This document shows positions 1 through 64,000 of a DNA stretch of 64,000 nucleotides, piece after piece (position 1 is the first letter of the stretch; each line of letters starts with the position of its first letter). Under the pieces are notes generated by a model that saw nothing but the letters and a program-made list of their open reading frames with translations, was not told where the DNA came from and made no database searches. The position numbers and the translations under genes are program-made. The DNA comes from Mycolicibacterium confluentis (lineage in GTDB: Bacteria; Actinomycetota; Actinomycetes; Mycobacteriales; Mycobacteriaceae): the NCBI RefSeq assembly GCF_010729895.1, contig NZ_AP022612.1, positions 5,394,001 through 5,458,000 on the forward strand, given 5' to 3'.

Positions 1-360
1 GACCTGCGGCGGATGGTCGAGGGCATCGGGGTGGCGCGCGAGATCGCAGCCAGTGAACCGTTCGCCCCATGGCGTGCACGCGAGGTGCTGCCCGGCCCCG
101 ACGCCTCCGACCCGAAAGCGTTGCGTTCCTTCCTGTCTACCGCCGCCGTCACCTACTTCCACCCGGTGGGCACCTGCAGGATGGGTTCCGGCGCGGAGTC
201 GGTGGTGGATCCCCAACTGCGGGTGCACGGTCTCGACGGCCTACGGGTGGCGGACGCCTCGGTGATGCCGAGAGTCGTGTCGGTCAACACCAATGCCGCC
301 GCGATCATGATCGGAGAGAAGGCCGCCGACCTGATCCGCGACGGCGCCATCGAAGGCTGA
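1..360 (+). CDS. GMC-family oxidoreductase, C-terminal part (choline/alcohol dehydrogenase-like)
   Basis: Open from the first base of the window, so the N-terminal FAD-binding part lies outside. The visible 119 residues are the C-terminal GMC signature: HPVGTCRMG carrying the catalytic-site His, then [20 protein letters not shown] and [17 protein letters not shown], which close the FAD site. GMC enzymes are FAD-dependent alcohol, choline or sugar oxidoreductases. The substrate cannot be told from this fragment. A strong hairpin follows 22 bp after the stop, so the transcript probably ends there. Confidence 0.9.
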
Positions 361-381
361 AATTCAACGCCGTTTCGGGTC

Positions 382-418
382 GCGCGGGACAGCACTGCCG
401 TTCGGTGCTGTCCCGCGC
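382..418 (+). terminator. Strong intrinsic-type hairpin after the GMC gene
   Basis: A perfect 14-bp inverted repeat (left arm GCGCGGGACAGCAC, right arm GTGCTGTCCCGCGC) around a 9-nt loop. No U-tract follows, which is usual for mycobacterial terminators. It separates the GMC gene from the Lsr2-like pseudogene. Confidence 0.8.
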
Positions 419-520
419 AGTCGTGGCCCACCGGCCAATGCTCCCCTTCCCATAGCGTTCGCGGTTCGCCCCGCACGCTCGGCTTCACTGGACGATTTGT
501 TTGCATTGGGAAGGACAACC

Positions 521-925
521 GTGGGCAAGATAGTGACCATCGAATACGTCGACGACCTCGAAGGCACATCGATCTCCGCATAATCGGTTGATACCGTCGA
601 GTTTTCGTACCGGGGCCAGGACTACACCCTGGTCCTGACCAAGAAGAACGGCGCCCAGTTCGACAAGGACATCGCGCGCTACATCACCGCCGCCAAGAAG
701 GCGCAATCCCGCGAGGCCCGGGCGGCACGCGCGTCGACCAAGACCACCGCGCGAAAGGCCAAGGCCACGAAACCGGCCGGTGCGCGCCGCAAGTCCGCCG
801 GCAAGACCACCGCCCCGGCGCGCACGAGTGCGATCCGGCAATGGGCCACGGAGAACGGGCACACCGTATCGACCCGCGGGCGGATACCGGCGGCGGTCCT
901 GCAGGCCTACACCGCAGCGCACTGA
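521..925 (+). pseudogene. Lsr2-family nucleoid protein paralogue, interrupted by an in-frame TAA
   Basis: Starting at GTG 521 the frame reads MGKIVTIEYVDDLEGTSISA, then stops at TAA 581-583. It continues open in the same frame to TGA 923-925 (134 codons plus stop). After the stop come the Lsr2 dimerisation strands ([19 protein letters not shown]), a Lys/Arg/Ala-rich linker longer than in normal Lsr2, and the DNA-binding tail [19 protein letters not shown] with the RGR core. Lsr2 is the H-NS-like silencer of AT-rich DNA. No ATG or GTG in frame soon after the stop could restart translation, so the full protein needs readthrough or the gene is dead. The rest of the frame is well kept, which suggests recent loss, or a sequencing error at that base. 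Confidence 0.8.
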
Positions 926-1112
926 TTCCGGACGACGAATCCGGTGATCCGACGCTGTAGTCCCGATTCGAGTGCCGGGTCGCGACAGCCGTGTCATTTT
1001 CCTCGCGATTATTGGCGAAACCGCCACTAGCTGACGGTGCTCCCACCCGCAAGACTGAGTTCACCGCCCCCTTGGGCGAATCACACTCAGGACAACGGTG
1101 AGGAACACCGAT

Positions 1113-2123
1113 ATGACCGATCCGATGAAGGCCGTCGTACTCGCCCGTTTTGGAGGACCCGAGGCTTTCGAGCTTCGTGACGTCTCGGTTCCACAGGTCG
1201 GGCCCCGCCAGGTACGGGTCAATGTGCATGCGACTGCGGTCAATCCGCTGGACTACCAGATCCGGCGCGGCGACTACGCGGATCACGTGCCGCTGCCGGC
1301 GATCATCGGACACGACGTCTCCGGCGTGATCGAGGAAGTCGGATCCGACGTGACCGAGTTCGCACCCGGCGACGCGGTCTACTACACGCCCCGGATCTTC
1401 GGCGGGCCAGGCTCCTACGCCGAGCAGCACGTCGCCGACGTCGACCTCGTCGGTCGCAAGCCGGAGAACATCAATCATCTGGAAGCGGCCAGCCTCACGC
1501 TGGTCGGCGGCACCGTCTGGGAGTCCCTGGTCACGCGCGCGCAACTCAGCGTCGGGGAGACCATCCTCATCCACGGCGGCACCGGCGGGGTCGGGACAAT
1601 TGCCATCCAGACCGCGAAAGCAATTGGTGCACAGGTGATCACCACCGCCAAAGCGGCCGCCCACGAGTTCGTCCGCTCGCTCGGGGCGGATGCGGCCATC
1701 GACTTCACCTCGACCGACTACGTCGAAGCGGTGGCCGATCTGACCCGCGGCAAGGGTGTTGATGTCGTCTTCGACACGATCGGAGGCGACACGCTGACCA
1801 AGAGCCCGCTCACGCTCACCGATGGTGGGCGCGTGATCAGCATCGTCGACATCGCGCAGCCACAGAATCTCATCGAAGCCTGGGGCCGCAACGCCGCCTA
1901 TCACTTCGTCTTCACCCGGCAGAACCAGGGAAAGCTCAACGCGCTCACCACCCTGGTCGAACGGGGCCTCGTCAAACCCGTCATCGGCGCAACGCTTCCG
2001 CTCGCCCGCGTGGGTGAGGCGCACGAACTCCTGGAGAACCGGCAGCGGTATACCCTGCGCGGCAAGGTCGCGATCGACGTAGCGGGTGACACCGTTGAGC
2101 TCCCTCCGCTGCGCGCCGCATAG
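1113..2123 (+). CDS. NADP-dependent MDR-family oxidoreductase (quinone oxidoreductase-like)
   Basis: A 336-residue medium-chain dehydrogenase/reductase. The N-terminal GroES-like domain carries [14 protein letters not shown]. The Rossmann domain carries [15 protein letters not shown], the nucleotide-binding loop of quinone oxidoreductase-type members. The cysteine-rich structural-zinc lobe is missing, so this is the zinc-independent branch that reduces quinones or enones with NADPH. The ATG at 1113 is preferred over GTG 1098 because AGGAA at 1101 lies at good ribosome-binding distance. It is monocistronic; the next gene converges on it. The substrate is unknown. Confidence 0.9.
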
Positions 2124-2136
2124 CGTGCGGGCGGTA

Positions 2137-3099
2137 TCAACTCCGCCCGGCGAAGGTGGCGCGGTACTCGGTGGGCGACACATCGAGCAGCCGGCGGAAA
2201 TGCAGCCGCAGGTTCGATCCGGTCCCCAGGCCGACCTCTTCGGCGATCCGATCGACCGGCAGGCGGGTGCTCTCCAAGAGTTCCCGGGCGGTGTCCACCC
2301 GCGCCCGCAGAACCCACTGCAGCGGGGTGCTGCCCGTCTCTTCGGTGAAACGACGCAGGAACGTCCGTGGCGACATCCGCGCATGCGCGGCGAGTCCGGC
2401 GACGGTGATCTGCTCATCGAGCCGCGTCATGGCCCATTCCCGGGTCGCCGCAAGGGATTCGCCTTGGCCGGCCGAGGTGCTCTTGGGCAGGTACTGAGCC
2501 TGTCCCCCAGCCCTGTACGGCGCGGTGACCAGCCCGCGGGCGATCTCGTTCGCGGCGCTCACGCCGAGGTCACGCCGGACCATGTGCAGGCACAGGTCCA
2601 GACCGGCGGCGGCCCCGGCCGAGGTGAGGACGGATCCCTCGTCGACGAAGAGCACGTTCGGTTCGACCGTGATCTGGGGATGACGCTGCGCGAGCTTGTC
2701 GGCCGCGTCCCAGTGCGTCGTCGCGCTGAGACCGTCGAGCAGGCCCGCCTCCGCGAGGGCGAATGCGCCGTAGCAGATCGACGCGATGCGGGCCCCGCGG
2801 GACGCCGCGCTGCGCAGCGCCTCCAGGACCTGTGCCGGTACCGGCCGGCCCGCCGGCGCATATCCGGGAACGATGATCGTGTCCGCCTCGGCCAGTGCGT
2901 CGAGTCCCCGTGGGACGGTGAAACCGAATCCTCCGTGGGACGGCACGGTACCGGCGCTCACCCCGCACGCCGATACCTCATATCCGAACCCCGTCTCCGG
3001 ATGGAACACCTCCGCCGGGATCCCGACGTCCATCGGGAGTGCCCCCTCGAGGACGAGGACCACCACCTGATGCGGTCCTTGACAGCTAGGAGAGTGCAT
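2137..3099 (-). CDS. GlxA-type AraC-family regulator with DJ-1/PfpI domain
   Basis: A 320-residue protein. The N-terminal DJ-1/PfpI-like sensor domain (about residues 8-180) holds the nucleophile-elbow motif ASICYGAFALAEAG. The C-terminal part (about 215-318) is an AraC double helix-turn-helix (VAGLAAHARMSPRTFLRRF and RLPVDRIAEEVGLG). The family regulates amine, glycine-betaine or aldehyde metabolism; the ligand here is unknown. ATG 3099 is chosen over ATG 3135 because GCGAGGCAAC gives a Shine-Dalgarno at correct spacing. It overlaps the upstream esterase stop by 14 bp, so the two are co-transcribed and translationally coupled. Confidence 0.9.
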   Translation of the reverse strand: MHSPSCQGPHQVVVLVLEGALPMDVGIPAEVFHPETGFGYEVSACGVSAGTVPSHGGFGFTVPRGLDALAEADTIIVPGYAPAGRPVPAQVLEALRSAASRGARIASICYGAFALAEAGLLDGLSATTHWDAADKLAQRHPQITVEPNVLFVDEGSVLTSAGAAAGLDLCLHMVRRDLGVSAANEIARGLVTAPYRAGGQAQYLPKSTSAGQGESLAATREWAMTRLDEQITVAGLAAHARMSPRTFLRRFTEETGSTPLQWVLRARVDTARELLESTRLPVDRIAEEVGLGTGSNLRLHFRRLLDVSPTEYRATFAGRS

Positions 3100-4138
3100 G
3101 TTGCCTCGCGAATTCCCAAGTGAGAACACTTGCATCGGGTCCTGCGTGGTCGGTGAACAGTCCGGCACCGGACGGTCCGGGCCAGGAGTGCCCCATGCCC
3201 TCGACGAGATACGACTCGACGAGCGTGGCACCATCTGCCGCGGTCCGGGTGCTGCGGGTGTAGGCGTGGCGGTCGGGTCCAGCCGGCGTTCTGTGGACTT
3301 GCTCGACCACGCCGAGACTGTCGTTGAGCATGCCGTCGTCGACCAGATCCTGCACCGCGGTCCAATGCGCAACGAGGCGATCGGCGACCAGCGGCGGCAC
3401 CACCTCGTCCTGCGCACCCTGGATGACGAGCATCGGCACATGCCTGGCCCGCTGTCCCATCTGGGCCCACGCCTGACGCGCGGTGTACTCCGGCGGAGTG
3501 GCGTCCGGATCGTCGGGGCGCACCTGATTGAGCCCGTACTCGCCGCCCGCTACGGAGGTGACCGTCGCGAACAGATCGGGATAGGTTGCCGCGAGGATCA
3601 CAGCGGTGCCGGCGCCGGAGGAGGCGCCCACGACATGGACCCGGTGCGGATCGGCCCCGTAGTCCGCGACAACCTGTCGAGCGGCGCCGGCCAACAGCGC
3701 GGGTTCTCCACTGCCGCGGTGTTGTTCGCGCGGGTCACCCGAATCCCAACAGTTGACCGTGCCGCGGAGCAGTCGCTGGGTCGGATAGACCACGATGAAT
3801 CCTTCGCGGTCGGCCAGGCCGTTGAGCTGAGTGGTCGCCTTCATCGAGTTCCACCCGAATCCGGTCATCGCGCACCCGTGGATCGCCATGACCACCGGCA
3901 GCCCGGAGCCCCACTCGTGATGTGGCGGGACGTGCACCTGGTATCGCTGACGGCCACCGTCTCCGACGTACACGTGGTTGCGGTCGCCTGCGCCCATCGC
4001 CCATGGCATTCCGAATTGGGCGGCGGCGGTGAGCCCGGTCGCCGCCATGGTCAACGCCAAGGCCAGGGCCAAGGCGGGGCGCCTACGACGAACGATTGCG
4101 TTGGTGCTGGTGGTACCCATCGAGTCGGTAAACGCCAT
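3086..4138 (-). CDS. Secreted PHB-depolymerase-family esterase (LpqC/feruloyl esterase-like)
   Basis: A 350-residue alpha/beta hydrolase. An Arg-rich N-region (RRRR) and a hydrophobic Ala/Leu stretch make a clear Sec signal peptide, with cleavage likely near LTAAA. The mature part has the oxyanion region VMAIHGCAMTG, a nucleophile elbow GASSGAGTA, and the C-terminal GMGHSWPG holding the catalytic His. The family hydrolyses polyhydroxyalkanoate, acetyl-xylan or feruloyl esters outside the cell. ATG 4120 is an alternative start. It is coupled to the GlxA-type regulator downstream. A 22-bp palindrome stands 46 bp upstream of the start, in the 319-bp gap shared with the divergent sigma-factor gene. 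Confidence 0.88.
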   Translation of the reverse strand: MAFTDSMGTTSTNAIVRRRRPALALALALTMAATGLTAAAQFGMPWAMGAGDRNHVYVGDGGRQRYQVHVPPHHEWGSGLPVVMAIHGCAMTGFGWNSMKATTQLNGLADREGFIVVYPTQRLLRGTVNCWDSGDPREQHRGSGEPALLAGAARQVVADYGADPHRVHVVGASSGAGTAVILAATYPDLFATVTSVAGGEYGLNQVRPDDPDATPPEYTARQAWAQMGQRARHVPMLVIQGAQDEVVPPLVADRLVAHWTAVQDLVDDGMLNDSLGVVEQVHRTPAGPDRHAYTRSTRTAADGATLVESYLVEGMGHSWPGPSGAGLFTDHAGPDASVLTWEFARQHALS

Positions 4139-4183
4139 CGCGCACCGATTCCATACCGCGCCGTGGCCTCGACACCGCCCCCG

Positions 4184-4231
4184 CAAGACGGGACGACCCG
4201 TCTTGACACGAGACGACCCGTTCCGTATCGT
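4184..4231 (-). promoter_or_regulatory. Bipartite operator between the esterase and sigma-factor genes
   Basis: Read on the minus strand, this 48-bp block aligns without gaps at 38 of 48 positions to 11609-11656 in front of the TetR gene at 11690. Its proximal half is a perfect palindrome at 4184-4205 (arms CAAGACGGG and CCCGTCTTG around ACGA). The distal half contains ACGATACG and TCGTCTCGTG. The arrangement points to two adjacent sites for a TetR-family dimer, probably the 11690 product. The rest of the 4139-4457 gap shows AGGAAT just before the sigma-factor start and no other clear element. Confidence 0.6.
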
Positions 4232-4457
4232 ACTGGCCACCAGTTCGGCGACACGACCTCCACCCGATAAACCGTCTGACGCTCGCGTCCGACGCACCCG
4301 CCAACAGAACAACCGCGTACCCGACCGGTCTCGGTGTGATGCTCTCGCCCCGCAGATCGACTCCCTCACCGCGACTCTCGTACCCCTTTGAAAGACAAGG
4401 GTTCTCCACAGTCCGGGCCGAGGACGATGCTGCCCGACGAACCTAGGAATCACCCCC

Positions 4458-5093
4458 ATGAGCCATCCCGCTCAACCCGACGACGACGAACTGACCGCCC
4501 GTTTCGAGCGCGAGGTGATCCCGCTCCTGGACAGACTCTTCAACGCGGCAATGCGACTGACCCAACAACGGGCCGACGCGGAAGACCTGGTCCAGGAGAC
4601 GATGATCCGGGCGTACGCAGGGTTCCGGAGCTACCAGCCCGGCACCAATCTCGCCGGCTGGCTGCTGCGCATCCAGGCGAACGCGCACATCAGCGGCTAT
4701 CGCAAGCGGATGCGCCGTCCCACCGAAACCATGATGAGCACGATCCACGAATGGCAACTGACCGACCACGCCGCGCGGTTGCCGCGATCGCTCCGCTCGG
4801 CGGAACTGGTCGTCCTGGAATCCCTACCCGACGACGACATCAGGGCCGCCTTGGACAAATTGCCGGAGATATTCCGGATGGCGGTGTACTACGCCGACGT
4901 CGAAGGTCTGTCCCACAAGGAGATCTGCGCCATCACCGGAACGCCGCCGGGCACCGTCATGTCCCGCATCCATCGCGGCAGATCACGGTTGCGGGTGCTG
5001 CTCGCCGACCTCGCCGCCGACCGCGGGTACGTCCCGCCCCCTACTTCTCGCGGCGGCAAGCAGCCCGCCGCCTCAGCACCGGCCGCGCACTGA
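4458..5093 (+). CDS. ECF sigma factor, SigH-like paralogue
   Basis: A 211-residue group-4 sigma factor. Region 2 (about residues 10-85) holds DAEDLVQETMIRAYAGFRSY and ANAHISGYRKRMRRP. Region 4 (about 130-190) holds the helix-turn-helix HKEICAITGTPPGTVMSRIH. Order and wording closely follow mycobacterial SigH (AVYYADVEG, GTVMSRxHRGR), which drives thiol/oxidative-stress genes and is normally held by the zinc anti-sigma RshA encoded beside it. No anti-sigma gene is adjacent here. It has a Shine-Dalgarno AGGAATC. It leads a five-gene plus-strand operon, with 49 bp to the next start. The C-terminal tail is Pro/Ala-rich. Confidence 0.92.
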   Translation: MSHPAQPDDDELTARFEREVIPLLDRLFNAAMRLTQQRADAEDLVQETMIRAYAGFRSYQPGTNLAGWLLRIQANAHISGYRKRMRRPTETMMSTIHEWQLTDHAARLPRSLRSAELVVLESLPDDDIRAALDKLPEIFRMAVYYADVEGLSHKEICAITGTPPGTVMSRIHRGRSRLRVLLADLAADRGYVPPPTSRGGKQPAASAPAAH

Positions 5094-5141
5094 CCCACCA
5101 TTTGGTCAATGCATTACGGCCACTTCCCTTTTGGAGAACAC

Positions 5142-6677
5142 GTGAAATCCCAAGCCATACTTCCTGCCCTGAGTCTGGCGGTCTTGCTCACGGCGTGTAC
5201 GTCGGCGCCGGCAAGTACTCTGCCCAACGCCTTGGACCGCTTCTATGAGCAGCGGATCGCCTGGGAAACCTGTGATGATTACGCCAGCACAGCCATCGAG
5301 ACCGCGGTGTTCGCCGCCGCGCCCACGGCCGAATGTGGGCGTCTGATGGTGCCGTTGAATTATCAACAGCCGTCGGGCAAGACGGCGCGACTCGCGGTCA
5401 TGCGGGTGCCCGCCCGGGGCGAGGCGATCGGCTCGCTGGTCATCAATCCCGGCGGGCCGGGCGGCTCGGGCCTGTTCGCCGCCGCGGCCACCTCGCTGGG
5501 GCTTGCCGAGAACCCCGTCACCGAGAGCTTCGACCTGGTCGGTCTGGATCCCCGCGGAGTGGGCCGATCGGAGCCGAGCATCGACTGCTTCACCGACACC
5601 GACACCGAAGCCGACGAGGGCGACGTACCGCTGACCACCCAGGGCACGACTGTCCAATGGACGGAGGCGGATACCCGGGCAATCGTCGACCGCTGTGCCG
5701 CAGGTTCGGGTGGCGCCGACGTGCTGGCCAGTGTCGGCACCCGCGACGCAGCCCGGGACATCGACGTGTTGCGGGCCGTTCTCGGGGACGAGAAGCTGAC
5801 CTTCCTGGGCCAGAGCTACGGGACCCGGCTGGGTGCCGTGTACGCCGAGCAATTCCCGCAGAACATACGGGCCATGCTGCTCGACGGGGCGATCGACCCG
5901 CACCTGGGCACCGCGCAGCGTCGGATCGGCGCCTTCGCCGGGTTTCAGCGCTCCTTCGAACAGATGGCCGCGTATTGCGCCACGCAGGCCATCTGTCCGC
6001 TGGGCCACGACCCGGCAGGTGCCACCAAGACATTCGCTCAGATTGTGCGTCCGCTCTACGACACCCCTGTTCCCGCGCTGGGATCCGAGTTGAGTTACAA
6101 CGAGGCGATCGGCGGCGTGATCTCCGGCCTGTACACCGAGACGGCCTGGCCGCGCGTCATCGCCGGCATCGCACAGCTGCAGCAGGGCCGCGGCGATGAG
6201 CTGCTGCAGCTGACCTACGACTTCGCGCTCCGGGACGCCGAGGGCCGGTGGACCAATTTCACCGAAGCGCTCTACGCGATCAACTGCATGGACGAGGAGC
6301 GTCTCAGCGAGACCGAGGGCGACGAATTACGGGCGGCCATTTTCGGGGTGGCACCGTTCATGGATCCCGGGGTGCAGCTGACGGGAGCGCGCGACGGCTG
6401 CGAACACTGGCCCGCCGAACCCACCCTCGGTTGCCCCTACGCCACCGAGATCGCCGGTCTTCCAACGACATTGGTCGTGTCCATCACCGGAGATCCCACC
6501 ACGCCCCATGCCAGCGGCATCAGCCTGGCAAGCGCCCTGGGCAGCGCATTGCTCACCGTCGAGGGCGAAGGGCACACCATCGTGACAGCGGGTACCAACG
6601 ACTGCGTCAACGCAATCGCCGCCGATTACCTGATCCACCTCGAACTGCCGCCCGCGGGCACGTCATGTCGGCTATGA
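5142..6677 (+). CDS. Secreted alpha/beta-hydrolase lipoprotein, tripeptidyl-aminopeptidase-like
   Basis: A 511-residue protein related to the TAP/CaeA (Hip1) serine peptidase-esterases. GTG 5142 is chosen because GGAGAACAC precedes it and it starts a lipoprotein signal with lipobox LTAC, so the protein is probably anchored outside the membrane. Motifs are the oxyanion loop INPGGPGGSG, nucleophile elbow GQSYGTRLG, DPRGVGRS, and a TAP-type C-terminal domain with catalytic His in EGHTIV. Paired cysteines suggest disulfides. Its stop TGA overlaps the ATG of the 33-residue ORF that follows. It is the second gene of the sigma-factor operon. The substrate is unknown. Confidence 0.9.
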   Translation: MKSQAILPALSLAVLLTACTSAPASTLPNALDRFYEQRIAWETCDDYASTAIETAVFAAAPTAECGRLMVPLNYQQPSGKTARLAVMRVPARGEAIGSLVINPGGPGGSGLFAAAATSLGLAENPVTESFDLVGLDPRGVGRSEPSIDCFTDTDTEADEGDVPLTTQGTTVQWTEADTRAIVDRCAAGSGGADVLASVGTRDAARDIDVLRAVLGDEKLTFLGQSYGTRLGAVYAEQFPQNIRAMLLDGAIDPHLGTAQRRIGAFAGFQRSFEQMAAYCATQAICPLGHDPAGATKTFAQIVRPLYDTPVPALGSELSYNEAIGGVISGLYTETAWPRVIAGIAQLQQGRGDELLQLTYDFALRDAEGRWTNFTEALYAINCMDEERLSETEGDELRAAIFGVAPFMDPGVQLTGARDGCEHWPAEPTLGCPYATEIAGLPTTLVVSITGDPTTPHASGISLASALGSALLTVEGEGHTIVTAGTNDCVNAIAADYLIHLELPPAGTSCRL

Positions 6678-6775
6678 AAGGCCAACCATGCGCCAACACA
6701 GGGCATTTCGTGAATAGCCCGATGTGTCCGTGCGGGCGTGACAGCATCGAATACAACGGAAGGGCGTGCCGATGA
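6674..6775 (+). CDS. 33-residue four-cysteine peptide, coupled at both ends
   Basis: This ORF has an ATG at 6674 that overlaps the hydrolase stop (ATGA). Its stop TGA 6773-6775 overlaps the ATG of the next gene (again ATGA). The product has four Cys at positions 6, 18, 20 and 32 and one His at position 11, with CPCG at its centre. It has no signal peptide or membrane segment. It also carries the GGAAGGG ribosome-binding site of the next gene inside its 3' end. It could be a tiny zinc or iron-sulfur-binding protein, a redox-sensing leader peptide or a peptide substrate. I do not recognise a family. Its own Shine-Dalgarno is poor, so translation probably depends on re-initiation. Confidence 0.6.
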   Translation: MKGQPCANTGHFVNSPMCPCGRDSIEYNGRACR

Positions 6776-8400
6776 GCGCAGCAACGGAGAAAGTTGCCCA
6801 CGTGGGCCGGCTGGCGGACATCCCCGAGAGGACGCCCCACGACGTGCAGATCGCCGGTGTGGATCTGGTCCTCATCCGTGTCGGCAAGGACATCTCTGCG
6901 CTGTACGGTCGCTGCGCACATCGGGGCGCCCGCATGGCCGAGGGCCAGATCAAAGGTGACACAGTGGTATGCGGTCTGCACGGATGGCGGTACGACATCA
7001 CCACCGGTATCGCACCGGTCAACCCGTCCGTGGCGCTGACGAAGTTTCCCGCCTGGGTCACCGACGGCGAAGTCTATGTCGACGAGTCCGCGGTGTCCGC
7101 ATTCGCTGCGGCGAACCCGCAGCCGTATGGCGACGACGGTTACCAGGGCACCTGGATCAAGCCCTCCGATACGCCCGAGGAGCCGTTCGTCACGCAGATT
7201 CACGAGCTCGCCGCGCATGGACTCGACCGGGTGGGCCCCGACGGCCCGGTGGACGCGATGGGGGTGCCGCGGGACCGACTGCCCTCGTGGGATTCGATCC
7301 AGTTGTTGCCCGCCCAGCTGCACCGGTTGCCGCTGTTGGAGGACGAGCCGGTCAATACCGAGACCGTGATCGGCCCCGGTGCCGCCCGGCCGCTCACGCT
7401 CGAGATCCCGTTGTTCGTCAGTGATATGAGCTTCGGCGCGCTGTCTCAGGAAGCCAAGACCGCCCTGGCTGCCGGAGCGGACCTGGCCGGCACCGGGATC
7501 TGTTCGGGTGAGGGCGGCATGCTCCCCGAGGAACAGCAGGCCAATTCGAGGTACTTCTACGAACTGGCGTCCGGCCGCTTCGGCTGGAGCTTCGAGCATC
7601 TGGACAAGGTGCAGGCATTCCACTTCAAGGGCGGGCAGGGCGCCAAGACCGGCACCGGCGGTCACCTGCCCGGGACCAAGGTGGTCGACCGCATCGCCGA
7701 GGTCCGGGGATTGGCCCCGGGGACCTCGGCGATCTCGCCGGCCCGGTTCCCGGAGTGGGACTCACTGCAACACTTCAAGGACTTCGCCGCCCGGGTGCGC
7801 GAGGAGTCCGGCGGAATCCCGGTGGGCTACAAGATGAGCGCGCAACACGTCGAGCGGGACATCGACGCCGTGCTGGAAATCGGCGTGGACTATCTGATCC
7901 TCGACGGCCGTGGCGGCGGTACCGGGGCCGCGCCGACGATCTTCCGCGACCACATCTCCGTACCCACCATCCCGGCGCTGGCGCGGGCGCGCCGACACCT
8001 GGACTCCTCCGGGGCCGACGACGTCACGCTGGTGATCACCGGTGGCATCCGCACCCCGGCCGACATGGTCAAGGCGCTGGCGCTGGGCGCCGACGCCATC
8101 GCCGTCTCCAACGCGGCACTGCAGGCCATTGGGTGCGTGGGCATGCGCGCCTGCCACACCAATGCCTGCCCTGCGGGCATCGCCACCCAGGACCCACTGT
8201 TGCGCGCGCGGCTCCCGGTGCCGGCGGCCGCCCAACGACTGAATCGCTACCTGCGCTCCGCGGTGGAGCTGATGGTGGTGCTGGCCCGGGCGTGTGGACA
8301 TCGCCGCCTGGCCGACTTCAACCTCGACGATCTGACGACATTCGACCGGGACTTCGCCTATCTGTCCGGAGTTCCCTATGCAGGGGCGGTGCCATTGTGA
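6772..8400 (+). CDS. Rieske / glutamate synthase-like FMN domain fusion oxidoreductase
   Basis: A 542-residue protein. The N-terminal Rieske 2Fe-2S domain has ligands C48-x-H50 and C67-x2-H70. From about residue 150 it is a GltB-type FMN barrel: FVSDMSFGALSQEAK, GEGGM, KGGQGAKTGTGGHLPG, DGRGGGTGAAP and ITGGIRTPADMVKALALGADA. A 3Fe-4S motif follows at C455-x5-C461-x4-C466. The chain Rieske-FMN-3Fe-4S lacks the glutaminase domain of true glutamate synthase, so it may act as a dehydrogenase or transfer electrons to the next enzyme. ATG 6772 is chosen over GTG 6766 because of GGAAGGG spacing. It ends in a GTGA overlap with the next gene. The reaction is unknown. Confidence 0.9.
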   Translation: MSAATEKVAHVGRLADIPERTPHDVQIAGVDLVLIRVGKDISALYGRCAHRGARMAEGQIKGDTVVCGLHGWRYDITTGIAPVNPSVALTKFPAWVTDGEVYVDESAVSAFAAANPQPYGDDGYQGTWIKPSDTPEEPFVTQIHELAAHGLDRVGPDGPVDAMGVPRDRLPSWDSIQLLPAQLHRLPLLEDEPVNTETVIGPGAARPLTLEIPLFVSDMSFGALSQEAKTALAAGADLAGTGICSGEGGMLPEEQQANSRYFYELASGRFGWSFEHLDKVQAFHFKGGQGAKTGTGGHLPGTKVVDRIAEVRGLAPGTSAISPARFPEWDSLQHFKDFAARVREESGGIPVGYKMSAQHVERDIDAVLEIGVDYLILDGRGGGTGAAPTIFRDHISVPTIPALARARRHLDSSGADDVTLVITGGIRTPADMVKALALGADAIAVSNAALQAIGCVGMRACHTNACPAGIATQDPLLRARLPVPAAAQRLNRYLRSAVELMVVLARACGHRRLADFNLDDLTTFDRDFAYLSGVPYAGAVPL

Positions 8401-10376
8401 CCAGTACAGACCACACTCGCGACGAGATCGATGACCAGCAGCGAAAGTCGTTCTGGCACAGGGTCGCCGATGCGCACGACTTCGCCGACGGCGAGGTCCG
8501 GGTCTGCCCGGTCGGAGTCAAGACCGTTGCGGTGACCAAACTGCACGGCCGTTACGGGGCCATCGACAACCGCTGCCCGCATCAGGGTGGGCCCCTCGGG
8601 CAGGGAACGGTGGAGAACGACAAGATCCGCTGTCCCTGGCATGGGTTCGACTTCGACCCCTTCACCGGTGCGGCCGCCGGTGGGCCCGATTACGACGTTC
8701 CCACGTATGCGGTGGAGGCCCGCGACGACGGCATCTACGTCGCTGCCGATACGCCGCTCCCGCACACCCGGACCGTCAGCGACGTCCTGGTGGAAACGAT
8801 GACCGAGTGGGGCGTGGACACCGTCTTCGGCATGGTCGGACACTCCAATCTGGGCGTTGCCGAGGCGCTCCGCCGTGCGGAAACTGCCGGGAAGATCCGG
8901 TATTTCGGCGTTCGGCACGAGGGCGCCGCGGCCTTCGCCGCCGCTGCCTACGGGAAGCTCACCGGGCGTCCCGCGGCCTGCTTCGGGATCGCCGGGCCGG
9001 GTTCGACGAACCTGCTCACCGGACTCTACGACGCCAAGTCCGACCGCGTGCCGGTGCTGGCACTGTCGGGGAACGTCAACTCATCGGTGGCGGGCAAGGG
9101 CGCCTTCCAGGACATCGACCTGCTCGCCGCCTTCGACGATGTGGCGGTCTACTCCACCATGGTGCGGGCCGGATCCGAGCACGGCGAGCTCATGACGCTG
9201 GCACTCAAGCACGCGATCCTGGAACGCGGGGTCGGCCACCTGGTCATCCCGGACGACGTTCAGGTGCTGGAAGCACCCGATCAACCGGCATCCGGTCCGC
9301 ACGGCCGGATGCCGGATCTGCGGACCGGGCCGCCCACCGCGCCGTTGCAACAAGCCCTGGAACAGATCGCCGCGGCCACCCGTCCGGTGGTGATCGTCGG
9401 CGCCGGCGCGCGATACGACATGGACGCCGTCATCGCCCTCGCCGAGGCTTTGAACGCCCCGGTCCTGACCACCTTCAAGGCCAAGGGGCAGATCTCCGAC
9501 ACCCATCCGCTGGCCTGCGGTGTGCTCGGCCGCTCGGGTACCCCGGTCGCGTCCTGGATGATGAACAAGGCCGACCTGCTGCTCGTTTTCGGGGCCTCAT
9601 TCTCCGACCACACCGGCATCTCGCCCTATAAGCCGACCGTCCAGGTCGACACCGATCCGCTGGCGCTGGGCCGTTTCCGGCCGGTGACGGTGCCAGTGCT
9701 CGGGGATGTCGGAATGTGTTGTGCTGCGTTGCATGCCGGGTTGCGTATGCATCCGGAGGTGGTCGACCAGCGTGCCGAGGTGGCGGAGCGGTGGGCCGTC
9801 TGGCGGGGTGAGAAGACGCGGCGGGCGGCGGCGCGCACCGGTCGCGGCGTTCCCGCGGCAGCGGTCATCGAGGCACTCAGCGATGTGGTGCCCGCCGACG
9901 CCGTCGTCGCGGTCGACGTCGGCGACCACGCCTACTCGTTCGGGCGGTACTTCGAGACCGAACAGCAGTTGGTGCTGATGTCGGGTTATCTGGGGTCCAT
10001 CGGCTTCGGCTTCCCCGCCGCCATGGGCGCCTGGGCCGCCGCCCCGGACCGGCCCATCGTGGCGGTCACCGGTGACGGAGGGTTCGGCCAGTACCTGGCC
10101 GAGATCACCACTGCGGTCAAGTACGGGATGAACATCACCCACATCCTGCTCAACAACGGTGAACTGGCGAAGATCAGTGACGAACAGCGGGCCGCCGAGT
10201 ACGCGGTGTGGCAGACCTCGCTGCACAACCCGGATTTCGCGGCCTTCGCCCGTAACTGTGGTGCGTACGGTGTCCGGGTGGAGGATCCGGCCGACCTCGC
10301 CGCGGCCATCACCGAGGCGCTGGACCATCCCGGGCCGGCACTCGTGGAGATCGTCACCGATCCGCAGTCCCGTTAG
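8397..10376 (+). CDS. Rieske / thiamine-diphosphate enzyme fusion (acetolactate synthase/pyruvate oxidase-like)
   Basis: A 659-residue protein starting at GTG 8397, which overlaps the previous stop. The N-terminal Rieske domain has ligands C60-x-H62 and C79-x2-H82, with the same 16-residue spacing as the preceding enzyme. The three-part ThDP enzyme begins near residue 123. It has the cofactor-activating Glu175 in VRHEGAAAF, the central domain PVVIVGAGARYDMDAV, and the Mg/ThDP motif GDG (559-561) ending in LLNNGELAKI. The family decarboxylates 2-oxoacids and joins or oxidises the product. A Rieske cluster on such an enzyme suggests redox coupling, as in pyruvate:acceptor oxidases. It is the last gene of the operon; a convergent lipoprotein gene follows. 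Confidence 0.9.
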   Translation: MTSTDHTRDEIDDQQRKSFWHRVADAHDFADGEVRVCPVGVKTVAVTKLHGRYGAIDNRCPHQGGPLGQGTVENDKIRCPWHGFDFDPFTGAAAGGPDYDVPTYAVEARDDGIYVAADTPLPHTRTVSDVLVETMTEWGVDTVFGMVGHSNLGVAEALRRAETAGKIRYFGVRHEGAAAFAAAAYGKLTGRPAACFGIAGPGSTNLLTGLYDAKSDRVPVLALSGNVNSSVAGKGAFQDIDLLAAFDDVAVYSTMVRAGSEHGELMTLALKHAILERGVGHLVIPDDVQVLEAPDQPASGPHGRMPDLRTGPPTAPLQQALEQIAAATRPVVIVGAGARYDMDAVIALAEALNAPVLTTFKAKGQISDTHPLACGVLGRSGTPVASWMMNKADLLLVFGASFSDHTGISPYKPTVQVDTDPLALGRFRPVTVPVLGDVGMCCAALHAGLRMHPEVVDQRAEVAERWAVWRGEKTRRAAARTGRGVPAAAVIEALSDVVPADAVVAVDVGDHAYSFGRYFETEQQLVLMSGYLGSIGFGFPAAMGAWAAAPDRPIVAVTGDGGFGQYLAEITTAVKYGMNITHILLNNGELAKISDEQRAAEYAVWQTSLHNPDFAAFARNCGAYGVRVEDPADLAAAITEALDHPGPALVEIVTDPQSR

Positions 10377-10392
10377 GAGATAAGCATTTCGG

Positions 10393-10644
10393 TCAGTCGT
10401 GGAACACCGGCGCGTTCGGCGCCCGGACCGTCTGCTGCGGCGCCTTCACCGGCGGGGTGAAGTCCTCCTCGTCGGTGTTGATCGACTTCTCGGTCGGGGT
10501 CAGGGTGGGCTCGGTGCTGGTGACGGGTGCTTGTTCAGGGGTATCGCCGTCGGTGCCGCAGGCGGCGGAGAAGCCGATCATCGCGAGGATGGCGGCACCG
10601 CCTACCGCTGCCGAGAGCCGTCGGGTCAGGGTATTCGGTGCCAT
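10393..10644 (-). CDS. Small Thr/Pro-rich lipoprotein
   Basis: An 83-residue protein. It has an N-terminal RR-containing signal, a hydrophobic Ala/Gly/Ile core and a lipobox FSAAC, then a short acidic, Thr/Pro-rich mature part ending in FTPPVKAPQQTVRAPNAPV. There is no known domain. The size and composition match short lipoproteins scattered through mycobacteria. A truncated paralogue lies at 15149-15262, 4.7 kb away, which shows that the family is duplicated here. It is convergent with the Rieske operon. The 173 bp upstream (10645-10817) shows nothing recognisable. Confidence 0.7.
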   Translation of the reverse strand: MAPNTLTRRLSAAVGGAAILAMIGFSAACGTDGDTPEQAPVTSTEPTLTPTEKSINTDEEDFTPPVKAPQQTVRAPNAPVFHD

Positions 10645-10817
10645 TTCGGTCCCTTGCTCTCTCTGGGTGCGATGAAACGTGTTGCGGCAGTCCTGGTTCA
10701 GATCCCGACGTCTACTGTCCTAGTGCTCAACGCTGCGCCGGTACAGGCACATTCCCGTTCCTGATTGCTGCGATATGTGCCGCCGGCAGTCACGGCCACT
10801 GGACTATCGTCCCGTGA

Positions 10818-11561
10818 TCAGAATTGACTGGCCCCGCCGTCGACATAGATCTCCGCACCGGTGATGTAGGTGCTGGCGGGCGAAGCCAGGAACGCGACGA
10901 CCCCGCCTATTTCCTCCGGACGTGCACGTCGCTTCATTGGCACGGTGGCGGTCAGGTCCTCCAGTGCTGCACCGGCTCCCTCGAAGAGCCCGGCCAGCCC
11001 GGGTGTCTCGGTGAGGCCCGGGGCGACGACATTGACGCGGATTCTGCGCTCGACGAGTTCGGCCGCCCAGCTTCGGGCCAGGGAGCGGATGGCGGTCTTG
11101 GATGCGGCGTAGACGCTGGTGCCTGGGGAAGCCTTCACATCCCCGGCGGATCCACACAGGATCACCGATGCGCCGTCATTCAGCAGCGGAAGGGTGGCCT
11201 GGATGGTGAAGATGATCCCGCCGACGTTGGTGTTGAATGTGCGCGCGTAATGGTCCCGCGTGATCTCCCCCAGCGGCGCGACCTCGGCGATACCCGCATT
11301 GGCGAAGATGATATCGACGCCGCCTCCCCTGGTATCGATGGTGGCCGCGACGCGGGCGAGGTCGACCGGGTCCGTCACGTCAGCGGCGATGGCGCTGGCG
11401 TTCTGGTTACCGATGCCGGCGACAGCGTCGTCGAGAGCGTCCTGGCGGCGCCCGACGAGGACCACATGCGCGCCCTCCTCGGCCAGTGCCCGCGCCGCGG
11501 CGAGGCCGATGCCCGATGTCGCCCCGGTGATGAGGGCTGTCCTGCCTGCCAGTGCTGACAT
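10818..11561 (-). CDS. Short-chain dehydrogenase/reductase
   Basis: A 247-residue classical SDR. It has the cofactor loop TGATSGIGLA, NAG at the end of beta-4 (FANAGIAEV), the active-site YAASK with an upstream Ser in ILCGSAG, and the C-terminal ITGAEIYVDGGAS. VGRR after beta-2 suggests NADP(H). The substrate is unknown. It is divergent from the TetR gene at 11690 across a 128-bp gap holding two palindromic operators, so the regulator probably controls this gene. Confidence 0.92.
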   Translation of the reverse strand: MSALAGRTALITGATSGIGLAAARALAEEGAHVVLVGRRQDALDDAVAGIGNQNASAIAADVTDPVDLARVAATIDTRGGGVDIIFANAGIAEVAPLGEITRDHYARTFNTNVGGIIFTIQATLPLLNDGASVILCGSAGDVKASPGTSVYAASKTAIRSLARSWAAELVERRIRVNVVAPGLTETPGLAGLFEGAGAALEDLTATVPMKRRARPEEIGGVVAFLASPASTYITGAEIYVDGGASQF

Positions 11562-11608
11562 TGGATCTCCGCTCTGGTGATGGCCTGCCGCGCTGGGCAG
11601 ATCAGATA

Positions 11609-11656
11609 ACGATACGATACGTATCGTCTCGGATCAAGACGGTACGTCTCGTGTTG
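11609..11656 (+). promoter_or_regulatory. Double TetR operator between the SDR and TetR genes
   Basis: The first site is a perfect 14-bp palindrome at 11614-11627 (ACGATACGTATCGT). The second at 11639-11652 (ACGGTACGTCTCGT) matches it at 12 of 14 positions, with 25 bp between centres. Both sit between divergent genes, the usual place for TetR autoregulation. The whole 48-bp block recurs inverted at 4184-4231. A TAGTGT hexamer stands 6 nt before the TetR start. Confidence 0.7.
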
Positions 11657-11689
11657 TTTCTGGGGCCAGTGCGGCGTTAGTGTTCTGCC

Positions 11690-12268
11690 ATGCCACCGCT
11701 TCCACCCGATCCCAGCCGACGCAACGAGCACTCACGGCGGGCGATTCTCGAGGCGGCGCTGGAACTGGTGGGCGAGCTCGGCTATGACAACGTCTCTGTC
11801 GAGGCGATCGCCAAACGGGCGGGCTGCGGCAAGCAGACCATCTACCGCTGGTGGCCGTCCAAGGGCGCGGTGGTCCTCGAGGCCGCCACCCAGAGTCTGA
11901 ATCCCGTCGTCGTATTCCCCGACTCCGGCGACATGGTCACCGATCTGCGCGAGCAGCTGGTCGGAATCATCGAGCTGATCGCGACCACGAGTTTCGGAGC
12001 GGCGTACCGGGGTGTCATCGCCGCCGGTCAGTCCGACCCCGACCTGTTGCAGGCCGTCTTCGAGCAGGTCATCGAACCCAATATCAAAGGGTTCACTGCG
12101 CGGGCGGCCCTGGCGCAACAACGCGGCGAGATGCGTCCCGACGCCGACGTGGCAACGCTGCGCGACGTGCTCTACGGGGTCATCGAGTACCGGCTGTTCC
12201 ACGACATGCCGATCGAGTCCCAACACATCGACGCACTGCTGACGCTCACCTTCGACGGGGTGCGCTGA
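11690..12268 (+). CDS. TetR/AcrR-family transcriptional regulator
   Basis: A 192-residue regulator. The N-terminal helix-turn-helix (VSVEAIAKRAGCGKQTIYRWW) is of the common TetR type. A C-terminal effector domain of the TetR_C_11-like kind follows (AAYRGVIAAGQSDPDLLQAVF). It faces the SDR gene and shares its operator region. A related double site in front of the secreted esterase (4138) and sigma-factor gene (4458) suggests a second target. ATG 11690 has TAGTGT 6 nt upstream and no Shine-Dalgarno, so the mRNA is probably leaderless. Confidence 0.92.
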   Translation: MPPLPPDPSRRNEHSRRAILEAALELVGELGYDNVSVEAIAKRAGCGKQTIYRWWPSKGAVVLEAATQSLNPVVVFPDSGDMVTDLREQLVGIIELIATTSFGAAYRGVIAAGQSDPDLLQAVFEQVIEPNIKGFTARAALAQQRGEMRPDADVATLRDVLYGVIEYRLFHDMPIESQHIDALLTLTFDGVR

Positions 12269-12364
12269 ACGCACGCGCGGCCGCCGACCACAGTGCGTTT
12301 CGCACATCAGATTCTGTGAATTCTGCTGCTACTGACCGGATGATTCACCACCTACCCTGAGGAA

Positions 12365-13189
12365 GTGCCCAGCAGGAACACGCCTCTCGCGGAATTTCTC
12401 CGACAGCATCGCGCCAAGGTCCAACCACGCGATGTCGGGCTACCGACGGGAAGCCGGCGCCGGGTGACCGGACTGCGCCGGGAAGAGGTGGCAAACCTGG
12501 CCGGTATCAGCGTCGACTACTACCACCGCATCGAACAAGGACGCGAGCGGCCATCCGACCAGGTGCTCGATGCCATCGCCGGCACCTTACGGCTCACACC
12601 CGACGCGACCGCATATCTGCGGCATCTGTTGGCGCACTCCACATCCCGGCGCCCGGTCGTCAAGCCGCGACAGCCGGTCAATCCCGCACTGCAGGCCCTG
12701 ATCGACAGCTGGCAGGTGTCTCCGGCGTGTATTCATGACGGTTCCGCAACCGTGGTGATGGCCAACGCGTGTGCCGCCGCGTTGTCGGCGAGCTTCGCGG
12801 TCGGGGGAAACCCGGTGCGCAGCCTGTTCCTCGACGAGGACATGCGTGAGTTCTGCCGGGACTGGGAGGGCCTGACCGCGTGGGCGGTGCGCTGGCTCCG
12901 TGACTTCGCGAGCCACCAACCCGATCCCGGGATGGACGCGTTGATCGAGGAGTTGCGCAGTCATAGCGCGCACTTCCGCGCGCTATGGGCCACCTATGAC
13001 GTCAGGCGTCACGGCCGCGGCCTGCTGTTGATCAACCACCCCCTGGTCGGGCCGCTCGATGTGCACTTCCAACAGCTGGCCCTGCGCGGCAGCGAGTACA
13101 TCATGGTGGTCTACTGGGCCGACCCTGGCTCGCCGTCGGAAGCTGGGTTGCACGAGTTGAGCGGGTGCGAAGTGCCCGAGGTGGTCTGA
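12365..13189 (+). CDS. MmyB-type XRE-family regulator
   Basis: A 274-residue protein. The N-terminal XRE helix-turn-helix (GLRREEVANLAGISVDYYHRIEQGRE) is followed by the MmyB-like ligand-binding domain (about residues 105-265) with the typical FLDEDMREFCRDWE and LRSHSAHFRALWATYDVR. Actinobacterial members of this family often act on a neighbouring oxidoreductase or hydrolase gene and may bind fatty acid-like ligands. No obvious divergent target exists here, since the preceding TetR gene runs in the same direction. GTG start with GAGGAA just upstream. A second member of the family lies at 26449. Confidence 0.9.
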   Translation: MPSRNTPLAEFLRQHRAKVQPRDVGLPTGSRRRVTGLRREEVANLAGISVDYYHRIEQGRERPSDQVLDAIAGTLRLTPDATAYLRHLLAHSTSRRPVVKPRQPVNPALQALIDSWQVSPACIHDGSATVVMANACAAALSASFAVGGNPVRSLFLDEDMREFCRDWEGLTAWAVRWLRDFASHQPDPGMDALIEELRSHSAHFRALWATYDVRRHGRGLLLINHPLVGPLDVHFQQLALRGSEYIMVVYWADPGSPSEAGLHELSGCEVPEVV

Positions 13190-13203
13190 CACGTCGGTCG
13201 GCG

Positions 13204-13317
13204 TCACATCACATACACCACCACGACGAGCAGCACGGTGGCGAAAAGCACTGTCCGCGCGATGAAAAGCACGGTCTGCTTGAAGAAGTCGCGGTAGCGA
13301 TCCGGTTCAGCGGGCAT
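13204..13317 (-). CDS. Possible 37-residue single-span membrane protein
   Basis: The frame begins with a polar segment (PAEPDRYRDFFKQT) and continues as a hydrophobic span (VLFATVLLVVVVYV) that ends the protein two residues later. The shape, a short charged N-terminus plus one helix, is that of a small membrane protein. There is no clear Shine-Dalgarno, and I do not recognise a family. It converges on the MmyB-type gene. The remaining 248 bp up to the dioxygenase (13318-13565) shows nothing certain. Confidence 0.4.
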   Translation of the reverse strand: MPAEPDRYRDFFKQTVLFIARTVLFATVLLVVVVYVM

Positions 13318-13565
13318 ACAACGATCGTTGCGGCGCGGGGTACGGGTATCCAGGCAGTGTCAGCACCACCTTTGGCACCCAAATGTTCTGTAAGTTGCGC
13401 TTTTCCGCCACACAGAGTGGCCCCTCCGGTACTAGGAAAACTGCTGCCTGGGCCCGGGGTGCGCGACCCCGCCAGGATGATCGGTGAAGTCGCTGACACA
13501 CACCGCATTCCCACCACCCACGTCATCTTGACGACGGTCGACCACAAGCACACCGAGGAATCACA

Positions 13566-14441
13566 ATGGCTTTCGTCACCGAGGACAACATCACCGATCT
13601 GGCCGTCAAGCGTTGGGCGACTGCGCACTCGCCGCGTACGGCCGAACTCATGAGCGTCCTTGTCCGCCACATCCACGACTACTCCCGCGAGGTCGCGCTG
13701 ACCACCGAGGAGTGGATGGCCGCGGTCGACTGGCTCACGGAGGTGGGCAAGATCAGCACCGACAAGCGCCAGGAATTCATCCTTGCCTCCGACGTGTTCG
13801 GCTTGAGCACGCTGGTCGTGCAGATGAACAACCGGTTCCCGGCGCCCGCGACCCCGGCCACCGTGCTGGGCCCGTTCTACATCGACGGCTCCCCGCCGGT
13901 CCCGTTCGGATTCGACATGTCCGACGGCGTCGACGGGACACCGCTGTTCATCACCGGCACTCTCACCGACACCGTAGGCACCCCGATCGCCGGTGCGACC
14001 CTCGACGTGTGGCAGGCCGACGCCACCGGGACCTACGAAGCGCAGTACGCCGATCTCGACGAAGCCCGACTACGGGCCAAGTACTCCACCCGCTCCGATG
14101 GCACCTACTGCGTGCGCACGATCGCCCCGATCGGATACACGATCCCGATGGACGGGCCGGTCGGGCGGCTGATCAGCGCCACGGATATCAGTGCATACCG
14201 GCCCGCCCATGTCCACTGTCTGTTCGAGGCACCCGGCTACCACCGGCTGATCACTCATCTCTTCCGGTACGGCACCGACTACCTCGACACCGACGTCGTC
14301 TTCGGTGTCAAGGATGAACTCGTCGTCAGCTTCGTCGAGCACCCCGCGGGTATGGGCCCCGACGGCCGGCACGTGGACGAACCCTTCCTGGTGGCCCGCT
14401 ATGACTTCGTTCTGCAAGCGCTGCGCACCGACCGGTTGTGA
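13566..14441 (+). CDS. Intradiol ring-cleavage dioxygenase (hydroxyquinol/catechol 1,2-dioxygenase type)
   Basis: A 291-residue protein. The helical N-terminal dimerisation domain is followed by the beta-sandwich catalytic domain. VLGPFYIDGSPPVP, GATLDVWQADATGTY and IAPIGYTIP carry the Tyr ligands of the non-haem Fe(III), and YRPAHVHCLF carries the two His ligands. The family opens catechol or hydroxyquinol between the hydroxyl carbons to give (maleyl)muconate-type products. The length and the GPFYI motif favour hydroxyquinol 1,2-dioxygenase. An azoreductase-like quinone reductase follows after 23 bp, which may keep the quinol substrate reduced. No maleylacetate reductase is present nearby. 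Confidence 0.88.
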   Translation: MAFVTEDNITDLAVKRWATAHSPRTAELMSVLVRHIHDYSREVALTTEEWMAAVDWLTEVGKISTDKRQEFILASDVFGLSTLVVQMNNRFPAPATPATVLGPFYIDGSPPVPFGFDMSDGVDGTPLFITGTLTDTVGTPIAGATLDVWQADATGTYEAQYADLDEARLRAKYSTRSDGTYCVRTIAPIGYTIPMDGPVGRLISATDISAYRPAHVHCLFEAPGYHRLITHLFRYGTDYLDTDVVFGVKDELVVSFVEHPAGMGPDGRHVDEPFLVARYDFVLQALRTDRL

Positions 14442-14464
14442 CCCCGAGATCTAAAGGACAGATC

Positions 14465-15112
14465 ATGAGCACACTCCTGCACCTCGACTCCTCGGTCCGC
14501 GCCGAGGGGTCGGTCAGCCGCGCGCTGACAGCTCGCGCGGTTGCCCGTTGGTGTGCAGCCAATCCCGCCGGGAAGGTGACCTACCGCGACCTGGCGGCCG
14601 ACCCGATACCGCATCTGGATGCCTCGAACGGTCTGGCGTTGATGACCCCGGCTGAGCACCACAATCCCGCCGAAGCCCGGACCTACGCGTTGAGCAGGAA
14701 GCTCATCGACGAGATCAGGGCCGCCGACACCGTGGTGTTGGGCATGGCCTTGTACAACTACGCCGCGCCCAGCCTGGTGAAGACCTGGGTCGACCATATC
14801 GTCGCCGCCGGGCTGTCGTTCGCCCCTGACGGCACCGGACTACTCACCGGGACGGAGTTCGTCGTGATCGAAAGCCGCGGCGGAAGCTACCGGGAAGGCA
14901 CTCCCAAGCATGGCTGGGATCACGCGGAATCCTGGATCGCCCAGGCGGTTTCGCTGACCGGATTGGAGCCGCAGATCATCGTGGCCGAGCTGACCATGGC
15001 CGCCGCCGACGCGCGTATGGCGCACCTTCGACACCTGGCTCGGGTGAGCCTGGAACGCGCGCACGCGCAGATCGACGCCCTCTGGGCTGTCGAGAGCGAG
15101 AGCGTCGCCTGA
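14465..15112 (+). CDS. FMN-dependent NADH:quinone reductase / azoreductase (AzoR family)
   Basis: A 215-residue flavodoxin-fold protein. The N-terminal LHLDSSVRAEGSVSRAL binds the FMN phosphate, MALYNYAAPSLVKTWVDHI contacts the isoalloxazine, and SRGGSY closes the site. AzoR enzymes reduce quinones and azo dyes by two electrons. ATG 14465 has AAAGGA in front. It is close behind the intradiol dioxygenase and probably in the same transcript, which fits a role in quinone/quinol recycling during aromatic breakdown. Confidence 0.9.
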   Translation: MSTLLHLDSSVRAEGSVSRALTARAVARWCAANPAGKVTYRDLAADPIPHLDASNGLALMTPAEHHNPAEARTYALSRKLIDEIRAADTVVLGMALYNYAAPSLVKTWVDHIVAAGLSFAPDGTGLLTGTEFVVIESRGGSYREGTPKHGWDHAESWIAQAVSLTGLEPQIIVAELTMAAADARMAHLRHLARVSLERAHAQIDALWAVESESVA

Positions 15113-15148
15113 GGGGCTGATCACCACGTTCGCTACGTGCGCGTGTGC

Positions 15149-15262
15149 TCAGCCGCGGTCGATGGGCTCGTTCGGGGCCCGGACCGTCTGCTGCGGCGCC
15201 GTCACCGGCGGAGTGAAAGGTCCTGGGGCGGGTTTGATCGACTTCTCGGTCGGTGTCAGCGA
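15149..15262 (-). pseudogene. Truncated paralogue of the small lipoprotein at 10393
   Basis: Read on the minus strand, this stretch encodes LTPTEKSIKPAPGPF and then TPPVTAPQQTVRAPNEP before a stop at 15149-15151. This matches the C-terminal half of the 10393-10644 lipoprotein closely at both protein and DNA level. The signal peptide and lipobox are missing. The sequence loses similarity before the IS3 element that begins at 15340, so the 5' end was probably lost with the IS arrival or a later deletion. Confidence 0.65.
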
Positions 15263-15339
15263 GGCATCGGCGGTAGCCAACTCGCCCTCTGCTCTTCGGT
15301 GCCGTATTCCAGGATGTAATGCTGGCGAGTCCCCGTTTC

Positions 15340-15363
15340 TGAGTCCACCCGTTTCTAGAGTCG
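15340..15363 (+). repeat. IS3 terminal inverted repeat, downstream (orfB) end
   Basis: TGAGTCCACCCGTTTCTAGA matches the reverse complement of the other end, TGAGTCCAACCAGTTTTAGA, at 17 of these 20 positions. This fixes the element boundary. Confidence 0.8.
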
Positions 15364-15381
15364 GGTTGGTGTGATCCAGAT

Positions 15382-16215
15382 TCAGTTGATGCTGCAGGCC
15401 ATCGGGGTGTGGCTACACCTGCAGACCGCAGCGTACTCGGCCGGTGTGCGGTAGCCCAGGGCCGAGTGCCGGTGGCGGTGGTTGTGGTCGGCCTTGAAGT
15501 CGCCGATGACCACGCGGGCCTCGAGCAGGGTGTTCCAGTGGTTGCGGTTGAGGCACTCCTTGCGTAGCCGGTTGTTGAACGATTCGATGTGTCCGTTGTT
15601 CCACGGCGTGCCCGGTGGGATATACGACATGCCGAATCTCCCGTCGCAGAACTGTTGCAGTGCTTGAGAAATGAACTCCGGACCGTTGTCCATCCGCAGC
15701 ACCTTCGGTGGCCCGCCCGCCGCGGCGAACACTTTCTTGAGCTCGTCGACGAGCCGCTCGGCAGTGATCGAGCGTTCGACGATGTTGAGCAGCGACACCC
15801 TCGTGTGTTCGTCGATCATCGACGCGATCTTGATCGCCTTGCCGTCGATAGTGGAGTCGAACTGGAAGTCGATCGCCCACACCACGTTCGGCGCGTCGGC
15901 CACGATCGGCGGTATCGAGGAGATCCCGGCCCGCTTACGCGGACTACGGACCCGCACCTGCAGTCCCTCCTCGCGCCACAGACGGTGGATCTTCTTCTTG
16001 TTGACCTCACGGCGCTCGTCGTAGCGCAACGCCGCCCAGGCACGTCGGAACCCATGGCACGGGTGCTTGACCGCGTAGGAGCGCAGCCAGGCCCGCATCT
16101 CGGCGTCAGGATCGGCGGGGGTCTGCGACAACGGCAGACGTCGGCAGGTGGAACGGGCCAGCCCAACAGCTTTGCACGCCAACCGTTCCGACATGCCCAA
16201 CGCGGTGGTGAGCAT
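15382..16215 (-). CDS. IS3-family transposase OrfB, catalytic part
   Basis: A 277-residue frame counted from its first ATG. The integrase core shows AIDFQFDSTIDG (first Asp), LRMDNGPEF (second Asp) and HIESFNNRLRKECLN (Glu), which is a complete DDE triad. The N-terminal HTH_21 segment (KHPCHGFRRAWAALRYD) binds the ends. In the element the frame is open upstream to the frameshift site, where it joins OrfA; residues ILSPAAKRRAVD precede the ATG. The functional product is therefore probably the OrfAB fusion. The sequence is closest in style to the IS407 group, with modest certainty. Confidence 0.9.
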   Translation of the reverse strand: MLTTALGMSERLACKAVGLARSTCRRLPLSQTPADPDAEMRAWLRSYAVKHPCHGFRRAWAALRYDERREVNKKKIHRLWREEGLQVRVRSPRKRAGISSIPPIVADAPNVVWAIDFQFDSTIDGKAIKIASMIDEHTRVSLLNIVERSITAERLVDELKKVFAAAGGPPKVLRMDNGPEFISQALQQFCDGRFGMSYIPPGTPWNNGHIESFNNRLRKECLNRNHWNTLLEARVVIGDFKADHNHRHRHSALGYRTPAEYAAVCRCSHTPMACSIN

Positions 16216-16244
16216 GTCGACGGCGCGGCGCTTGGCAGCTGGGC

Positions 16245-16526
16245 TCAGAATTTTCCCTTCGCGACCTCCCGCAAAGCGTCCTTGACCAGCTCGGCCTCGG
16301 CGAGCAGGCGCTTGAGGCGCGCGTTCTGCTCACGCAACTCCTTGAGCTCTTTGGCGGCGTCAGTGTCCATGCCACCGTAGGAGCGGCGCCAGTTGTACAA
16401 CGTCGCCGGCGACACCTCCAGCTCCGCGGCGATCTGCTCGCCGGTCTTGCCTTCGGCAGCCAACTCATCGGCGCGGCGCAACTTGCGCACGATGTCCTCC
16501 GCGGAATTCCGCTTCCGACCAGCCAT
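16245..16526 (-). CDS. IS3-family transposase OrfA
   Basis: A 93-residue protein. It has a helix-turn-helix (TGEQIAAELEVSPATLYNWR) followed by a leucine-zipper coiled coil (ELKELREQNARLKRLLAEAE), the usual OrfA layout for DNA binding and multimerisation. Its end, KGKF-stop, contains the -1 frameshift heptamer that leads into OrfB. Confidence 0.9.
   Translation of the reverse strand: MAGRKRNSAEDIVRKLRRADELAAEGKTGEQIAAELEVSPATLYNWRRSYGGMDTDAAKELKELREQNARLKRLLAEAELVKDALREVAKGKF
16251..16257 (-). other. Programmed -1 ribosomal frameshift heptamer G GGA AAA
   Basis: On the minus strand the OrfA frame reads AAG GGA AAA TTC TGA. G GGA AAA fits the X XXY YYZ slippery pattern exactly, and a -1 slip continues as ATT CTG AGC in the OrfB frame. 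This is how IS3-family elements make the OrfAB transposase. Confidence 0.75.
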
Positions 16527-16563
16527 ACGTTCATCGTCCCTTCTCGCCCTACATCGGGCTACA

Positions 16564-16587
16564 GGACTCTAAAACTGGTTGGACTCA
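16564..16587 (-). repeat. IS3 terminal inverted repeat, upstream (orfA) end
   Basis: This is the partner of the repeat at 15340. Read on the minus strand it starts TGAGTCCAACC and lies about 38 bp before the orfA start. Confidence 0.8.
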
Positions 16588-16738
16588 GTCAGTGGGAACA
16601 CGCCAATGCGCCACGATGCCGCTGTGCACCGAGATTCCCAGGCTTAGATCACCCGAATAGCCCTGAGCCTCCAGCACTGCCAGGTCGTGGGCGAAGTGCC
16701 ACCACCGCCGCCATATTGTTCGGGGATCGAGCAGAGAC
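16588..16738 (-). pseudogene. N-terminal fragment of an acyl-CoA dehydrogenase
   Basis: The minus-strand frame reads LCSIPEQYGGGG, then after a one-base shift AHDLAVLEAQGYSGD and LSLGISVHSGIVAHW. These are the familiar N-terminal helices of acyl-CoA dehydrogenases ahead of the FAD site. The fragment is cut at the IS3 end at 16587, and the remainder of the gene is not on the other side of the element. It is a dead remnant. Confidence 0.6.
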
Positions 16739-16905
16739 GTAGTCCGATGATGTCGTCATCGGTTCGTCGGCGGGCGGCCAATGCTGCAGCGGATGACTCC
16801 AACGCCCAACGGAGGTCTAGAGCATCATTCAGGTCCTCACCCATCGCGGCGGCGAGCTTCTTGATATCGGTCGAGATCTCGCCCCGGGCGAAACCGTCGC
16901 GCTTC
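16739..16905 (-). pseudogene. Fragment of a GntR (FadR-type) regulator, FCD domain
   Basis: The minus strand encodes GEISTDIKKLAAAMGEDL followed by DALDLRWALESSAAALAAR, the start of the FCD effector domain of FadR-type GntR regulators. The frame runs without a stop into the acyl-CoA dehydrogenase fragment, so a deletion has fused two gene pieces. No helix-turn-helix part remains. It touches the 3' end of the symporter gene. Confidence 0.55.
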
Positions 16906-16906
16906 C

Positions 16907-18205
16907 TCAGTCGGCTTGATCGGCAGCTGCCATGGCGGCGCTGTACTCCGTGATGTCGATCTCCTCGGCCTGAACGACCTTGGTGCCGTTGTAGACATCG
17001 CGATCGATCTCGTCGTCGGCGTTGGCGACAAGCATCGCCACGAAGGTGTCGCCGTTGACGTTGAGGAACGTGCGGAAGATGCCGGTGAACCAGTCCACGG
17101 CGATCAACAGCCCCACCGCCTCGAACGGCAGGCCCAGCGACGTGGCGAGGAACATCGCCACCACCGGGAAGCCGCCGGGGACGGTGATGGTCCCCATGTT
17201 GAGCAGGATCGCCAACCCCATCCCTAGTGCGATCTGGCCGAAGCTCAGCTGGATGTCGCCGGCCTGCGCCAGGAACATCACGACGATCATGTAGTTGAGC
17301 ACGGCCCCGTAGGAGCCCATGGTCAAACCGAGCGACAGCGTGAAGTTCGCGACCTTCTGACTCACCCCCACCTTCTCCACGGTGTTCTTGAGCACCGTCG
17401 GGAAGGTGACCGCCGAACTCGTCGTCGTCACCGCAATCACCGTCTGTTCGGCCAGCTTGCTGGGCAGCTTCCACGGGTTCAACCGGGTGCGCACGGCCAC
17501 GACCACCACGAACAGGGCGAAGAGGATCAGCACACCGAGCAGGGTGGTGCCCAGGTACTTCAGCGCGGTCGTCACCACCGAGAAACCCACGTCGCCCGCC
17601 ATGTTGGCCAAGAGGCAAAAGACGCCGATCGGCGCGATGTACATCACCAGTCGGATCATCGTCAGCACGATCTGCTGGATCTGGTCGATGAACGAAAGCA
17701 CGGTGGTGTCACCGGTTTTGGCGACATGGGTTCGCAACGCGATGCCGAACAGCAGCGAGAAGACGATGATCGGGACCATCGTGGCCGTCGACATTGCGTC
17801 AAAGATGTTGGTGGAGACGAAGTTCAGCAGGGTCTCCTGCCAGCCCAGCGCCTTGCTCGCCGACTCCTCGAGGCTCGGATCGACCTGTTCGGTGTACACC
17901 ATGCCGGCGCCGGGGCGGAACACACTGCTGAGCAGCCAGGCCAGCAGGGCGGCGACGAGCGAGAACCCGAGCATCCATTTGACGGTGCGCAGGGCGATCC
18001 TGCCGGTGCCCGCACCGGTCATCGACCCGGTGGCCACGATCACCGAGGCCATGACCAGCGGCACAATCGACATCTGGATCAGGCGGATGAACATGTCGCC
18101 GATGAACTTCAGATTGGCCGCCCACTCGCCAACGGCCAAGCCGAAGAGGATTCCGGCGATCGCGGCGACGCCGATCTGCAGGGCAGGGTGTCTGAGCGCC
18201 TTCAT
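16907..18205 (-). CDS. Dicarboxylate/amino acid:cation symporter (DAACS family)
   Basis: A 432-residue inner-membrane protein with the DctA/GltP fold. It has eight hydrophobic helices plus re-entrant loops, the Ser-rich motif TTTSSAVTFPTVLKN (HP1), and NMGTITVPGGFP with the cation/substrate-site NMxGT-like segment. The family takes up C4-dicarboxylates, glutamate or related acids with Na+ or H+. No regulator is intact beside it; the adjoining GntR fragment may be what is left of one. The 186 bp upstream to 18392 shows no clear gene. Confidence 0.9.
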   Translation of the reverse strand: MKALRHPALQIGVAAIAGILFGLAVGEWAANLKFIGDMFIRLIQMSIVPLVMASVIVATGSMTGAGTGRIALRTVKWMLGFSLVAALLAWLLSSVFRPGAGMVYTEQVDPSLEESASKALGWQETLLNFVSTNIFDAMSTATMVPIIVFSLLFGIALRTHVAKTGDTTVLSFIDQIQQIVLTMIRLVMYIAPIGVFCLLANMAGDVGFSVVTTALKYLGTTLLGVLILFALFVVVVAVRTRLNPWKLPSKLAEQTVIAVTTTSSAVTFPTVLKNTVEKVGVSQKVANFTLSLGLTMGSYGAVLNYMIVVMFLAQAGDIQLSFGQIALGMGLAILLNMGTITVPGGFPVVAMFLATSLGLPFEAVGLLIAVDWFTGIFRTFLNVNGDTFVAMLVANADDEIDRDVYNGTKVVQAEEIDITEYSAAMAAADQAD

Positions 18206-18391
18206 GCAACAGGAACTTAGATCGGTGCCACTACGGCGGTATGCCGCTCAGGTGAAAGCCCCGTTACCGCAGTCTCTAATTTGGGACTGCTTCGGTGTTT
18301 CCGAAGCAGGGTGGCCCCACAGCCCACGTTTCGCGGCCCGCGCCACCCCCGGGCCCGGTGGATCTGCTCAGTGTTTCGCTTCGGCAGCGCC

Positions 18392-19156
18392 TCAGAACCG
18401 CACGTGAAGGTCGTTGCTGACGAGTCTGCGCACTCCCCAGAAGTAGGTGAGCAGCGGCATGGTGCACCAGAGCACGTTGATGAGGACGAACTTCACCCAC
18501 ATCTCCACCGGCGACGACATGCTCTCCAGATTGTTCGCGATCTCGGTGCCGAAATAGACGGCAGGCAGGGTCACTTCGACGATCATGCCGGCCATGATCA
18601 GCGACAACTGGTTGCTGGTGAAACGCCTGCCGTTTCGGAAGAACTGGAAAAGCGCGTAGGCCTCGAAGATCCCGACGAACAGTGCGATCCATTCCATGCA
18701 GATGATGAGGGGGTCGCCGGTCAGGTAACGCGCGTCGCCACCGAGCAGGATGGGCGCCCACATGTACGTCCACAGCGCGCCGTTCTCGACGCCCTCGACG
18801 ATCTGATCGAAGAACAGCAGCCACGGAAGTTCCCAGATGAAGCGCGGGATCAGTGCGATGAAGACCCACACGATCACCATCGCGCCCAAACTGTCGCCCC
18901 GCGTCCAATCCCGGCGGTCTCCGACCCGGAGCCAGGGCAGTGCGAGCGCGGTCACGAAGCAGCCGACCACGACGACCACCATCACCGTCGAGGCGACGGG
19001 CTGCGGGACCCCCGCATGAGTTTCGAGATACCAGAACACCGGGTGGATCGCGAAGAAGAAGGCAAGCACTCCGAAGAGCGACTTCTGCAGTGAGGAGAAT
19101 CCGCGGCGTTCGGGCGCCTCCCCTGCGTCGCCGTGTTTGATCGACGTCTCTGTCAT
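18392..19156 (-). CDS. Polytopic membrane protein of unknown function
   Basis: A 254-residue protein with about six membrane segments (for example FGVLAFFFAIHPVFWYL, VASTVMVVVVVGCFVTALAL, WIALFVGIFEAYALFQFF and FVLINVLWCTMPLLTYFW). Charged and aromatic residues inside the membrane part (PRFIWELPWLLFF, EVTLPAVYFGTEI) recall EXPERA/emopamil-binding-like proteins, but this is only a resemblance. ATG 19156 is chosen because GGAGG stands 9 nt upstream. It is divergent from the TetR gene at 19609 with an ATCAC/GTGAT palindrome between, so it is probably repressed by that TetR. Confidence 0.8.
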   Translation of the reverse strand: MTETSIKHGDAGEAPERRGFSSLQKSLFGVLAFFFAIHPVFWYLETHAGVPQPVASTVMVVVVVGCFVTALALPWLRVGDRRDWTRGDSLGAMVIVWVFIALIPRFIWELPWLLFFDQIVEGVENGALWTYMWAPILLGGDARYLTGDPLIICMEWIALFVGIFEAYALFQFFRNGRRFTSNQLSLIMAGMIVEVTLPAVYFGTEIANNLESMSSPVEMWVKFVLINVLWCTMPLLTYFWGVRRLVSNDLHVRF

Positions 19157-19258
19157 GAGCGCTGGCCTCCGCGTCGAGGTTCTCGCCGACCGGACCGTCC
19201 GGCCCGGAGACGGATGGAACTGCGTCTGCGTCGCAGTAGCACCGAACTCTCGTTTTAT

Positions 19259-19270
19259 ATCACGTGTGAT
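19259..19270. promoter_or_regulatory. Candidate TetR operator between the membrane-protein and TetR genes
   Basis: A perfect inverted repeat, ATCAC-GT-GTGAT, flanked by AT-rich TATA-like bases on both sides (19257-19277), in a 452-bp intergenic region that otherwise has no gene. The AT-rich context would suit a promoter overlapping the operator. Confidence 0.5.
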
Positions 19271-19608
19271 GTTATAACGGTCGGTAGTTTTTCGGACCAA
19301 AAGGACGCGCGACGCCTGAGCCACCGGCAACGCGCTCAGCATGTCGGCGGAGAGGTGCTGTCTGCCAGCACTGTTGAGACACCACTCGTTTACAGGAAAC
19401 GTCATCCTCACTTGTCAGCCCCCCGACGGATCGTGACCATGCGCAACCCATTCCGGCCTTTCCACGCCGGGCACGAATAGGATCGACGCGTGCGGCTCCT
19501 GTTCACCACCCCATTGACAGCGCACCGATGGCCGCTTCCCGGCGGGCATTCGGAGCGCCCCAGCCGCCACATCGACATACCGCTGACGCCGGCCCGAGCC
19601 GCGAACCG

Positions 19609-20280
19609 ATGACGGCCGATCAACCTCGCGGTTCCACGCCACGACGCAGCCGGCACAGAGGTCAGGAACGCGCCGACCGCACACGCGAACTGGTCATCGA
19701 GGAAACCATCAGATGTATCCGCGAGGAAGGCTTCTCCGCGGCCAGCACCCGACACATCATCGAACGCGCCGGCGTCAGCACCGGCGTCGTTCAATACCAC
19801 TTCGGCGACCGCGATGGTCTGCTCACCGCTGTCATCGACCACGCCGTCACCACGCTGATCACCTCGATCAACGATCTCGCCGACGAAGTCGAAGGCATCA
19901 AGGACACCGAGGAGCGCATGCGCGCACTCACCGATGCCGCCTGGAGGGTCTTCCTCAACCCTGCCAGCCTCACCGCGATGGAGATATTGATCGCGACCAG
20001 ATCACTGCGCTCCACGCTCGGCATGGAGCAACTCGCCAGCCTGCAACCAGGACTGGAACGCATCGCTTCACTCATCGGCACACCCTCACCCCACGCCGCC
20101 GCGATCACCGACCTTCTCTGGGCAGCACCCCTGGGTCTCATGGTCGGCCAAATGGTCAGTGACGCTCCCCTGCCAACGGACCCCCAACGTCACGCCATGG
20201 CACAGCTGATGATCGACCACCTGAGGGTCAACGCGACCGACGCCGCGAAGCGCCGCCGAAAGGCTCCCGGCCAACGCTGA
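19609..20280 (+). CDS. TetR-family transcriptional regulator
   Basis: A 223-residue regulator with an unstructured Arg-rich N-terminus and the helix-turn-helix FSAASTRHIIERAGVSTGVVQYHF. The all-helical effector domain is rich in Leu and Met. ATG 19609 is preferred, though the frame is open to 19528. It is likely to regulate the divergent membrane protein at 18392. The 245 bp after it (20281-20525) has no convincing gene. Confidence 0.9.
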   Translation: MTADQPRGSTPRRSRHRGQERADRTRELVIEETIRCIREEGFSAASTRHIIERAGVSTGVVQYHFGDRDGLLTAVIDHAVTTLITSINDLADEVEGIKDTEERMRALTDAAWRVFLNPASLTAMEILIATRSLRSTLGMEQLASLQPGLERIASLIGTPSPHAAAITDLLWAAPLGLMVGQMVSDAPLPTDPQRHAMAQLMIDHLRVNATDAAKRRRKAPGQR

Positions 20281-20525
20281 TCTGGGCTGTGGGCGGTGGC
20301 CTGAATTCCGCCACTTGTTGAGCGCTCCAAACCGCCACGGATCTGCCCGAAGGCGATCCCTCACTGCCGCAAACGTGGTGGTCCCCGATTTCATCGCCAA
20401 CGCCCGCCAGCTCGGTGAAGAGGCTTCCACCCACACCAGTCGACCTCTTCGGGGGTCCCGGTGAGATGGCTGCGCATCGATGGACGATCTCGCCACTGCG
20501 GCTGGCTCATGGGCTGGCGGGACGG

Positions 20526-21341
20526 TTACATCGCCTGCTGTTCGAACGCGTGGTGGACGGTGCGCAGGGTCGCGTGGAAACCGAGCCGGCGTGCCAGCGC
20601 ACCGTCCATCTGCAGATGCCAGGGATGTTCCAGCGGCTGCGACGACGGGTCCATGTCACCGCCGGCAATCGCGACCAGTTCGTAAAGCGACGTCGGCGCC
20701 TCGTCGGTGATGTTGACGATATGACCGTCGAATGCTCCGATGAGCGCGAGGCGGGCCGCGGCCGCGACGTCGCGGTGATGGATGAGGCTCATCCGCTGCG
20801 CTGGATGCAATCCGGCGTTCGCGGCGTGCCCCTGTAACGCTTCCAAGTGTCCATCCCCGTCGCCGTAGACGAAGCCGTAACGCTGGATCGCCCAGGTCAA
20901 ACCACCGCTGCGCAAAGCATTCTCGGCAGCGAGCTTGCTCGCCGGGTACGCCTGCGTCGGGTCGACAGTGTCGTCCTCGCGGCCCGGACGCGGGCCATCA
21001 ACGTCGTAGACATGCGCGGTGCTCGCCATGATGAAGCGCGCATCGGCTGCGTGCTCCTGCACCGCGGCAATGAGATTGGCGGTGCCATCGCGGTTCGCCT
21101 TCCAGATCAGGTCAGTGTCAGTTGTGCGAAACACCGCGGCAAGATGGATGACTGCGTCGACACCGCTGACTGCCGGTGCGAGCGATTCGACATCGGAGAG
21201 GTCTCCGATCACCTCCGTCACACCGTGAGACACCGCCCCGGGTCGACGCACCAGAGCACGGCAGTCGTGGCCGTCTGCAACAAGCTGTGGCAGCAGGCGG
21301 GCACCTACCAGACCGGTCGCACCGGTCACCAAGATCTTCAT
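20526..21341 (-). CDS. NAD(P)-dependent epimerase/dehydratase-like (extended SDR)
   Basis: A 271-residue extended SDR. It has the cofactor motif VTGATGLVGARL, AVIHLAAVFRTTD, an active-site Ser/Thr in MASTAHVYD, and YPASK with the catalytic Tyr and Lys. RALVRRP suggests NADP(H). The substrate, sugar nucleotide or flavonoid/sterol-type alcohol, cannot be told. It begins 2 bp after the MarR-type gene and is co-transcribed with it, so it is presumably the target of that regulator. Confidence 0.9.
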   Translation of the reverse strand: MKILVTGATGLVGARLLPQLVADGHDCRALVRRPGAVSHGVTEVIGDLSDVESLAPAVSGVDAVIHLAAVFRTTDTDLIWKANRDGTANLIAAVQEHAADARFIMASTAHVYDVDGPRPGREDDTVDPTQAYPASKLAAENALRSGGLTWAIQRYGFVYGDGDGHLEALQGHAANAGLHPAQRMSLIHHRDVAAAARLALIGAFDGHIVNITDEAPTSLYELVAIAGGDMDPSSQPLEHPWHLQMDGALARRLGFHATLRTVHHAFEQQAM

Positions 21342-21343
21342 GA

Positions 21344-21796
21344 CTACTCCATTCCTTCACGTTGTTCGAGTCGCTCGGTCGCGGTTCGCAGCACCCGTAT
21401 CGCGGTCTCGATGTCATCGGCGTCGATGCCGTCGAAGGCGACCGCATGTATCTGGGTCAGGTCTGGCAGGTCGCGCCACAACGCTTCCCCAACATCGGTG
21501 ATGCGCAACATCTTCTGTCGCTGATCAACGCTGTCGGGGATCTGCTCGACGAGCCGCTTGCGCACCAGGGCGATGACGACTGCGCTCAGCGTCGCCCGTT
21601 CGACCTGCAGGATGCGCTGCAGATCCCGTTGCCGGGTGGGTCCGGCGTTCACGAGTTGATACAGCACGTACCACTGAGTCGCCCCCAGACCGAAGGGCCG
21701 CAGCGCGTCCTCCATAGCGGTACGCCCTGCGAGGTAGCACCGTTTGGTCCACGCACCGATCGTGTCGTGCCGAGCGGAGCCAATTTTGTCAGCCAC
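21344..21796 (-). CDS. MarR-family transcriptional regulator
   Basis: A 150-residue winged-helix regulator: GATQWYVLYQLVNAGPTRQRD, then the recognition helix RATLSAVVIALVRKRLVEQ and the wing DSVDQRQKMLRITD. I chose GTG 21796, with CATTAT 7 nt before it (leaderless), because it gives the normal family length. The frame is open to 21859, but that start would place two operator palindromes inside the coding region. The gene leads a two-gene operon with the epimerase-like SDR. Confidence 0.85.
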   Translation of the reverse strand: MADKIGSARHDTIGAWTKRCYLAGRTAMEDALRPFGLGATQWYVLYQLVNAGPTRQRDLQRILQVERATLSAVVIALVRKRLVEQIPDSVDQRQKMLRITDVGEALWRDLPDLTQIHAVAFDGIDADDIETAIRVLRTATERLEQREGME

Positions 21797-21823
21797 CTGA
21801 CAAATAATGTCTGCCACCAGACA
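21786..21823. promoter_or_regulatory. Tandem palindromic operators at the MarR promoter
   Basis: Two perfect inverted repeats share the same CCAC centre: TTGTCAG/CTGACAA at 21786-21803 and TGTCTG/CAGACA at 21808-21823. Their centres are 21 bp apart, two helical turns, so two dimers would bind on one face. They cover the likely -10 element and start codon, which fits autorepression. Confidence 0.7.
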
Positions 21824-21991
21824 AAATGTCAACCCCGGGCGCTCACCCCCGGGTGACACCGTTGACCTTCCCCACGCGCCCCACCGTCGTGGCCGGCTGG
21901 GTCAAAACCCCTTCCACCCCCGCTGAGCCCCGACCTCGGCCTCTCTGCGACTTCAGTGCCGCTTCGCTCGCCTAGGTCTAGCGTGAGCGGA

Positions 21992-22357
21992 ATGGGTTTG
22001 TTCAGTCACGAGGAGTTCCGGGACCCCGCCGACGGTGCGGGTGGTGGCGCCAGTGGGGTCGTTGAAAGAGTCCGGGCCGCTGAGGTGAGCGAGTACGGGG
22101 TGGATGAACCCGCGGTCGTGGGTCCGGGGTTGCCGCCTGAGGATGGTTCGTGCGGTCAGTACGCGGTGCAGTTTCACGTGTCTACGTCAATGCTGGTCGG
22201 GCTGAACCGTATTGCGCGAATGCGTGGGGTGAGCGTGCCGGAGGTATGCCGGCAGGTGATCGGTGTGTTCGTTGCCCAGCAGGAGGGTGAGCTGGGCGCA
22301 TTGCTGGCTGCCGAGGCCGAGGCGGCTGACTACCGGCCGAGTTTGGGTCAGGCGTAG
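21992..22357 (+). CDS. Hypothetical protein with a possible ribbon-helix-helix-like C-terminal part
   Basis: A 121-residue protein I do not recognise. The N-terminal half is Gly/Ala/Glu-rich and probably disordered. The C-terminal half (about 60-105) reads QYAVQFHVSTSMLVGLNRIA then RGVSVPEVCRQVIGVFV, a beta-strand plus two helices as in ribbon-helix-helix DNA-binding proteins. TAGCGT stands 8 nt before ATG, so the mRNA may be leaderless. No partner gene is adjacent. The 242 bp that follow (22358-22599) hold nothing certain. Confidence 0.5.
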   Translation: MGLFSHEEFRDPADGAGGGASGVVERVRAAEVSEYGVDEPAVVGPGLPPEDGSCGQYAVQFHVSTSMLVGLNRIARMRGVSVPEVCRQVIGVFVAQQEGELGALLAAEAEAADYRPSLGQA

Positions 22358-22599
22358 TCGCGCCCGCCCTGCGTTGGCGCTGTCCGCGCCTCGCTCTTTT
22401 CCGCAGTCGAAAATTACGCTGCGCCACAACACAGCCCAGTGGTCTGTCCGCGTCGGCGAACGCACGATGCGTCATGCGGTTCTCCATGGGCCGTTTCCTC
22501 ACTTGGTCCCACACCTCGCGGGGCACCGTGACATCCGCGTGGTCGATCGTGAGTTCTGCGCCCGGGAACGTGGGGGCATAGCCCATGTCCGACAGCGAC

Positions 22600-23394
22600 T
22601 CAGGACATTGCCCCGATGACCACGTCAGTGAAGTCGAGGATCATGGCCGCAACCAACCCGGGGTATTCGACGTGCAGCCAGTGGCCGCCCCTGTCGATGA
22701 CCTTGACGTTGGGATCTGAGAAGCGCGGGCTGATCGTGTCGACGAGTTGCTCGGTGACGATCGCGTCGGCGTTGCCGGCGACAATGAGGACCGGCCCACG
22801 GTACGCGCTCGGGGCGGACCCATCGGGCACCCCGGTGTTCCACAGATCGGCGTAGTGGGCGGTGGCGCGGGGTGTGGCGGCGGCGCCGACGTCGGTGAGC
22901 CGGTCGAGCTGTTCCTCGCTCAGATCCGGTGACATCTCCGCCCGCAGGCGGCGCTGGGCGACGCGGTCACCGCCGAGCGCGGCGAAAGGCGCGACCGCCT
23001 CATCGGGCAACCGAGTGCCGCCGAGGGGCACGGGCGTGAGCAGCACCAGCCCGCGAACGCGGTCCTGCTGCCTCGCGGCGAGCAGTTCGGCGACCTGCGC
23101 GCCGAAGCTCTGCCCGACCACGATCACCGGCCCATCGATCTCGGCCAGGACCTGGGCCGCCTCGGCGGCAAGGGCGGGCAACGTCGGACCGCCGGCTGCG
23201 GCAATCGAATCGCCGCGGCCACCGAATCCGGGCAGGTCGTAGCGGACTGCGCCCACCTCGCCCGACACGGCGTCGACTACGTCGTCCCACACCGACGCAT
23301 CGTCGAGGAAACCGTGAATCAAGAGCACTGTGGGTGAGCCGGCCGTGGTCGCCGGCGTGTGGGTGACACGGAACCCGTTGCGCGACTGCGTCAT
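22600..23394 (-). CDS. Alpha/beta hydrolase
   Basis: A 264-residue protein. It has the oxyanion motif LLIHGFLDDASVWDDV, nucleophile elbow VVGQSFGAQ, the acid in VAGNADAIV, and catalytic His in DRGGHWLHVEYP. There is no signal peptide, so it is cytoplasmic. ATG 23394 overlaps the flavin reductase stop (ATGA). It is the last gene of a four-gene minus-strand operon that also encodes another hydrolase and a metallo-beta-lactamase-fold protein. The substrate is unknown; an ester or C-C hydrolase of a degradative pathway would fit. Confidence 0.9.
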   Translation of the reverse strand: MTQSRNGFRVTHTPATTAGSPTVLLIHGFLDDASVWDDVVDAVSGEVGAVRYDLPGFGGRGDSIAAAGGPTLPALAAEAAQVLAEIDGPVIVVGQSFGAQVAELLAARQQDRVRGLVLLTPVPLGGTRLPDEAVAPFAALGGDRVAQRRLRAEMSPDLSEEQLDRLTDVGAAATPRATAHYADLWNTGVPDGSAPSAYRGPVLIVAGNADAIVTEQLVDTISPRFSDPNVKVIDRGGHWLHVEYPGLVAAMILDFTDVVIGAMS

Positions 23395-24110
23395 TTCGTG
23401 AGCGCTTTCGTGGCTCCCGACGGTGACCACTCGCCGGTGTCGATCGGTGAGTAACCGGTGTCGTGCCCGTCCAGTCGGACCGCGCGCTGGGTGCCGGCCC
23501 GTTCCAGCACCTCGTCCGGCAGCGGTGTGGTGAAGATGTTGTCCACCAGGGTGTACTCGCCAGCGAGGCGGCCGAAAACGCCGAGGGCGCCGACGTCGAT
23601 CCGGCCGTTGGGCAGGTACAGGTCGTCGCGCACATGGATCCGCACGACCCGCCCCCACACCACGTGGTCTTCCGGGGGCACCGGGATGATCCGGTCGACG
23701 ACGCACTCGAAGGAGATCGGCGCACCGGCGATGCGCGGAGCGGAAATGACATCCGATGCGGCCCGGTCCAGGCCCAGCGCCTGGAACTCGTCTACGTCGG
23801 AGTCGAATTCGTAGGCCGAGCGGTGCACGGCGTCGGCCTGCCCGATGGACGCGAGGTTGACGACGAACTCACCGGTGTCACGGATGTTGACGAAGGTGTC
23901 CTTGAGGGTCACTCCGTCCGAGCGCGGCTGCAGGCTGATCGACAGCACCGGCGGGAATCTGCCGACGACGGTGAAGAATGAGATCGGCGCGATGTTGCCG
24001 ACGCCGGAGGTCGAGGCGGTGCTGACCCAGGCGATGGCGCGGGGCAAGACGCTGCCGATGAGGAGTTTGTAACTCGATGTCGGATCCAGGTCGGCGGGAT
24101 CGATGATCAT
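23391..24110 (-). CDS. Flavin reductase-like FMN-binding split-barrel protein
   Basis: A 239-residue protein. SYKLLIGSVLPRAIAWVST and NIAPISFFTVVGRFPP are the FMN-binding strands of the flavin reductase-like domain, followed by VNLASIGQADAVHRSA. Such proteins supply reduced FMN to two-component monooxygenases or act directly as oxidoreductases. No partner monooxygenase is in the operon. The stop overlaps the start of the next hydrolase. Confidence 0.88.
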   Translation of the reverse strand: MIIDPADLDPTSSYKLLIGSVLPRAIAWVSTASTSGVGNIAPISFFTVVGRFPPVLSISLQPRSDGVTLKDTFVNIRDTGEFVVNLASIGQADAVHRSAYEFDSDVDEFQALGLDRAASDVISAPRIAGAPISFECVVDRIIPVPPEDHVVWGRVVRIHVRDDLYLPNGRIDVGALGVFGRLAGEYTLVDNIFTTPLPDEVLERAGTQRAVRLDGHDTGYSPIDTGEWSPSGATKALTK

Positions 24111-24140
24111 GGTGGTTTCCTCTCGTGTGGTCTCGGCCGG

Positions 24141-25400
24141 CTAGCGTGCCGACTGTTGGATGCCGATGATGCGCCAGCCGTGCGGTCCCCGTACGAGCTC
24201 GAAATGTACGGCGACCCTTTTGATCTCCGTGTCGTCAGCCCGTCGTCGCGACCAGATGACGTCGATGGCCGCGCCGCTGTCGTTGTAGACGGTGACCTTT
24301 CGTTCGGGCACCACGGTGTGGGTGTAGCCGGCGGCTCGCAGTCGGCCGTGCAGCTCGTGGATGAGCGCCACGACGTCCGCCTTGTCCTGGAACCACCAGG
24401 CACCCTCATCGGTGGTCCAGCTCAGCGGTGCCGACCAGTAGTCGAGGATGAACTCGGGCCCGTTCACGGTGGTCCCGGCGCACGCACGGACCCAGGTGGG
24501 CAGGTAGTCGTCGAAGAACCAGTGCGTCACCTCGTCCGTCACCGAGGAGTCACCCACCGCCTCCGTCAGCAGCGCGACGGCGGTGTACCAGACGGGACCG
24601 ACGTTGAGCCGATCCGGGTAGAGCGCGATCATCTGGTCGAAATACTGGCGCGGAGTGGGGTTCTCGGAGATGAGTCGTTGCGCGTCAAGCAGGTAGGCGC
24701 GGGTCTGCTCGAGGATGGCCGGATCGTCGGGCAGATCCCTGTTCTTGTGGCCGGCCACCACGGCACGGGGTTGCAGCGCGGCGACCTTGTCCAGTGCGGT
24801 CAGCCACGACTCGATTCCACCGTCGCCGCTTTCGAGCAGGTATTGATGAACACCGTTGTAGGCGACGTCACCAGCGACGACCAGGCCGATCGACGGGACA
24901 TGCAGCACTGTGGTGTCGTCGGTGTCGGTGTGGCCGACCTCTACGGCGAGCAGACGGTGACCCTCCAGCTCGATTCCGTCGTCCGGAATGGGTTGATACA
25001 CCACCGGGCTGGGCGGGATCAGACCGGGGAAGTCGACGTCCCACGTCGCAGCGCGCCCTTCTGTGCCCTGCTCGTGCATCATCGCGATCGTGCCCTCGGT
25101 CGCGTAACCGACTGCGTCCGGAAAGCGTTGCAGTAGAGGCTCGGTGCCGAACCAGTGGTCACCGTGGCCGTGGGTGGCGTAGACGGCCGTCAGATGTTTA
25201 CCGGAGCGTTCGATCCAGTCGCCGACGCGGGCCACCTGCTCGTAGGTGAACGGTGGGTCCACCAGGACGGCGTCGCGCTCGCCGTAGATCAGCGTGGAGG
25301 CGACCGGTGAGGAGACGATGGGGCTGCCGTCGGGCAGCGTCTGCTCGCGGTGGCGTCGCACGCCATCGTTGACCAGTACCTCGTAATGCAGCTCAGACAT
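24141..25400 (-). CDS. Metallo-beta-lactamase-fold hydrolase fused to an NTF2/SnoaL-like domain
   Basis: A 419-residue protein. Residues 1 to about 280 are an MBL domain with the metal motif THGHGDHW, further His/Asp ligands in VGHTDTDDT and GDVAYNG, and AGHKN. About 285-419 form a cone-like NTF2/SnoaL domain (FFDDYLPTWVRACAG ... HFELVRGPHGWRIIGIQ). MBL enzymes hydrolyse thioesters, lactones or similar bonds. The added NTF2 domain may bind the ligand or make the dimer. It is second in the operon, 25 bp after the upstream hydrolase. Confidence 0.85.
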   Translation of the reverse strand: MSELHYEVLVNDGVRRHREQTLPDGSPIVSSPVASTLIYGERDAVLVDPPFTYEQVARVGDWIERSGKHLTAVYATHGHGDHWFGTEPLLQRFPDAVGYATEGTIAMMHEQGTEGRAATWDVDFPGLIPPSPVVYQPIPDDGIELEGHRLLAVEVGHTDTDDTTVLHVPSIGLVVAGDVAYNGVHQYLLESGDGGIESWLTALDKVAALQPRAVVAGHKNRDLPDDPAILEQTRAYLLDAQRLISENPTPRQYFDQMIALYPDRLNVGPVWYTAVALLTEAVGDSSVTDEVTHWFFDDYLPTWVRACAGTTVNGPEFILDYWSAPLSWTTDEGAWWFQDKADVVALIHELHGRLRAAGYTHTVVPERKVTVYNDSGAAIDVIWSRRRADDTEIKRVAVHFELVRGPHGWRIIGIQQSAR

Positions 25401-25425
25401 GTCTATTCCTTTCGGGATTCAGGGT

Positions 25426-26331
25426 TCAGGGGTTGAGAGGTGCGAGATGTTCGGTGAACCAGGCCAGCGCGGCGCCGCTCGCTTCGGCGAAGCGCGTCAG
25501 GTACGGGTCGAAGTGACCGCCGTCGATGGTCACCAGTTTCTTGGGTTGGAGAGCGGCTTCATAGGCGGCCAGGGCCAGATCGGTGACGGTGATGGTGTCG
25601 TGGAGGCCGACAACCATGAGCAGGGGTGTCGGGGAGACCCGCGCGATCCAGGCGCCCGGTTCATACATGCGCGCCGCTCGGGTGGAGCGCAGGGTGACGA
25701 CGTTGTCCCAAACCCCTTCGGCGACGGGCTGCGTGTAGAACGACACCGCGTCCGGCGCATAGTAGGCGGCGGGCACCGACGGGTCCGGACTGACGACGGC
25801 CCGGGTGGCCGGTGGGGCGCCCTGAAACTGGCGACGATCGTCATCGGTGAAGGCCGTCTCCAACGCGGCCACCTGGTCAGGAGCGACGCGTCGCAGGCTC
25901 TGCTGATAGCCGCTGATGGTGGGCACCTGCGCGACCACAGCCCGCAGCCGTCGGTCGGTGGCGCCCAGCACGATCGCGTGACCGCCCGCGTAACTGGTGC
26001 CCCACAACCCAATTCGATCGGGATCCACCCCGGGTTGGCTCTCCAGGAGGGAGATCGCCCGGCGCCAGTCGGCGATCTGAACCCACGGGTCGACGTCGGA
26101 GCGCGGCGATCCGTCACTGGCGCCGAAACCGCGATGGTCGTGCACCAGCACGACGAAGCCGGCGGCGGCGAACGCCCTGGCGAAGCGCTCCAGGCCGTGT
26201 TCCTTCACCCCGGCGAAACCGTGGGCCATCGTGATGGCCGGATGTGGCCCGGAACCGTCGGGCACGAACAACCAGCCGCGAAGAGTCACCCCGCTCTCGC
26301 CGGCGAATTCGACGTCCTGTTTCTGAACCAT
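25426..26331 (-). CDS. Alpha/beta hydrolase (dienelactone hydrolase/YcjY-like)
   Basis: A 301-residue protein. MAHGFAGVKEHGLERFA is the oxyanion region, GTSYAGGHAI the nucleophile elbow, VVGLHDTITV the acid, and DGGHFDPYL holds the catalytic His. There is no signal peptide. ATG 26331 is chosen for GAAGG 7-8 nt upstream. It is the first gene of the minus-strand operon and faces the MmyB-type regulator at 26449 across a 117-bp gap with a CAACCC/GGGTTG palindrome. MmyB-type regulators in actinobacteria often control such divergent genes. Confidence 0.9.
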   Translation of the reverse strand: MVQKQDVEFAGESGVTLRGWLFVPDGSGPHPAITMAHGFAGVKEHGLERFARAFAAAGFVVLVHDHRGFGASDGSPRSDVDPWVQIADWRRAISLLESQPGVDPDRIGLWGTSYAGGHAIVLGATDRRLRAVVAQVPTISGYQQSLRRVAPDQVAALETAFTDDDRRQFQGAPPATRAVVSPDPSVPAAYYAPDAVSFYTQPVAEGVWDNVVTLRSTRAARMYEPGAWIARVSPTPLLMVVGLHDTITVTDLALAAYEAALQPKKLVTIDGGHFDPYLTRFAEASGAALAWFTEHLAPLNP

Positions 26332-26409
26332 CACCGCGCCTTCCGTAGGTCTGTCAATGGGTACAACCTCGACCCTGCGCGAACGGCGTCCGCGGAAGTA
26401 GTACCGCGT

Positions 26410-26423
26410 CAACCCTGGGGTTG
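26410..26423. promoter_or_regulatory. Candidate MmyB-type operator
   Basis: Perfect palindrome CAACCC-TG-GGGTTG in the 117-bp gap between the divergent hydrolase operon and the XRE gene. TACGCT stands 6 nt before the XRE start codon, so the palindrome would cover the -35 region of that gene. Confidence 0.5.
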
Positions 26424-26448
26424 GGAGGGACAGCCTTACGCTCATGGC

Positions 26449-27282
26449 ATGGTGGCTAGCGGCAACACCCTTGGTGACTACCTCCGGGCGCGGCGCGGCC
26501 AGGTCAAACCCGAAGATGTCGGGCTGGCAGCGGGTGTCCGGCGCCGTGTCCAGGGTCTGCGGCGCGAGGAGTTGGCCACGCTCGCGGGTATCAGCGCGGA
26601 TTACTACCTGCGGCTCGAACAGGGTCGTGACAAGAACCCCTCGGCTCAGGTCCTCGACGCGCTCGCGCGGGCATTGCGCCTCGACGCCAAGGCGGTGGAG
26701 TATCTGCACCAACTGGCGAGTTCGAGCGGCGGACACCGTGATCTTGCCGATGACGAGGTCGCTGCCGACGACAGCGCGGAACTCATCGAACAGTTCGCGA
26801 TGCCGGCGATCGTGGCCAGCAGATGTCTCGACGTGCTGGCCGCGAATCCACTTGCCCGCGCACTGTCGCCCGGTTTTGCCCCCGGCCAGAACTTCCTGCG
26901 CTGGCGGCTGTTGGATCCGGCGGCGCGCGAACTCTACATCGACTGGGATGAGATGACCGATATCGCCGTGAGCGGCTTACGCGAGGTGGCGGCCAGCGAT
27001 CCAGAAGATCCGCGACTGCGGTCCCTGATTGCCGAACTGTCCGCGACGAGTGACAGATTCCGCGAACTGTGGGCTCGGGCGGACGTCGGATATCGGTCGA
27101 GCCTCATCCATCTGCGCCACCCGATCGTCGGCGAGCTGTATCTGCGCAGCCACCGGCTTGGCATCACCCACTCCGGAGGACAGCACCTGCTGATCTATCG
27201 AGTAGAGCCCGGTACCGCATCGGCCGCGGCGCTGGCCGCGCTCTCCCCTGGGCGTCAGGGTCCACGGCCGCGACCCAATTGA
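26449..27282 (+). CDS. MmyB-type XRE-family regulator
   Basis: A 277-residue protein. The helix-turn-helix GLRREELATLAGISADYYLR is followed by the MmyB-like domain (about residues 100-265): LLDPAARELYIDWDEMT, LIAELSATSDRFRELWARAD and HPIVGELYLRSHRL. It is a paralogue of the 12365 gene, with the same layout. It is divergent from the four-gene hydrolase operon it likely controls. ATG 26449 is preceded by TACGCT 6 nt upstream (probably leaderless). Confidence 0.9.
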   Translation: MVASGNTLGDYLRARRGQVKPEDVGLAAGVRRRVQGLRREELATLAGISADYYLRLEQGRDKNPSAQVLDALARALRLDAKAVEYLHQLASSSGGHRDLADDEVAADDSAELIEQFAMPAIVASRCLDVLAANPLARALSPGFAPGQNFLRWRLLDPAARELYIDWDEMTDIAVSGLREVAASDPEDPRLRSLIAELSATSDRFRELWARADVGYRSSLIHLRHPIVGELYLRSHRLGITHSGGQHLLIYRVEPGTASAAALAALSPGRQGPRPRPN

Positions 27283-27455
27283 TCGACGAACCCTGCTGGA
27301 AGCGACGAGGATGAACCGCGAGACTTCAGCTGCAAGGCTTCGTTGTCTGGTTCAGGCCAGGCGTCAGAAGACGCACGGCTGCCACGGGTGTCCGATTGGG
27401 CGCGAATGACTTACTGGTAGCCCATCTGAGACGACAGCACCGAACTACGCGTCCG

Positions 27456-28302
27456 CTAGGCCCATTCGGTCAGTAGCGTCCGGTTGAAGCGTTCGGCTTT
27501 GCCGTTGGTCCAGGGACAACCTGGCCGGATGAATCGGCGTTTGAGCTGCCACGCTGAACACACCCAGCCCCAATTGGAGCCGCGCCGGTAGACCAGGGCG
27601 TTGTCGGTCAGCGGACGCCGCACGCGCACGCCGTGGGTAGCGAACCAGGCCAGGGCCCGATGCAGGAATCCAGCGCAGGTCAAGTCCTTCTCATCAGGCA
27701 GCACTTCGCTGTAGGCCATCCGGGTGTGGTCATCGATGGCGGTGTGGATGTAGTCGTAGCCGATCCGGATCTTCTTGTGCCGGTTGGCCACTGACACAGC
27801 GGCGTCTCGGCCGTGCAGGCGCCACCCGCCACCTTTGGGGGATCCGGCCGAGCTTTTTGACATCGACATGGACCAGCGAGCCTGGGGTGCGGTGTTCGTA
27901 GCGGTTGGGGCTGCGCCGCGAGGAGCGCACCGACTGCCCGGTGATGGGGTCGATGGCAGCCAGGTGTGGCACCTGGTGGCGTGACAGGATGCGCCCGACT
28001 GTGGAGGCATTGAGCCCGAGCTCGGCGGCCAGCACCACCGCACCCCGCTTGCGTCGGCGCCGAGCAGCAAGCACTTTCTGCTCGACCTTCGTGCTGGTGC
28101 GCTGCGGCATCCGGTGCGGACGCGACGACCGGTCGGCTAACGCCGCGTCGCCGCCCTCGGCGTAGCGGCGCAGCCACTTGTAGACCGTTGACCGTGAAAT
28201 ACCCAGCTGTTCCGCCACATGCGCAGGTGGCCACCCTGCAGCGACACGCTCAACGATCAGCCGACGAGCGAACAGGTTGGTACGGGCGTTAGCGTGGGAC
28301 AC
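27456..28302 (-). pseudogene. IS481-family transposase, frameshifted and 3'-truncated
   Basis: The first frame, from GTG 28302 behind AGGAGG, has the helix-turn-helix AEQLGISRSTVYKWLRRYAE and reads to GRIP. Then the frame changes in a run of five G (plus strand 27837-27841), one base too many, and continues as the catalytic core GYDYIHTAIDDHTRMAYSEV, LTDNAL, NGKAERFNRTLL. The core ends at a stop after EWA where family members go on. The third catalytic region is partly replaced by unrelated residues. It is not functional. Confidence 0.8.
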
Positions 28303-28401
28303 CAAGACCTCCTACGGGTTGATGCCAGACACATCCACTCCGTCAGGAGGTCCTCCCCATTTCAAGCAGGCACGCCGTCAACAACCTCCCGGGTCACGAC
28401 A
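27456..28401 (-). mobile_element. Decayed IS481-type insertion element
   Basis: The upstream end probably lies at 28401, where TGTCGTGACC, read inward, abuts the RraA-like gene. The other end is not recognisable and no matching inverted repeat was found near 27400, so the element is truncated. It contains a frameshifted, shortened transposase. The flanking 27283-27455 shows no gene. Confidence 0.65.
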
Positions 28402-28402
28402 G

Positions 28403-29116
28403 TTAAACGTGGCCGAATTGTTTGAGCGCATCGGCGAGTGAAAGACCGTTGCCGATCGCCTCGCGGATGGCGACCTCTCGGGCGGTCATCTCCTCGGCTT
28501 TGGCCAACACGTCCTCGACGATGCTGTTAGGGATGACGATCGCGCCGTCCTCGTCGGCGAGGATGAAGTCGCCCGGGTAGACGACCACGCGTGCGGTCGT
28601 GGCTCCGGGTAAGTAGACCGGAGCCTGGAAGCCTGTGACCCGCCACCGGCCGATCGATTGGATCGCCGAGCGGAAGGCAGCCACCACGGGGAAGTCCAGT
28701 TGGCGAAGCCACCGGACGTCGCGGATGCCGCCGTCGACCAGTGCTCCCGCCGATCCGCGTTGCATCATGCCCAGCGCGATGAGCTCACCGAAGTAGCACA
28801 CGCCCTCGCCGCCACCGCTCCACACCGAGACCTCATCGGGGCTGATGCCGTTGCAGGCCTGCATCTTCAGTGCGTCGCCGGTGCCCGGGTAGGGGGCCAT
28901 CTCACCTTGGATTGTGTACGCCCAGCCCGCGAGCCGACTGCCGGTGTGCAGGGTCAGCCGCGGCGATAGCCCGTAGTTGCCATGTCCCATGTCGTCGAGG
29001 ACGTCGGCGACATTGGCGGTGTCCACCGCGAGAAACCGCTGCCGGATCTCGCTCGATTGTGCTGGCGTGCGCTGGATGTCAGTGCCCTTCTGTTCTGGTG
29101 CTGTCGTCGCGGGCAT
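28403..29116 (-). CDS. RraA-like protein / 4-hydroxy-4-methyl-2-oxoglutarate aldolase family
   Basis: A 237-residue protein. TANVADVLDDMGHGNYGLSP opens the fold, GALVDGGIRDVRWL holds the metal/substrate-binding GGxRD-type motif, and VVYPGDFILADEDGAIVIP closes the domain. Members are metal-dependent aldolases/oxaloacetate decarboxylases, or RraA regulators of RNase E; the IRD motif favours an enzyme. The start is uncertain (GTG 29134 is possible). The decayed IS481 element abuts its stop codon. It is located just after dnaB, outside the conserved block. Confidence 0.82.
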   Translation of the reverse strand: MPATTAPEQKGTDIQRTPAQSSEIRQRFLAVDTANVADVLDDMGHGNYGLSPRLTLHTGSRLAGWAYTIQGEMAPYPGTGDALKMQACNGISPDEVSVWSGGGEGVCYFGELIALGMMQRGSAGALVDGGIRDVRWLRQLDFPVVAAFRSAIQSIGRWRVTGFQAPVYLPGATTARVVVYPGDFILADEDGAIVIPNSIVEDVLAKAEEMTAREVAIREAIGNGLSLADALKQFGHV

Positions 29117-29242
29117 CGGTCCGGACCGGACCACCGCCTGCGTCTACGCCGACCCGTCGTTGGACCGTAACATCCACGATGTCCACGTCAGGTCCGACTC
29201 GGTAGCTTTGTCGATGCACAACAGCAGCCGCCGATGGGCCCC

Positions 29243-30622
29243 TCAGTGCGCCATATTCGTAAACCGCGACAGGTGCAGCTGATGTGCCACCGTCACCGTC
29301 TTCGTCGGGCCGGCACGGTGTTTGGCCACAATGAGGTCCGCCTCGCCACCACGCGGATCGTCACGTTCGAACGCATCCGGACGGTGCAGCAGGATCACCA
29401 TGTCGGCGTCCTGCTCGATGGCGCCGGATTCACGAAGGTCCGACAGCATCGGCCGTTTGTCGGTGCGCTGTTCGGGACCGCGGTTCAGCTGGCTCATCGC
29501 CACCACGGGCACGTCGAGTTCCTTGGCGAGCAGCTTCATGTTTCGGGAGAACTCCGAAACCTCCTGCTGCCGGGACTCGACCTTCTTGCCTGAGGTCATC
29601 AGCTGCAGGTAGTCGATGACCACCAGGCGCAGATCGGACTTCTGCTTCAAACGCCGTGCCTTGGCCCGGATCTCCATCATCGTCAGGTTCGGCGAATCGT
29701 CGATGTACAGCGGGGCTTCGCTGATCTCGCTCATGCGGCGGGCCAGGCGCGTCCAGTCGTCGTCGGTCATGCGACCGGAGCGCATGTCGGCCAGCTTGAT
29801 CTTGGCCTCCGCCGAGAGCAGACGCATCACGATCTCGGTCTTGCTCATCTCCAGCGAGAAGATGATGCTCGGCAGCCGGTGCTTGATGGAGCACGACCGC
29901 AGGAAATCCATTCCGAGCGTCGACTTCCCGACACCAGGCCTGGCCGCCACCACGATCATCTGACCGCCGTGCAGGCCGTTGGTGAGCTCATCGAGTTCGG
30001 TGAACCCGGTCGGCACACCCTTGGCGACACCGCCGTTGGACGCGATCGCGTCGATCTCGTCCATCGTCGGCTGCAGCATGTCCTCGAGCGGCACGAAGTC
30101 CTCGGACGTGCGCCCGTCGGTGACCTCGTAGAGCTCGGCCTGGGCCCGGTCCACCACCTCGGCCACATCGGCGCCCTCAGCGCCGGCGTAGCCGTACTGC
30201 ACGACGCGGGTGCCGGCCTCGACCAGACGGCGCAGCAGTGCCTTCTCGGCCACGATTCCGGCGTAGTACCCGGCGTTGGCCGCGGTGGGCACCGTGGAGA
30301 TCAGGGTGTGCAGATAGGGCGCGCCGCCGACGCGGCGCAGCAGACCCTTGCGGTCGAGTTCCGCGGCGACCGTGACGGCGTCGGCGGGCTCACCGCGCCC
30401 GTAGAGGTCCAGGATCGCGTCGTAGACGTTCTGGTGCGCGGGGCGGTAGAAGTCGGTGGGACGCAGGCGCTCGAGCACGTCGGCGATGGCGTCCTTGCTC
30501 AGCAGCATGCCGCCCAGCACAGACTGCTCCGCAGCCATGTCCTGCGGGGGTTGGCGACCAAAATCTTCACTGGGCGGAGGTGTGTCCATCCCCGGCTGCC
30601 CGAGATCGTCAACGACGGCCAT
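29243..30622 (-). CDS. dnaB: Replicative DNA helicase DnaB (intein-free)
   Basis: A 459-residue hexameric helicase. The N-terminal DnaG-interacting domain (QDMAAEQSVLGGMLLSKDAI) is followed by the RecA-like motor with Walker A ARPGVGKST, Walker B LVVIDYLQLM, the DnaB loop SQLNRGPEQR and the H4 Arg finger region VAKHRAGPT. M. tuberculosis DnaB contains an intein at its motor site; this one reads straight through. It unwinds the chromosome ahead of the replisome. It is followed by 126 bp to the RraA-like gene. Confidence 0.97.
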   Translation of the reverse strand: MAVVDDLGQPGMDTPPPSEDFGRQPPQDMAAEQSVLGGMLLSKDAIADVLERLRPTDFYRPAHQNVYDAILDLYGRGEPADAVTVAAELDRKGLLRRVGGAPYLHTLISTVPTAANAGYYAGIVAEKALLRRLVEAGTRVVQYGYAGAEGADVAEVVDRAQAELYEVTDGRTSEDFVPLEDMLQPTMDEIDAIASNGGVAKGVPTGFTELDELTNGLHGGQMIVVAARPGVGKSTLGMDFLRSCSIKHRLPSIIFSLEMSKTEIVMRLLSAEAKIKLADMRSGRMTDDDWTRLARRMSEISEAPLYIDDSPNLTMMEIRAKARRLKQKSDLRLVVIDYLQLMTSGKKVESRQQEVSEFSRNMKLLAKELDVPVVAMSQLNRGPEQRTDKRPMLSDLRESGAIEQDADMVILLHRPDAFERDDPRGGEADLIVAKHRAGPTKTVTVAHQLHLSRFTNMAH

Positions 30623-30790
30623 ACGGCTTACGTGCCTCCTACCTCACTAAGTCGAACACACATTCGACCGAACTCTCTCGAAATGTATGCCCGACCCCCG
30701 ACAAGTGGGCTGTCGTCCCCCGGCGCCGCATTGCGCCGGGTAGACGTTAGGCGGTTGCTGGGGCCAGTGGAACCAACCCTGTTGATGAAC

Positions 30791-30920
30791 CTGTGCATCG
30801 TATGTGGATATCTGTGCACCGCCATGTTGGCTGGTTGGGGAGAACCTGTGGAGTAATGATCAATTTTTCGGTGTTACCGCAGATAAGCGCACCACAACCG
30901 GCCTGTGATTCTGTGGATGG
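30791..30920. other. Cluster of DnaA-box-like TGTGG/CA motifs between dnaB and rplI
   Basis: Within about 130 bp occur TGTGCATCG (30792), TGTGGATAT (30803), TGTGCACCG (30813), TGTGGAGTA (30847) and TGTGGATGG (30912), all in the same orientation. TGTGGATAT is 8/9 to the E. coli box complement TGTGGATAA. The region 30623-31051 has no gene; the Rv0057 equivalent of M. tuberculosis is missing here. Binding is an inference only. Confidence 0.35.
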
Positions 30921-31051
30921 CAATCGCCACGGCGTGTCGAGCCAGGTTGCGTTCTCGGGCGTGTTGTATTGCCAGCGATGAAGCGCCGGGTTAACGGCGG
31001 GTTATGTTCGCTGCTACCCGACTCCTGCGTCAGTTCGCCAGCAGAGACAGC

Positions 31052-31093
31052 TACTCCCCGGCCTTCGCCCGTTAAGGCGATGACCGGGGAGTA
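31052..31093 (-). terminator. Terminator-like double hairpin after rplI
   Basis: Outer perfect 10-bp stem (TACTCCCCGG with CCGGGGAGTA) enclosing an inner 5-bp stem (TCGCC/GGCGA), 39 bp after the rplI stop. There is no U-tract, as usual in mycobacteria. It closes the rpsF-ssb-rpsR-rplI operon. Confidence 0.75.
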
Positions 31094-31132
31094 TTTACGC
31101 TGACGCTAAATTGTGGCGACTGCTGCGGAACC

Positions 31133-31588
31133 TTATTCCGCGGCGACGTCCAGCGACACGGTCGCGTGCAGACCCGAATGCAGGTGCACCTCGACCGGAT
31201 GCGTGCCGATGGCCTTGATGTGCGCCTTGGGCAACTGCACCGAACGCTTGTCCAGGCTCGGGCCGCCGGCCTTCTTGATGGCCGCGACGACGTCGGCCGC
31301 GGTGATCGAGCCGAACAGCTTGCCCGAATCGCCAGCGGTCTTCGCGGTCAGCGTGACGCTGCCCAGAGCCTCGATGGCGGCCTTCAGTTCCTTGGCGTGA
31401 TCGAGATCGCGGACCTGCTTGGTGTCGCGGGCGCGACGGATCTCGTCGGCCTGACGCTGCGCACCACGGGTGGCGACGATCGCCAGGCCACGGGGCAGCA
31501 GGTAGTTACGGCCGTAGCCGTCCTTGACCTCAACGGTGTCGCCGGCCGAACCCAAGTGGTCGACCTCAGCGGTGAGAATGAGTTTCAT
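31133..31588 (-). CDS. rplI: 50S ribosomal protein L9
   Basis: A 151-residue protein. The N-terminal L9 signature [20 protein letters not shown] and [13 protein letters not shown] bind 23S rRNA. A long connecting helix leads to the C-terminal domain [16 protein letters not shown]. It is the last gene of the rpsF operon, 17 bp after rpsR. Confidence 0.98.
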
Positions 31589-31605
31589 CGTGTGTCTCCC
31601 GTCCC

Positions 31606-31860
31606 TCAGCGCGTGCTCGACGTGAAGGGCAGCAGCGCCACTTCGCGGGCGTTCTTGACCGCGACGGCGATGTCACGCTGGTGCTGGACGCAGTTGCCGG
31701 TCACCCGGCGGGCACGGATCTTGCCGCGCTCGCTGATGTAGGTGCGCAGCAGCGCGGTGTCCTTGTAGTCGATGTTCTGGCCCTTCTTGGAGCAGAACAC
31801 GCACTTCCGAGTCTTGACGGGCTTTTCCGGCGCAGGACGCCGCTTATTGGCCTTGGCCAT
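31606..31860 (-). CDS. rpsR: 30S ribosomal protein S18, zinc-binding (C+) form
   Basis: An 84-residue protein. [19 protein letters not shown] and [15 protein letters not shown] give a CxxC plus CxxH zinc-ribbon set, so this is the zinc-containing isoform. Mycobacteria often hold a second, cysteine-free S18 that replaces it in zinc starvation. S18 pairs with S6 (rpsF, same operon) on the 30S platform. Confidence 0.97.
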
Positions 31861-31899
31861 GTTCGTTCTCTTTCTAAATATCTCTGTGAATCAAAGTTG

Positions 31900-32415
31900 T
31901 CAGAAGGGGGGCTCGTCGTCGGCGCCGCCGAAGGAACCCGATGCCGGGGCACTGCCCCACGGGTCCTCGGCCGGAGCGCCGCCGCCACCACCGCCGGCAG
32001 GACGGGAGTTCCCGCCACCGCCGCCGAAGCCGCCACCACCGCCGCCTCCGCGGCTGGCCTTGTTGACCTTCGCAGTCGCGTAGCGCAGCGACGGGCCGAT
32101 CTCGTCGACCTCGACCTCTACCACCGTGCGCTTCTCACCCTCGCGGGTTTCGAAGGAGCGCTGCTTGAGCCGACCGGTCACGATGACACGCGACCCCCGG
32201 GTCAGGCTCTCGGCGACGTTCTCGGCCGCCTCGCGCCAAATGTTGCACCGGAGGAACAGCGCCTCGCCGTCCTTCCACTCCCCGCTCTGCCGGTCGTAGA
32301 TACGCGGCGTGGACGCCACCGTGAAATTGGCCACGGCAGCACCCGACGGGGTGAAGCGAAGTTCGGGGTCGGCGGTCAGGTTTCCGACGACGGTGATCGT
32401 GGTGTCACCAGCCAC
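31900..32415 (-). CDS. ssb: Single-stranded DNA-binding protein
   Basis: A 171-residue protein. The OB-fold domain ([20 protein letters not shown] ... [20 protein letters not shown]) is followed by a Gly-rich flexible linker with repeated GGGGG and the acidic tip DDEPPF that recruits partner proteins. GTG start. It lies between rpsF and rpsR, the usual bacterial arrangement. Confidence 0.98.
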
Positions 32416-32502
32416 GGGATCCTCCTCAAGTCCTGGTGGAGCGACGGGCGTCTAGGGCGTTCGCAGGCGAGCCTACGGAAGCACCCCGACGAGCACCTGG
32501 CT

Positions 32503-32793
32503 TCAGTGCTTGTCGGTCCTCATCACCTTGGTGCGCAGCACCGACTCGTTCAGCCCAAGCTGACGGTCGAGCTCCGACACCGTGGCGGGTTCGGCCTTCA
32601 CATCGATGACCGCGTAGATGCCCTCGGCATGCTTCGCGATCTCGTACGCCAGCCGGCGACGGCCCCAGATGTCGACCTTGTCGACACTGCCGCCGTCCTT
32701 CCGGATGACATTCAAGAACGTCTCCAGAGACGGAGCTACGGTGCGTTCGTCAAGAGTGGGGTCAAGGATGACCATGATTTCGTATGGACGCAT
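32503..32793 (-). CDS. rpsF: 30S ribosomal protein S6
   Basis: A 96-residue protein starting [19 protein letters not shown], with [20 protein letters not shown] binding S18 and 16S rRNA. ATG 32793 matches the family start, with GAGG 5-6 nt upstream inside AGGAGGTGATGAGG. The frame is open further to 32841 but without support. It heads the ribosomal operon and stands 84 bp after the probable btuD stop, in the same direction. Confidence 0.97.
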
Positions 32794-32824
32794 GGGAACC
32801 TCATCACCTCCTATGGTCTTCTCG

Positions 32825-32844
32825 GCCGTGGCGTGTTCCACGGC
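32825..32844 (-). promoter_or_regulatory. Hairpin in the rpsF leader
   Basis: Perfect 7-bp stem (GCCGTGG/CCACGGC) with a 6-nt loop AACACG, 31 bp before the rpsF start. In other bacteria the S6:S18 complex binds a hairpin in the rpsF leader and represses its own operon. Whether this one does so is unknown; it could equally end the preceding transporter transcript. Confidence 0.4.
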
Positions 32845-32877
32845 AGGAGGGTCGCCTGCGTCGGCAACCGGCTCAGG

Positions 32878-33687
32878 TTACATGAGGTAGCCCTCACCTG
32901 CGAAATCGATGCGTCCGTCCGGGTCATAGCTGACCTCGGGGCGCCCGGTGCCCGGGTGCGGGCGCACTCGGGCGGCCACGTCGTAGACCTCGTCGAGCAG
33001 CCGCGGGGTCAGGACCTCCGCGGGCGGCCCGGACCCCACCAGCCGACCCCCGTGCATCACGCAGATCCGATCGCAGTAGTGCGCGGCCAGGTTGAGGTCA
33101 TGCAGCGCGATCACCGCGGTCACCCCCAACCTCCGGGGCAGGGCCAAGGCGTCGAACTGGTGCCGGATGTCGAGGTGGTTGGTCGGTTCGTCCAACACGA
33201 GAAGCCGCGGCTGCTGCGCCAGCGCGCGGGCGATCATCACCCGCTGTCGTTCCCCGCCGGACATCGACGCGATGGGCACCGACGCCAGGTGCCGGCCGTC
33301 GACCAAGGCCAGCGCCTCGTCGATCAGTCGCGCATCGGTGCCGTCGTCGCGCTCGAACATGCGCTTGAACGGTGCCCTGCCCATCGCCACGACGTCGCGG
33401 GCACAGAGGTCGAAGTCGCTCGGTGTCTCCTGCAGCACTGTGGCCACCGACTGCGCCCGCCTGCGGGCCGACATCTGCGTGATGTCGACGTCGTCGAGTC
33501 GCACGCACCCGCTCGTCGGCCGCAGCACCCCCACCAGGGTCTTCAGCAGTGTCGACTTGCCGCACCCGTTGGGGCCGACGACGCCCACCACCTCACCGGG
33601 ACCGGCATGGATCGACACGTCCTGCAGCACGACCGCGCCGCCAAGGCGCACCGACAGCGCGTGCGCCTCGATCCGCGCGGCGTTCAC
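32878..33687 (-). CDS. btuD: ABC transporter ATP-binding protein, probable cobalamin importer
   Basis: A 269-residue FecE/BtuD-type ATPase: Walker A VGPNGCGKSTLLKTL, Q-loop VLQETPSD, signature MSGGERQRVMIARALA, Walker B LLVLDEPTNHLD and H-loop LHDLNLA. GTG 33687 overlaps the permease stop (GTGA), giving translational coupling. It is third in an operon placed behind a cobalamin riboswitch, which is the basis for the vitamin B12 (or cobalt-corrinoid) assignment; the protein itself resembles siderophore ATPases equally. Confidence 0.8.
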   Translation of the reverse strand: MNAARIEAHALSVRLGGAVVLQDVSIHAGPGEVVGVVGPNGCGKSTLLKTLVGVLRPTSGCVRLDDVDITQMSARRRAQSVATVLQETPSDFDLCARDVVAMGRAPFKRMFERDDGTDARLIDEALALVDGRHLASVPIASMSGGERQRVMIARALAQQPRLLVLDEPTNHLDIRHQFDALALPRRLGVTAVIALHDLNLAAHYCDRICVMHGGRLVGSGPPAEVLTPRLLDEVYDVAARVRPHPGTGRPEVSYDPDGRIDFAGEGYLM

Positions 33688-34730
33688 CGCGCGCCCGCCG
33701 AGGCCCGGCGCGCGTCGCGCCGAATCAACCACAGGAAGAACGGGCCGCCGCACAGCGCCGTCAGCACCCCGACCGGAATCTCCTGCGGGGAGGCCAACGT
33801 GCGCGCCGCGGTGTCGGCCAGCACCAGGAACGACGCGCCGGCCAGCGCGGTCGCCGGCAGGGCTCGGCGGTGGTCACTGCCGACGATCAACCGCATCGCG
33901 TGCGGAAGGATCAGCCCGACGAACCCGATCGGGCCGCTGACCGCGACCAGCACCCCGGTCACCAGCGAGGTCAGCACGAACATCCGAGCCCGGAACCGGG
34001 CGGCGTCGACACCCATCGTGGTGGCCGAATCATCTCCGGCGAGAAGCACATTGAGGGTGCGCGACTGTGCCAGCAGGATCGCCATGCCCACCGACACCGC
34101 CGCCAGGGGCAACCACAGGGCGTCCCAGCGTGCGCCGCCGAGGCCGCCGAGCATCCAGGTCAACACCTGGCGCGCGCGGTCTCCGTTGCCGGACAGCATG
34201 ATCATCAGGCTCGTCACCGCCGACAGCACGTAGGCCACCGCGACCCCGGCCAACACCAACCGCGTGGTCGTGATCTGTCCCCCCGCCCGAGACAGCGAAT
34301 ACACCAGCGCCAGAGCGCCCAGCGCCCCGACGAAGGCCGCCACCGACGTCGACATCAGACCGAACACCGCGACACCGGAGAGGATCACCGCGACGGCACC
34401 GACCGAGGCGCCCGAGGACACCCCCAGCAGGAAGGGGTCGGCCAGCGCATTGCGGACCAGCGCCTGCAGCGTCATCCCCACCACGGCCAGGCCCGCCCCG
34501 ACCACCGCGGCCAGCAGCACCCGCGGCGCGCGCACCTGCATCACCACCGTCTCGTGATGCGGGGCACCGAAGCTACCCGCCGTGCCGGGAAGAAGCTGGT
34601 GCGCAAGGATTCTCACCACATCGCCCGGCGCGATACCAATGGAGCCGATGGCCAGGCCCACCAACATCGACAACGCCAGCAGTCCGATCAACGCCGTCAT
34701 GACGGTCCGATACTGCCGCGCGGACTTCAT
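33684..34730 (-). CDS. btuC: FecCD-family ABC permease, probable cobalamin importer
   Basis: A 348-residue protein with about ten membrane helices. RAPRVLLAAVVGAGLAVVG and QALVRNALADPFLLGVSSGA form the FecCD hallmark near helix 3, and FVGLILPHAMRLIVGSDHR is the coupling-helix region that docks on the ATPase. It overlaps btuF upstream (ATGA) and btuD downstream. The family imports B12, haem and ferric siderophores; the riboswitch makes B12 most likely. Confidence 0.85.
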   Translation of the reverse strand: MKSARQYRTVMTALIGLLALSMLVGLAIGSIGIAPGDVVRILAHQLLPGTAGSFGAPHHETVVMQVRAPRVLLAAVVGAGLAVVGMTLQALVRNALADPFLLGVSSGASVGAVAVILSGVAVFGLMSTSVAAFVGALGALALVYSLSRAGGQITTTRLVLAGVAVAYVLSAVTSLMIMLSGNGDRARQVLTWMLGGLGGARWDALWLPLAAVSVGMAILLAQSRTLNVLLAGDDSATTMGVDAARFRARMFVLTSLVTGVLVAVSGPIGFVGLILPHAMRLIVGSDHRRALPATALAGASFLVLADTAARTLASPQEIPVGVLTALCGGPFFLWLIRRDARRASAGAR

Positions 34731-35704
34731 GGGTGCAGCGTCGGATGAAGCTGAGCCGCCAGTGCCTCCACCGCGTAAGGGGCGCGCACGCCCAGCACAG
34801 CGTCCTGCAGCGTCAGCACCGCGAACCTGTCCTCGCGAATCGCCGTGACACCCGCCAGATCCGGGCGGCTGCGCAGGAACTGCTTCTTGGCCTCCACCGA
34901 CGGCGTCCCGAAGTAGTCGTAGATGACGATCGCGTCGGGGTTGCGGTCGAGCACCTGCTCCCAGGACACATCGGCGAAGGTCTCGTCGATGTCGGCGAAG
35001 ATGTTTGTCCCACCTGCCAACTCGATGACCTGGTTGCCGATCCCCTGCCCGCCCGCGGTGAACGCCGTCGCCTCCCCGCTGTCGTAGACGAAGACCTTCA
35101 GCGGCTGGACATCCGCCACCCGGTCCGCGGCGGCCGAGACTCCGGCGCGCATGTCGTCGATCAGCTCCCCCGCACGCTCGGACACGCCGAACACGCGGGC
35201 GATGGTCTCCACCTCGCGGTAGACGTCGTCCATCACGATCGGCGCAGTCGCGCAGTACTCCGGGTTGAGATACGTGGCGATGCCGGCGTCGGCGAAGGCC
35301 TGCCGGGATCGACCTGCGGTCTCGTCGAAGGTGCTCTTGTATCCCCCGTAGACGAAATCCGGTGCCACCGCGAGCAACTGCTCAAACGAGGCATCCTGCG
35401 CCGAGATCTGGGGGATGTTCTCGTAGGCCTCGGCGTAGCGGGGCAGCGGTGGGTTGTCCGGATACGCCGTCCCCACCATCGAATCCTGCAGTCCCAGCGC
35501 AAGAAGCAGTTCGGCAGAGTGCTGGTAGTAGCCGACCGCCCTGGATGGGGGTCGCGCCACGGTCACCTGCTCGCCGCAGTTGTCGAGTGTGATCGGGAAG
35601 CCGTCGGGCGCGGCATGCGCCCCGTCGGGGTCGGTGTCTGTGGCACAGCCTGAGCTGGTCAGAACGGTCAGCAGGGCAAGAGCAACGGGTATGACAGATC
35701 GCAC
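34727..35704 (-). CDS. btuF: Periplasmic-binding lipoprotein of the probable cobalamin importer
   Basis: A 325-residue class III substrate-binding protein. The signal peptide ends at SSGC, a slightly unusual lipobox, for lipid anchoring. Then come TLDNCGEQVTVARPPSRAVG, the two-lobed FecB/BtuF fold with VAPDFVYGGYKS, the linking helix, and VSWEQVLDRNPDAIVIYDYF. It lies directly behind the cobalamin riboswitch (35745-35905), so cobalamin is the probable ligand. Confidence 0.85.
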   Translation of the reverse strand: MRSVIPVALALLTVLTSSGCATDTDPDGAHAAPDGFPITLDNCGEQVTVARPPSRAVGYYQHSAELLLALGLQDSMVGTAYPDNPPLPRYAEAYENIPQISAQDASFEQLLAVAPDFVYGGYKSTFDETAGRSRQAFADAGIATYLNPEYCATAPIVMDDVYREVETIARVFGVSERAGELIDDMRAGVSAAADRVADVQPLKVFVYDSGEATAFTAGGQGIGNQVIELAGGTNIFADIDETFADVSWEQVLDRNPDAIVIYDYFGTPSVEAKKQFLRSRPDLAGVTAIREDRFAVLTLQDAVLGVRAPYAVEALAAQLHPTLHP

Positions 35705-35744
35705 GTCTCAGCTCCATCCGGGATCCGCGTCCCAGAGTTGGTGG

Positions 35745-35905
35745 TCCGTTGAGCGCAGTATCCTGGCTCCTGGATCGACGCTCACCCGACCTTCCAGCCT
35801 CGCGGCCGTGGTCTGCGCGGGTTCGCTCCCCAGTCACAGTGGCGGGACCGCACCGGATTCACACCGGTTTCCTGCCCACCCAACGGAGTCGGCCGGTGGC
35901 CGACA
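35745..35905 (-). ncRNA. Cobalamin (B12) riboswitch
   Basis: The minus strand shows the conserved core AAACCGGTGTGAATCCGGT, then GGTCCCGCCACTGTGA, and after a variable part the B12 box GGAGCCAGGATACTG. These are the hallmarks of the cobalamin riboswitch class. It sits about 40-200 nt before the btuF start and should turn the importer off when adenosyl- or methylcobalamin is plentiful. The 5' boundary is approximate. Confidence 0.93.
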
Positions 35906-35913
35906 CGCCGACC

Positions 35914-36357
35914 CTAGGTCACCGGCAGGTCATAGTCCATCGGCGGCCCGTCCTGGCCGACGAGGTCCCGGTCGGCGATCGTCGTCGCCACCTGGGTTCC
36001 GTTCTGCTCGGTGGCCTGTACGACGATCACGTCGTTGACCGCGAACTGGGCACCGGATTCGAGGATCTGCGCCGTCTGCGGCGTGATGCGGAACGTGATG
36101 ATCTGCCCGTCGCTGGCCTTGGTGGTGATCGAGTCGGCCGAGGTGGCGATCACCTGGCCGATGCGCTCGGTCGGCGTGACCGCCGCACTCACCGCAGAGC
36201 GCTGGGCGGGGGCCGACGCCTGCGGTGCGGGGTCGGGACTGGCCAACAGCGATGGCAACAGCCACCCGGCAGCGGCGGCCGCGGCGACCGCTGTCACCTC
36301 CGCGGCGCGTCGGCGTCCTCGGTGCTGGTCAGGCTGTCGGTGTGTGTTCACTGTCAT
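35914..36357 (-). CDS. Membrane-anchored or secreted protein of unknown function (DUF5666-like)
   Basis: A 147-residue protein with a polar, Arg-rich N-terminus and one hydrophobic span (VTAVAAAAAAGWLLPSLLA) that acts as anchor or signal. A Ser/Ala/Pro linker follows, and a small beta-rich domain (IGQVIATSADSITTKASDG, FRITPQTAQI, NDVIVVQ) resembles the DUF5666/OB-like strands. ATG 36357 is chosen because AGGAGCC stands about 8 nt upstream. It ends just before the riboswitch. Function unknown. Confidence 0.7.
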   Translation of the reverse strand: MTVNTHRQPDQHRGRRRAAEVTAVAAAAAAGWLLPSLLASPDPAPQASAPAQRSAVSAAVTPTERIGQVIATSADSITTKASDGQIITFRITPQTAQILESGAQFAVNDVIVVQATEQNGTQVATTIADRDLVGQDGPPMDYDLPVT

Positions 36358-36566
36358 CTTCAAGGCTCCTGCGCGCCGGTTTGTTCCAGGGCTGCTGGTC
36401 AGCGGCGAGCAAACTCCGCTGCGGGCGCTGTACGGCAACGGCGCGCTCTGGGGTTAATACCCAATGTGGGCGCTGTCCAAAAACGGAACACGTAGGCACC
36501 CCTCGGCTCGGCCAGGACTCTCCGCGGTGGAGTCTTGATCAGCGGCGCATCCAGAACGCCAACGAC

Positions 36567-38240
36567 TCAGCGCGGTAGCGGTTCGGCAACCGGGTCCGCC
36601 GAGTCCACAGGTCCTGCCGGAACGCCGGCGCCCACCTGTGCCCGCGGACGCAGCCGATTCGGCAGCCAACGGGGCGGAGCATCGGGCGCGCGGTCGAACA
36701 CCCCACCCACCGGATCGTCGAGGCGACCGTTCCACCGCACCAGGTCCTCCTGCGGGCGGTAGATCTGCCGGATCACCAACGCGCACAGCACAACCACCGC
36801 GATGTCACGCAGCAGCACCGTCAACGTGAACCACTGCTCGGGCAGGCCGCGGTTGGCCTCGCCGTAGAGGAACAGCATCCGGGGCACCCAGACCAGCGCA
36901 TCAATCGTCATCCAGGCCAACAGGATTCGCCGGTGTGGCAGCGCCAGCACGGCCAACGGTACGAGCCACAGCGAGAACTGCGGACTCCACACCTTGTTGG
37001 TCAGCAGGAAGGCCGCCACCACCAGGAACGCCAACTGCGCCACCCGGGGACGCTGCGGCGCGGTCAGCGCGATGTACGCAATACCCACACAACACAGCAC
37101 GAACAGCAGCGCCACGACAGCGTTGAGGATCGTGGGCGGTTCCCAGAAGCCGAGGTCGCGGTCGAAACCCGGCCAGCCCGTGAAGGATCGCACGACGTTG
37201 TAGAGCGAATCCATGTCATCGCCGCGACGGGTGTTGAGCCGGAAGAACTCCGACCATCCGCGCGGGAACATCAGCATGATCGGCAGGTTCACCACCAGCC
37301 AGGCCGTGATGGCGGCGAAGGCTGCCTTGCCCACGTCGACCAGTCGGCCGGTCCGGAGGCCCAGCAGCACCAGCGGAACGAACAGCAGCAGCGGATACAG
37401 CTTGGCGGCGACCCCGAGGCCGATCAGCGCACCGGCCAACACGGGGCGCCGGCGCGCCCAGGCCAGCAGGCCACCCATCGCGAAAGCCGTTGCCAGCGCG
37501 TCGAAATTGGTGAAGATCTGGAAGATGATCAGCGGTGACGCGGCGACCAGAACGGCATCCCAGACGCGTCGGCCCGCCAGCATCGCGGTCGCCCACACCG
37601 TGACAAGCCAGGCCAGCGCCAAGCCCAGCGCCGCGAAGTTGAAGAACATCACCACCTCGGCGACCACCGGGATGGCGACCGTCTTGGTCACTGCCGTATA
37701 GGTTTTCGCCAGCGCCATCGACACGTACTGGTAGACCCCGGTGAGCACCGGATACTCCATGTAGCGCACGGCCGGCGTGCCGTCGTACTGCAGACGCTGG
37801 GTGCCGGTGTCGTCAGTCTCGAGCCAACTGGACTTGTACGGAAAGAGCCCCTTGCTCAACAACTCCGCGCCGTAGAGCGGCACGGTGTCGGAGTAGCACA
37901 GCTGGTAATAGGCGCGCTGCTGCGACCAGTTGGCCACCCGCTGATCCGCGGTGCCCTCGCCGACGGTCTGCAGGCACGGAGACTTGGTCGCCCAGCCCAG
38001 GCCGAGGAACACCAGCGCCACGATGAAGATCACGCGCAGCGGGGTCATGAACCTCGTGCGGCCGATCAGCGCGTGGCGTCCGACGGGACCTCCGCCCACC
38101 TCGGCCAGCGCCGCCCCGAGAGTGTCGTTGCGGCTGGGCAGGTCCCGGTCGTCGGCCGAACGCCGATCGGCGGCCAGCGGCAGCGGCGACACCGTCGGGC
38201 GCGGGTCCTCATCAGTGTCGGCCCGGTGGTCGGGCGTCAC
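36567..38240 (-). CDS. GT87-family glycosyltransferase, polytopic (Rv0051 equivalent)
   Basis: A 557-residue integral membrane protein. After a charged cytoplasmic N-terminus and one membrane helix there is a long extracytoplasmic loop, then about ten more helices. The first loop has the acidic patch of GT-C enzymes (YGAELLSKGLFPY then KSSWLETDDTG). It probably uses polyprenyl-phosphate mannose or another sugar for envelope glycans. It overlaps the ponA1 stop by 4 bp, so it is co-transcribed with the cell-wall synthase, as in M. tuberculosis. Confidence 0.85.
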   Translation of the reverse strand: MTPDHRADTDEDPRPTVSPLPLAADRRSADDRDLPSRNDTLGAALAEVGGGPVGRHALIGRTRFMTPLRVIFIVALVFLGLGWATKSPCLQTVGEGTADQRVANWSQQRAYYQLCYSDTVPLYGAELLSKGLFPYKSSWLETDDTGTQRLQYDGTPAVRYMEYPVLTGVYQYVSMALAKTYTAVTKTVAIPVVAEVVMFFNFAALGLALAWLVTVWATAMLAGRRVWDAVLVAASPLIIFQIFTNFDALATAFAMGGLLAWARRRPVLAGALIGLGVAAKLYPLLLFVPLVLLGLRTGRLVDVGKAAFAAITAWLVVNLPIMLMFPRGWSEFFRLNTRRGDDMDSLYNVVRSFTGWPGFDRDLGFWEPPTILNAVVALLFVLCCVGIAYIALTAPQRPRVAQLAFLVVAAFLLTNKVWSPQFSLWLVPLAVLALPHRRILLAWMTIDALVWVPRMLFLYGEANRGLPEQWFTLTVLLRDIAVVVLCALVIRQIYRPQEDLVRWNGRLDDPVGGVFDRAPDAPPRWLPNRLRPRAQVGAGVPAGPVDSADPVAEPLPR

Positions 38241-40825
38241 GGCGGCGGAGGCGGCGGCGGAATCGGTGCGTTGGGATCAACCGGACCCGGCGGCGGAGGC
38301 GCGTCCGGTGGCGGCGGCATGACCGTCGTCGGCGGACCGATCGGAATCGTGATGCCCGGGGCGATCTCGATGGTCGGCTGGATGACCGTTCCGACCGGCG
38401 GGGGCGGCGGCTCGGTCGGGCTCGGCGGCGGAGGAGGCGGTGCGGCGGGAACGCCGGCGTAGCCGCCGATCTCGGTCGGCTTGGGGAAGGTCTCGTTGTC
38501 GGTGCCCTTGAGCGCACCATCCATCGTGGCCTTCCAGATATCGGCCGGCAGACCCGAGCCGTATACCGGTCCACCCCACTTGTTCACCAGCGGCTTGTCT
38601 CCGCCGGTGGTGCCGACCCAGACGGCGGTGGACAGCGACGGGGTGTACCCGACCATCCAGGCGTCGCGGTTCGCGCCGGTGTCGCCCAGCTGGTTGGTTC
38701 CGGTCTTGGCCGCCGAAGCGCGGCCGCCCGCGAGGTTATGACCCTTGGACCAGCCCGCGATCGGCTGCATCGCCGAGGTCACGTTGTCGGCCACGTCCTT
38801 CTCGATGCGCTGCTCGCCCGAGTTGTCCTGCGAGGCGGCGTCGAAGAGCACCTCACCCTCGCGGTTGACGACCTTCTCCACGAAGTGCGGCGCGCGGTAC
38901 ACACCCGAGGCGGCCAGCGTCGCGTACGCCGACGCCATGTCGATGACGCGGGACTGGTACTGACCCAGCACCACACCGTTGTTCGGCGGGCCACCCTCGC
39001 CGTCCTCACTCAGCGTGTGGCTGACGCCGGGGAAGCTGGTCGCGATGCCCGCGCGGTGGGCGGCGTCGGCGACGTCGGCGGGCCCGTTCTCGAGCTTGAG
39101 CATCAGGCGGTAGTAGCTGGTGTTCAGCGACCGCTTGAGGGCCTCGGCGATGTTGCAGGTGCCGCACCCGTCGCCCTCGACGTTGCCGATCTCGATGCCG
39201 TTGACCGTCAGCGGAGAGCTGTCGATCTGGTAGCCCAGCCCCATGCCCTGTTCGAGCGCGGCCACGAGCGCGAACACCTTGAACGACGATCCGGTGGGCA
39301 ACCCGGCCTGCGCGAAGTCGAAGCCGTTGGCGTCGGAACCGCCGTAGTAGGCCTTCACTCCCCCGGTCCTGGGGTCGATCGACACCACCGCGGCGCGCAT
39401 GTCGGGGTCTTGGCCGTCTATGTAGTCGGCGACCGCCTCCTCGGCGGCCGCCTGCGCCTGCGGGTCGATGGTCGTGGTGATCTGCAGACCCTCGGTGTTC
39501 AACTGCTGCTCACTGACGTTGAACAGATCCAGCAGTTCCCGGATCACCTGCCGCTCGATCAGGCCGTTGGGCCCGGTGGTCTGGTCGGCGTTGCGCGCGG
39601 CGTCCGGGGACACCGTGGGCGGGAACACCTGCGCCAGGCGGTCCGCCTCGGTCAGCACCCCCATGTCGACCATGCCGTCGAGCACCCAGTTCCACCGGTC
39701 GGCGGCCCCCTCGGGGTCGATGGCCGGGTCCAGTGTCGAGGGACGCTGGATCAGCGCGGCCAGCAGCGCACCCTCGGCGACCGTCAACTGGTCGACGGGC
39801 TTGTCGAAGTACGCCTTGGACGCCGCGCCGATGCCGTAGGCGCCGCGGCCGAAATAGATGATGTTCAAATACGATTCGAGCACCTGGTCTTTGGGCCATT
39901 CGCGCGACATCTTGGTCGAGATGACCAGTTCCTTGGCCTTGCGCACCAGGCCGCCCAGGCCGCTGCGGGCGTCACCGACGAGCGCGTTCTTGACGTACTG
40001 CTGGGTGATCGTCGAACCACCCTGCATATCGCCGCCGAAGATGTTGTTCTTGAACGCCCGCGCGAAGCCCGTGATGGAGAAGCCCGGATTGCTGTAGAAG
40101 TCACGGTCTTCGGCGGCCATCACCGCTTCGCGGACGTGGACTGGGATCTGGTCGATCTTGACGTCGACCCGGTTGCCCTCGGGCGGAACGATCTTGGCGA
40201 TCTGAGAGCCATCGCTGGCCAGGATCGTCGACACCTGCGGTGTGCGGATGTCGCCGGGCTTGGGCACCTCGACGATGGTGTAGGCCATCGCGAAGGTGAT
40301 GATCGGCAGCAGCAGGAACGCCACCACGCAGGCCACGGCGCCGCGCCGGACCCAGCGCCAGTTGATGTTCGGAAGCTGCCAGCCCGGACCCTTCGGGCCG
40401 CCGCCGCCTCCGCCGCGTGGGGGTGGCGGCGGTTCGACCGGCGGCTTGGGCGGCGGAGTGCCGTCCAACGCGGCCTTGACGACGTCGATCGGATCGCGCA
40501 GACGCGGATCGGCGCCGCGCACGGGTTCGATGATCGCGGTGGGGCGCAGGTCCGGCGCGCCGGACGGATTTCCCGGGCGGGGCGCGTGCCGACCGGGCGC
40601 CGGGCGGGACGGGACCGTCGGCTTGGCCGACGGGTTGTTGTCACGCGGTGTCGGCCTGGCTGCGGGGGTGTCACGCCGTGTCGTCGGCCCAGCGGCCGGA
40701 TTGTTGTCGCGCGGCGGGACCTGGGTTCTGGGCGCTCTCAGCGCCTCCGTCGCGCGCACGTCGTCGCCCGATGCACCCCGCGGGGCATCAGAGGCGGACC
40801 GGTCGTGGCGCCCTTCGCTATTCAC
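38237..40825 (-). CDS. ponA1: Bifunctional penicillin-binding protein PonA1
   Basis: An 862-residue class A PBP. A proline-rich cytoplasmic tail (about 1-150) is followed by one membrane helix (VACVVAFLLLPIITFAMAYT). The GT51 transglycosylase has AAEDRDFYSNPGF with the catalytic Glu, QQYVKNAL and ESYLNIIYFGRGAYG. The transpeptidase has the SxxK site GSSFKVFAL and KTGTNQLGD. The C-terminal tail is Pro/Gly-rich with no PASTA domain, as in PonA1. GTG 40825 is chosen because it overlaps the preceding stop by 8 bp; the frame is open 60 bp further. It polymerises and cross-links peptidoglycan. Confidence 0.95.
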   Translation of the reverse strand: MNSEGRHDRSASDAPRGASGDDVRATEALRAPRTQVPPRDNNPAAGPTTRRDTPAARPTPRDNNPSAKPTVPSRPAPGRHAPRPGNPSGAPDLRPTAIIEPVRGADPRLRDPIDVVKAALDGTPPPKPPVEPPPPPRGGGGGGPKGPGWQLPNINWRWVRRGAVACVVAFLLLPIITFAMAYTIVEVPKPGDIRTPQVSTILASDGSQIAKIVPPEGNRVDVKIDQIPVHVREAVMAAEDRDFYSNPGFSITGFARAFKNNIFGGDMQGGSTITQQYVKNALVGDARSGLGGLVRKAKELVISTKMSREWPKDQVLESYLNIIYFGRGAYGIGAASKAYFDKPVDQLTVAEGALLAALIQRPSTLDPAIDPEGAADRWNWVLDGMVDMGVLTEADRLAQVFPPTVSPDAARNADQTTGPNGLIERQVIRELLDLFNVSEQQLNTEGLQITTTIDPQAQAAAEEAVADYIDGQDPDMRAAVVSIDPRTGGVKAYYGGSDANGFDFAQAGLPTGSSFKVFALVAALEQGMGLGYQIDSSPLTVNGIEIGNVEGDGCGTCNIAEALKRSLNTSYYRLMLKLENGPADVADAAHRAGIATSFPGVSHTLSEDGEGGPPNNGVVLGQYQSRVIDMASAYATLAASGVYRAPHFVEKVVNREGEVLFDAASQDNSGEQRIEKDVADNVTSAMQPIAGWSKGHNLAGGRASAAKTGTNQLGDTGANRDAWMVGYTPSLSTAVWVGTTGGDKPLVNKWGGPVYGSGLPADIWKATMDGALKGTDNETFPKPTEIGGYAGVPAAPPPPPPSPTEPPPPPVGTVIQPTIEIAPGITIPIGPPTTVMPPPPDAPPPPGPVDPNAPIPPPPPPP

Positions 40826-41237
40826 TGGCCGTGCGCGCGCCCTTGCGCGCCGGTCGGGTACGGGCCTTGGGTGACTTGGGTGCACCCAGCACGTACGACT
40901 TCACCAGGTGATTCCAGCTGCAGGTTCGGCATACCTCCACCACATGTACCGCGAATTCCTCATATCGAGTTGCGAGCAGCACCAGTTCCTCGGCGGTGCG
41001 CGCCGAACCCGACACCGGCCCCAAGTGTTCACCGAACACCCAGGACACCAGTGTGAGCTGCTCTTTTCGGCAGATCGGGCACATCACTGAACTGGGCTTG
41101 CCATGGAACTTCGCGGCCCGCAGCAGGTAGGGGTTGGCGTCGCACACCTCGGTGACGCCCGTCCGGCCGGAATAGACCTCGGCCAGCAGTGAGCGCCGCC
41201 GGAGGGCGTAGTCCACCACCTGTCGCTGCAACCGCAC
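40818..41237 (-). CDS. DUF5318 zinc-ribbon protein (Rv0049 equivalent)
   Basis: A 139-residue protein. It carries MCPICRKEQLTLVSWVFG and VEVCRTCSWNHLVKSYVLG, two CxxC pairs that should bind one zinc. The C-terminus is Lys/Arg-rich. It is found only in actinobacteria, beside ponA1; its function is unknown. Its stop overlaps the ponA1 start, so the two are translationally coupled. Confidence 0.88.
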   Translation of the reverse strand: MRLQRQVVDYALRRRSLLAEVYSGRTGVTEVCDANPYLLRAAKFHGKPSSVMCPICRKEQLTLVSWVFGEHLGPVSGSARTAEELVLLATRYEEFAVHVVEVCRTCSWNHLVKSYVLGAPKSPKARTRPARKGARTASE

Positions 41238-41365
41238 GAGGACCAGAGTACGTCGGCGCTTTCGGGGCCGAGGAGCGACGGGCCAGCAGCGGGCGACTTC
41301 GATGGCCGAGCGGACGTCGTCTCGCTCACCCCCTACAAGGGCTGTTCACCTCTTACGATCATCGC

Positions 41366-42244
41366 GTGGCAGCAGCAGGTTCTGTGCGACGTACCCCCAA
41401 CACCCGGGCCAAGGACAGTGATCGGGACGACACCTGCCAGGTGCTCGACAGTGCTCTGGCCGACGGTCAACTGTCCGGCGAGGAGCACCGTCAGCGGGTG
41501 GCGGCGGCGACCAGCGCCCCGACGCTCGGCGATCTGCAGGCGCTCGTGAGCGATCTGCAGACCGAGAACGCCCCCGTCCAACTGCCCGACCTCAAGAGGC
41601 CATCGCCATTGGCCGGCCGGGACGGCGGCGGCTGGGGCATCAGGGCCGCGGTCGCCGCGGTGCTGGTGCTGCTGGGCGTCGGCATCGGCTGGGGGTTGTA
41701 CGGCAACACCTCGTCACCGCTGAGCTTCCAGTCCGACCCGGGCGCCAAGGCCGACGGGATCCCGGCCAAGGTGCTGACCCCGCCACGGCAACTGCACTCG
41801 TTGGGCGGGCTGACCGGCCTGTTCGAGCAGATGCGGGTCAAATTCGGCGACGCTAAAGGCTACGACCTGACGATCTTCGAGGACTACGCGTCGCTGGAGC
41901 GCCCCGATCCGACCGAACCGCGGCGCGTGCTGCGCTACTCCTACCGCGGGGGTTGGGACGACCCGTCGGAGACGAGCGCCAGTTCGGATGCCCGACTGGT
42001 CGACCTCGGGGCGTTCGACATCCCGGCCCTGGTCGCATTGGTCCGCGGCGCCCCCGAGACCTTGGGAATCAACCCCACCGAGGTCAAGAGCACCCACATC
42101 AGCATCGAGCCCAACAGCGACATCACCGCCCCGGCCGACAGCATCGAGATCGCCGTGTACGTCACGCCGAAGTTCGGCAACAGCGGATACATCGAGTTCA
42201 ACGGTGATCTGACCACCAAACGGGTGAATTACCCCAGCCCCTGA
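41366..42244 (+). CDS. DUF1707-domain single-span membrane protein (Rv0048c equivalent)
   Basis: A 292-residue protein. The N-terminal DUF1707 motif RAKDSDRDDTCQVLDSALAD plus GQLSGEEHRQRVAAA (about 12-60) is followed by one membrane span (AAVAAVLVLLGVGIGWGLYG) and a 170-residue external domain with no recognised fold. GTG 41366 is probable. It is divergent from the ponA1 block. Function unknown. Confidence 0.85.
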   Translation: MAAAGSVRRTPNTRAKDSDRDDTCQVLDSALADGQLSGEEHRQRVAAATSAPTLGDLQALVSDLQTENAPVQLPDLKRPSPLAGRDGGGWGIRAAVAAVLVLLGVGIGWGLYGNTSSPLSFQSDPGAKADGIPAKVLTPPRQLHSLGGLTGLFEQMRVKFGDAKGYDLTIFEDYASLERPDPTEPRRVLRYSYRGGWDDPSETSASSDARLVDLGAFDIPALVALVRGAPETLGINPTEVKSTHISIEPNSDITAPADSIEIAVYVTPKFGNSGYIEFNGDLTTKRVNYPSP

Positions 42245-42281
42245 GCGCCTCCGGCTCGATGGCACCCATCGGGCTGATGTA

Positions 42282-42300
42282 GCGCCGTATATATCGGCGC
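42282..42300. promoter_or_regulatory. Candidate PadR operator
   Basis: Perfect palindrome GCGCCG-TATATAT-CGGCGC, 63 bp before the PadR start. The AT-rich spacer may overlap a -10 element. PadR repressors commonly control their own operon, which here includes ino1. Confidence 0.5.
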
Positions 42301-42363
42301 GATACTATTTCGCGAGGTGTCGAACCGCCGTAACGGCGCGCAACTATTGGGGGAGGTGATCGG

Positions 42364-42909
42364 GTGCTGGAGCTTGCCGTCCTCGGTCTACTGCTTGAAT
42401 CCCCCATGCACGGCTATGAACTGCGCAAGCGGCTCACCGGCCTGCTCGGCGCATTCCGCGCGTTCTCCTACGGCTCGCTCTATCCGGCGCTGCGCCGGAT
42501 GCAGACCGACGGCCTCATCGTCGAGGACGCCGCACCCGAAGGCACCCTCAAGGTCCGCCGCGCGCGTCGGGTCTACCAACTGACCGATGCCGGACGCCAG
42601 CGCTTCACCGAGTTGGTGGCCGACACCGGCCCTGCCAATTACACCGACGACGGGTTCGGTGTGCATCTGGCGTTCTTCAACCGCACACCTGCCGAGGCCA
42701 GGATGCGGATCCTCGAAGGCCGCCGCCGTCAGGTGGAGGAACGCCGAGAAGGACTGCGCGAGGCCATCGCGCGGGCCAGCAACTCGTTCGACCGCTACAC
42801 CAAGCAGCTGCACCAGCTGGGCCTGGAGTCCAGTGAGCGCGAGGTGAAGTGGCTCAACGAACTCATTGCCGCCGAACGGGTGGCACAGGGTCACAACGAC
42901 CAGCAGTGA
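42364..42909 (+). CDS. PadR-family transcriptional regulator (Rv0047c equivalent)
   Basis: A 181-residue protein. The winged helix [19 protein letters not shown] and [18 protein letters not shown] is followed by a long C-terminal coiled coil ([20 protein letters not shown]). GTG 42364 is preceded by GGAGGTGATCGG. It lies 52 bp before ino1 and is probably co-transcribed, so it is likely to adjust inositol synthesis. The ligand is unknown. Confidence 0.92.
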
Positions 42910-42961
42910 GCAGCTCACAGCCACCACGAGTACAGAAGTACAGGATGAAGAGGGAGAACCC

Positions 42962-44065
42962 ATGAGTGAGAACAACGCGACTGCGTCGACGGATGTGCGG
43001 GTCGCCATTGTCGGCGTCGGTAACTGCGCGTCCTCGCTCGTGCAGGGCGTGCAGTACTACAAGGACGCGGACGAGAACAACAACGTCCCCGGCCTGATGC
43101 ACGTCAAGCTCGGCCCCTACCACGTGCGCGACGTGAAATTCGTCGCCGCGTTCGACGTCGACGCCAAGAAGGTCGGCTTCGATCTGTCCGAGGCCATCTT
43201 CGCCTCCGAGAACAACACCATCAAGATCGCCGACGTGCCCCCGACCGACGTGCACGTGCTGCGCGGCCCGACCCTGGACGGCATCGGCAAGTACTACGCC
43301 GAGACCATCGAGATCTCCGACGCCGAGGCCGTCGACGTCGTGCAGGCGCTCAAGGACGCCAAGGTCGACGTGCTGGTGTCCTACCTGCCGGTGGGCTCCG
43401 AGGAGGCCGACAAGTTCTACGCCCAGTGCGCGATCGACGCCGGCGTGGCCTTCGTCAACGCCCTTCCCGTCTTCATCGCCTCGGACCCCGTGTGGGCCAA
43501 GAAGTTCGAGGACGCCGGCGTCCCGATCGTCGGTGACGACATCAAGAGCCAGGTCGGCGCGACCATCACCCACCGCGTGATGGCCAAGCTGTTCGAGGAC
43601 CGCGGCGTCACGCTGGACCGCACCTACCAGCTGAACGTCGGCGGCAACATGGACTTCAAGAACATGCTGGAGCGCACCCGTCTCGAGTCCAAGAAGGTCT
43701 CCAAGACCCAGGCCGTCACCTCGAACCTCACCGGTTCGCTGGCCAACAAGATCGAGGACAAGAACGTGCACATCGGCCCGTCGGACCACGTCGCGTGGCT
43801 CGATGACCGCAAGTGGGCGTACGTGCGCCTCGAGGGTCGCGCCTTCGGTGACGTGCCGCTGAACCTGGAGTACAAGCTCGAGGTCTGGGACTCGCCGAAC
43901 TCGGCCGGCATCATCATCGACGCCGTGCGCGCCGCGAAGATCGCCAAGGACCGCGGCATCGGCGGCCCCGTCGAGGCGGCCTCGGCCTACCTCATGAAGA
44001 GCCCGCCGAAGCAGATCGCCGACGACATCGCGCGCGTCGAACTCGAGAAGTTCATCGAGGGCTAG
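42962..44065 (+). CDS. ino1: Inositol-1-phosphate synthase
   Basis: A 367-residue enzyme, the same length as M. tuberculosis Ino1. The NAD-binding loop [34 protein letters not shown], and the core motif [18 protein letters not shown] with KKVSKTQAV hold the active-site lysines. It converts glucose 6-phosphate to myo-inositol 1-phosphate, the entry step to mycothiol and phosphatidylinositol mannosides. AGGGAGAACC precedes the ATG. A very strong hairpin follows the stop. Confidence 0.98.
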
Positions 44066-44071
44066 TTTCCC

Positions 44072-44132
44072 GTTGAGACCGCATTGAGGGCGGCGTGCAC
44101 TCGCACTTTGCCGCCCTCAGTGCGGTCTCAAC
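44072..44132 (+). terminator. Long hairpin terminator after ino1
   Basis: A 23-bp stem with a single mismatch (left arm begins GTTGAGACCGCA, right arm ends TGCGGTCTCAAC) and a 15-nt loop, starting 7 nt after the ino1 stop. The length is unusual for a simple terminator. Confidence 0.8.
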
Positions 44133-44146
44133 GTATATATAGAGGC

Positions 44147-45034
44147 GTGATCTCCGACGAAGAACTCTTGCGCCTCGATGAGTTCGGCCTGCTGCCCGAG
44201 AACGCCGCACAGGCCGGTGTGGCTGACATCCCTGCGGTGCAGCGCATCGACGCCGGGCCCATCAGCGCCCTCAAGTTCGGTGTCTCCGACCCGCGCGTGG
44301 TGTTTTTGCACGGCGGCGGACAGAACGCGCACACCTGGGACACCGTGATCCTCGGCTTGGGCGTGCCCGCATTGGCGATCGACCTGCCAGGCCACGGCCG
44401 CTCCGCCTGGCGGGAGGACGGCGACTACGGCCCGCGCCTGAATGCCGAGACACTGCGGCCTGTGCTGCGTGACCTCGCTCCTGCACCCGATCTCGTCGTC
44501 GGCATGTCGCTGGGCGGGCTCACCGCGCTGCGCCTCGCCGCCACCGAACCCGCCCTGGTGCCTGAGTTGGTGCTGGTCGACGTCACGCCGTCGGCGCCCG
44601 AGCGCCACGAGCAGATGACCAAGGCGCAGATGGGGACCGTCGCGCTGGTGCAGGGCAACCGTACGTTCGGCTCGTTCCAGGACATGCTCGACGTCACCGT
44701 CGCCGCTGCGCCGCACCGCGACCGGAACTCGCTGCGGCGCGGCGTCTTCCACAACTCCAAGCAACTCGACGACGGGTCCTGGACCTGGCGCTACGACTCA
44801 TTCCGCAAGGGCGACGGATTCGCGAACCTGTGGGACGACGTCCCCGCCATCACGATGCCGACGACGCTGGTCCGCGGTGCCAACTCACATTTCGTCAACG
44901 ACGAGGACGCGGCGGCGTTCGCCGAGGGCGCGCCCGGCTTCCAGCGCACCATCGTCGTGGCCGACTCCGGGCACTCCGTGCAGGGCGATCAACCGTTGCG
45001 GCTCATCGAAATTCTGCGGGGCGTCCTCGACTGA
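44147..45034 (+). CDS. Alpha/beta hydrolase/esterase (Rv0045c equivalent)
   Basis: A 295-residue protein. VVFLHGGGQNAHTWDTV is the oxyanion region, VVGMSLGGLTALRLA the nucleophile elbow, and VADSGHSVQGDQP holds the catalytic His. Rv0045c of M. tuberculosis is an esterase of short acyl chains. GTG 44147 lies 7 nt after TATATA (44134-44139), directly behind the ino1 hairpin, so the mRNA is probably leaderless and separately started. Confidence 0.9.
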   Translation: MISDEELLRLDEFGLLPENAAQAGVADIPAVQRIDAGPISALKFGVSDPRVVFLHGGGQNAHTWDTVILGLGVPALAIDLPGHGRSAWREDGDYGPRLNAETLRPVLRDLAPAPDLVVGMSLGGLTALRLAATEPALVPELVLVDVTPSAPERHEQMTKAQMGTVALVQGNRTFGSFQDMLDVTVAAAPHRDRNSLRRGVFHNSKQLDDGSWTWRYDSFRKGDGFANLWDDVPAITMPTTLVRGANSHFVNDEDAAAFAEGAPGFQRTIVVADSGHSVQGDQPLRLIEILRGVLD

Positions 45035-45072
45035 GGGTCCCCCATCGGGGTTCGGATCGCTAACGTGAAGGG

Positions 45073-45879
45073 ATGACCACCCCCATTCGCATCGGCGTCC
45101 AACTGCAGCCACAGCACGCACCGAACTACGGCGACATCCGTGACGCGGTACGACGCTGCGAGGACGCCGGGGTGGACGTCGTGTTCAACTGGGACCACTT
45201 CTTCCCGCTGTACGGCGACCCCGACGGCGCGCACTTTGAGTGCTGGACCATGTTGGGCGCCTGGGCCGAGCAGACCTCCCGCGTCGAGATCGGCGCACTG
45301 GTCACCTGCAACTCCTACCGCAACCCCGAACTCCTGGCCGATATGGCCCGCACGGTCGACCACATCTCCGGCGGACGGCTGATTCTGGGCATCGGCTCGG
45401 GGTGGAAGGAGAAGGACTACGACGAGTACGGCTACGAGTTCGGCACCGCGGGAAGCCGCCTCGACGACCTGGCCGCAGCCCTGCCGCGCATCAAGTCACG
45501 GTTGGCCAAGCTGAACCCCGCCCCCACCCGCGAGATCCCGATCCTGATCGGCGGCCAGGGTGAGAAGAAGACACTGCGCCTGGTCGCCGAGTACGGCGAC
45601 ATCTGGCACGGCTTCACCACGCCGGAGACCTACCCCGGCAAGGCCCGCGTCCTCGACGCACACTGCGCCGACGTGGGGCGTGACCCGTCGGCCATCCAGC
45701 GCTCGGCCGGTGTCGAGAGCCGGTCCGGGGTGAGCACCGGCGAAGGCACGAAAGAACTGCTGGCCAACGCCGAGGCGCTCGTCGGACTGGGGGTGACCCT
45801 GCTGACCGTGGGAAGCAACGGGCCCGACTACGACCTGTCCGCGGCCGAAGCGCTGTGTCGATGGCGGGACGCCGGCTGA
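45073..45879 (+). CDS. LLM-class F420-dependent oxidoreductase (Rv0044c equivalent)
   Basis: A 268-residue luciferase-like TIM barrel. RIGVQLQPQHAPNYGDIRDA, VFNWDHFFPLYGD, VEIGALVTCNSYRNPELLAD and RLILGIGSGWKEKDYDEYGY are typical of F420-binding members in mycobacteria. The substrate is unknown. It starts 38 bp after the hydrolase; a GntR-type gene follows. Confidence 0.92.
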   Translation: MTTPIRIGVQLQPQHAPNYGDIRDAVRRCEDAGVDVVFNWDHFFPLYGDPDGAHFECWTMLGAWAEQTSRVEIGALVTCNSYRNPELLADMARTVDHISGGRLILGIGSGWKEKDYDEYGYEFGTAGSRLDDLAAALPRIKSRLAKLNPAPTREIPILIGGQGEKKTLRLVAEYGDIWHGFTTPETYPGKARVLDAHCADVGRDPSAIQRSAGVESRSGVSTGEGTKELLANAEALVGLGVTLLTVGSNGPDYDLSAAEALCRWRDAG

Positions 45880-45891
45880 GCCCGCGCCGGT

Positions 45892-46551
45892 ATGCCGAAG
45901 AAGTACGGGGTCAAAGAGAAGGACCTGGTGGTCTCCCATGTGGTGACCCTGATCCTCACCGGCAAGCTGCGTTCCGGTGACCGCATCGACCGCAACGAGA
46001 TCGCCGACGAGTTGGGATTGAGCCGAGTTCCCGTCCAGGAGGCCATGGTTCAACTCGAACACGACGGCATCGTGTCCACCCGTTACCACCGCGGCGCGTT
46101 CGTGGAACGTTTCGACGAGTCCACCGTGACCGAACACCACCAGATCTACGGCATCCTCAACGGGATCGCGGCGACCCGCGCCGCCCGTGCCGCCGACCCC
46201 GAGCTTCTGGAGCGCCTCGAGGTGATGCTGCGTCAACTGCGCACGCTGTCCGACCCCATGGCGTTCCAGATGCTGACCTGGGAGTACCGCACCGCGATCA
46301 ACGACGCCTACGCCGGCCCCCGATTGCAGGCGCTGATCCGGTCGTCGTACTCGTTTGTGCCCCGCATGCTGTGGAGCGCCTACGGCGAGGTGCGCGACGA
46401 CGTTCTGGCCTTCTACGAGGCCGAAACCGAGGCGATCCGCGCCGGCGACGCGGATGCGGTCCGGATCATCAACGAGCAGAGCGCCCGACGCCTGGCCGAG
46501 ATCATGGTCACCGAACTGCGCCGCCGCGGCGTCTTCGGAAATTTGCGCTAG
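45892..46551 (+). CDS. GntR-family regulator, FadR type (Rv0043c equivalent)
   Basis: A 219-residue protein. The winged helix (SGDRIDRNEIADELGLSRVP, VQEAMVQLEHDGIVSTR) is followed by an FCD-type all-helical effector domain (about 85-215). It is 12 bp behind the F420-type gene and probably in the same transcript. It precedes the amino-acid ABC transporter genes, which may be its target. Confidence 0.92.
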   Translation: MPKKYGVKEKDLVVSHVVTLILTGKLRSGDRIDRNEIADELGLSRVPVQEAMVQLEHDGIVSTRYHRGAFVERFDESTVTEHHQIYGILNGIAATRAARAADPELLERLEVMLRQLRTLSDPMAFQMLTWEYRTAINDAYAGPRLQALIRSSYSFVPRMLWSAYGEVRDDVLAFYEAETEAIRAGDADAVRIINEQSARRLAEIMVTELRRRGVFGNLR

Positions 46552-46602
46552 CACTGAGCACAAGCGATGACGAGGCACCCTGGGTGCCGCTACGTTCGAC
46601 CA

Positions 46603-48384
46603 ATGAGATTCTCCGCTCGCCGACTTCTCACGTTCGTCACGGCGGCACTACTCGCATTGGGGTTGATGCTGGCACCGCCCGCATCGGCCGACCAGTGCGC
46701 GCCGCCCGGCATCGACAGCGCGAGTGCACTGCCCACCAATCTCGCGGCCGCCGCGAAGGGGCCCGACGAGGACAAATACACCACCGCCTCAGTGGTGCCC
46801 CTGGAGTCCATCGACATCTCCAGGCTGGGGCTGAGCCGACCCGGCACGCTGACCGTCGGCACGCTGTCGGACGCGCCGCCGAGCATCTGCATCGACTCCA
46901 CGGGACAGTTCACCGGATTCGACAACGAACTGCTGCGCGCGATCGCCGACAAGCTCAGGTTGAAGGTCGAGTTCGTCGGCACCGACTTCTCGGGCCTGCT
47001 CGCGCAGGTCGCGTCCCGGCGATTCGACGTCGGCTCGTCGTCGATCACCACGACCGACGCCCGTCGTGAAACGGTCGGATTCACGAATGGCTATGACTTC
47101 GGCTACTTTTCGCTGGTCGTGCCCAGCGGTTCGCCGATCAGAAGTTTCTCGGAGTTGAAACCGGGCCTGCGGATCGGCGTCGTGCAGGGCACGGTGCAGG
47201 AGGCCTACCTCGTCGACACCCTGGGATTGGACCCGGTGAAGTTCCCGGACTACAACACCGTCTACGGCAGCCTCAAGACCCGGCAGATCGACGCGTGGGT
47301 GGCGCCGTCGCAGCAGGCGGTCGGCACGGTCCAGGCCGGTGATCCCGCCGAGATCGTCGAAAACACGTTCAGCCTGGACAATTTCGTCGCCTACGCCGTC
47401 GCCAAGGAGAACCGGCCACTGATCGACGCGCTGAACTCGGGCCTCGACGCGGTCATCGCCGACGGAACCTGGTCCCGGCTGTACTCGGACTGGGTCCCGC
47501 GAGCACTGCCCCCGGGCTGGAAGCCGGGCTCCAAGGCCGCTCCAGTTCCACAGCTCCCGGACTTCGCCGCGATCGCGGCCGGCAAGGAGCCGCCCACACC
47601 CGGTGAATCGGCGGCGCCCAAATCCACGCTGGCCCAACTGGGCACGGCCTTCTTCAGTTGGGACCTGTACCGACAGGCCATCCCCGACCTGTTCAAGACC
47701 GGGCTGCCCAACACTCTGATCCTCACGGTGTGCGCCGGCGTGATCGGACTGGTGTTGGGTATGGGCCTGGCGGTGGCCGGCATCTCGCGATCGCGGCTGC
47801 TCCGTTGGCCGGCAAGGGTTTACACCGACGTGTTCCGCGGACTGCCCGAGGTGGTGATCATCCTGCTGATCGGCCTGGGCTTCGGGCCGATCGTCGGCGG
47901 CCTCACCGGCAACAACCCCTATCCGCTGGGCATTGCGGCTTTGGGCCTGATGGCCGCGGCCTACATCGGCGAGATCCTGCGGTCCGGCATCCAGAGCGTG
48001 GAGGCCGGGCAGATGGAGGCCTCCCGTGCGCTGGGGTTCAGCTACACGTCGTCCATGCGCCTCGTGGTGGTGCCGCAGGGTGTGCGCCGGGTGCTGCCCG
48101 CCCTGGTCAACCAGTTCATCTCGCTGCTCAAAGCCTCGTCGCTGGTGTACTTCCTCGGGCTGATCGCCAGCCAGCGGGAGCTGTTCCAGGTGGGCCGAGA
48201 CCTCAACGCGCAGACCGGAAACCTGTCCCCCCTGGTGGCCGCGGGCCTGTTCTACCTGGCCCTGACCATCCCGTTGACCCATCTGGTGAACTGGATCGAT
48301 GCCCGCCTCCGGCGCGGACGCACCACCTCTGCCGAGGACCCCCTGGCGCCGACCAGCGGAGCCGCACACCAGGAGATGATCTGA
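46603..48384 (+). CDS. Amino-acid ABC transporter, binding protein-permease fusion
   Basis: A 593-residue protein. The Sec signal peptide ends at PPASA. The substrate-binding domain (about 70-310) has TLTVGTLSDAPPSICIDSTG, GFDNELLRAIADKL and SSSITTTDARRETVGFTNGY, as in polar amino-acid receptors. The HisM-type permease (about 360-575) has TGLPNTLILTVCAG, the EAA-loop region EAGQMEASRALGF and ALVNQFISLLKASSLVY. Fusing receptor to permease is known in Gram-positive Gln/Glu importers. The ATPase start overlaps the stop (TGATG). Confidence 0.93.
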   Translation: MRFSARRLLTFVTAALLALGLMLAPPASADQCAPPGIDSASALPTNLAAAAKGPDEDKYTTASVVPLESIDISRLGLSRPGTLTVGTLSDAPPSICIDSTGQFTGFDNELLRAIADKLRLKVEFVGTDFSGLLAQVASRRFDVGSSSITTTDARRETVGFTNGYDFGYFSLVVPSGSPIRSFSELKPGLRIGVVQGTVQEAYLVDTLGLDPVKFPDYNTVYGSLKTRQIDAWVAPSQQAVGTVQAGDPAEIVENTFSLDNFVAYAVAKENRPLIDALNSGLDAVIADGTWSRLYSDWVPRALPPGWKPGSKAAPVPQLPDFAAIAAGKEPPTPGESAAPKSTLAQLGTAFFSWDLYRQAIPDLFKTGLPNTLILTVCAGVIGLVLGMGLAVAGISRSRLLRWPARVYTDVFRGLPEVVIILLIGLGFGPIVGGLTGNNPYPLGIAALGLMAAAYIGEILRSGIQSVEAGQMEASRALGFSYTSSMRLVVVPQGVRRVLPALVNQFISLLKASSLVYFLGLIASQRELFQVGRDLNAQTGNLSPLVAAGLFYLALTIPLTHLVNWIDARLRRGRTTSAEDPLAPTSGAAHQEMI

Positions 48385-49118
48385 TGGCATTCGAACCAGT
48401 CTCCCTGGCCGCCAACGACATCCACCTCGCCTTCGGTCCGAACAAGGTGCTCAAGGGGGTGGACATCGACGTGCCCGCCGGCACCACGGCCGCCGTGATC
48501 GGGCCGTCCGGGTCCGGAAAGTCCACGCTGCTGCGGACTTTGAACCGGCTGTACGAACCCGACAAGGGCGACATCCTGCTCGATGGCCGGTCGGTGCTAC
48601 AGGACAACCCGGATCAGCTGCGACAGCGGATCGGCATGGTGTTCCAGCAGTTCAACCTGTTCCCGCACCGCAGCGTGCTCGACAACGTCAGCCTGGCGCC
48701 ACGCAAGCTCAAGGGGCTGTCCAAGGAGGCGGCGACCGAATTGGCCCTGCAGCAGTTGGAACGGGTGGGCCTGCGCCACAAGGCCGATGTCCGCCCCGGC
48801 ACACTGTCCGGTGGCCAGCAGCAACGGGTGGCGATCGCACGGGCGCTGGCGATGTCGCCGCAGGTGATGTTCTTCGACGAGGCCACCTCGGCGCTGGATC
48901 CCGAACTGGTCAAGGGCATCCTTACGCTGATCGCCGAGTTGGGTGCCGACGGCATGACCATCGTGATGGTGACCCATGAGATGGGCTTCGCCCGGTCAGC
49001 GGCCGACGCGGTGGTGTTCATGGATCACGGCCAAGTGGTCGAGTCCGGACCGCCCGAGCGGATCTTCGATGCCGCCGAGACCGACCGGTTGCAGCGCTTC
49101 CTGTCCCAGGTGCTCTGA
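48384..49118 (+). CDS. Amino-acid ABC transporter ATP-binding protein (GlnQ-like)
   Basis: A 244-residue ATPase: Walker A IGPSGSGKSTLLRTLNRL, Q-loop MVFQQFNLFPH, signature LSGGQQQRVAIARAL, Walker B VMFFDEATSALDPE and H-loop VTHEMGFARS. It matches the polar amino-acid (PAAT) type. It is coupled to the receptor-permease fusion. The block is an insertion relative to the Rv0043c-Rv0042c order of M. tuberculosis. Confidence 0.95.
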   Translation: MAFEPVSLAANDIHLAFGPNKVLKGVDIDVPAGTTAAVIGPSGSGKSTLLRTLNRLYEPDKGDILLDGRSVLQDNPDQLRQRIGMVFQQFNLFPHRSVLDNVSLAPRKLKGLSKEAATELALQQLERVGLRHKADVRPGTLSGGQQQRVAIARALAMSPQVMFFDEATSALDPELVKGILTLIAELGADGMTIVMVTHEMGFARSAADAVVFMDHGQVVESGPPERIFDAAETDRLQRFLSQVL

Positions 49119-49174
49119 CCAGCGCGCTTCTGAATTGACGTGGACCAACTCGTGACAGGCACAGACAGGTTAGA

Positions 49175-49191
49175 CTGCCAAACTATGGCAG
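49175..49191. promoter_or_regulatory. Palindrome over the MarR start codon
   Basis: CTGCCA-AACTA-TGGCAG covers the ATG of the MarR gene at 49185, with TAGACT (-10-like, 49171-49176) at its left edge. A MarR dimer bound here would block its own leaderless transcript. Confidence 0.5.
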
Positions 49192-49661
49192 AAAGCGAAG
49201 CCACCGTTCCTGAGGTGACCGAGCTTGCGGAGGGTCTGCACCGTACGCTGGCAAAACTGTTCGGCATCCTGCGGCGGGGGGATGCCCACCGTGAGGCGGC
49301 CGACGAACTGACCCTCGCGCAACTCTCGATCCTGGTCACCCTGCTCAATCAGGGACCGATCAGGATGACGGAACTGGCCGCCCACGAGCGCGTGCGCACG
49401 CCCACGACCACGGTGGCGATCCGTCGCCTCGAGAAGCTGGGCCTGGTCAAACGGAGCAAGGATCCGTCGGACCTGCGTGCGGTGCTGGTCGAGATCACTC
49501 CCGAGGGCCGCGCCCAACACGTCGAGGCACTCGCGCATCGGCACGCCGCCCTCGCCACGATGCTCCGCGAACTCAGCCCCGAGGATCTGACGGTGCTCGA
49601 GGCCGCCCTTGGGCCGCTGTCGCGCCTGGCCGGTGAGCCGGCGCCCACCCCAGCAAACTGA
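49185..49661 (+). CDS. MarR-family regulator (Rv0042c equivalent)
   Basis: A 158-residue winged-helix protein: LTLAQLSILVTLLNQGPIRM, recognition helix TPTTTVAIRRLEKLGLVKRS and wing DPSDLRAVLVEITPEG. ATG 49185 has TAGACT 8 nt upstream, so the mRNA is probably leaderless. Its stop codon and that of the convergent ggh gene form one TGATCA, with no spacer. Confidence 0.93.
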   Translation: MAESEATVPEVTELAEGLHRTLAKLFGILRRGDAHREAADELTLAQLSILVTLLNQGPIRMTELAAHERVRTPTTTVAIRRLEKLGLVKRSKDPSDLRAVLVEITPEGRAQHVEALAHRHAALATMLRELSPEDLTVLEAALGPLSRLAGEPAPTPAN

Positions 49662-51002
49662 TCAGCCCAGCCAGTCCAACACCGCGGCCGCGGTCCACGA
49701 CTGCTGCATGCTGCCCAGTGGCTCGCCGGTGAAGGGCTCGTAGTACTCGGCGAACGTGCCATCGCTGGCCTGCCGCAGGCCTTCTCGGCGCAGCATCGAT
49801 GAGCGCTCGGCCCATCCGCGGCGCGCGAAGCACCACGAGAACAACCACGTGACGACCGGCCACACCGGGCCGCGCCAGTACTCCCGCGGCCGGAAGTCGC
49901 GCGACACCGGAGACGTCGACGGGATCAGGGAGTACTTCAGATCCGGATGGCCGCTGAACCGCGGACCCTCCATCAACCGCAGCAGCGCGCGCTCCTTGTC
50001 GTGCGGCAGCCCCCCGCACAGCAGCGGCGCGAACTGCGCCACCGTCTCGGTCGCGACAAAGCGCTCCGTGCGCAGGTCGTAATCCCTTGCCGCACCCGTT
50101 CTCTCGTCGGTGGTCTCGACGACACCGGCACGGAAGCGGTCGGCCCAGCCGTACAGTTCGCGGACATCGGCGAGCGGGCGCTTGTGCTCCTCACCGATCT
50201 CGGCCAGCACCGAGCAGGCCACCGAGAAGATGGCCGACACGAATACGTCCTCGACCGCGAAACTCATGACCTTGGGCAGGAGTTCGTCGTCGTACCTCGC
50301 GGCCTTCATCTCCTCCAGCAGCCACAGATAGCGGTCGTACTCGTTGTCCGACGGTCGCTGGCTGGCGTCGGTGACGATGTTGTTGTCCTCGCGCTGATAC
50401 TCCGGCACAGCTCCGGGAATCACGTTGGCGTAGGCGGCATCCCACCGTGGTGAGTTGTCCATGCCGGACTCCCACCCGTGGTACAGCGTGATCCGGCCCC
50501 GCGAACCCTGGTCGCGCTGCTCGGCGAGCCAGCGGTGCCAGCGCACCAGGTCATCCCAACGGCGATCCAGGAACGCCTCGGCGACCGCGCGGGTGGACCG
50601 GCCCCGCCGGCGAGCATGGTCGAGGATGCGCTGCACCGCGATCGCGTGCACGGGCGGCTGCGTGATTCCGGACGTGTGGCGGTTGCGCGGGGCGGTCGCC
50701 GCGAGCGCCGAACACGCCCACCGCGCGGGTCCGGGAAAGTAGCCGTCGACGCCATTGGCGAACACGATGTGCGGGATCATGCCGTTGGTCCACTGCGCTG
50801 AGAGCAGCGTGTCGAGTTCGACGACCGCGCGCTCAACACTGAGCGGCGCCAACCCCACCGCGACGAATGCCGCGTCCCAACTCCACATGTGCGGGTACAG
50901 CAGCGGCGCCGCCGTCGTCATGGTGCCCAGATCATTGCCCCGCAGCAGGTAAGCGGCGCGCGCCGAGAGCTGGGTCGGGGTGAAACTGGGATCCGGGGCC
51001 AC
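49662..51002 (-). CDS. ggh: Glucosylglycerate hydrolase (GH63)
   Basis: A 446-residue (alpha/alpha)6-barrel glycosidase, equal in length to the enzyme known from M. hassiacum. The expected catalytic pair falls at the right positions: Asp182 in WESGMDNSPRWD and Glu419 in GTFAEYYEP. MWSWDAAFVAVG and YWRGPVWPVVTWL shape the substrate pocket. It cleaves glucosylglycerate, which mycobacteria store in nitrogen shortage, to glucose and glycerate. It has no signal peptide. It is typical of fast growers and absent from M. tuberculosis. Confidence 0.92.
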   Translation of the reverse strand: MAPDPSFTPTQLSARAAYLLRGNDLGTMTTAAPLLYPHMWSWDAAFVAVGLAPLSVERAVVELDTLLSAQWTNGMIPHIVFANGVDGYFPGPARWACSALAATAPRNRHTSGITQPPVHAIAVQRILDHARRRGRSTRAVAEAFLDRRWDDLVRWHRWLAEQRDQGSRGRITLYHGWESGMDNSPRWDAAYANVIPGAVPEYQREDNNIVTDASQRPSDNEYDRYLWLLEEMKAARYDDELLPKVMSFAVEDVFVSAIFSVACSVLAEIGEEHKRPLADVRELYGWADRFRAGVVETTDERTGAARDYDLRTERFVATETVAQFAPLLCGGLPHDKERALLRLMEGPRFSGHPDLKYSLIPSTSPVSRDFRPREYWRGPVWPVVTWLFSWCFARRGWAERSSMLRREGLRQASDGTFAEYYEPFTGEPLGSMQQSWTAAAVLDWLG

Positions 51003-51073
51003 GCTCTCATTGTGCTTCGGCGCGCTGCCGACCGCGCGCCGAGGGCACCGACGCCACGATTAGGCTGGCCGCT

Positions 51074-51742
51074 ATGCCGACAGCTCTGATCACGGGTGCC
51101 TCGCGCGGACTGGGGGCTGCCATCGCCACCGCGCTGGAACCGACCCACACGTTGCTGCTGGCCGGGCGTCCGTCGGCCGAACTGGACGCCGTCGCCGAAC
51201 GCCTCGGCGCACCGACGTGGCCGTTGGAGCTCACCGATCCGGCCAGCATCGAGGCCAGCACCGAGGTGCTCGCCGAACTCGACGTGCTCGTGCACTGTGC
51301 CGGGGTGGCCTTTCCGGGCCGGGTCGGCGAGAGCTCGGCCGAGGAGTGGCGCGCGACGTTCGAGGTCAACGTCGTCGGGGCCGTGGCGCTGACACTGGCC
51401 CTGTTGCCGGCCCTGCGCGCGGCACGCGGCCATGTCGTGTTCATCAACTCCGGGGCCGGGCGCAACCCCTCCCCCGGTCTGGCGTCATATGCGGCGAGCA
51501 AGTTCGCGCTGCGGGCCTTCGCCGACTCGCTGCGCGTCGACGAACCCGCGCTGCGCGTCACGACCGTCTACCCCGGCCGCATCGACACCGACATGCAGCG
51601 CGATCTGGTGGCCTACGAGGGCGGCGAGTATGACCCCGCGCGGTTCCTGTCACCCGAGACCGTCGCGCAGGTGGTGGCCAATGTGATCGCCACGCCCCCC
51701 GACGCCGACGTGCACGAGGTGGTCGTCAGACCCCGCGGGTGA
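51074..51742 (+). CDS. Short-chain dehydrogenase/reductase
   Basis: A 222-residue SDR, shorter than usual: cofactor loop LITGASRGLGAAI, VLVHCAGVAFPG, active site NSGAG with YAASK, and YPGRIDTDMQ. AGRPS after beta-2 suggests NADP(H). TAGGCT stands 7 nt before the ATG, so it is probably leaderless. It is divergent from ggh and convergent with leuS. The substrate is unknown. Confidence 0.92.
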   Translation: MPTALITGASRGLGAAIATALEPTHTLLLAGRPSAELDAVAERLGAPTWPLELTDPASIEASTEVLAELDVLVHCAGVAFPGRVGESSAEEWRATFEVNVVGAVALTLALLPALRAARGHVVFINSGAGRNPSPGLASYAASKFALRAFADSLRVDEPALRVTTVYPGRIDTDMQRDLVAYEGGEYDPARFLSPETVAQVVANVIATPPDADVHEVVVRPRG

Positions 51743-51750
51743 CCGCGGGC

Positions 51751-51823
51751 CCTGTCGCTCCCGCCGGGCTGTGTCGCTTACGCCGGGCTCTGTCGCTTAC
51801 GCCGGGCTCTGTCGCTTACGCGA
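51751..51823. repeat. 19-bp tandem repeat at the leuS 3' end
   Basis: Nearly four copies of a 19-bp unit (CTCTGTCGCTTACGCCGGG): the first is diverged, the middle two are almost identical, and the last is partial and runs into the leuS stop codon. It fills the gap between two convergent genes, and the unit itself contains the leuS stop triplet on the minus strand. Confidence 0.75.
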
Positions 51824-54674
51824 CGATATTCACCAACTTGCCCGGCACCACAATGACCTTCTTGGGCGTGGCACCGGCCAGGAACGCCTGCACCTTCTCG
51901 TCGGCCAGCGCCGCGGCCTCAAGCACCGACTTGTCGGCGTCGGCGGACACCGTGATCCGGCCACGAACCTTGCCGTTGACCTGCACGGGATACTCGACGG
52001 TGTCCTCCACCAGGTACGACTCGTCGGCGATCGGGAACGGCCCATGAGCCAGCGAGCCATCGTGGCCCAATCGACGCCACAACTCCTCGGCGACGTGCGG
52101 GGCCAACGGCGCCAGCATCAACACCAGCGGTTCGATCGCCGCGCGCGCCGTCACCCCCTCCTTGGTGAGGTGGTTGGTGTACTCGATCAGCTTGGCCGCC
52201 GCGGTGTTGTTGCGCAGGTTCGCGTAGTCCTCCGCGACACCGGCGATCGTGCGGTGCAGCGCCTTGAGAGTGGCCTCGTCGAGCGCCTCGTGCTCACTGA
52301 CCCGCTCGGCGCCGGTCAACTCGTCGACCACCAGTCGCCAGACGCGCTGCAGGAAGCGGTGCGCGCCGACGACATCCTTGGTGGCCCACGGCCGAGACGC
52401 CTCCAGCGGTCCCATCGACATCTCGTAGATGCGCAGGGTGTCGGCGCCGTAGTCCTCGCAGATCTCGTCCGGTGAGATCGAGTTCTTCAGGCTCTTGCCG
52501 ATCTTGCCGAACTCCTGGTTGACCTCGATCTCGCCGTCGGGGCTCGCCCAGAAGAACGTGCCGTCGCGCTCGACGACCTCGGCGGCCGGCACGTAGGCGC
52601 CGCGCGAGTCGGTGTAGGCGAAGGCCTGGATGTAGCCCTGGTTGATCAGGCGACGGTACGGCTCGCTGGAGCTGACATGCCCGAGGTCGAAGAGCACCTT
52701 GTGCCAGAACCGCGAGTACAGCAGGTGCAGCACCGCATGCTCGACACCGCCGACGTAGAGGTCCACGCCACCGGGATCGGCCGGACCGTGCTCGGCCGGC
52801 CGCGGCCCCATCCAGTACCGCTCATTCTCCTTGTCGCACAGTGCATCCGGATTGTGCGGATCGCAGTAGCGCAGCTCGTACCAGGAACTGCCGGCCCACT
52901 GGGGCATGACGTTGGTGTCACGGCTGTACGGCTTGAGACCGTCGCCGAGATCCAGCTCGACATTCACCCATTCGGTGGCCTTGTTCAACGGAGGCGACGG
53001 CTCGCTGTCGGCGTCCTCAGCGTCGAACAGCACCGGCGAATAATCTTCGATGTCCGGGAGTTCCACCGGCAGAGCCGATTCGGGCAGACCGTGGGCCCGG
53101 CCGTCGGCGTCGTAGACGATGGGGAACGGCTCACCCCAGTACCGCTGCCGCGCGAAGAGCCAGTCCCGCAGCTTGTACTCGACGCGCTGCTGACCACGTC
53201 CGTCGGCGACCAGGCGCTCAGTCACGGCCTTCTTGCCGTCGGTGACGTTGAGGCCGTTGAGGTAGTCGGAGTTCACCAGCAGGCCGTCACCGGTGTACGC
53301 GCCCTGCGAGACGTCACCGCCCGCAACCACTTCCACGATCGGCAGGCCGAACTCTCCTGCGAACTCCCAGTCACGCTGATCACCGCTGGGCACGGCCATG
53401 ATGGCGCCCGTGCCGTAGCCGGCCAGCACGTAGTCGGCGATGAAGATCGGCACCTGCGCGCCGTTGACCGGGTTGGTGGCATAGGCGCCCAGGAACACAC
53501 CGGTCTTGGTCTTGTTCTCCTGGCGCTCCAGCTCCGACTTGGTGGACACGGTCCTGCGGTAGGCCGCGACCGCCTCAGCCGGGGTCGATGCGCCGTAGGT
53601 CCAGCGCTCATCGACACCGTCGGGCCACTGCGCGCTCACCAGGGTGTCGACCAGGTCGTGCTCGGGCGCGAGCACCAGATAGGTGGCCCCGAACAGCGTG
53701 TCGGGCCGCGTGGTGAACACCTCGATGTCACCGGCCTCCGACGCGAAGAGCACGTTGGCGCCGACGGAGCGGCCGATCCAGTTGCGCTGCATGGACTTGA
53801 CCTTGTCCGGCCAGTCCAGTACGTCGAGATCGTCCAGAAGCCGATCGGAGTAGGCGGTGATCCGCATCATCCACTGCCGCAACCGCTTCCGGAACACCGG
53901 GAAGTTGCCGCGCTCGCTTCGGCCCTCGGAGGTGACCTCTTCATTGGCCAGCACCGTGCCCAGTCCGGGGCACCAGTTCACCATCGAATCGGACCGATAG
54001 ACCAGGCGGTATCCGTCGATCACATCGGCGCGCGCACCAGCGTCCAACTCAGACCAGGCTCGACCGTCGTCGAGAGTCCGTGCGCCGGACTCGAATTCGG
54101 CGACCAGCTCGGAGATGGGCCGCGCACGCTTGGCCTCAGTGTCGAACCAGGCGTTGAAGATCTGCAGGAAGATCCACTGCGTCCACTTGTAGTAGTCGAC
54201 GTCGGTCGTCGAGAAGCTGCGGCGGGCATCGTGACCCAGGCCCAGGCGACCCAGCTGCCTGCGGAAGTTGACGATGTTGGCTTCAGTCCGCGTCCGCGGA
54301 TGCGTGCCGGTCTGGATGGCGTACTGCTCGGCGGGCAGACCGAAGGCGTCGAAGCCCAGGGCGTGCAGCACATTGCGCCCGGTCATCCGGAAGTAACGGG
54401 CGTACACATCGGTGGCGATGTAGCCGAGCGGGTGACCGACGTGCAGGCCGTCGCCCGACGGGTACGGGAACATGTCCTGCACGAACATCTTGTCCTGCGG
54501 CACCGGCGCACCGTCCGCCGGCGCCAGTTCGCCCACCGGGTTGGGGACGTGGAACGTTCCGAGCCTGGCCCAGGTCTCCTGCCAGTCCTGCTCGATCCGA
54601 CCCGCCAACTCTGCGTTGTAGCGGAACTGTGGTGCGTCGGATTCGGCTCCTCCGGCGGTCTGGGGTTCGGTCAC
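51816..54674 (-). CDS. leuS: Leucyl-tRNA synthetase
   Basis: A 952-residue class I synthetase. The HIGH motif is HVGHPLGY after FPYPSGDGL. There is a connective-peptide editing domain (about 250-450) with the Thr-rich [18 protein letters not shown]. The KMSKS equivalent is KIGKSLKNS, followed by the anticodon-binding domain and the C-terminal tail with [14 protein letters not shown] 54674 is chosen over 54737, since TATACC lies 8 nt upstream (probable leaderless start). It charges tRNA-Leu. Confidence 0.97.
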
Positions 54675-54928
54675 CCAGACAGGGTATAAGGCCAGCGCCG
54701 CGGGCCAAAAAGCCGCCGAACGGCCCGTGGACGGCAACGGGACGGTCTCGGTTGAGTTGCGGACCTGTCAGCAGTTGATTCCAGGTCTGTTCCAACCCGC
54801 CCGCGGGGCTGGTTGGGGTGCCCAGGCGTGGTTAGTGTCGGCCCGTGACCTGGGGTGGCGTATGCGCCACAGTCGTCGACGGCAGGCGGCTTCGGCCTCG
54901 CCTGCAAGACAGGGAAGGACCGAGAAAA

Positions 54929-55840
54929 ATGTTCTCCATGACCCGTGGCTGGCGGGTTCTCGCAGGTGGAGCCGCTGCCGGCATCGCCGGTGTGATGGGG
55001 TTCGCCGGCGCCACCGCCGCTGCCGAACCGATCGTGCCCGGACCACCCGCGCCGGTTCCCACCCCGGTGACCGTCAGCATCGATCCAGCGGCCACGTCCG
55101 TCGGTGTGACTCCGGCCCCCAGCACGCTGCCGCTGACGCCAAGCTCACAGCTGACCCAGACCGCGCTGACGCCCCAGACGGCGCTGCAACCGGTCCAGGC
55201 CGTGCCGACCCCGGCGCTGATTCCCGCCACCTCCGGCACCCTGCGGGACTACTTCGCCGACAAGGGTGTCGCTCTGGAGGCGCAGGATCCGCGAGAGTTC
55301 CGCGCGCTGATGATCACCCTGCCGATGCCCACGGGCTGGACCCAGGTGCCCGACCCCAACGTCCCCGACGCCTACGCCGTGATCGCCGACCGCGTCGGCG
55401 GCGACGGCCTGTACACGTCGAATGCCCAAGTGGTGATCTACAAGCTGGTCGGGTCGTTCGAACCCACCGAGGCCATCACGCACGGGTACGTCGACAGTCA
55501 GCAGTTGGACAACTGGCAGACCACCGGCGCGTCGCTGGTCCCGTTCGGGGGCTTCCCGTCGGCATTGATCGAGGGCACCTACCGCGAGAACGATATGGCG
55601 TTGAACACATCCCGACGCCACGTCATCGCCACCTCGGGCGCGGATCGCTACCTGGTCAGCCTGTCGGTCACGACCGCGGTCAATCAGGCCGTGGCCACCG
55701 CAGATGCCACGGATGCCATCGTGAACGGCTTCCGGGTCACCGATCCGGCGGCCGCGCCGGCCACCCCCGCACCAGTGGCCGCGCCGCCCGCGCCCGACGT
55801 GCTGCCCGCCCTGCCGGCACCCGTCGTGCCCACCGGCTAG
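54929..55840 (+). CDS. Secreted proline-rich LpqN/Mtc28-family protein (Rv0040c equivalent)
   Basis: A 303-residue protein. A signal peptide ([15 protein letters not shown] to ATAAA) leads into a Pro/Thr/Ala-rich segment (about 35-95). Then comes the LpqN/LpqT fold with [38 protein letters not shown] and [18 protein letters not shown]. The C-terminal tail is again Pro/Ala-rich. The M. tuberculosis relative is the 28-kDa secreted antigen Mtc28. It has no lipobox, so it is secreted. Function unproven. Confidence 0.9.
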
Positions 55841-55876
55841 CACAGGCACCCAGGCACCTTCGATAAGGTGGCCCCC

Positions 55877-56233
55877 ATGTTGATCGCCGGTGTGCTGTGC
55901 CTGTGCGCGGCGGTGGCGTCGGCCGGATCCGGGCTGTGGACGTTGACCCGCCCCGCGAGTGCCGATGTCGCCGTGCAGGTGCGTCGCGCTGTCGCGCCGA
56001 CCCAGTTGGCGGCCGCCGCGATGCTGGCCGCGGGAGGCGCGGTGGCGCTCGCCGACAACCAGCGAACGGGTCTGCTGGTACTGATCGTCTGCGTGCTGGG
56101 CGCTATCGGCACAATTGCCGCCGGTTCCTGGCAGGGCGCTCGGTTCGCCGTGGAGCGCGAGCAGGCCGCCGCGGCGGCGCCCGCCGACGACTGCGCGGGA
56201 AGCTGCGCAGCCTGCACCCTGTCGTGCCACTGA
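55877..56233 (+). CDS. Small membrane protein with Cys-rich tail (Rv0039c equivalent)
   Basis: A 118-residue protein with three hydrophobic segments (LIAGVLCLCAAVASAGSGLW, LAAAAMLAAGGAVALA, LLVLIVCVLGAIGTIAAG). The polar tail carries DDCAGSCAACTLSCH, with four Cys and one His that could bind a metal. It follows the Mtc28-like gene by 36 bp; purU starts 13 bp after its stop. GTG 55868 is an alternative start. Function unknown. Confidence 0.8.
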   Translation: MLIAGVLCLCAAVASAGSGLWTLTRPASADVAVQVRRAVAPTQLAAAAMLAAGGAVALADNQRTGLLVLIVCVLGAIGTIAAGSWQGARFAVEREQAAAAAPADDCAGSCAACTLSCH

Positions 56234-56246
56234 GGAGTCACAGTCG

Positions 56247-57140
56247 ATGACCACGGGCGGTTTCCCCTCGACGACGTCCCTGCCCGTCAAAGACATCGGT
56301 CGGCTGCTGCTGCGCTGTGACGACCGACCCGGACTGGTCGCGTCGATCAGTTCGTTCCTGTCCGAGGCCGGCGCGAACATCATCTCGCTGGATCAGCACT
56401 CCACCGCCCAGACCGGCGGAACCTTCATGCAGCGCACCATCTTTCACATGCCCGGGTTGTCTGCGGCCCGCGACGAGATGGAGCGCGCGTTCAGCGACCG
56501 GGTGGCCGGAAAGTTCGGGATGGACTTCCAGCTGACCGAGGCGGCCAAACCCAAGCGCGTGGCGATCCTGGCCTCCCGCGAGGACCACTGCCTGCTGGAC
56601 CTGCTGTGGCGCAACCGGCGGGGCGAGTTGGACATGTCGGTCGTCATGGTGATCTCCAACCACCCCGACCTGGCCGATCAGGTCCGCCCGTTCGGCGTGC
56701 CGTTCCTACATGTGCCCGCCCACAAGGACATTCGCGCCGAAGCTGAGACCCGCAAACTGGAACTGCTCCGCGGCAACGTCGACCTCGTCGTGCTGGCGCG
56801 CTACATGCAGGTGCTGACACCGCGGTTCCTCGGCGAGATCGGCTGCCCGCTGATCAACATCCACCACTCGTTCCTGCCGGCGTTCGTCGGCGAGGCGCCG
56901 TACCGCAAGGCCAAGGAGCGCGGCGTCAAACTCGTCGGCGCCACGGCGCATTACGTCACCGAGGAACTCGACGAGGGCCCGATCATCGAACAGGACGTCG
57001 TGCGGGTGGATCACCGCCACGGCGTGGATGACCTGCGCCGACTCGGCGCCGACGTCGAGCGTGTGGTGCTGTCCCGCGCCGTGTTGTGGCACTGCGAGGA
57101 CCGCGTCGTGCGACACGGCAATCAGACGATCGTCTTCTAG
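56247..57140 (+). CDS. purU: Formyltetrahydrofolate deformylase
   Basis: A 297-residue enzyme. The N-terminal ACT domain (RLLLRCDDRPGLVASISSFL) is the regulatory part. The formyltransferase-like catalytic domain has RVAILASREDHCLLDLLWR, INIHHSFLPAFVGEAPY with the catalytic Asn/His, and ATAHYVTEELDEGPII with the catalytic Asp. It releases formate from 10-formyl-THF to balance one-carbon units. GAGGAG precedes the ATG. It stops 4 bp from the convergent yqgE-type gene. Confidence 0.96.
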   Translation: MTTGGFPSTTSLPVKDIGRLLLRCDDRPGLVASISSFLSEAGANIISLDQHSTAQTGGTFMQRTIFHMPGLSAARDEMERAFSDRVAGKFGMDFQLTEAAKPKRVAILASREDHCLLDLLWRNRRGELDMSVVMVISNHPDLADQVRPFGVPFLHVPAHKDIRAEAETRKLELLRGNVDLVVLARYMQVLTPRFLGEIGCPLINIHHSFLPAFVGEAPYRKAKERGVKLVGATAHYVTEELDEGPIIEQDVVRVDHRHGVDDLRRLGADVERVVLSRAVLWHCEDRVVRHGNQTIVF

Positions 57141-57144
57141 TCGG

Positions 57145-57750
57145 TCAGTTGCGGCTGGTGTCGATGGGGTGGGTCGCCAGCATCGACAGCGGCAACGGCT
57201 GACGGCGCAGCACCCTGGACCACAGATCCACCTTGGGTTCGACGAGCACATCAGAGGGCAACGCCGACAACACAATCCAGTCTTCGCGCTCGATCTCACC
57301 CTCGAGCTGACCGATGGTCCACCCCGAGTAGCCCGCGAAGATCCGGACGCCTTCGAGCAGTGGAGCCAGCACGTCGGGGTCGGCGTCGAGGTCGACCATC
57401 ACGATGCGGCCCGAGACGTGCCGCAGACCGGGCACGCCTTGGGCGTTCGCCCCGACCCGTAGCGTCGCCAGGCACAGCGCAGAGTCCCGCTTGACCGGAC
57501 CGCCGACGAACATCGTCTTGGGCTTGGCGGTCAGCTTCGCCCACTGCGGCAGCACGTTGTAGACCGCCATCTCGCTGGGCCGGTTGAGCACGACACCCAG
57601 AGTGCCGCCGTCGTTGTGCTCGACGACATAGATCACGCTGCGCCGGAACGTCGGCTCAAGCAGGTCGGTGTTGGCCAGCAGCAGTGTTCCCGCACGCACC
57701 CGGTGCGCCGCAGGTGCGACGTAGTCCTCAGGGTCTTCTGGCCCAGGCAT
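57145..57750 (-). CDS. YqgE/AlgH-family protein UPF0301 (Rv0038 equivalent)
   Basis: A 201-residue protein. RVRAGTLLLANTDLLEPTFR, SVIYVVEHNDGGTLGVVLNR and FAGYSGWTIGQLEGEIER are the family signature. ATG 57750 gives the expected length and the frame upstream is not supported. The family is widespread and its biochemical role is unknown. It is divergent from the MFS gene. Confidence 0.93.
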   Translation of the reverse strand: MPGPEDPEDYVAPAAHRVRAGTLLLANTDLLEPTFRRSVIYVVEHNDGGTLGVVLNRPSEMAVYNVLPQWAKLTAKPKTMFVGGPVKRDSALCLATLRVGANAQGVPGLRHVSGRIVMVDLDADPDVLAPLLEGVRIFAGYSGWTIGQLEGEIEREDWIVLSALPSDVLVEPKVDLWSRVLRRQPLPLSMLATHPIDTSRN

Positions 57751-57867
57751 GGCTCCATCATGGCACCCGAAGCCCCCACTGTGGCCAACAAGCGCCGCGC
57801 GCAAGGATATTTGTACGCTGGGATCTGGGGCGTCGATCGATGGATCCCGTGAACAAGGAGTGTGGGA

Positions 57868-59148
57868 GTGGTTGACGCGCGCGGCACGCTCGCCGTCTGG
57901 CGATCAGTGCGCGGCCTGCGCGACTTCCGCCGCCTGCTCGAACTCCGCGTCGTCAGCCAGTTCGCCGACGGCCTGTTCTCGGCCGGACTGGCCGGGGCCC
58001 TGCTGTTCAACCCCGAACGCGCGGCCACGCCGTGGGAGATCGCCGGGGCGTTCGCGGTGCTGTTCCTGCCGTACTCGGCGCTCGGCCCGTTCGCGGGCGC
58101 TCTGCTGGATCGATGGGATCGCCGACTGGTGCTGGTGGGCGCCAACACCGGGCGCCTGCTGCTCGCACTGGGAGTGGGAGTACTGCTGGCCACCCGGTCG
58201 AGCGAGATCGCCATCCTGTGCGGCGCGCTGATCGTCAACGGCTTCACCCGCTTCGTCGCCTCCGGGTTGTCCGCGGCCCTGCCGCATGTGGTGCCGCGCG
58301 ACCAGGTGGTGTCGATGAACTCGGTCGCCACCGCGACGGGCGCGCTCGCGACCTTCGCCGGCGCGATGTTCATGCTGTTGCCGCGTTGGCTGCTCGGGGC
58401 GGGTGACACTGGGTCGTCGGCGATCATCTTCATGGTCGCCGTGCCGATCAGCATCGCGCTGGCGCTGTCGCTGCGGTTCCCGTCGCACGTACTCGGTCCC
58501 GACGACACCGCGCGCGCCATCCACGGGTCGGTGTTCTATGCCGTCGCCACCGGTTGGGTCCACGGTGCGCGCACGGCCCTGGCCGTGCCCTCGGTGACCG
58601 CGACCCTGTCCGGCCTGGCCGCCCATCGCATCGCCTTCGGCATCAACTCACTGCTGGTTCTCGTGATCGTTCGGCACACCGACATCCCGGCGGTGTCCGT
58701 CCCCGGCCTGGGCTCCGCGGTGATCTTCACGGCCGCTGCGGGCACCGGATCCTTTCTGGCCACGGTGATCACCCCTGCGCTTGTCCATCGGTGGGGTCGC
58801 TACGCGACGGCCAACCTCGCGTTGGGGGCCGCGGCCGTCGTGCAACTCGCCGCGATCGGCATTCAGGTCGCGGTGATGGTCGCCTGCGGGTTCGTGCTCG
58901 GCGCGCTCGGGCAGGTGGTCAAACTGTGCGCCGACAGCGCCATGCAGATCGACGTCGACGATGCGCTGCGCGGGCACGTGTTCGCGGTGCAGGACTCGCT
59001 GTTCTGGATGTCGTTCATCGCTGCCGTCGCCGCGACCGCGGCGGTGGTGCCCGCCGACGGCCACGCCCCGCTGCTCGTCGTGGCCGGGTCGGTGGTCTAC
59101 CTCCTGGGCCTGGCCGTCCACGCGTTCGTCGGTCGCCGCGCCACCTGA
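57868..59148 (+). CDS. MFS-type integral membrane transporter (Rv0037c equivalent)
   Basis: A 426-residue protein with 11-12 membrane helices. The MFS loop signature after helix 2 reads [22 protein letters not shown] 57868 is chosen over 57862 because AAGGAG stands 7 nt before it. The substrate is unknown. A small protein of the MDMPI fold follows after 16 bp. Confidence 0.9.
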
Positions 59149-59164
59149 GGTCTAGCGTGGGCCC

Positions 59165-59935
59165 ATGGCCGACGCTGGACCGATCGTCGACGATCTCGCC
59201 GCCGAGAGCGCTGAACTGGACTCTCTGGTCGCTCCCCTTCCACCGGAACTGTGGGCCTCCCCCACACCGGCGCCCGGATGGAGCATCGCCCACCAGATCG
59301 GGCACCTGCTGTGGACCGACCGGGTCGCCCTGATCTCGATCACCGACGAGGCACGGTTTGCCAACGTGCTCGCCGACGCTGAGTCGGAACCCGACTTCGT
59401 CGACTCGGCTGCTGCGGAGTTGGCCGCGTGTCCGCCGGATGCTCTGCTGGCGGATTGGCGCGCGACGCGGGGGCGCCTGCACGACGCACTGCGCACGGTC
59501 GCAGACGGACGCAAGCTGTTGTGGTTCGGCCCGCCGATGAGTGCGGCGTCGATGGCCACCGCGCGACTCATGGAGACGTGGGCGCACGGCCTCGACGTCG
59601 CCGACGCGCTGGGTGTTTCGCGGCCCGCGACGAACCGGCTGAAGTCCATTGCGCACCTGGGTGTTCGGACCCGCGACTTCGCATACACGGTGCACGACGA
59701 GGCTCCACCGACGTCAACGTTTCACGTGGAACTACGCGCGCCCGACGGTCAGACCTGGTCGTGGGGGCCCGTCGACGCCGCGCAACGGGTCACCGGTTCG
59801 GCCGAGGACTTCTGCGCGCTGGTCACGCAGCGTCGGCCGCGGTCCGAGTTGGACGTCGTCGCCGAAGGAGTCGATGCCGAGCACTGGCTGACGATCGCGC
59901 AGGCGTTCGCGGGCCCGCCCGGGGAGGGGCGGTAG
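59165..59935 (+). CDS. Maleylpyruvate isomerase-like / DinB-fold protein, TIGR03084 type (Rv0036c equivalent)
   Basis: A 256-residue protein. The N-terminal four-helix MDMPI/DinB bundle carries the metal-site residues: [17 protein letters not shown] gives the first His, and [15 protein letters not shown] the Glu/His pair. The C-terminal domain is SCP2-like ([33 protein letters not shown]). Members are thought to use mycothiol and a metal. The substrate is unknown. TAGCGT stands 6 nt before ATG (probably leaderless). Confidence 0.9.
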
Positions 59936-60010
59936 GTGCTTGGCGCTGGGCTCGCCGAGAGTTGACTTGTTCACACCCCCACCTGGCGGCTTGCGGGCGC
60001 GCGCCCAGCC

Positions 60011-60541
60011 TCACAGCTGGCCGGCGTCATCGGCCAAGCCGTCCCCGTCCGAGTCGACCAGCCTGACGTCCATCCGCCCGTCACCGTCGGTGTCGACGTA
60101 CCCGCTGCTGCGGTCCTCGGCGATCACGCGGTCGGCCAGGCCGTCACCGTCACTGTCGAGAAGGCGGTCATCGACCTCGCCGTCGGCGTCGAAGTCCACC
60201 AACGGCCCGCCGGTCAGCTCGACGCCGTCCAGCGACTGCCAGCGCAGCGCCGATCCGGTGCTCGACGGCGTCGCGGCGCCAGACCCCGCCGCCGTCGCGG
60301 CCACCGCCCACGTCCCCGACCCGTCGTCGGTGAACCATTCGGCGTCCGGCGCGGCGTGGTCCAGCACCGCATGATCGGCAATACCGTCGGCGTCCAGATC
60401 CGCGAGCACGTCGTCGTGCAGTCCGTCCCCGTCGAAGTCCAGCGCGACCGCGTCCAGCACCCCGTCACCGTCGAGGTCCACATCGGGGGCACCACTGAAC
60501 ATCGACGCCGTGCCGTCACCGGCTCCCAGGCAGTAATCCAT
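60011..60541 (-). CDS. Acidic calcium-binding-repeat protein (Rv3906c-like)
   Basis: A 176-residue, very acidic protein built from about eight DxDxDG-type loops (DLDGDGVLDAVALDFDGDG, DLDADGIADHAV, DSDGDGLADRV, DTDGDGRMDVRL, DSDGDGLADDA), as in EF-hand-like or thrombospondin type-3 calcium repeats. No signal peptide or membrane span is visible, so it may act in the cytoplasm or leave by another route. It starts 5 bp after the pcnA stop and must be co-transcribed with it. Function unknown. Confidence 0.85.
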   Translation of the reverse strand: MDYCLGAGDGTASMFSGAPDVDLDGDGVLDAVALDFDGDGLHDDVLADLDADGIADHAVLDHAAPDAEWFTDDGSGTWAVAATAAGSGAATPSSTGSALRWQSLDGVELTGGPLVDFDADGEVDDRLLDSDGDGLADRVIAEDRSSGYVDTDGDGRMDVRLVDSDGDGLADDAGQL

Positions 60542-60546
60542 ACGGA

Positions 60547-62043
60547 TCAGACGGAGGCGGAGCCCTCTTCGTTCCACCATCGCAGAAGTTCGGCGACGGC
60601 CTCGTCGTGGTCGAGGGGGCCGCGGTCCAGTCGAAGTTCCTTGAGGTAATTCCAGGCACGTCCCACCTCGGGACCGGCCGGGATGTCGAGCAGCTTCATG
60701 ATCTCGTTGCCGTCGAGGTCCGGCCGCACCCGCGCCAGATCCTCCTTGGCCTCGAGCACCGCGATCCGCTCTTCGAGATCGTCATAGTTGGCCTGCAGAC
60801 GTGCGGCGCGGCGCTTGTTGCGCGTCGTGCAGTCGGCGCGCACCAGCTTGTGCAGGCGGTTCAGCAGCGGACCGGCATCGGTCACATAGCGGCGCACCGC
60901 CGAATCGGTCCACCTGCCGTCGCCGTAGCCGTGGAAGCGCAGATGCAGATACACCAGCTGCGAGACGTCGTCGACCATCTGCTTGGAGTACTTCAGCACG
61001 CGCATGCGCTTGCGGGTCATCTTGGCCCCCACCACCTCGTGGTGGTGGAAACTCACACCGCCGTCGGCTTCGTGACGACGGGTCGCGGGCTTGCCGATGT
61101 CGTGCAGCAGCGCGGCCCACCGCAGCACCAGATCGGGGGCCTCGGCCGGCTCCTCCAGATCGATGGCCTGCCGAAGCACCGTCAGCGAGTGCTGGTAGAC
61201 GTCCTTGTGCTGATGATGCTCGTCGATCGCCATCCGCATGCCGCCGACCTCGGGCAGCACCTGATCACCCATGCCGGTCTGCACCATCAGGTCGATCCCC
61301 GCGACGGGGTCCGCGCCCACGAGCAGCTTGTCCAGTTCCGCGGCCACCCGTTCCGCGGTGATACGGGACAGTTCGGGCGCCATCTCCTCGATCGCCTTGC
61401 GCACCCGGGGCGCCACCGCGAACTGCAGTTGAGAGACGAAGCGCGCGGCACGCAGCATGCGCAGCGGATCGTCGCCGAACGACACCTCGGGGGCCGACGG
61501 GGTGTCGAGCACGCCGGCGCGCAGCGCGGACAGCCCGTCCAGCGGATCGAGGAACTCCCCGATGCCACCTGGCCGGTCCGGATCGAGGCGTACGGCCATG
61601 GCGTTGACCGTGAAGTCCCGCCGCACCAGATCGTCCTCGAGGCGGTCACCGAAGCGCACCTGCGGATTGCGGGACACCTGGTCATAGGTGTCGGCGCGGA
61701 ACGTGGTGATCTCGACTCGATGCCCGCGGCGCGCCACACCCACGGTGCCGAACTCGATGCCCGCTTCCCACATGCCGTCGGCCCAGGGGCGAACGATCCG
61801 CTGCACCTCGTCGGGCCGGGCCGGGGTGGTGAAGTCCAAGTCGGCGCCCAGGCGGCCCAGCAGCGCGTCACGCACACTGCCGCCCACCAGATACAACGGC
61901 TGCCCCGCCTCGGTGAACAGGGCCCCGAGCTCACGCAACGGCTCAGCGTGCTTGTTCAGCGCCACCGCGGCGCGGGCCAGGAGCGTGGCGTCGTCAACGG
62001 CCGCGGGTTCATCAGCGGCTGCGGGCGGACGGGGGTCGGACAC
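60547..62043 (-). CDS. pcnA: tRNA nucleotidyltransferase / CCA-adding enzyme with HD domain
   Basis: A 498-residue protein. The class II nucleotidyltransferase head has [20 protein letters not shown], where the GGS and DxD motifs bind NTP and metal. [14 protein letters not shown] and [16 protein letters not shown] recognise the tRNA end. The HD phosphohydrolase domain ([23 protein letters not shown]) follows. It builds or repairs the tRNA CCA end. GTG 62043 is used. It is divergent from mutT4, sharing a 112-bp promoter region. Confidence 0.95.
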
Positions 62044-62155
62044 GTTCGATGAGCCTAATGCGCAGGAGGACAGCGGCCTAATGCCGCCGCAGGCGCCCCG
62101 CGAACACCGGCGAGTGCGCACGTTGGCCCCCAACGTGCCAGCTACTATCGCTTGG

Positions 62156-62935
62156 GTGTCCGACGGCGAACAGGCCAAACCGCGACGGCGCCGAGGCCGG
62201 CGCCGTGGCCGTCGTGCCGCCGGACCAGCCCAGTCGGCCTCCAACGGCGCCGCGGACACCGCCGCCGAACCCGCCCCCGCCGTCCCCAAGCCGGAACGGC
62301 CCAGCCGTCCCGCGGCCAAGGACTCCAACAAGGGCAACCGCAGGCAGCGGCCCCGCCTGCGGACCGTGCATGAGACGTCGGCCGGTGGATTGGTCATCGA
62401 CGGTATCGACGGCCCCCAGGAAGAGCAGACCGCGGCGCTGATCGGCCGGATCGATCGCCGCGGACGGATGCTGTGGTCACTGCCCAAGGGACACATCGAA
62501 CAGGGCGAGACCGCCGAGCAGACCGCGATCCGCGAGGTGGCCGAGGAGACCGGCATTCAGGGCACCGTGCTGGCCGCGCTGGGCAGCATCGACTACTGGT
62601 TCGTCACCGAGGGCCGGCGAGTGCACAAGACCGTGCATCACTATCTGCTGCGGTTCTCCGGCGGCGAGCTGTCCGACGAGGACGTCGAGGTCGCCGAAGT
62701 GGCCTGGGTCCCGCTGCACGAACTGCCGTCCCGGCTCGCCTACGCCGACGAGCGCCGCCTGGCCGAAGTCGCGGGTGAGCTGATCAACAAACTGCAGAGC
62801 GACGGCCCGTCGGCGTTGCCGCCGCTGCCGCCGAGCGCGCCGCGCCGCCGCCCCCAGACCCACTCGCGCACCCGCAACCACCGACCGGACGGTTCCGCGG
62901 CCGGCCGAGCGGGCGGTCGCGGACCACAGCAATGA
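62156..62935 (+). CDS. mutT4: Nudix hydrolase MutT4 (Rv3908 equivalent)
   Basis: A 259-residue protein. The N-terminal tail is highly Arg-rich ([13 protein letters not shown]) and probably disordered. The Nudix domain (about 78-210) has the complete Nudix box [20 protein letters not shown] then TG, including the metal-binding REVAEE. The C-terminal tail is Pro/Arg-rich. M. tuberculosis MutT4 is associated with mutator-type variants. GTG 62156 has TACTAT 7 nt upstream, so it is probably leaderless. The stop overlaps the next ATG. Confidence 0.93.
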
Positions 62936-64000
62936 CGACGTCTCGGCACCGATCTCTCGCGGTGTCACGCTGCGCGACACTGCTCCTCGTTGTTCTGCTG
63001 GCACTGCTTCCGGCCCTCGTGCCGAAGGCGGCCGCGGGTGAGCCCGGCGAGGCACCGTTCGTCATCGTGCGCATCGACAGCGTGACGCCCGACGTGGTGA
63101 CCACCGCCAGCGAGCCGACCGTCACCGTCACCGGCACCGTGACCAACGTCGGCGATCGCCCGGTCCGCGACGTGGTCGCCCGCCTTGAGCACGCGCCCGG
63201 CGTCGCCATGTCGTCCACGCTGCGCACCGCCCTGACCGGCACCACCGACCAGTACGGGGCGGTCGGCGAATTCGTCGCAGTCTCGGGGCAACTCGACCGT
63301 GGGAAAGAGGCGACGTTCCGCTTCATCTATCCCCTGCGCTCGGCCGACCAGCCCACGCTGGGCATCGACGGGCCGGGGGTGTACCCCCTGCTGGTCAACA
63401 TCAACGGCACCCCCGACTACGGCGCCCCGGCGCGCCTCGACGACGCCCGCTTCCTTCTTCCGGTCCTCGGGCTGCCCCGCGAGGCCGGTGCCGAGGCTCC
63501 CGTGCCCAGCGGCGTCGACGGAGTGGTGCCGCCCGACACCACCCGGCCCGTGCAGCTGACCATGATCTGGCCGCTGGCCGACCGGCCGCGGCTGGCCCCC
63601 GGCGTGCCGGGCGGCACCACTCCCGTCCGCCTCATGGACGACGAATTGGCCACGTCGCTGGCCGAGGGCGGCCGCCTGGACACCCTGCTCGGTGCCGCCG
63701 AGTTCGCGACGAACCCCGCGGTCGATCCCGAGAACGAGGTCGGGCGCGCACTGTGCCTCGCGGTGGACCCCGACCTGCTGGTCACCGTGAATGCGATGAC
63801 CGCCGGTTACACGGTCGCCGACAGCGACGACGGGCTGAGCACTGCAAGCCATCCCGGCACCGGCAGCGAGGCCGCCTCGGCGTGGCTGGAACGACTGCGC
63901 GCACTCGCGGCCCGCATGTGCGTCATCGCGACGCCCTACGCGCAGGCCGACCTGGACGCGCTGCAGCGCGTCAACGATCCCAGGCTCAGCGGCTTCGCCA
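62932..64000 (+). CDS. Rv3909-like secreted/membrane protein (DUF6049), 5' part
   Basis: Starts at ATG 62932, overlapping the mutT4 stop (ATGA), and is open to the window end (356 codons). A signal peptide ([20 protein letters not shown]) leads into an external region with [20 protein letters not shown] and [18 protein letters not shown], an Ig-like fold. Mycobacterial relatives are about 800 residues with a C-terminal membrane anchor and are encoded before the mviN/MurJ-like gene, so a cell-envelope role is likely. The 3' end is missing. Confidence 0.88.

Follow-up and report, generated by a model that had tools for sequence, protein, structure and literature searches.

The window analysed here is a stretch of 64,000 nucleotides from Mycolicibacterium confluentis (contig NZ_AP022612.1, positions 5,394,001 to 5,458,000), near the start of which five plus-strand frames lie in close succession, encoding a sigma factor, a hydrolase, a short cysteine-containing peptide (Cys peptide) and two Rieske fusion proteins, designated GltS-R and ThDP-R (Table 1). 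All five genes of the preliminary description were present, as were the 4-base overlaps (ATGA, ATGA and GTGA), but the spacing given there as 49 bp was measured as 48 bases, from the sigma factor stop codon to GTG 5142, the likely hydrolase start (ATG 5109 is a longer alternative, and GTG 6766 an alternative start for GltS-R). Pfam matches above cut-off were obtained for Sigma70_r2/r4_2 (PF04542/PF08281) in the sigma factor, Abhydrolase_1 and TAP-like in the hydrolase, Rieske and Glu_synthase in GltS-R, and Rieske and TPP_enzyme N/M/C in ThDP-R; the sole match from an Rfam scan of the window was a cobalamin riboswitch.

Table 1. Features of the locus, with positions numbered along the window
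Feature	Position	Strand	Basis or remark
Sigma-70-like promoter match, TTGACA-17-TATCGT	4203..4231	+	consensus scan
TetR-type palindrome-like site	4210-4229		inside promoter match; putative function
ECF sigma factor gene, SigH-like	4458..5093	+	frame present
Hydrolase gene	5142..6677	+	PF00561, PF08386
33-amino acid frame, 5 Cys	6674..6775	+	open reading frame
GltS-R, 542 amino acids	6772..8400	+	Rieske PF00355 + Glu_synthase PF01645
ThDP-R, 659 amino acids	8397..10376	+	Rieske PF00355 + TPP_enzyme N/M/C (PF02776/PF00205/PF02775)
TetR-type palindrome between SDR and TetR genes	11611..11630		resembles the site inside the promoter match
TetR-family regulator	11690..12268	+	PF00440/PF16859

That two enzymes of unrelated families each carry an N-terminal Rieske domain, as had been proposed, was borne out by Pfam, with PF00355 scoring 61.5 bits in GltS-R and 58.9 bits in ThDP-R. 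GltS-R consists of Rieske and Glu_synthase domains only (the latter scoring 300 bits) and, as read from these domains, is the core of a glutamate synthase joined to a Rieske domain of its own, no glutaminase domain being present. It has in common with the Fd- and NADPH-dependent glutamate synthases (PDB 1ofd, 1ea0 and 7mfm) the FMN/2-oxoglutarate-type core, the C-x5-C-x4-C [3Fe-4S] ligand motif and the KxxQGAK segment, but it lacks a type-2 glutamine amidotransferase (glutaminase) domain at the N-terminus (542 compared to approximately 1500 amino acids) and carries a Rieske electron-donor domain in the same chain; its PDB matches were limited to the core of GltS chains of 1472-1520 amino acids. 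In an alignment of 50 rows, two of them non-orthologues, the motif C455-x5-C461-x4-C466 was present in 49 (the remaining row being a gap) and the Rieske ligands in 45 (4 gaps and 1 other). By our own reading of the matches, and in the part of PMC3174974 available to us, other relatives of the GltS core have a tandem CDGSH or a rubredoxin-like domain in place of the Rieske domain, and these may be alternative one-electron plugs on this core. Type 5 CISD proteins, described in the available parts of PMC3174974 and PMC5859297 as a tandem CDGSH joined to a glutamate synthase FMN domain, resemble GltS-R in having a [2Fe-2S] module at the N-terminus of a GltS core, and a member encoded on a Vibrio fortis plasmid is 55% identical to the GltS-R of the window overall and 63% over the core. 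GltS-R differs in having a Rieske domain instead of two CDGSH motifs (it has no CDGSH pair), and the same parts of those two papers mention no ThDP partner for the type 5 proteins.

ThDP-R is, judged from its sequence, a pyruvate-oxidase-type ThDP enzyme carrying its own Rieske [2Fe-2S] domain. Its ThDP core is common over its length to E. coli PoxB (quinone-dependent; PDB 3ey9/3eya) and Lactobacillus plantarum POX (PDB 1pox), and it retains the POX catalytic Glu175, Phe237/Gln238 and I-x2-EQ segment. Across 80 aligned rows (79 of 80 loci plus the window, L057 being absent) the Rieske ligands, E175, F237/Q238, K592 and E596 were invariant, as were D560-G561-G562 and N587 of the GDG...NN ThDP motif. 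The protein differs from POX in its N-terminal Rieske domain, in scores under the curated cut-offs (396.7 bits against 742 for PRK08611, the best NCBIfam pyruvate oxidase model, and 282 against 638 for spxB), and in having Lys592 aligned with the active-site Phe of pyruvate oxidases (which we take to be LpPOX Phe479/EcPOX Phe465). Given this Lys, ThDP-R may act on another substrate, or pass its electrons by another route, than pyruvate oxidase does. The alignment stops at EcPOX residue 527 of 572, beyond which presumably lies the membrane-binding tail. Acetolactate-synthase models also match ThDP-R, but the K592-E596-Q597 segment aligns with pyruvate-oxidase FIKDEQ and not with what we take to be the acetolactate-synthase Trp motif.

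When loci were chosen by ThDP-R alone, 43 of 80 carried GltS-R nearby at >50% identity, 40 of these on the same strand and 26 within 200 bp (a first count of 45 was lowered because two, L082 at 32% and L111 at 45% identity, are non-orthologues). Where the sequence reached 6 kb to either side of ThDP-R, only 19 of 36 loci contained GltS-R, and ThDP-R lay directly downstream in 25 of 27 mycobacterial GltS-R loci, some of which come from the same genomes. In 396 Actinomycetota genomes, GltS-R and ThDP-R occurred in 8 and 11 respectively, with both in 6 (Fisher P = 2.5e-9, uncorrected for ancestry), which leaves 2 genomes with just GltS-R and 5 with just ThDP-R; the six joint genomes represent six families, and two of them have the fusions 475 kb apart or on different contigs. 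In 251 genomes of the family, GltS-R stood alone in 5 and ThDP-R in 1, and three of the five solitary GltS-R genomes have, by our own reading of the translation, an NDH-2-like frame 2 to 5 kb upstream. Three haloarchaeal plasmids carry both fusions, approximately 1.4, 4 and 17 kb apart and with 55-58% identity to the window. The distances within GltS-R and within ThDP-R are correlated (Mantel r 0.35, P = 0.001 for 42 loci, two non-orthologous GltS rows included; r 0.32, P = 0.003 without mycobacteria). The pair is widely recurring across many bacterial phyla and some archaea, patchy and non-obligatory, and the non-chance feature of the locus is the pairing of the two fusions, of which searches of an open-access library turned up no description. 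The search of neighbourhoods across genomes agreed with the preliminary description in that the fusions share conserved neighbours rather than lying in unrelated contexts, though either can stand alone.

The conserved unit is this pair, and not the five genes that had been put forward as one system. Counting the window, just 4 of 24 mycobacterial loci had a member of the TAP-like hydrolase family within approximately 7 kb of the pair, and it had no fixed position there; the hydrolase of the window has a lipobox-like LTAC after its GTG start (read from the translation) and is a predicted lipoprotein, a local neighbour outside the conserved unit. The Cys peptide had no Pfam or NCBIfam match. A search of 60 genus genomes gave it no significant match in the 59 besides this one (best E 0.036), and at E 1e-3 none of 26 further mycobacterial loci held a relative, so that its frame is probably not a conserved gene; with neither a family match nor a relative, the idea of an anti-sigma factor or of some conserved gene of another kind was rejected.

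Thiol or oxidative-stress control had been suggested on account of the SigH-like sigma factor. Counting the window, this factor recurs near the pair in 7 of the 24 mycobacterial loci (6 by clustering, the window among them, and 1 by tblastn). However, with 234 bits it misses the cut-off of the SigH model TIGR02947 (251.55), which two genes elsewhere in the genome pass, and a search for GGAA-N16-20-GTT sites, after what we take to be the autoregulated SigH-type consensus GGAA-N-GTT, gave no match in the part of the window that runs from 1999 to 8890, and none before the operon. The sole sigma-70-like match upstream of the operon (1 found against 0.6 expected in shuffles) has inside it a candidate TetR-type site, with 5 mismatches to the symmetric consensus derived from the palindrome between the SDR and TetR genes, and this position suggests control of the operon by a TetR regulator rather than SigH. 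The cluster of the TetR regulator in Table 1 is the commonest neighbour family of the mycobacterial loci (14 of 24, by clustering), where AAA/LuxR-type regulators (13 of 24) and ECF sigma factors (7 of 24) are also found.

Both fusions have Rieske ligands of the form CxH-x16-CxxH, which had been taken as a sign of a shared carrier, but the x16 spacing also occurs in 4 of 7 other Rieske stretches examined in this genome and is uninformative. A tree was built on 103 columns from 74 Rieske domains, a chosen subset of 21 GltS-R, 19 ThDP-R, 16 cytochrome and 18 own-genome domains (2 of 20 own-genome stretches gave no motif); its bootstrap values were not settled. In it GltS-R and ThDP-R each formed one clade, apart from the cytochrome group described below, which needs 2 changes and has one long own-genome row inside. 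Recent common ancestry of the Rieske domains was not supported, and the separate clades suggest that the two enzymes acquired theirs independently.

A third Rieske protein, a ferric-reductase-type membrane protein (by family presumably a b-type cytochrome) with a C-terminal Rieske domain, lies beside the fusions in 16 of 86 loci, from eight phyla; in all 86 loci a Rieske domain by itself gives a match to its profile, and only the 16 with >500 bits were counted. It always occurs with a membrane-anchored partner (16/16), and 14 of these loci also carry GltS-R while 2 do not. In locus L097 one strand holds, in order, GltS-R, a small TM protein, the cytochrome b-Rieske protein, its partner, DUF2721, ThDP-R, malic enzyme and a DUF5996-like protein. 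DUF5996-like proteins are found in 27 of 86 loci (three of them resting on weak profile matches of 48-68 bits) and malic enzyme, which makes pyruvate, in 5 of 86 (four by NCBIfam and L099 by profile score only; three in related Bacteroidota); a malic-profile match in L123 overlaps the ThDP frame and was left uncounted. Among other neighbours within 1.5 kb, no Pfam family exceeded 4 members in either batch (129 and 81 frames scanned out of 235 candidates, the remaining 25 having been judged by eye to be probably spurious). A model of the DUF5996-like protein (pLDDT 93) gave no PDB match at E<=0.001, and that of the cytochrome's partner (pLDDT 82) showed a weak resemblance to tandem OB barrels. 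The M. confluentis genome encodes neither a PF01794 protein nor a DUF5996, so that the membrane component cannot account for the pair in mycobacteria. The same combination of ferric-reductase transmembrane domain and Rieske domain is model M4 of the FRD superfamily in PMC3591440, where, in the part available, the architecture is only listed, with no link to ThDP or GltS fusions.

Mycobacterium smegmatis MC2 155 encodes a GltS-R with 78% identity (a figure taken from the near-identical cluster mate P0049 and from P0059). In the available part of PMC8866557, the genes MSMEG_5593, MSMEG_5594 and MSMEG_5595, which follow one another and are named pyruvate dehydrogenase, Fd-GOGAT and MarR respectively, are co-regulated in RNA-seq under zinc limitation, and from these names and this order MSMEG_5593-5594 are probably the Rieske pair and MSMEG_5595 a MarR regulator. 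MSMEG_5594 is treated there as an ordinary GOGAT acting on glutamine nitrogen, whereas, if it is GltS-R, it would have no glutaminase domain. An assignment of the M. smegmatis GltS-R to MSMEG_6459 proved wrong, that gene product being a 1542-amino acid protein in the part of PMC5705681 available.

We lean slightly towards the view that the two enzymes are a redox pair, patchily spread across phyla, in which a 2-oxoacid oxidase and a 2-oxoglutarate/glutamate enzyme would be wired through their Rieske domains. ThDP-R would decarboxylate and oxidise pyruvate, or a 2-oxoacid similar to it, with no need of lipoate, CoA or NAD, passing single electrons from ThDP (via FAD, if bound) to its Rieske domain, and GltS-R would exchange electrons at 2-oxoglutarate/glutamate via its own Rieske domain, using free ammonia and not glutamine. 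The Rieske plugs may let electrons pass between the enzymes, either directly or by way of a shared partner. This partner would be the cytochrome b-Rieske protein where present and some other acceptor in mycobacteria. Within this, a flow of electrons from ThDP-R to GltS-R, with the net conversion of pyruvate, 2-oxoglutarate and NH3 to acetate, CO2 and glutamate, is a tentative reading held well short of an even chance, substrates other than these are possible to the same degree, and both enzymes feeding one acceptor seems a little less probable again. As to its likely use, our guess is that the pair bypasses lipoamide- or NAD(P)H-dependent routes at times when these break down (under metal, electrophile or zinc stress).

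The last of these branches overlaps with an alternative, so the two are not exclusive, in which two dehydrogenases share an acceptor without mutual exchange: ThDP-R would oxidise a 2-oxoacid and GltS-R would oxidise glutamate to 2-oxoglutarate and NH3, their Rieske domains delivering to the cytochrome b-Rieske protein, quinone or oxygen. That cytochrome adjoins both fusions in most of its loci, the solitary GltS-R genomes need another partner (three of them have the NDH-2-like frame), and GltS chemistry is reversible in principle; against this, known GltS enzymes run reductively, we know of no acceptor in mycobacteria and the cytochrome is absent from this genome, and we consider it unlikely. 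Somewhat more doubtful is that the two enzymes are merely co-regulated under the same stress with separate carriers, their Rieske domains having separate partners or structural roles. The separate Rieske lineages, the unremarkable ligand spacing, the occurrence of each fusion alone and the variation of neighbours and regulators by lineage (TetR, AAA/LuxR-type, ECF sigma and, by the name published in PMC8866557, MarR in M. smegmatis) would all fit, but three unrelated Rieske-bearing protein types in one neighbourhood would be a strong coincidence without a common partner.

ThDP-R might instead be an acetolactate-synthase-like carboligase or decarboxylase making a special metabolite that GltS-R aminates, with the Rieske domains as oxygen or redox sensors switching the enzymes off. 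Rieske clusters can be redox-sensitive, the ThDP superfamily is promiscuous, acetolactate-synthase models match as well, and TetR, SDR and quinone-reductase-like neighbours suit a metabolite-induced locus; however, the K592-E596-Q597 segment aligns with that of pyruvate oxidase and the malic enzyme neighbours point to pyruvate, and we consider this improbable. Least credible of all, and very improbable, is the original five-gene system, with a SigH-like thiol-stress sigma factor driving the secreted hydrolase, Cys peptide and two enzymes as one pathway, for although the tight spacing, the overlaps and the recurring sigma factor speak for it, the hydrolase and peptide are not kept in place, the sigma factor falls under its model cut-off and no SigH-type promoter lies upstream.

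More broadly, we think it plausible, if somewhat short of even, that in bacteria and haloarchaea a Rieske domain was added, as a common plug, to each of three unrelated redox proteins. Single electrons could then be swapped among 2-oxoacid oxidation, 2-oxoglutarate/glutamate conversion and a membrane chain with no need of lipoate, ferredoxin or NAD(P)H, in a manner previously undescribed. If the Rieske-wired pair is as proposed, a wide variety of organisms would have a shortcut through central carbon and nitrogen metabolism that needs neither NAD(P)H nor lipoate, one that annotation masks as 'glutamate synthase' and 'pyruvate dehydrogenase', and the view that MSMEG_5594 is a GOGAT working on glutamine would need correcting should that gene encode GltS-R. 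It would also give functional context to DUF5996 and to the cytochrome b-Rieske and partner proteins, and Rieske domains would then have been repeatedly acquired as exchangeable one-electron connectors.

All five open frames of the operon proposed in the preliminary description (a sigma factor, a hydrolase, a Cys peptide and two Rieske-fused enzymes), together with their spacing and overlaps, were borne out on reading the open frames of the window, which lies in a 5.88 Mb genome on one contig and whose proteins have their closest named relatives in Mycolicibacterium. GltS-R (an N-terminal Rieske domain on a glutamate-synthase core, 542 amino acids) is without the glutaminase domain typical of glutamate synthases, as seen by domain search and PDB comparison, and in alignment the three cysteines of the [3Fe-4S] cluster are retained, as is KxxQGAK, a segment belonging to the 2-oxoglutarate/FMN site. 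ThDP-R (an N-terminal Rieske domain on a ThDP enzyme, 659 amino acids) has the pyruvate oxidases as its nearest known enzymes, with scores that do not reach the curated cut-offs. All 80 aligned rows (the window and 79 of the 80 loci described below) keep its Rieske ligands as well as Glu175, F237/Q238 and E596, and all 80 have Lys (Lys592 of ThDP-R) at the position matching LpPOX Phe479/EcPOX Phe465.

Features of the window, with the searches or comparisons that bear on them
Feature	Position	Strand	Remarks
DJ-1/PfpI + AraC-type HTH regulator	2137-3441	-	cluster found in 4 of 24 mycobacterial loci
GltS-R	6772-8400	+	Rieske and Glu_synthase domains (Pfam)
ThDP-R	8397-10376	+	Rieske and three TPP-enzyme domains (Pfam)
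MmyB-like regulator	12365-13189		ahead of the dioxygenase and flavodoxin-fold genes
Intradiol (catechol-type) dioxygenase + flavodoxin-fold protein	13566-15112	+	close to TetR/SDR genes
Integrase-core (transposase-like) frame	15382-16215	-	possible edge of a mobile stretch
Cobalamin riboswitch	35756-35874	-	76.9 bits (gathering score 31.5)

A scan of the genome_contigs collection, described as comprising 84,980 species genomes, with a ThDP-R alignment gave at least 591 stretches and at least 571 relatives, and the best 80 of these relatives were used as loci. By record title these come from Actinomycetota, Cyanobacteria, Bacteroidota, Planctomycetota, Acidobacteriota, Gemmatimonadota, Nitrospirota, Pseudomonadota, Verrucomicrobiota and others, many being metagenome bins. 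GltS-R (>50% identity) lay near ThDP-R in 43 of these best 80 (same strand in 40, upstream in 40, within 200 bp in 26). Where the locus extends 2 kb upstream (66 loci) the count is 38, and where it extends 6 kb to either side (36 loci) it is 19; because the loci were picked without regard to GltS, this frequency does not stem from selection for it. Among 396 Actinomycetota genomes, GltS-R was found in 8 (excluding four weaker matches beginning at residue 67 or later), ThDP-R in 11 and both in 6, from six families and with the genes adjacent in 4 (Fisher P = 2.5e-9, uncorrected for ancestry). The counts in 251 family genomes (9 with GltS-R, 5 with ThDP-R, 4 with both) speak against strict coupling.

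Within the genus GltS-R is patchy (22 of 218 genomes), and ThDP-R lies directly 3' of it in 25 of 27 mycobacterial loci, some of which repeat a genome; the two loci without it are second copies, in two genomes (L164, L173; second copies L150, L151), one having a TAP-like hydrolase nearby. GltS-R is divided over two frames in one mycobacterial genome (L149/L172), which is a frameshift or assembly error. The surrounding genes were compared in 24 loci (22 fetched, L053 and the window): TetR was present in 14, an AAA/LuxR-type regulator (typed from one member scanned) in 13, the window not among them, SDR in 11, a quinone-oxidoreductase-like gene in 10, DUF5996 in 7, the sigma factor in 7 (6 by clustering, one by tblastn) and the hydrolase in 4, three of which have it at another place or on the opposite strand. 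The GltS-R/ThDP-R pair is the unit. The dioxygenase and flavodoxin-fold genes give an aromatic or quinone theme close to it.

A 20-bp palindrome precedes the TetR gene in the window, and a copy with 5 mismatches lies inside the single sigma-70-like promoter match 227 bases 5' of the sigma gene. With a consensus derived from the window itself, similar sites were found in 5 of the 24 loci, each with at least one copy adjoining TetR, the sigma gene or GltS-R, and L152 has an additional site mid-locus. When each locus was shuffled three times by mononucleotide, no site arose in 22 loci, and the remaining two averaged 0.67 and 0.33 sites.

When open frames were clustered across 86 loci (four haloarchaeal, one mycobacterial, the window and the 80 ThDP-R loci), a third Rieske fusion emerged: cytb-Rieske (~345 amino acids), whose membrane domain is of ferric-reductase type (PF01794; low-scoring match to the MsrQ model) and whose Rieske domain is C-terminal. 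It occurs in 16 loci from eight phyla by record title, always with a one-helix partner of ~265 amino acids whose Cys pattern is invariant (in two loci the proteins are fused), and with a small membrane protein in 15 and GltS-R in 14. Locus L097 carries GltS-R, the small membrane protein, cytb-Rieske, partner, DUF2721, ThDP-R, malic enzyme and a DUF5996-like gene in a single-strand row. DUF5996-like proteins were found in 27 of the 86 loci (three by weak matches), CPA1 antiporters in 14 and malic enzymes in 5 (L099 by profile only); a search of the window's genome found neither DUF5996 nor PF01794. The DUF5996-like 'WPHHFD' proteins (L080 4010-4882 and relatives) repeatedly adjoin the pair, and no PDB fold matched the confident predicted structure at E ≤ 0.001. 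In a Rieske tree the GltS-R and ThDP-R domains form separate clades.

Plasmids of Salinirubellus, Halorarius and Halorubrum carry both fusions, ~1.4, 4 and 17 kb apart respectively, and the haloarchaeal genes adjoin merA, DsrE, rhodanese and dihydrolipoyl-dehydrogenase annotations; Haloferax larsenii has ThDP-R without GltS-R in the stretch viewed. On a plasmid of M. abscessus subsp. bolletii 50594 a Rieske-ThDP gene (L012 10010-11911) lies behind a DUF4331 gene, and the annotation of the 22 kb viewed shows no GltS-R. In place of Rieske, the GltS core carries two CDGSH motifs on a Vibrio fortis plasmid (L014 7689-9239) and a rubredoxin-like domain, read by eye, on a Monoglobus plasmid (L015 5749-7176). 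PMC3174974 describes GltS cores bearing CDGSH pairs as type 5 CISD, and PMC3591440 lists an FRD-Rieske architecture. No account of the Rieske-ThDP/Rieske-GltS pair, or of DUF5996, was found in the library of open-access papers searched; we call the kinds of enzyme known and the system behind this variant undescribed.

The architecture, recurring neighbourhood and conserved ligands of the pair are established by these comparisons. As to its chemistry, ThDP-R may oxidise pyruvate or a near 2-oxoacid, reducing its own Rieske cluster; malic enzyme neighbours point to pyruvate, with the caution that Lys592 makes a 2-oxo-diacid possible. GltS-R would act on 2-oxoglutarate/glutamate using free ammonia, and the two Rieske clusters would trade electrons with each other or with a common partner. 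That the GltS core elsewhere bears CDGSH pairs or a rubredoxin-like domain fits a role for Rieske as a one-electron plug. As a guess, the pair may be used under stress, given its haloarchaeal merA, DsrE, rhodanese and dihydrolipoyl-dehydrogenase neighbours and the regulation under zinc limitation of MSMEG_5593-5595, which by names and order would include the pair plus MarR in M. smegmatis (PMC8866557).
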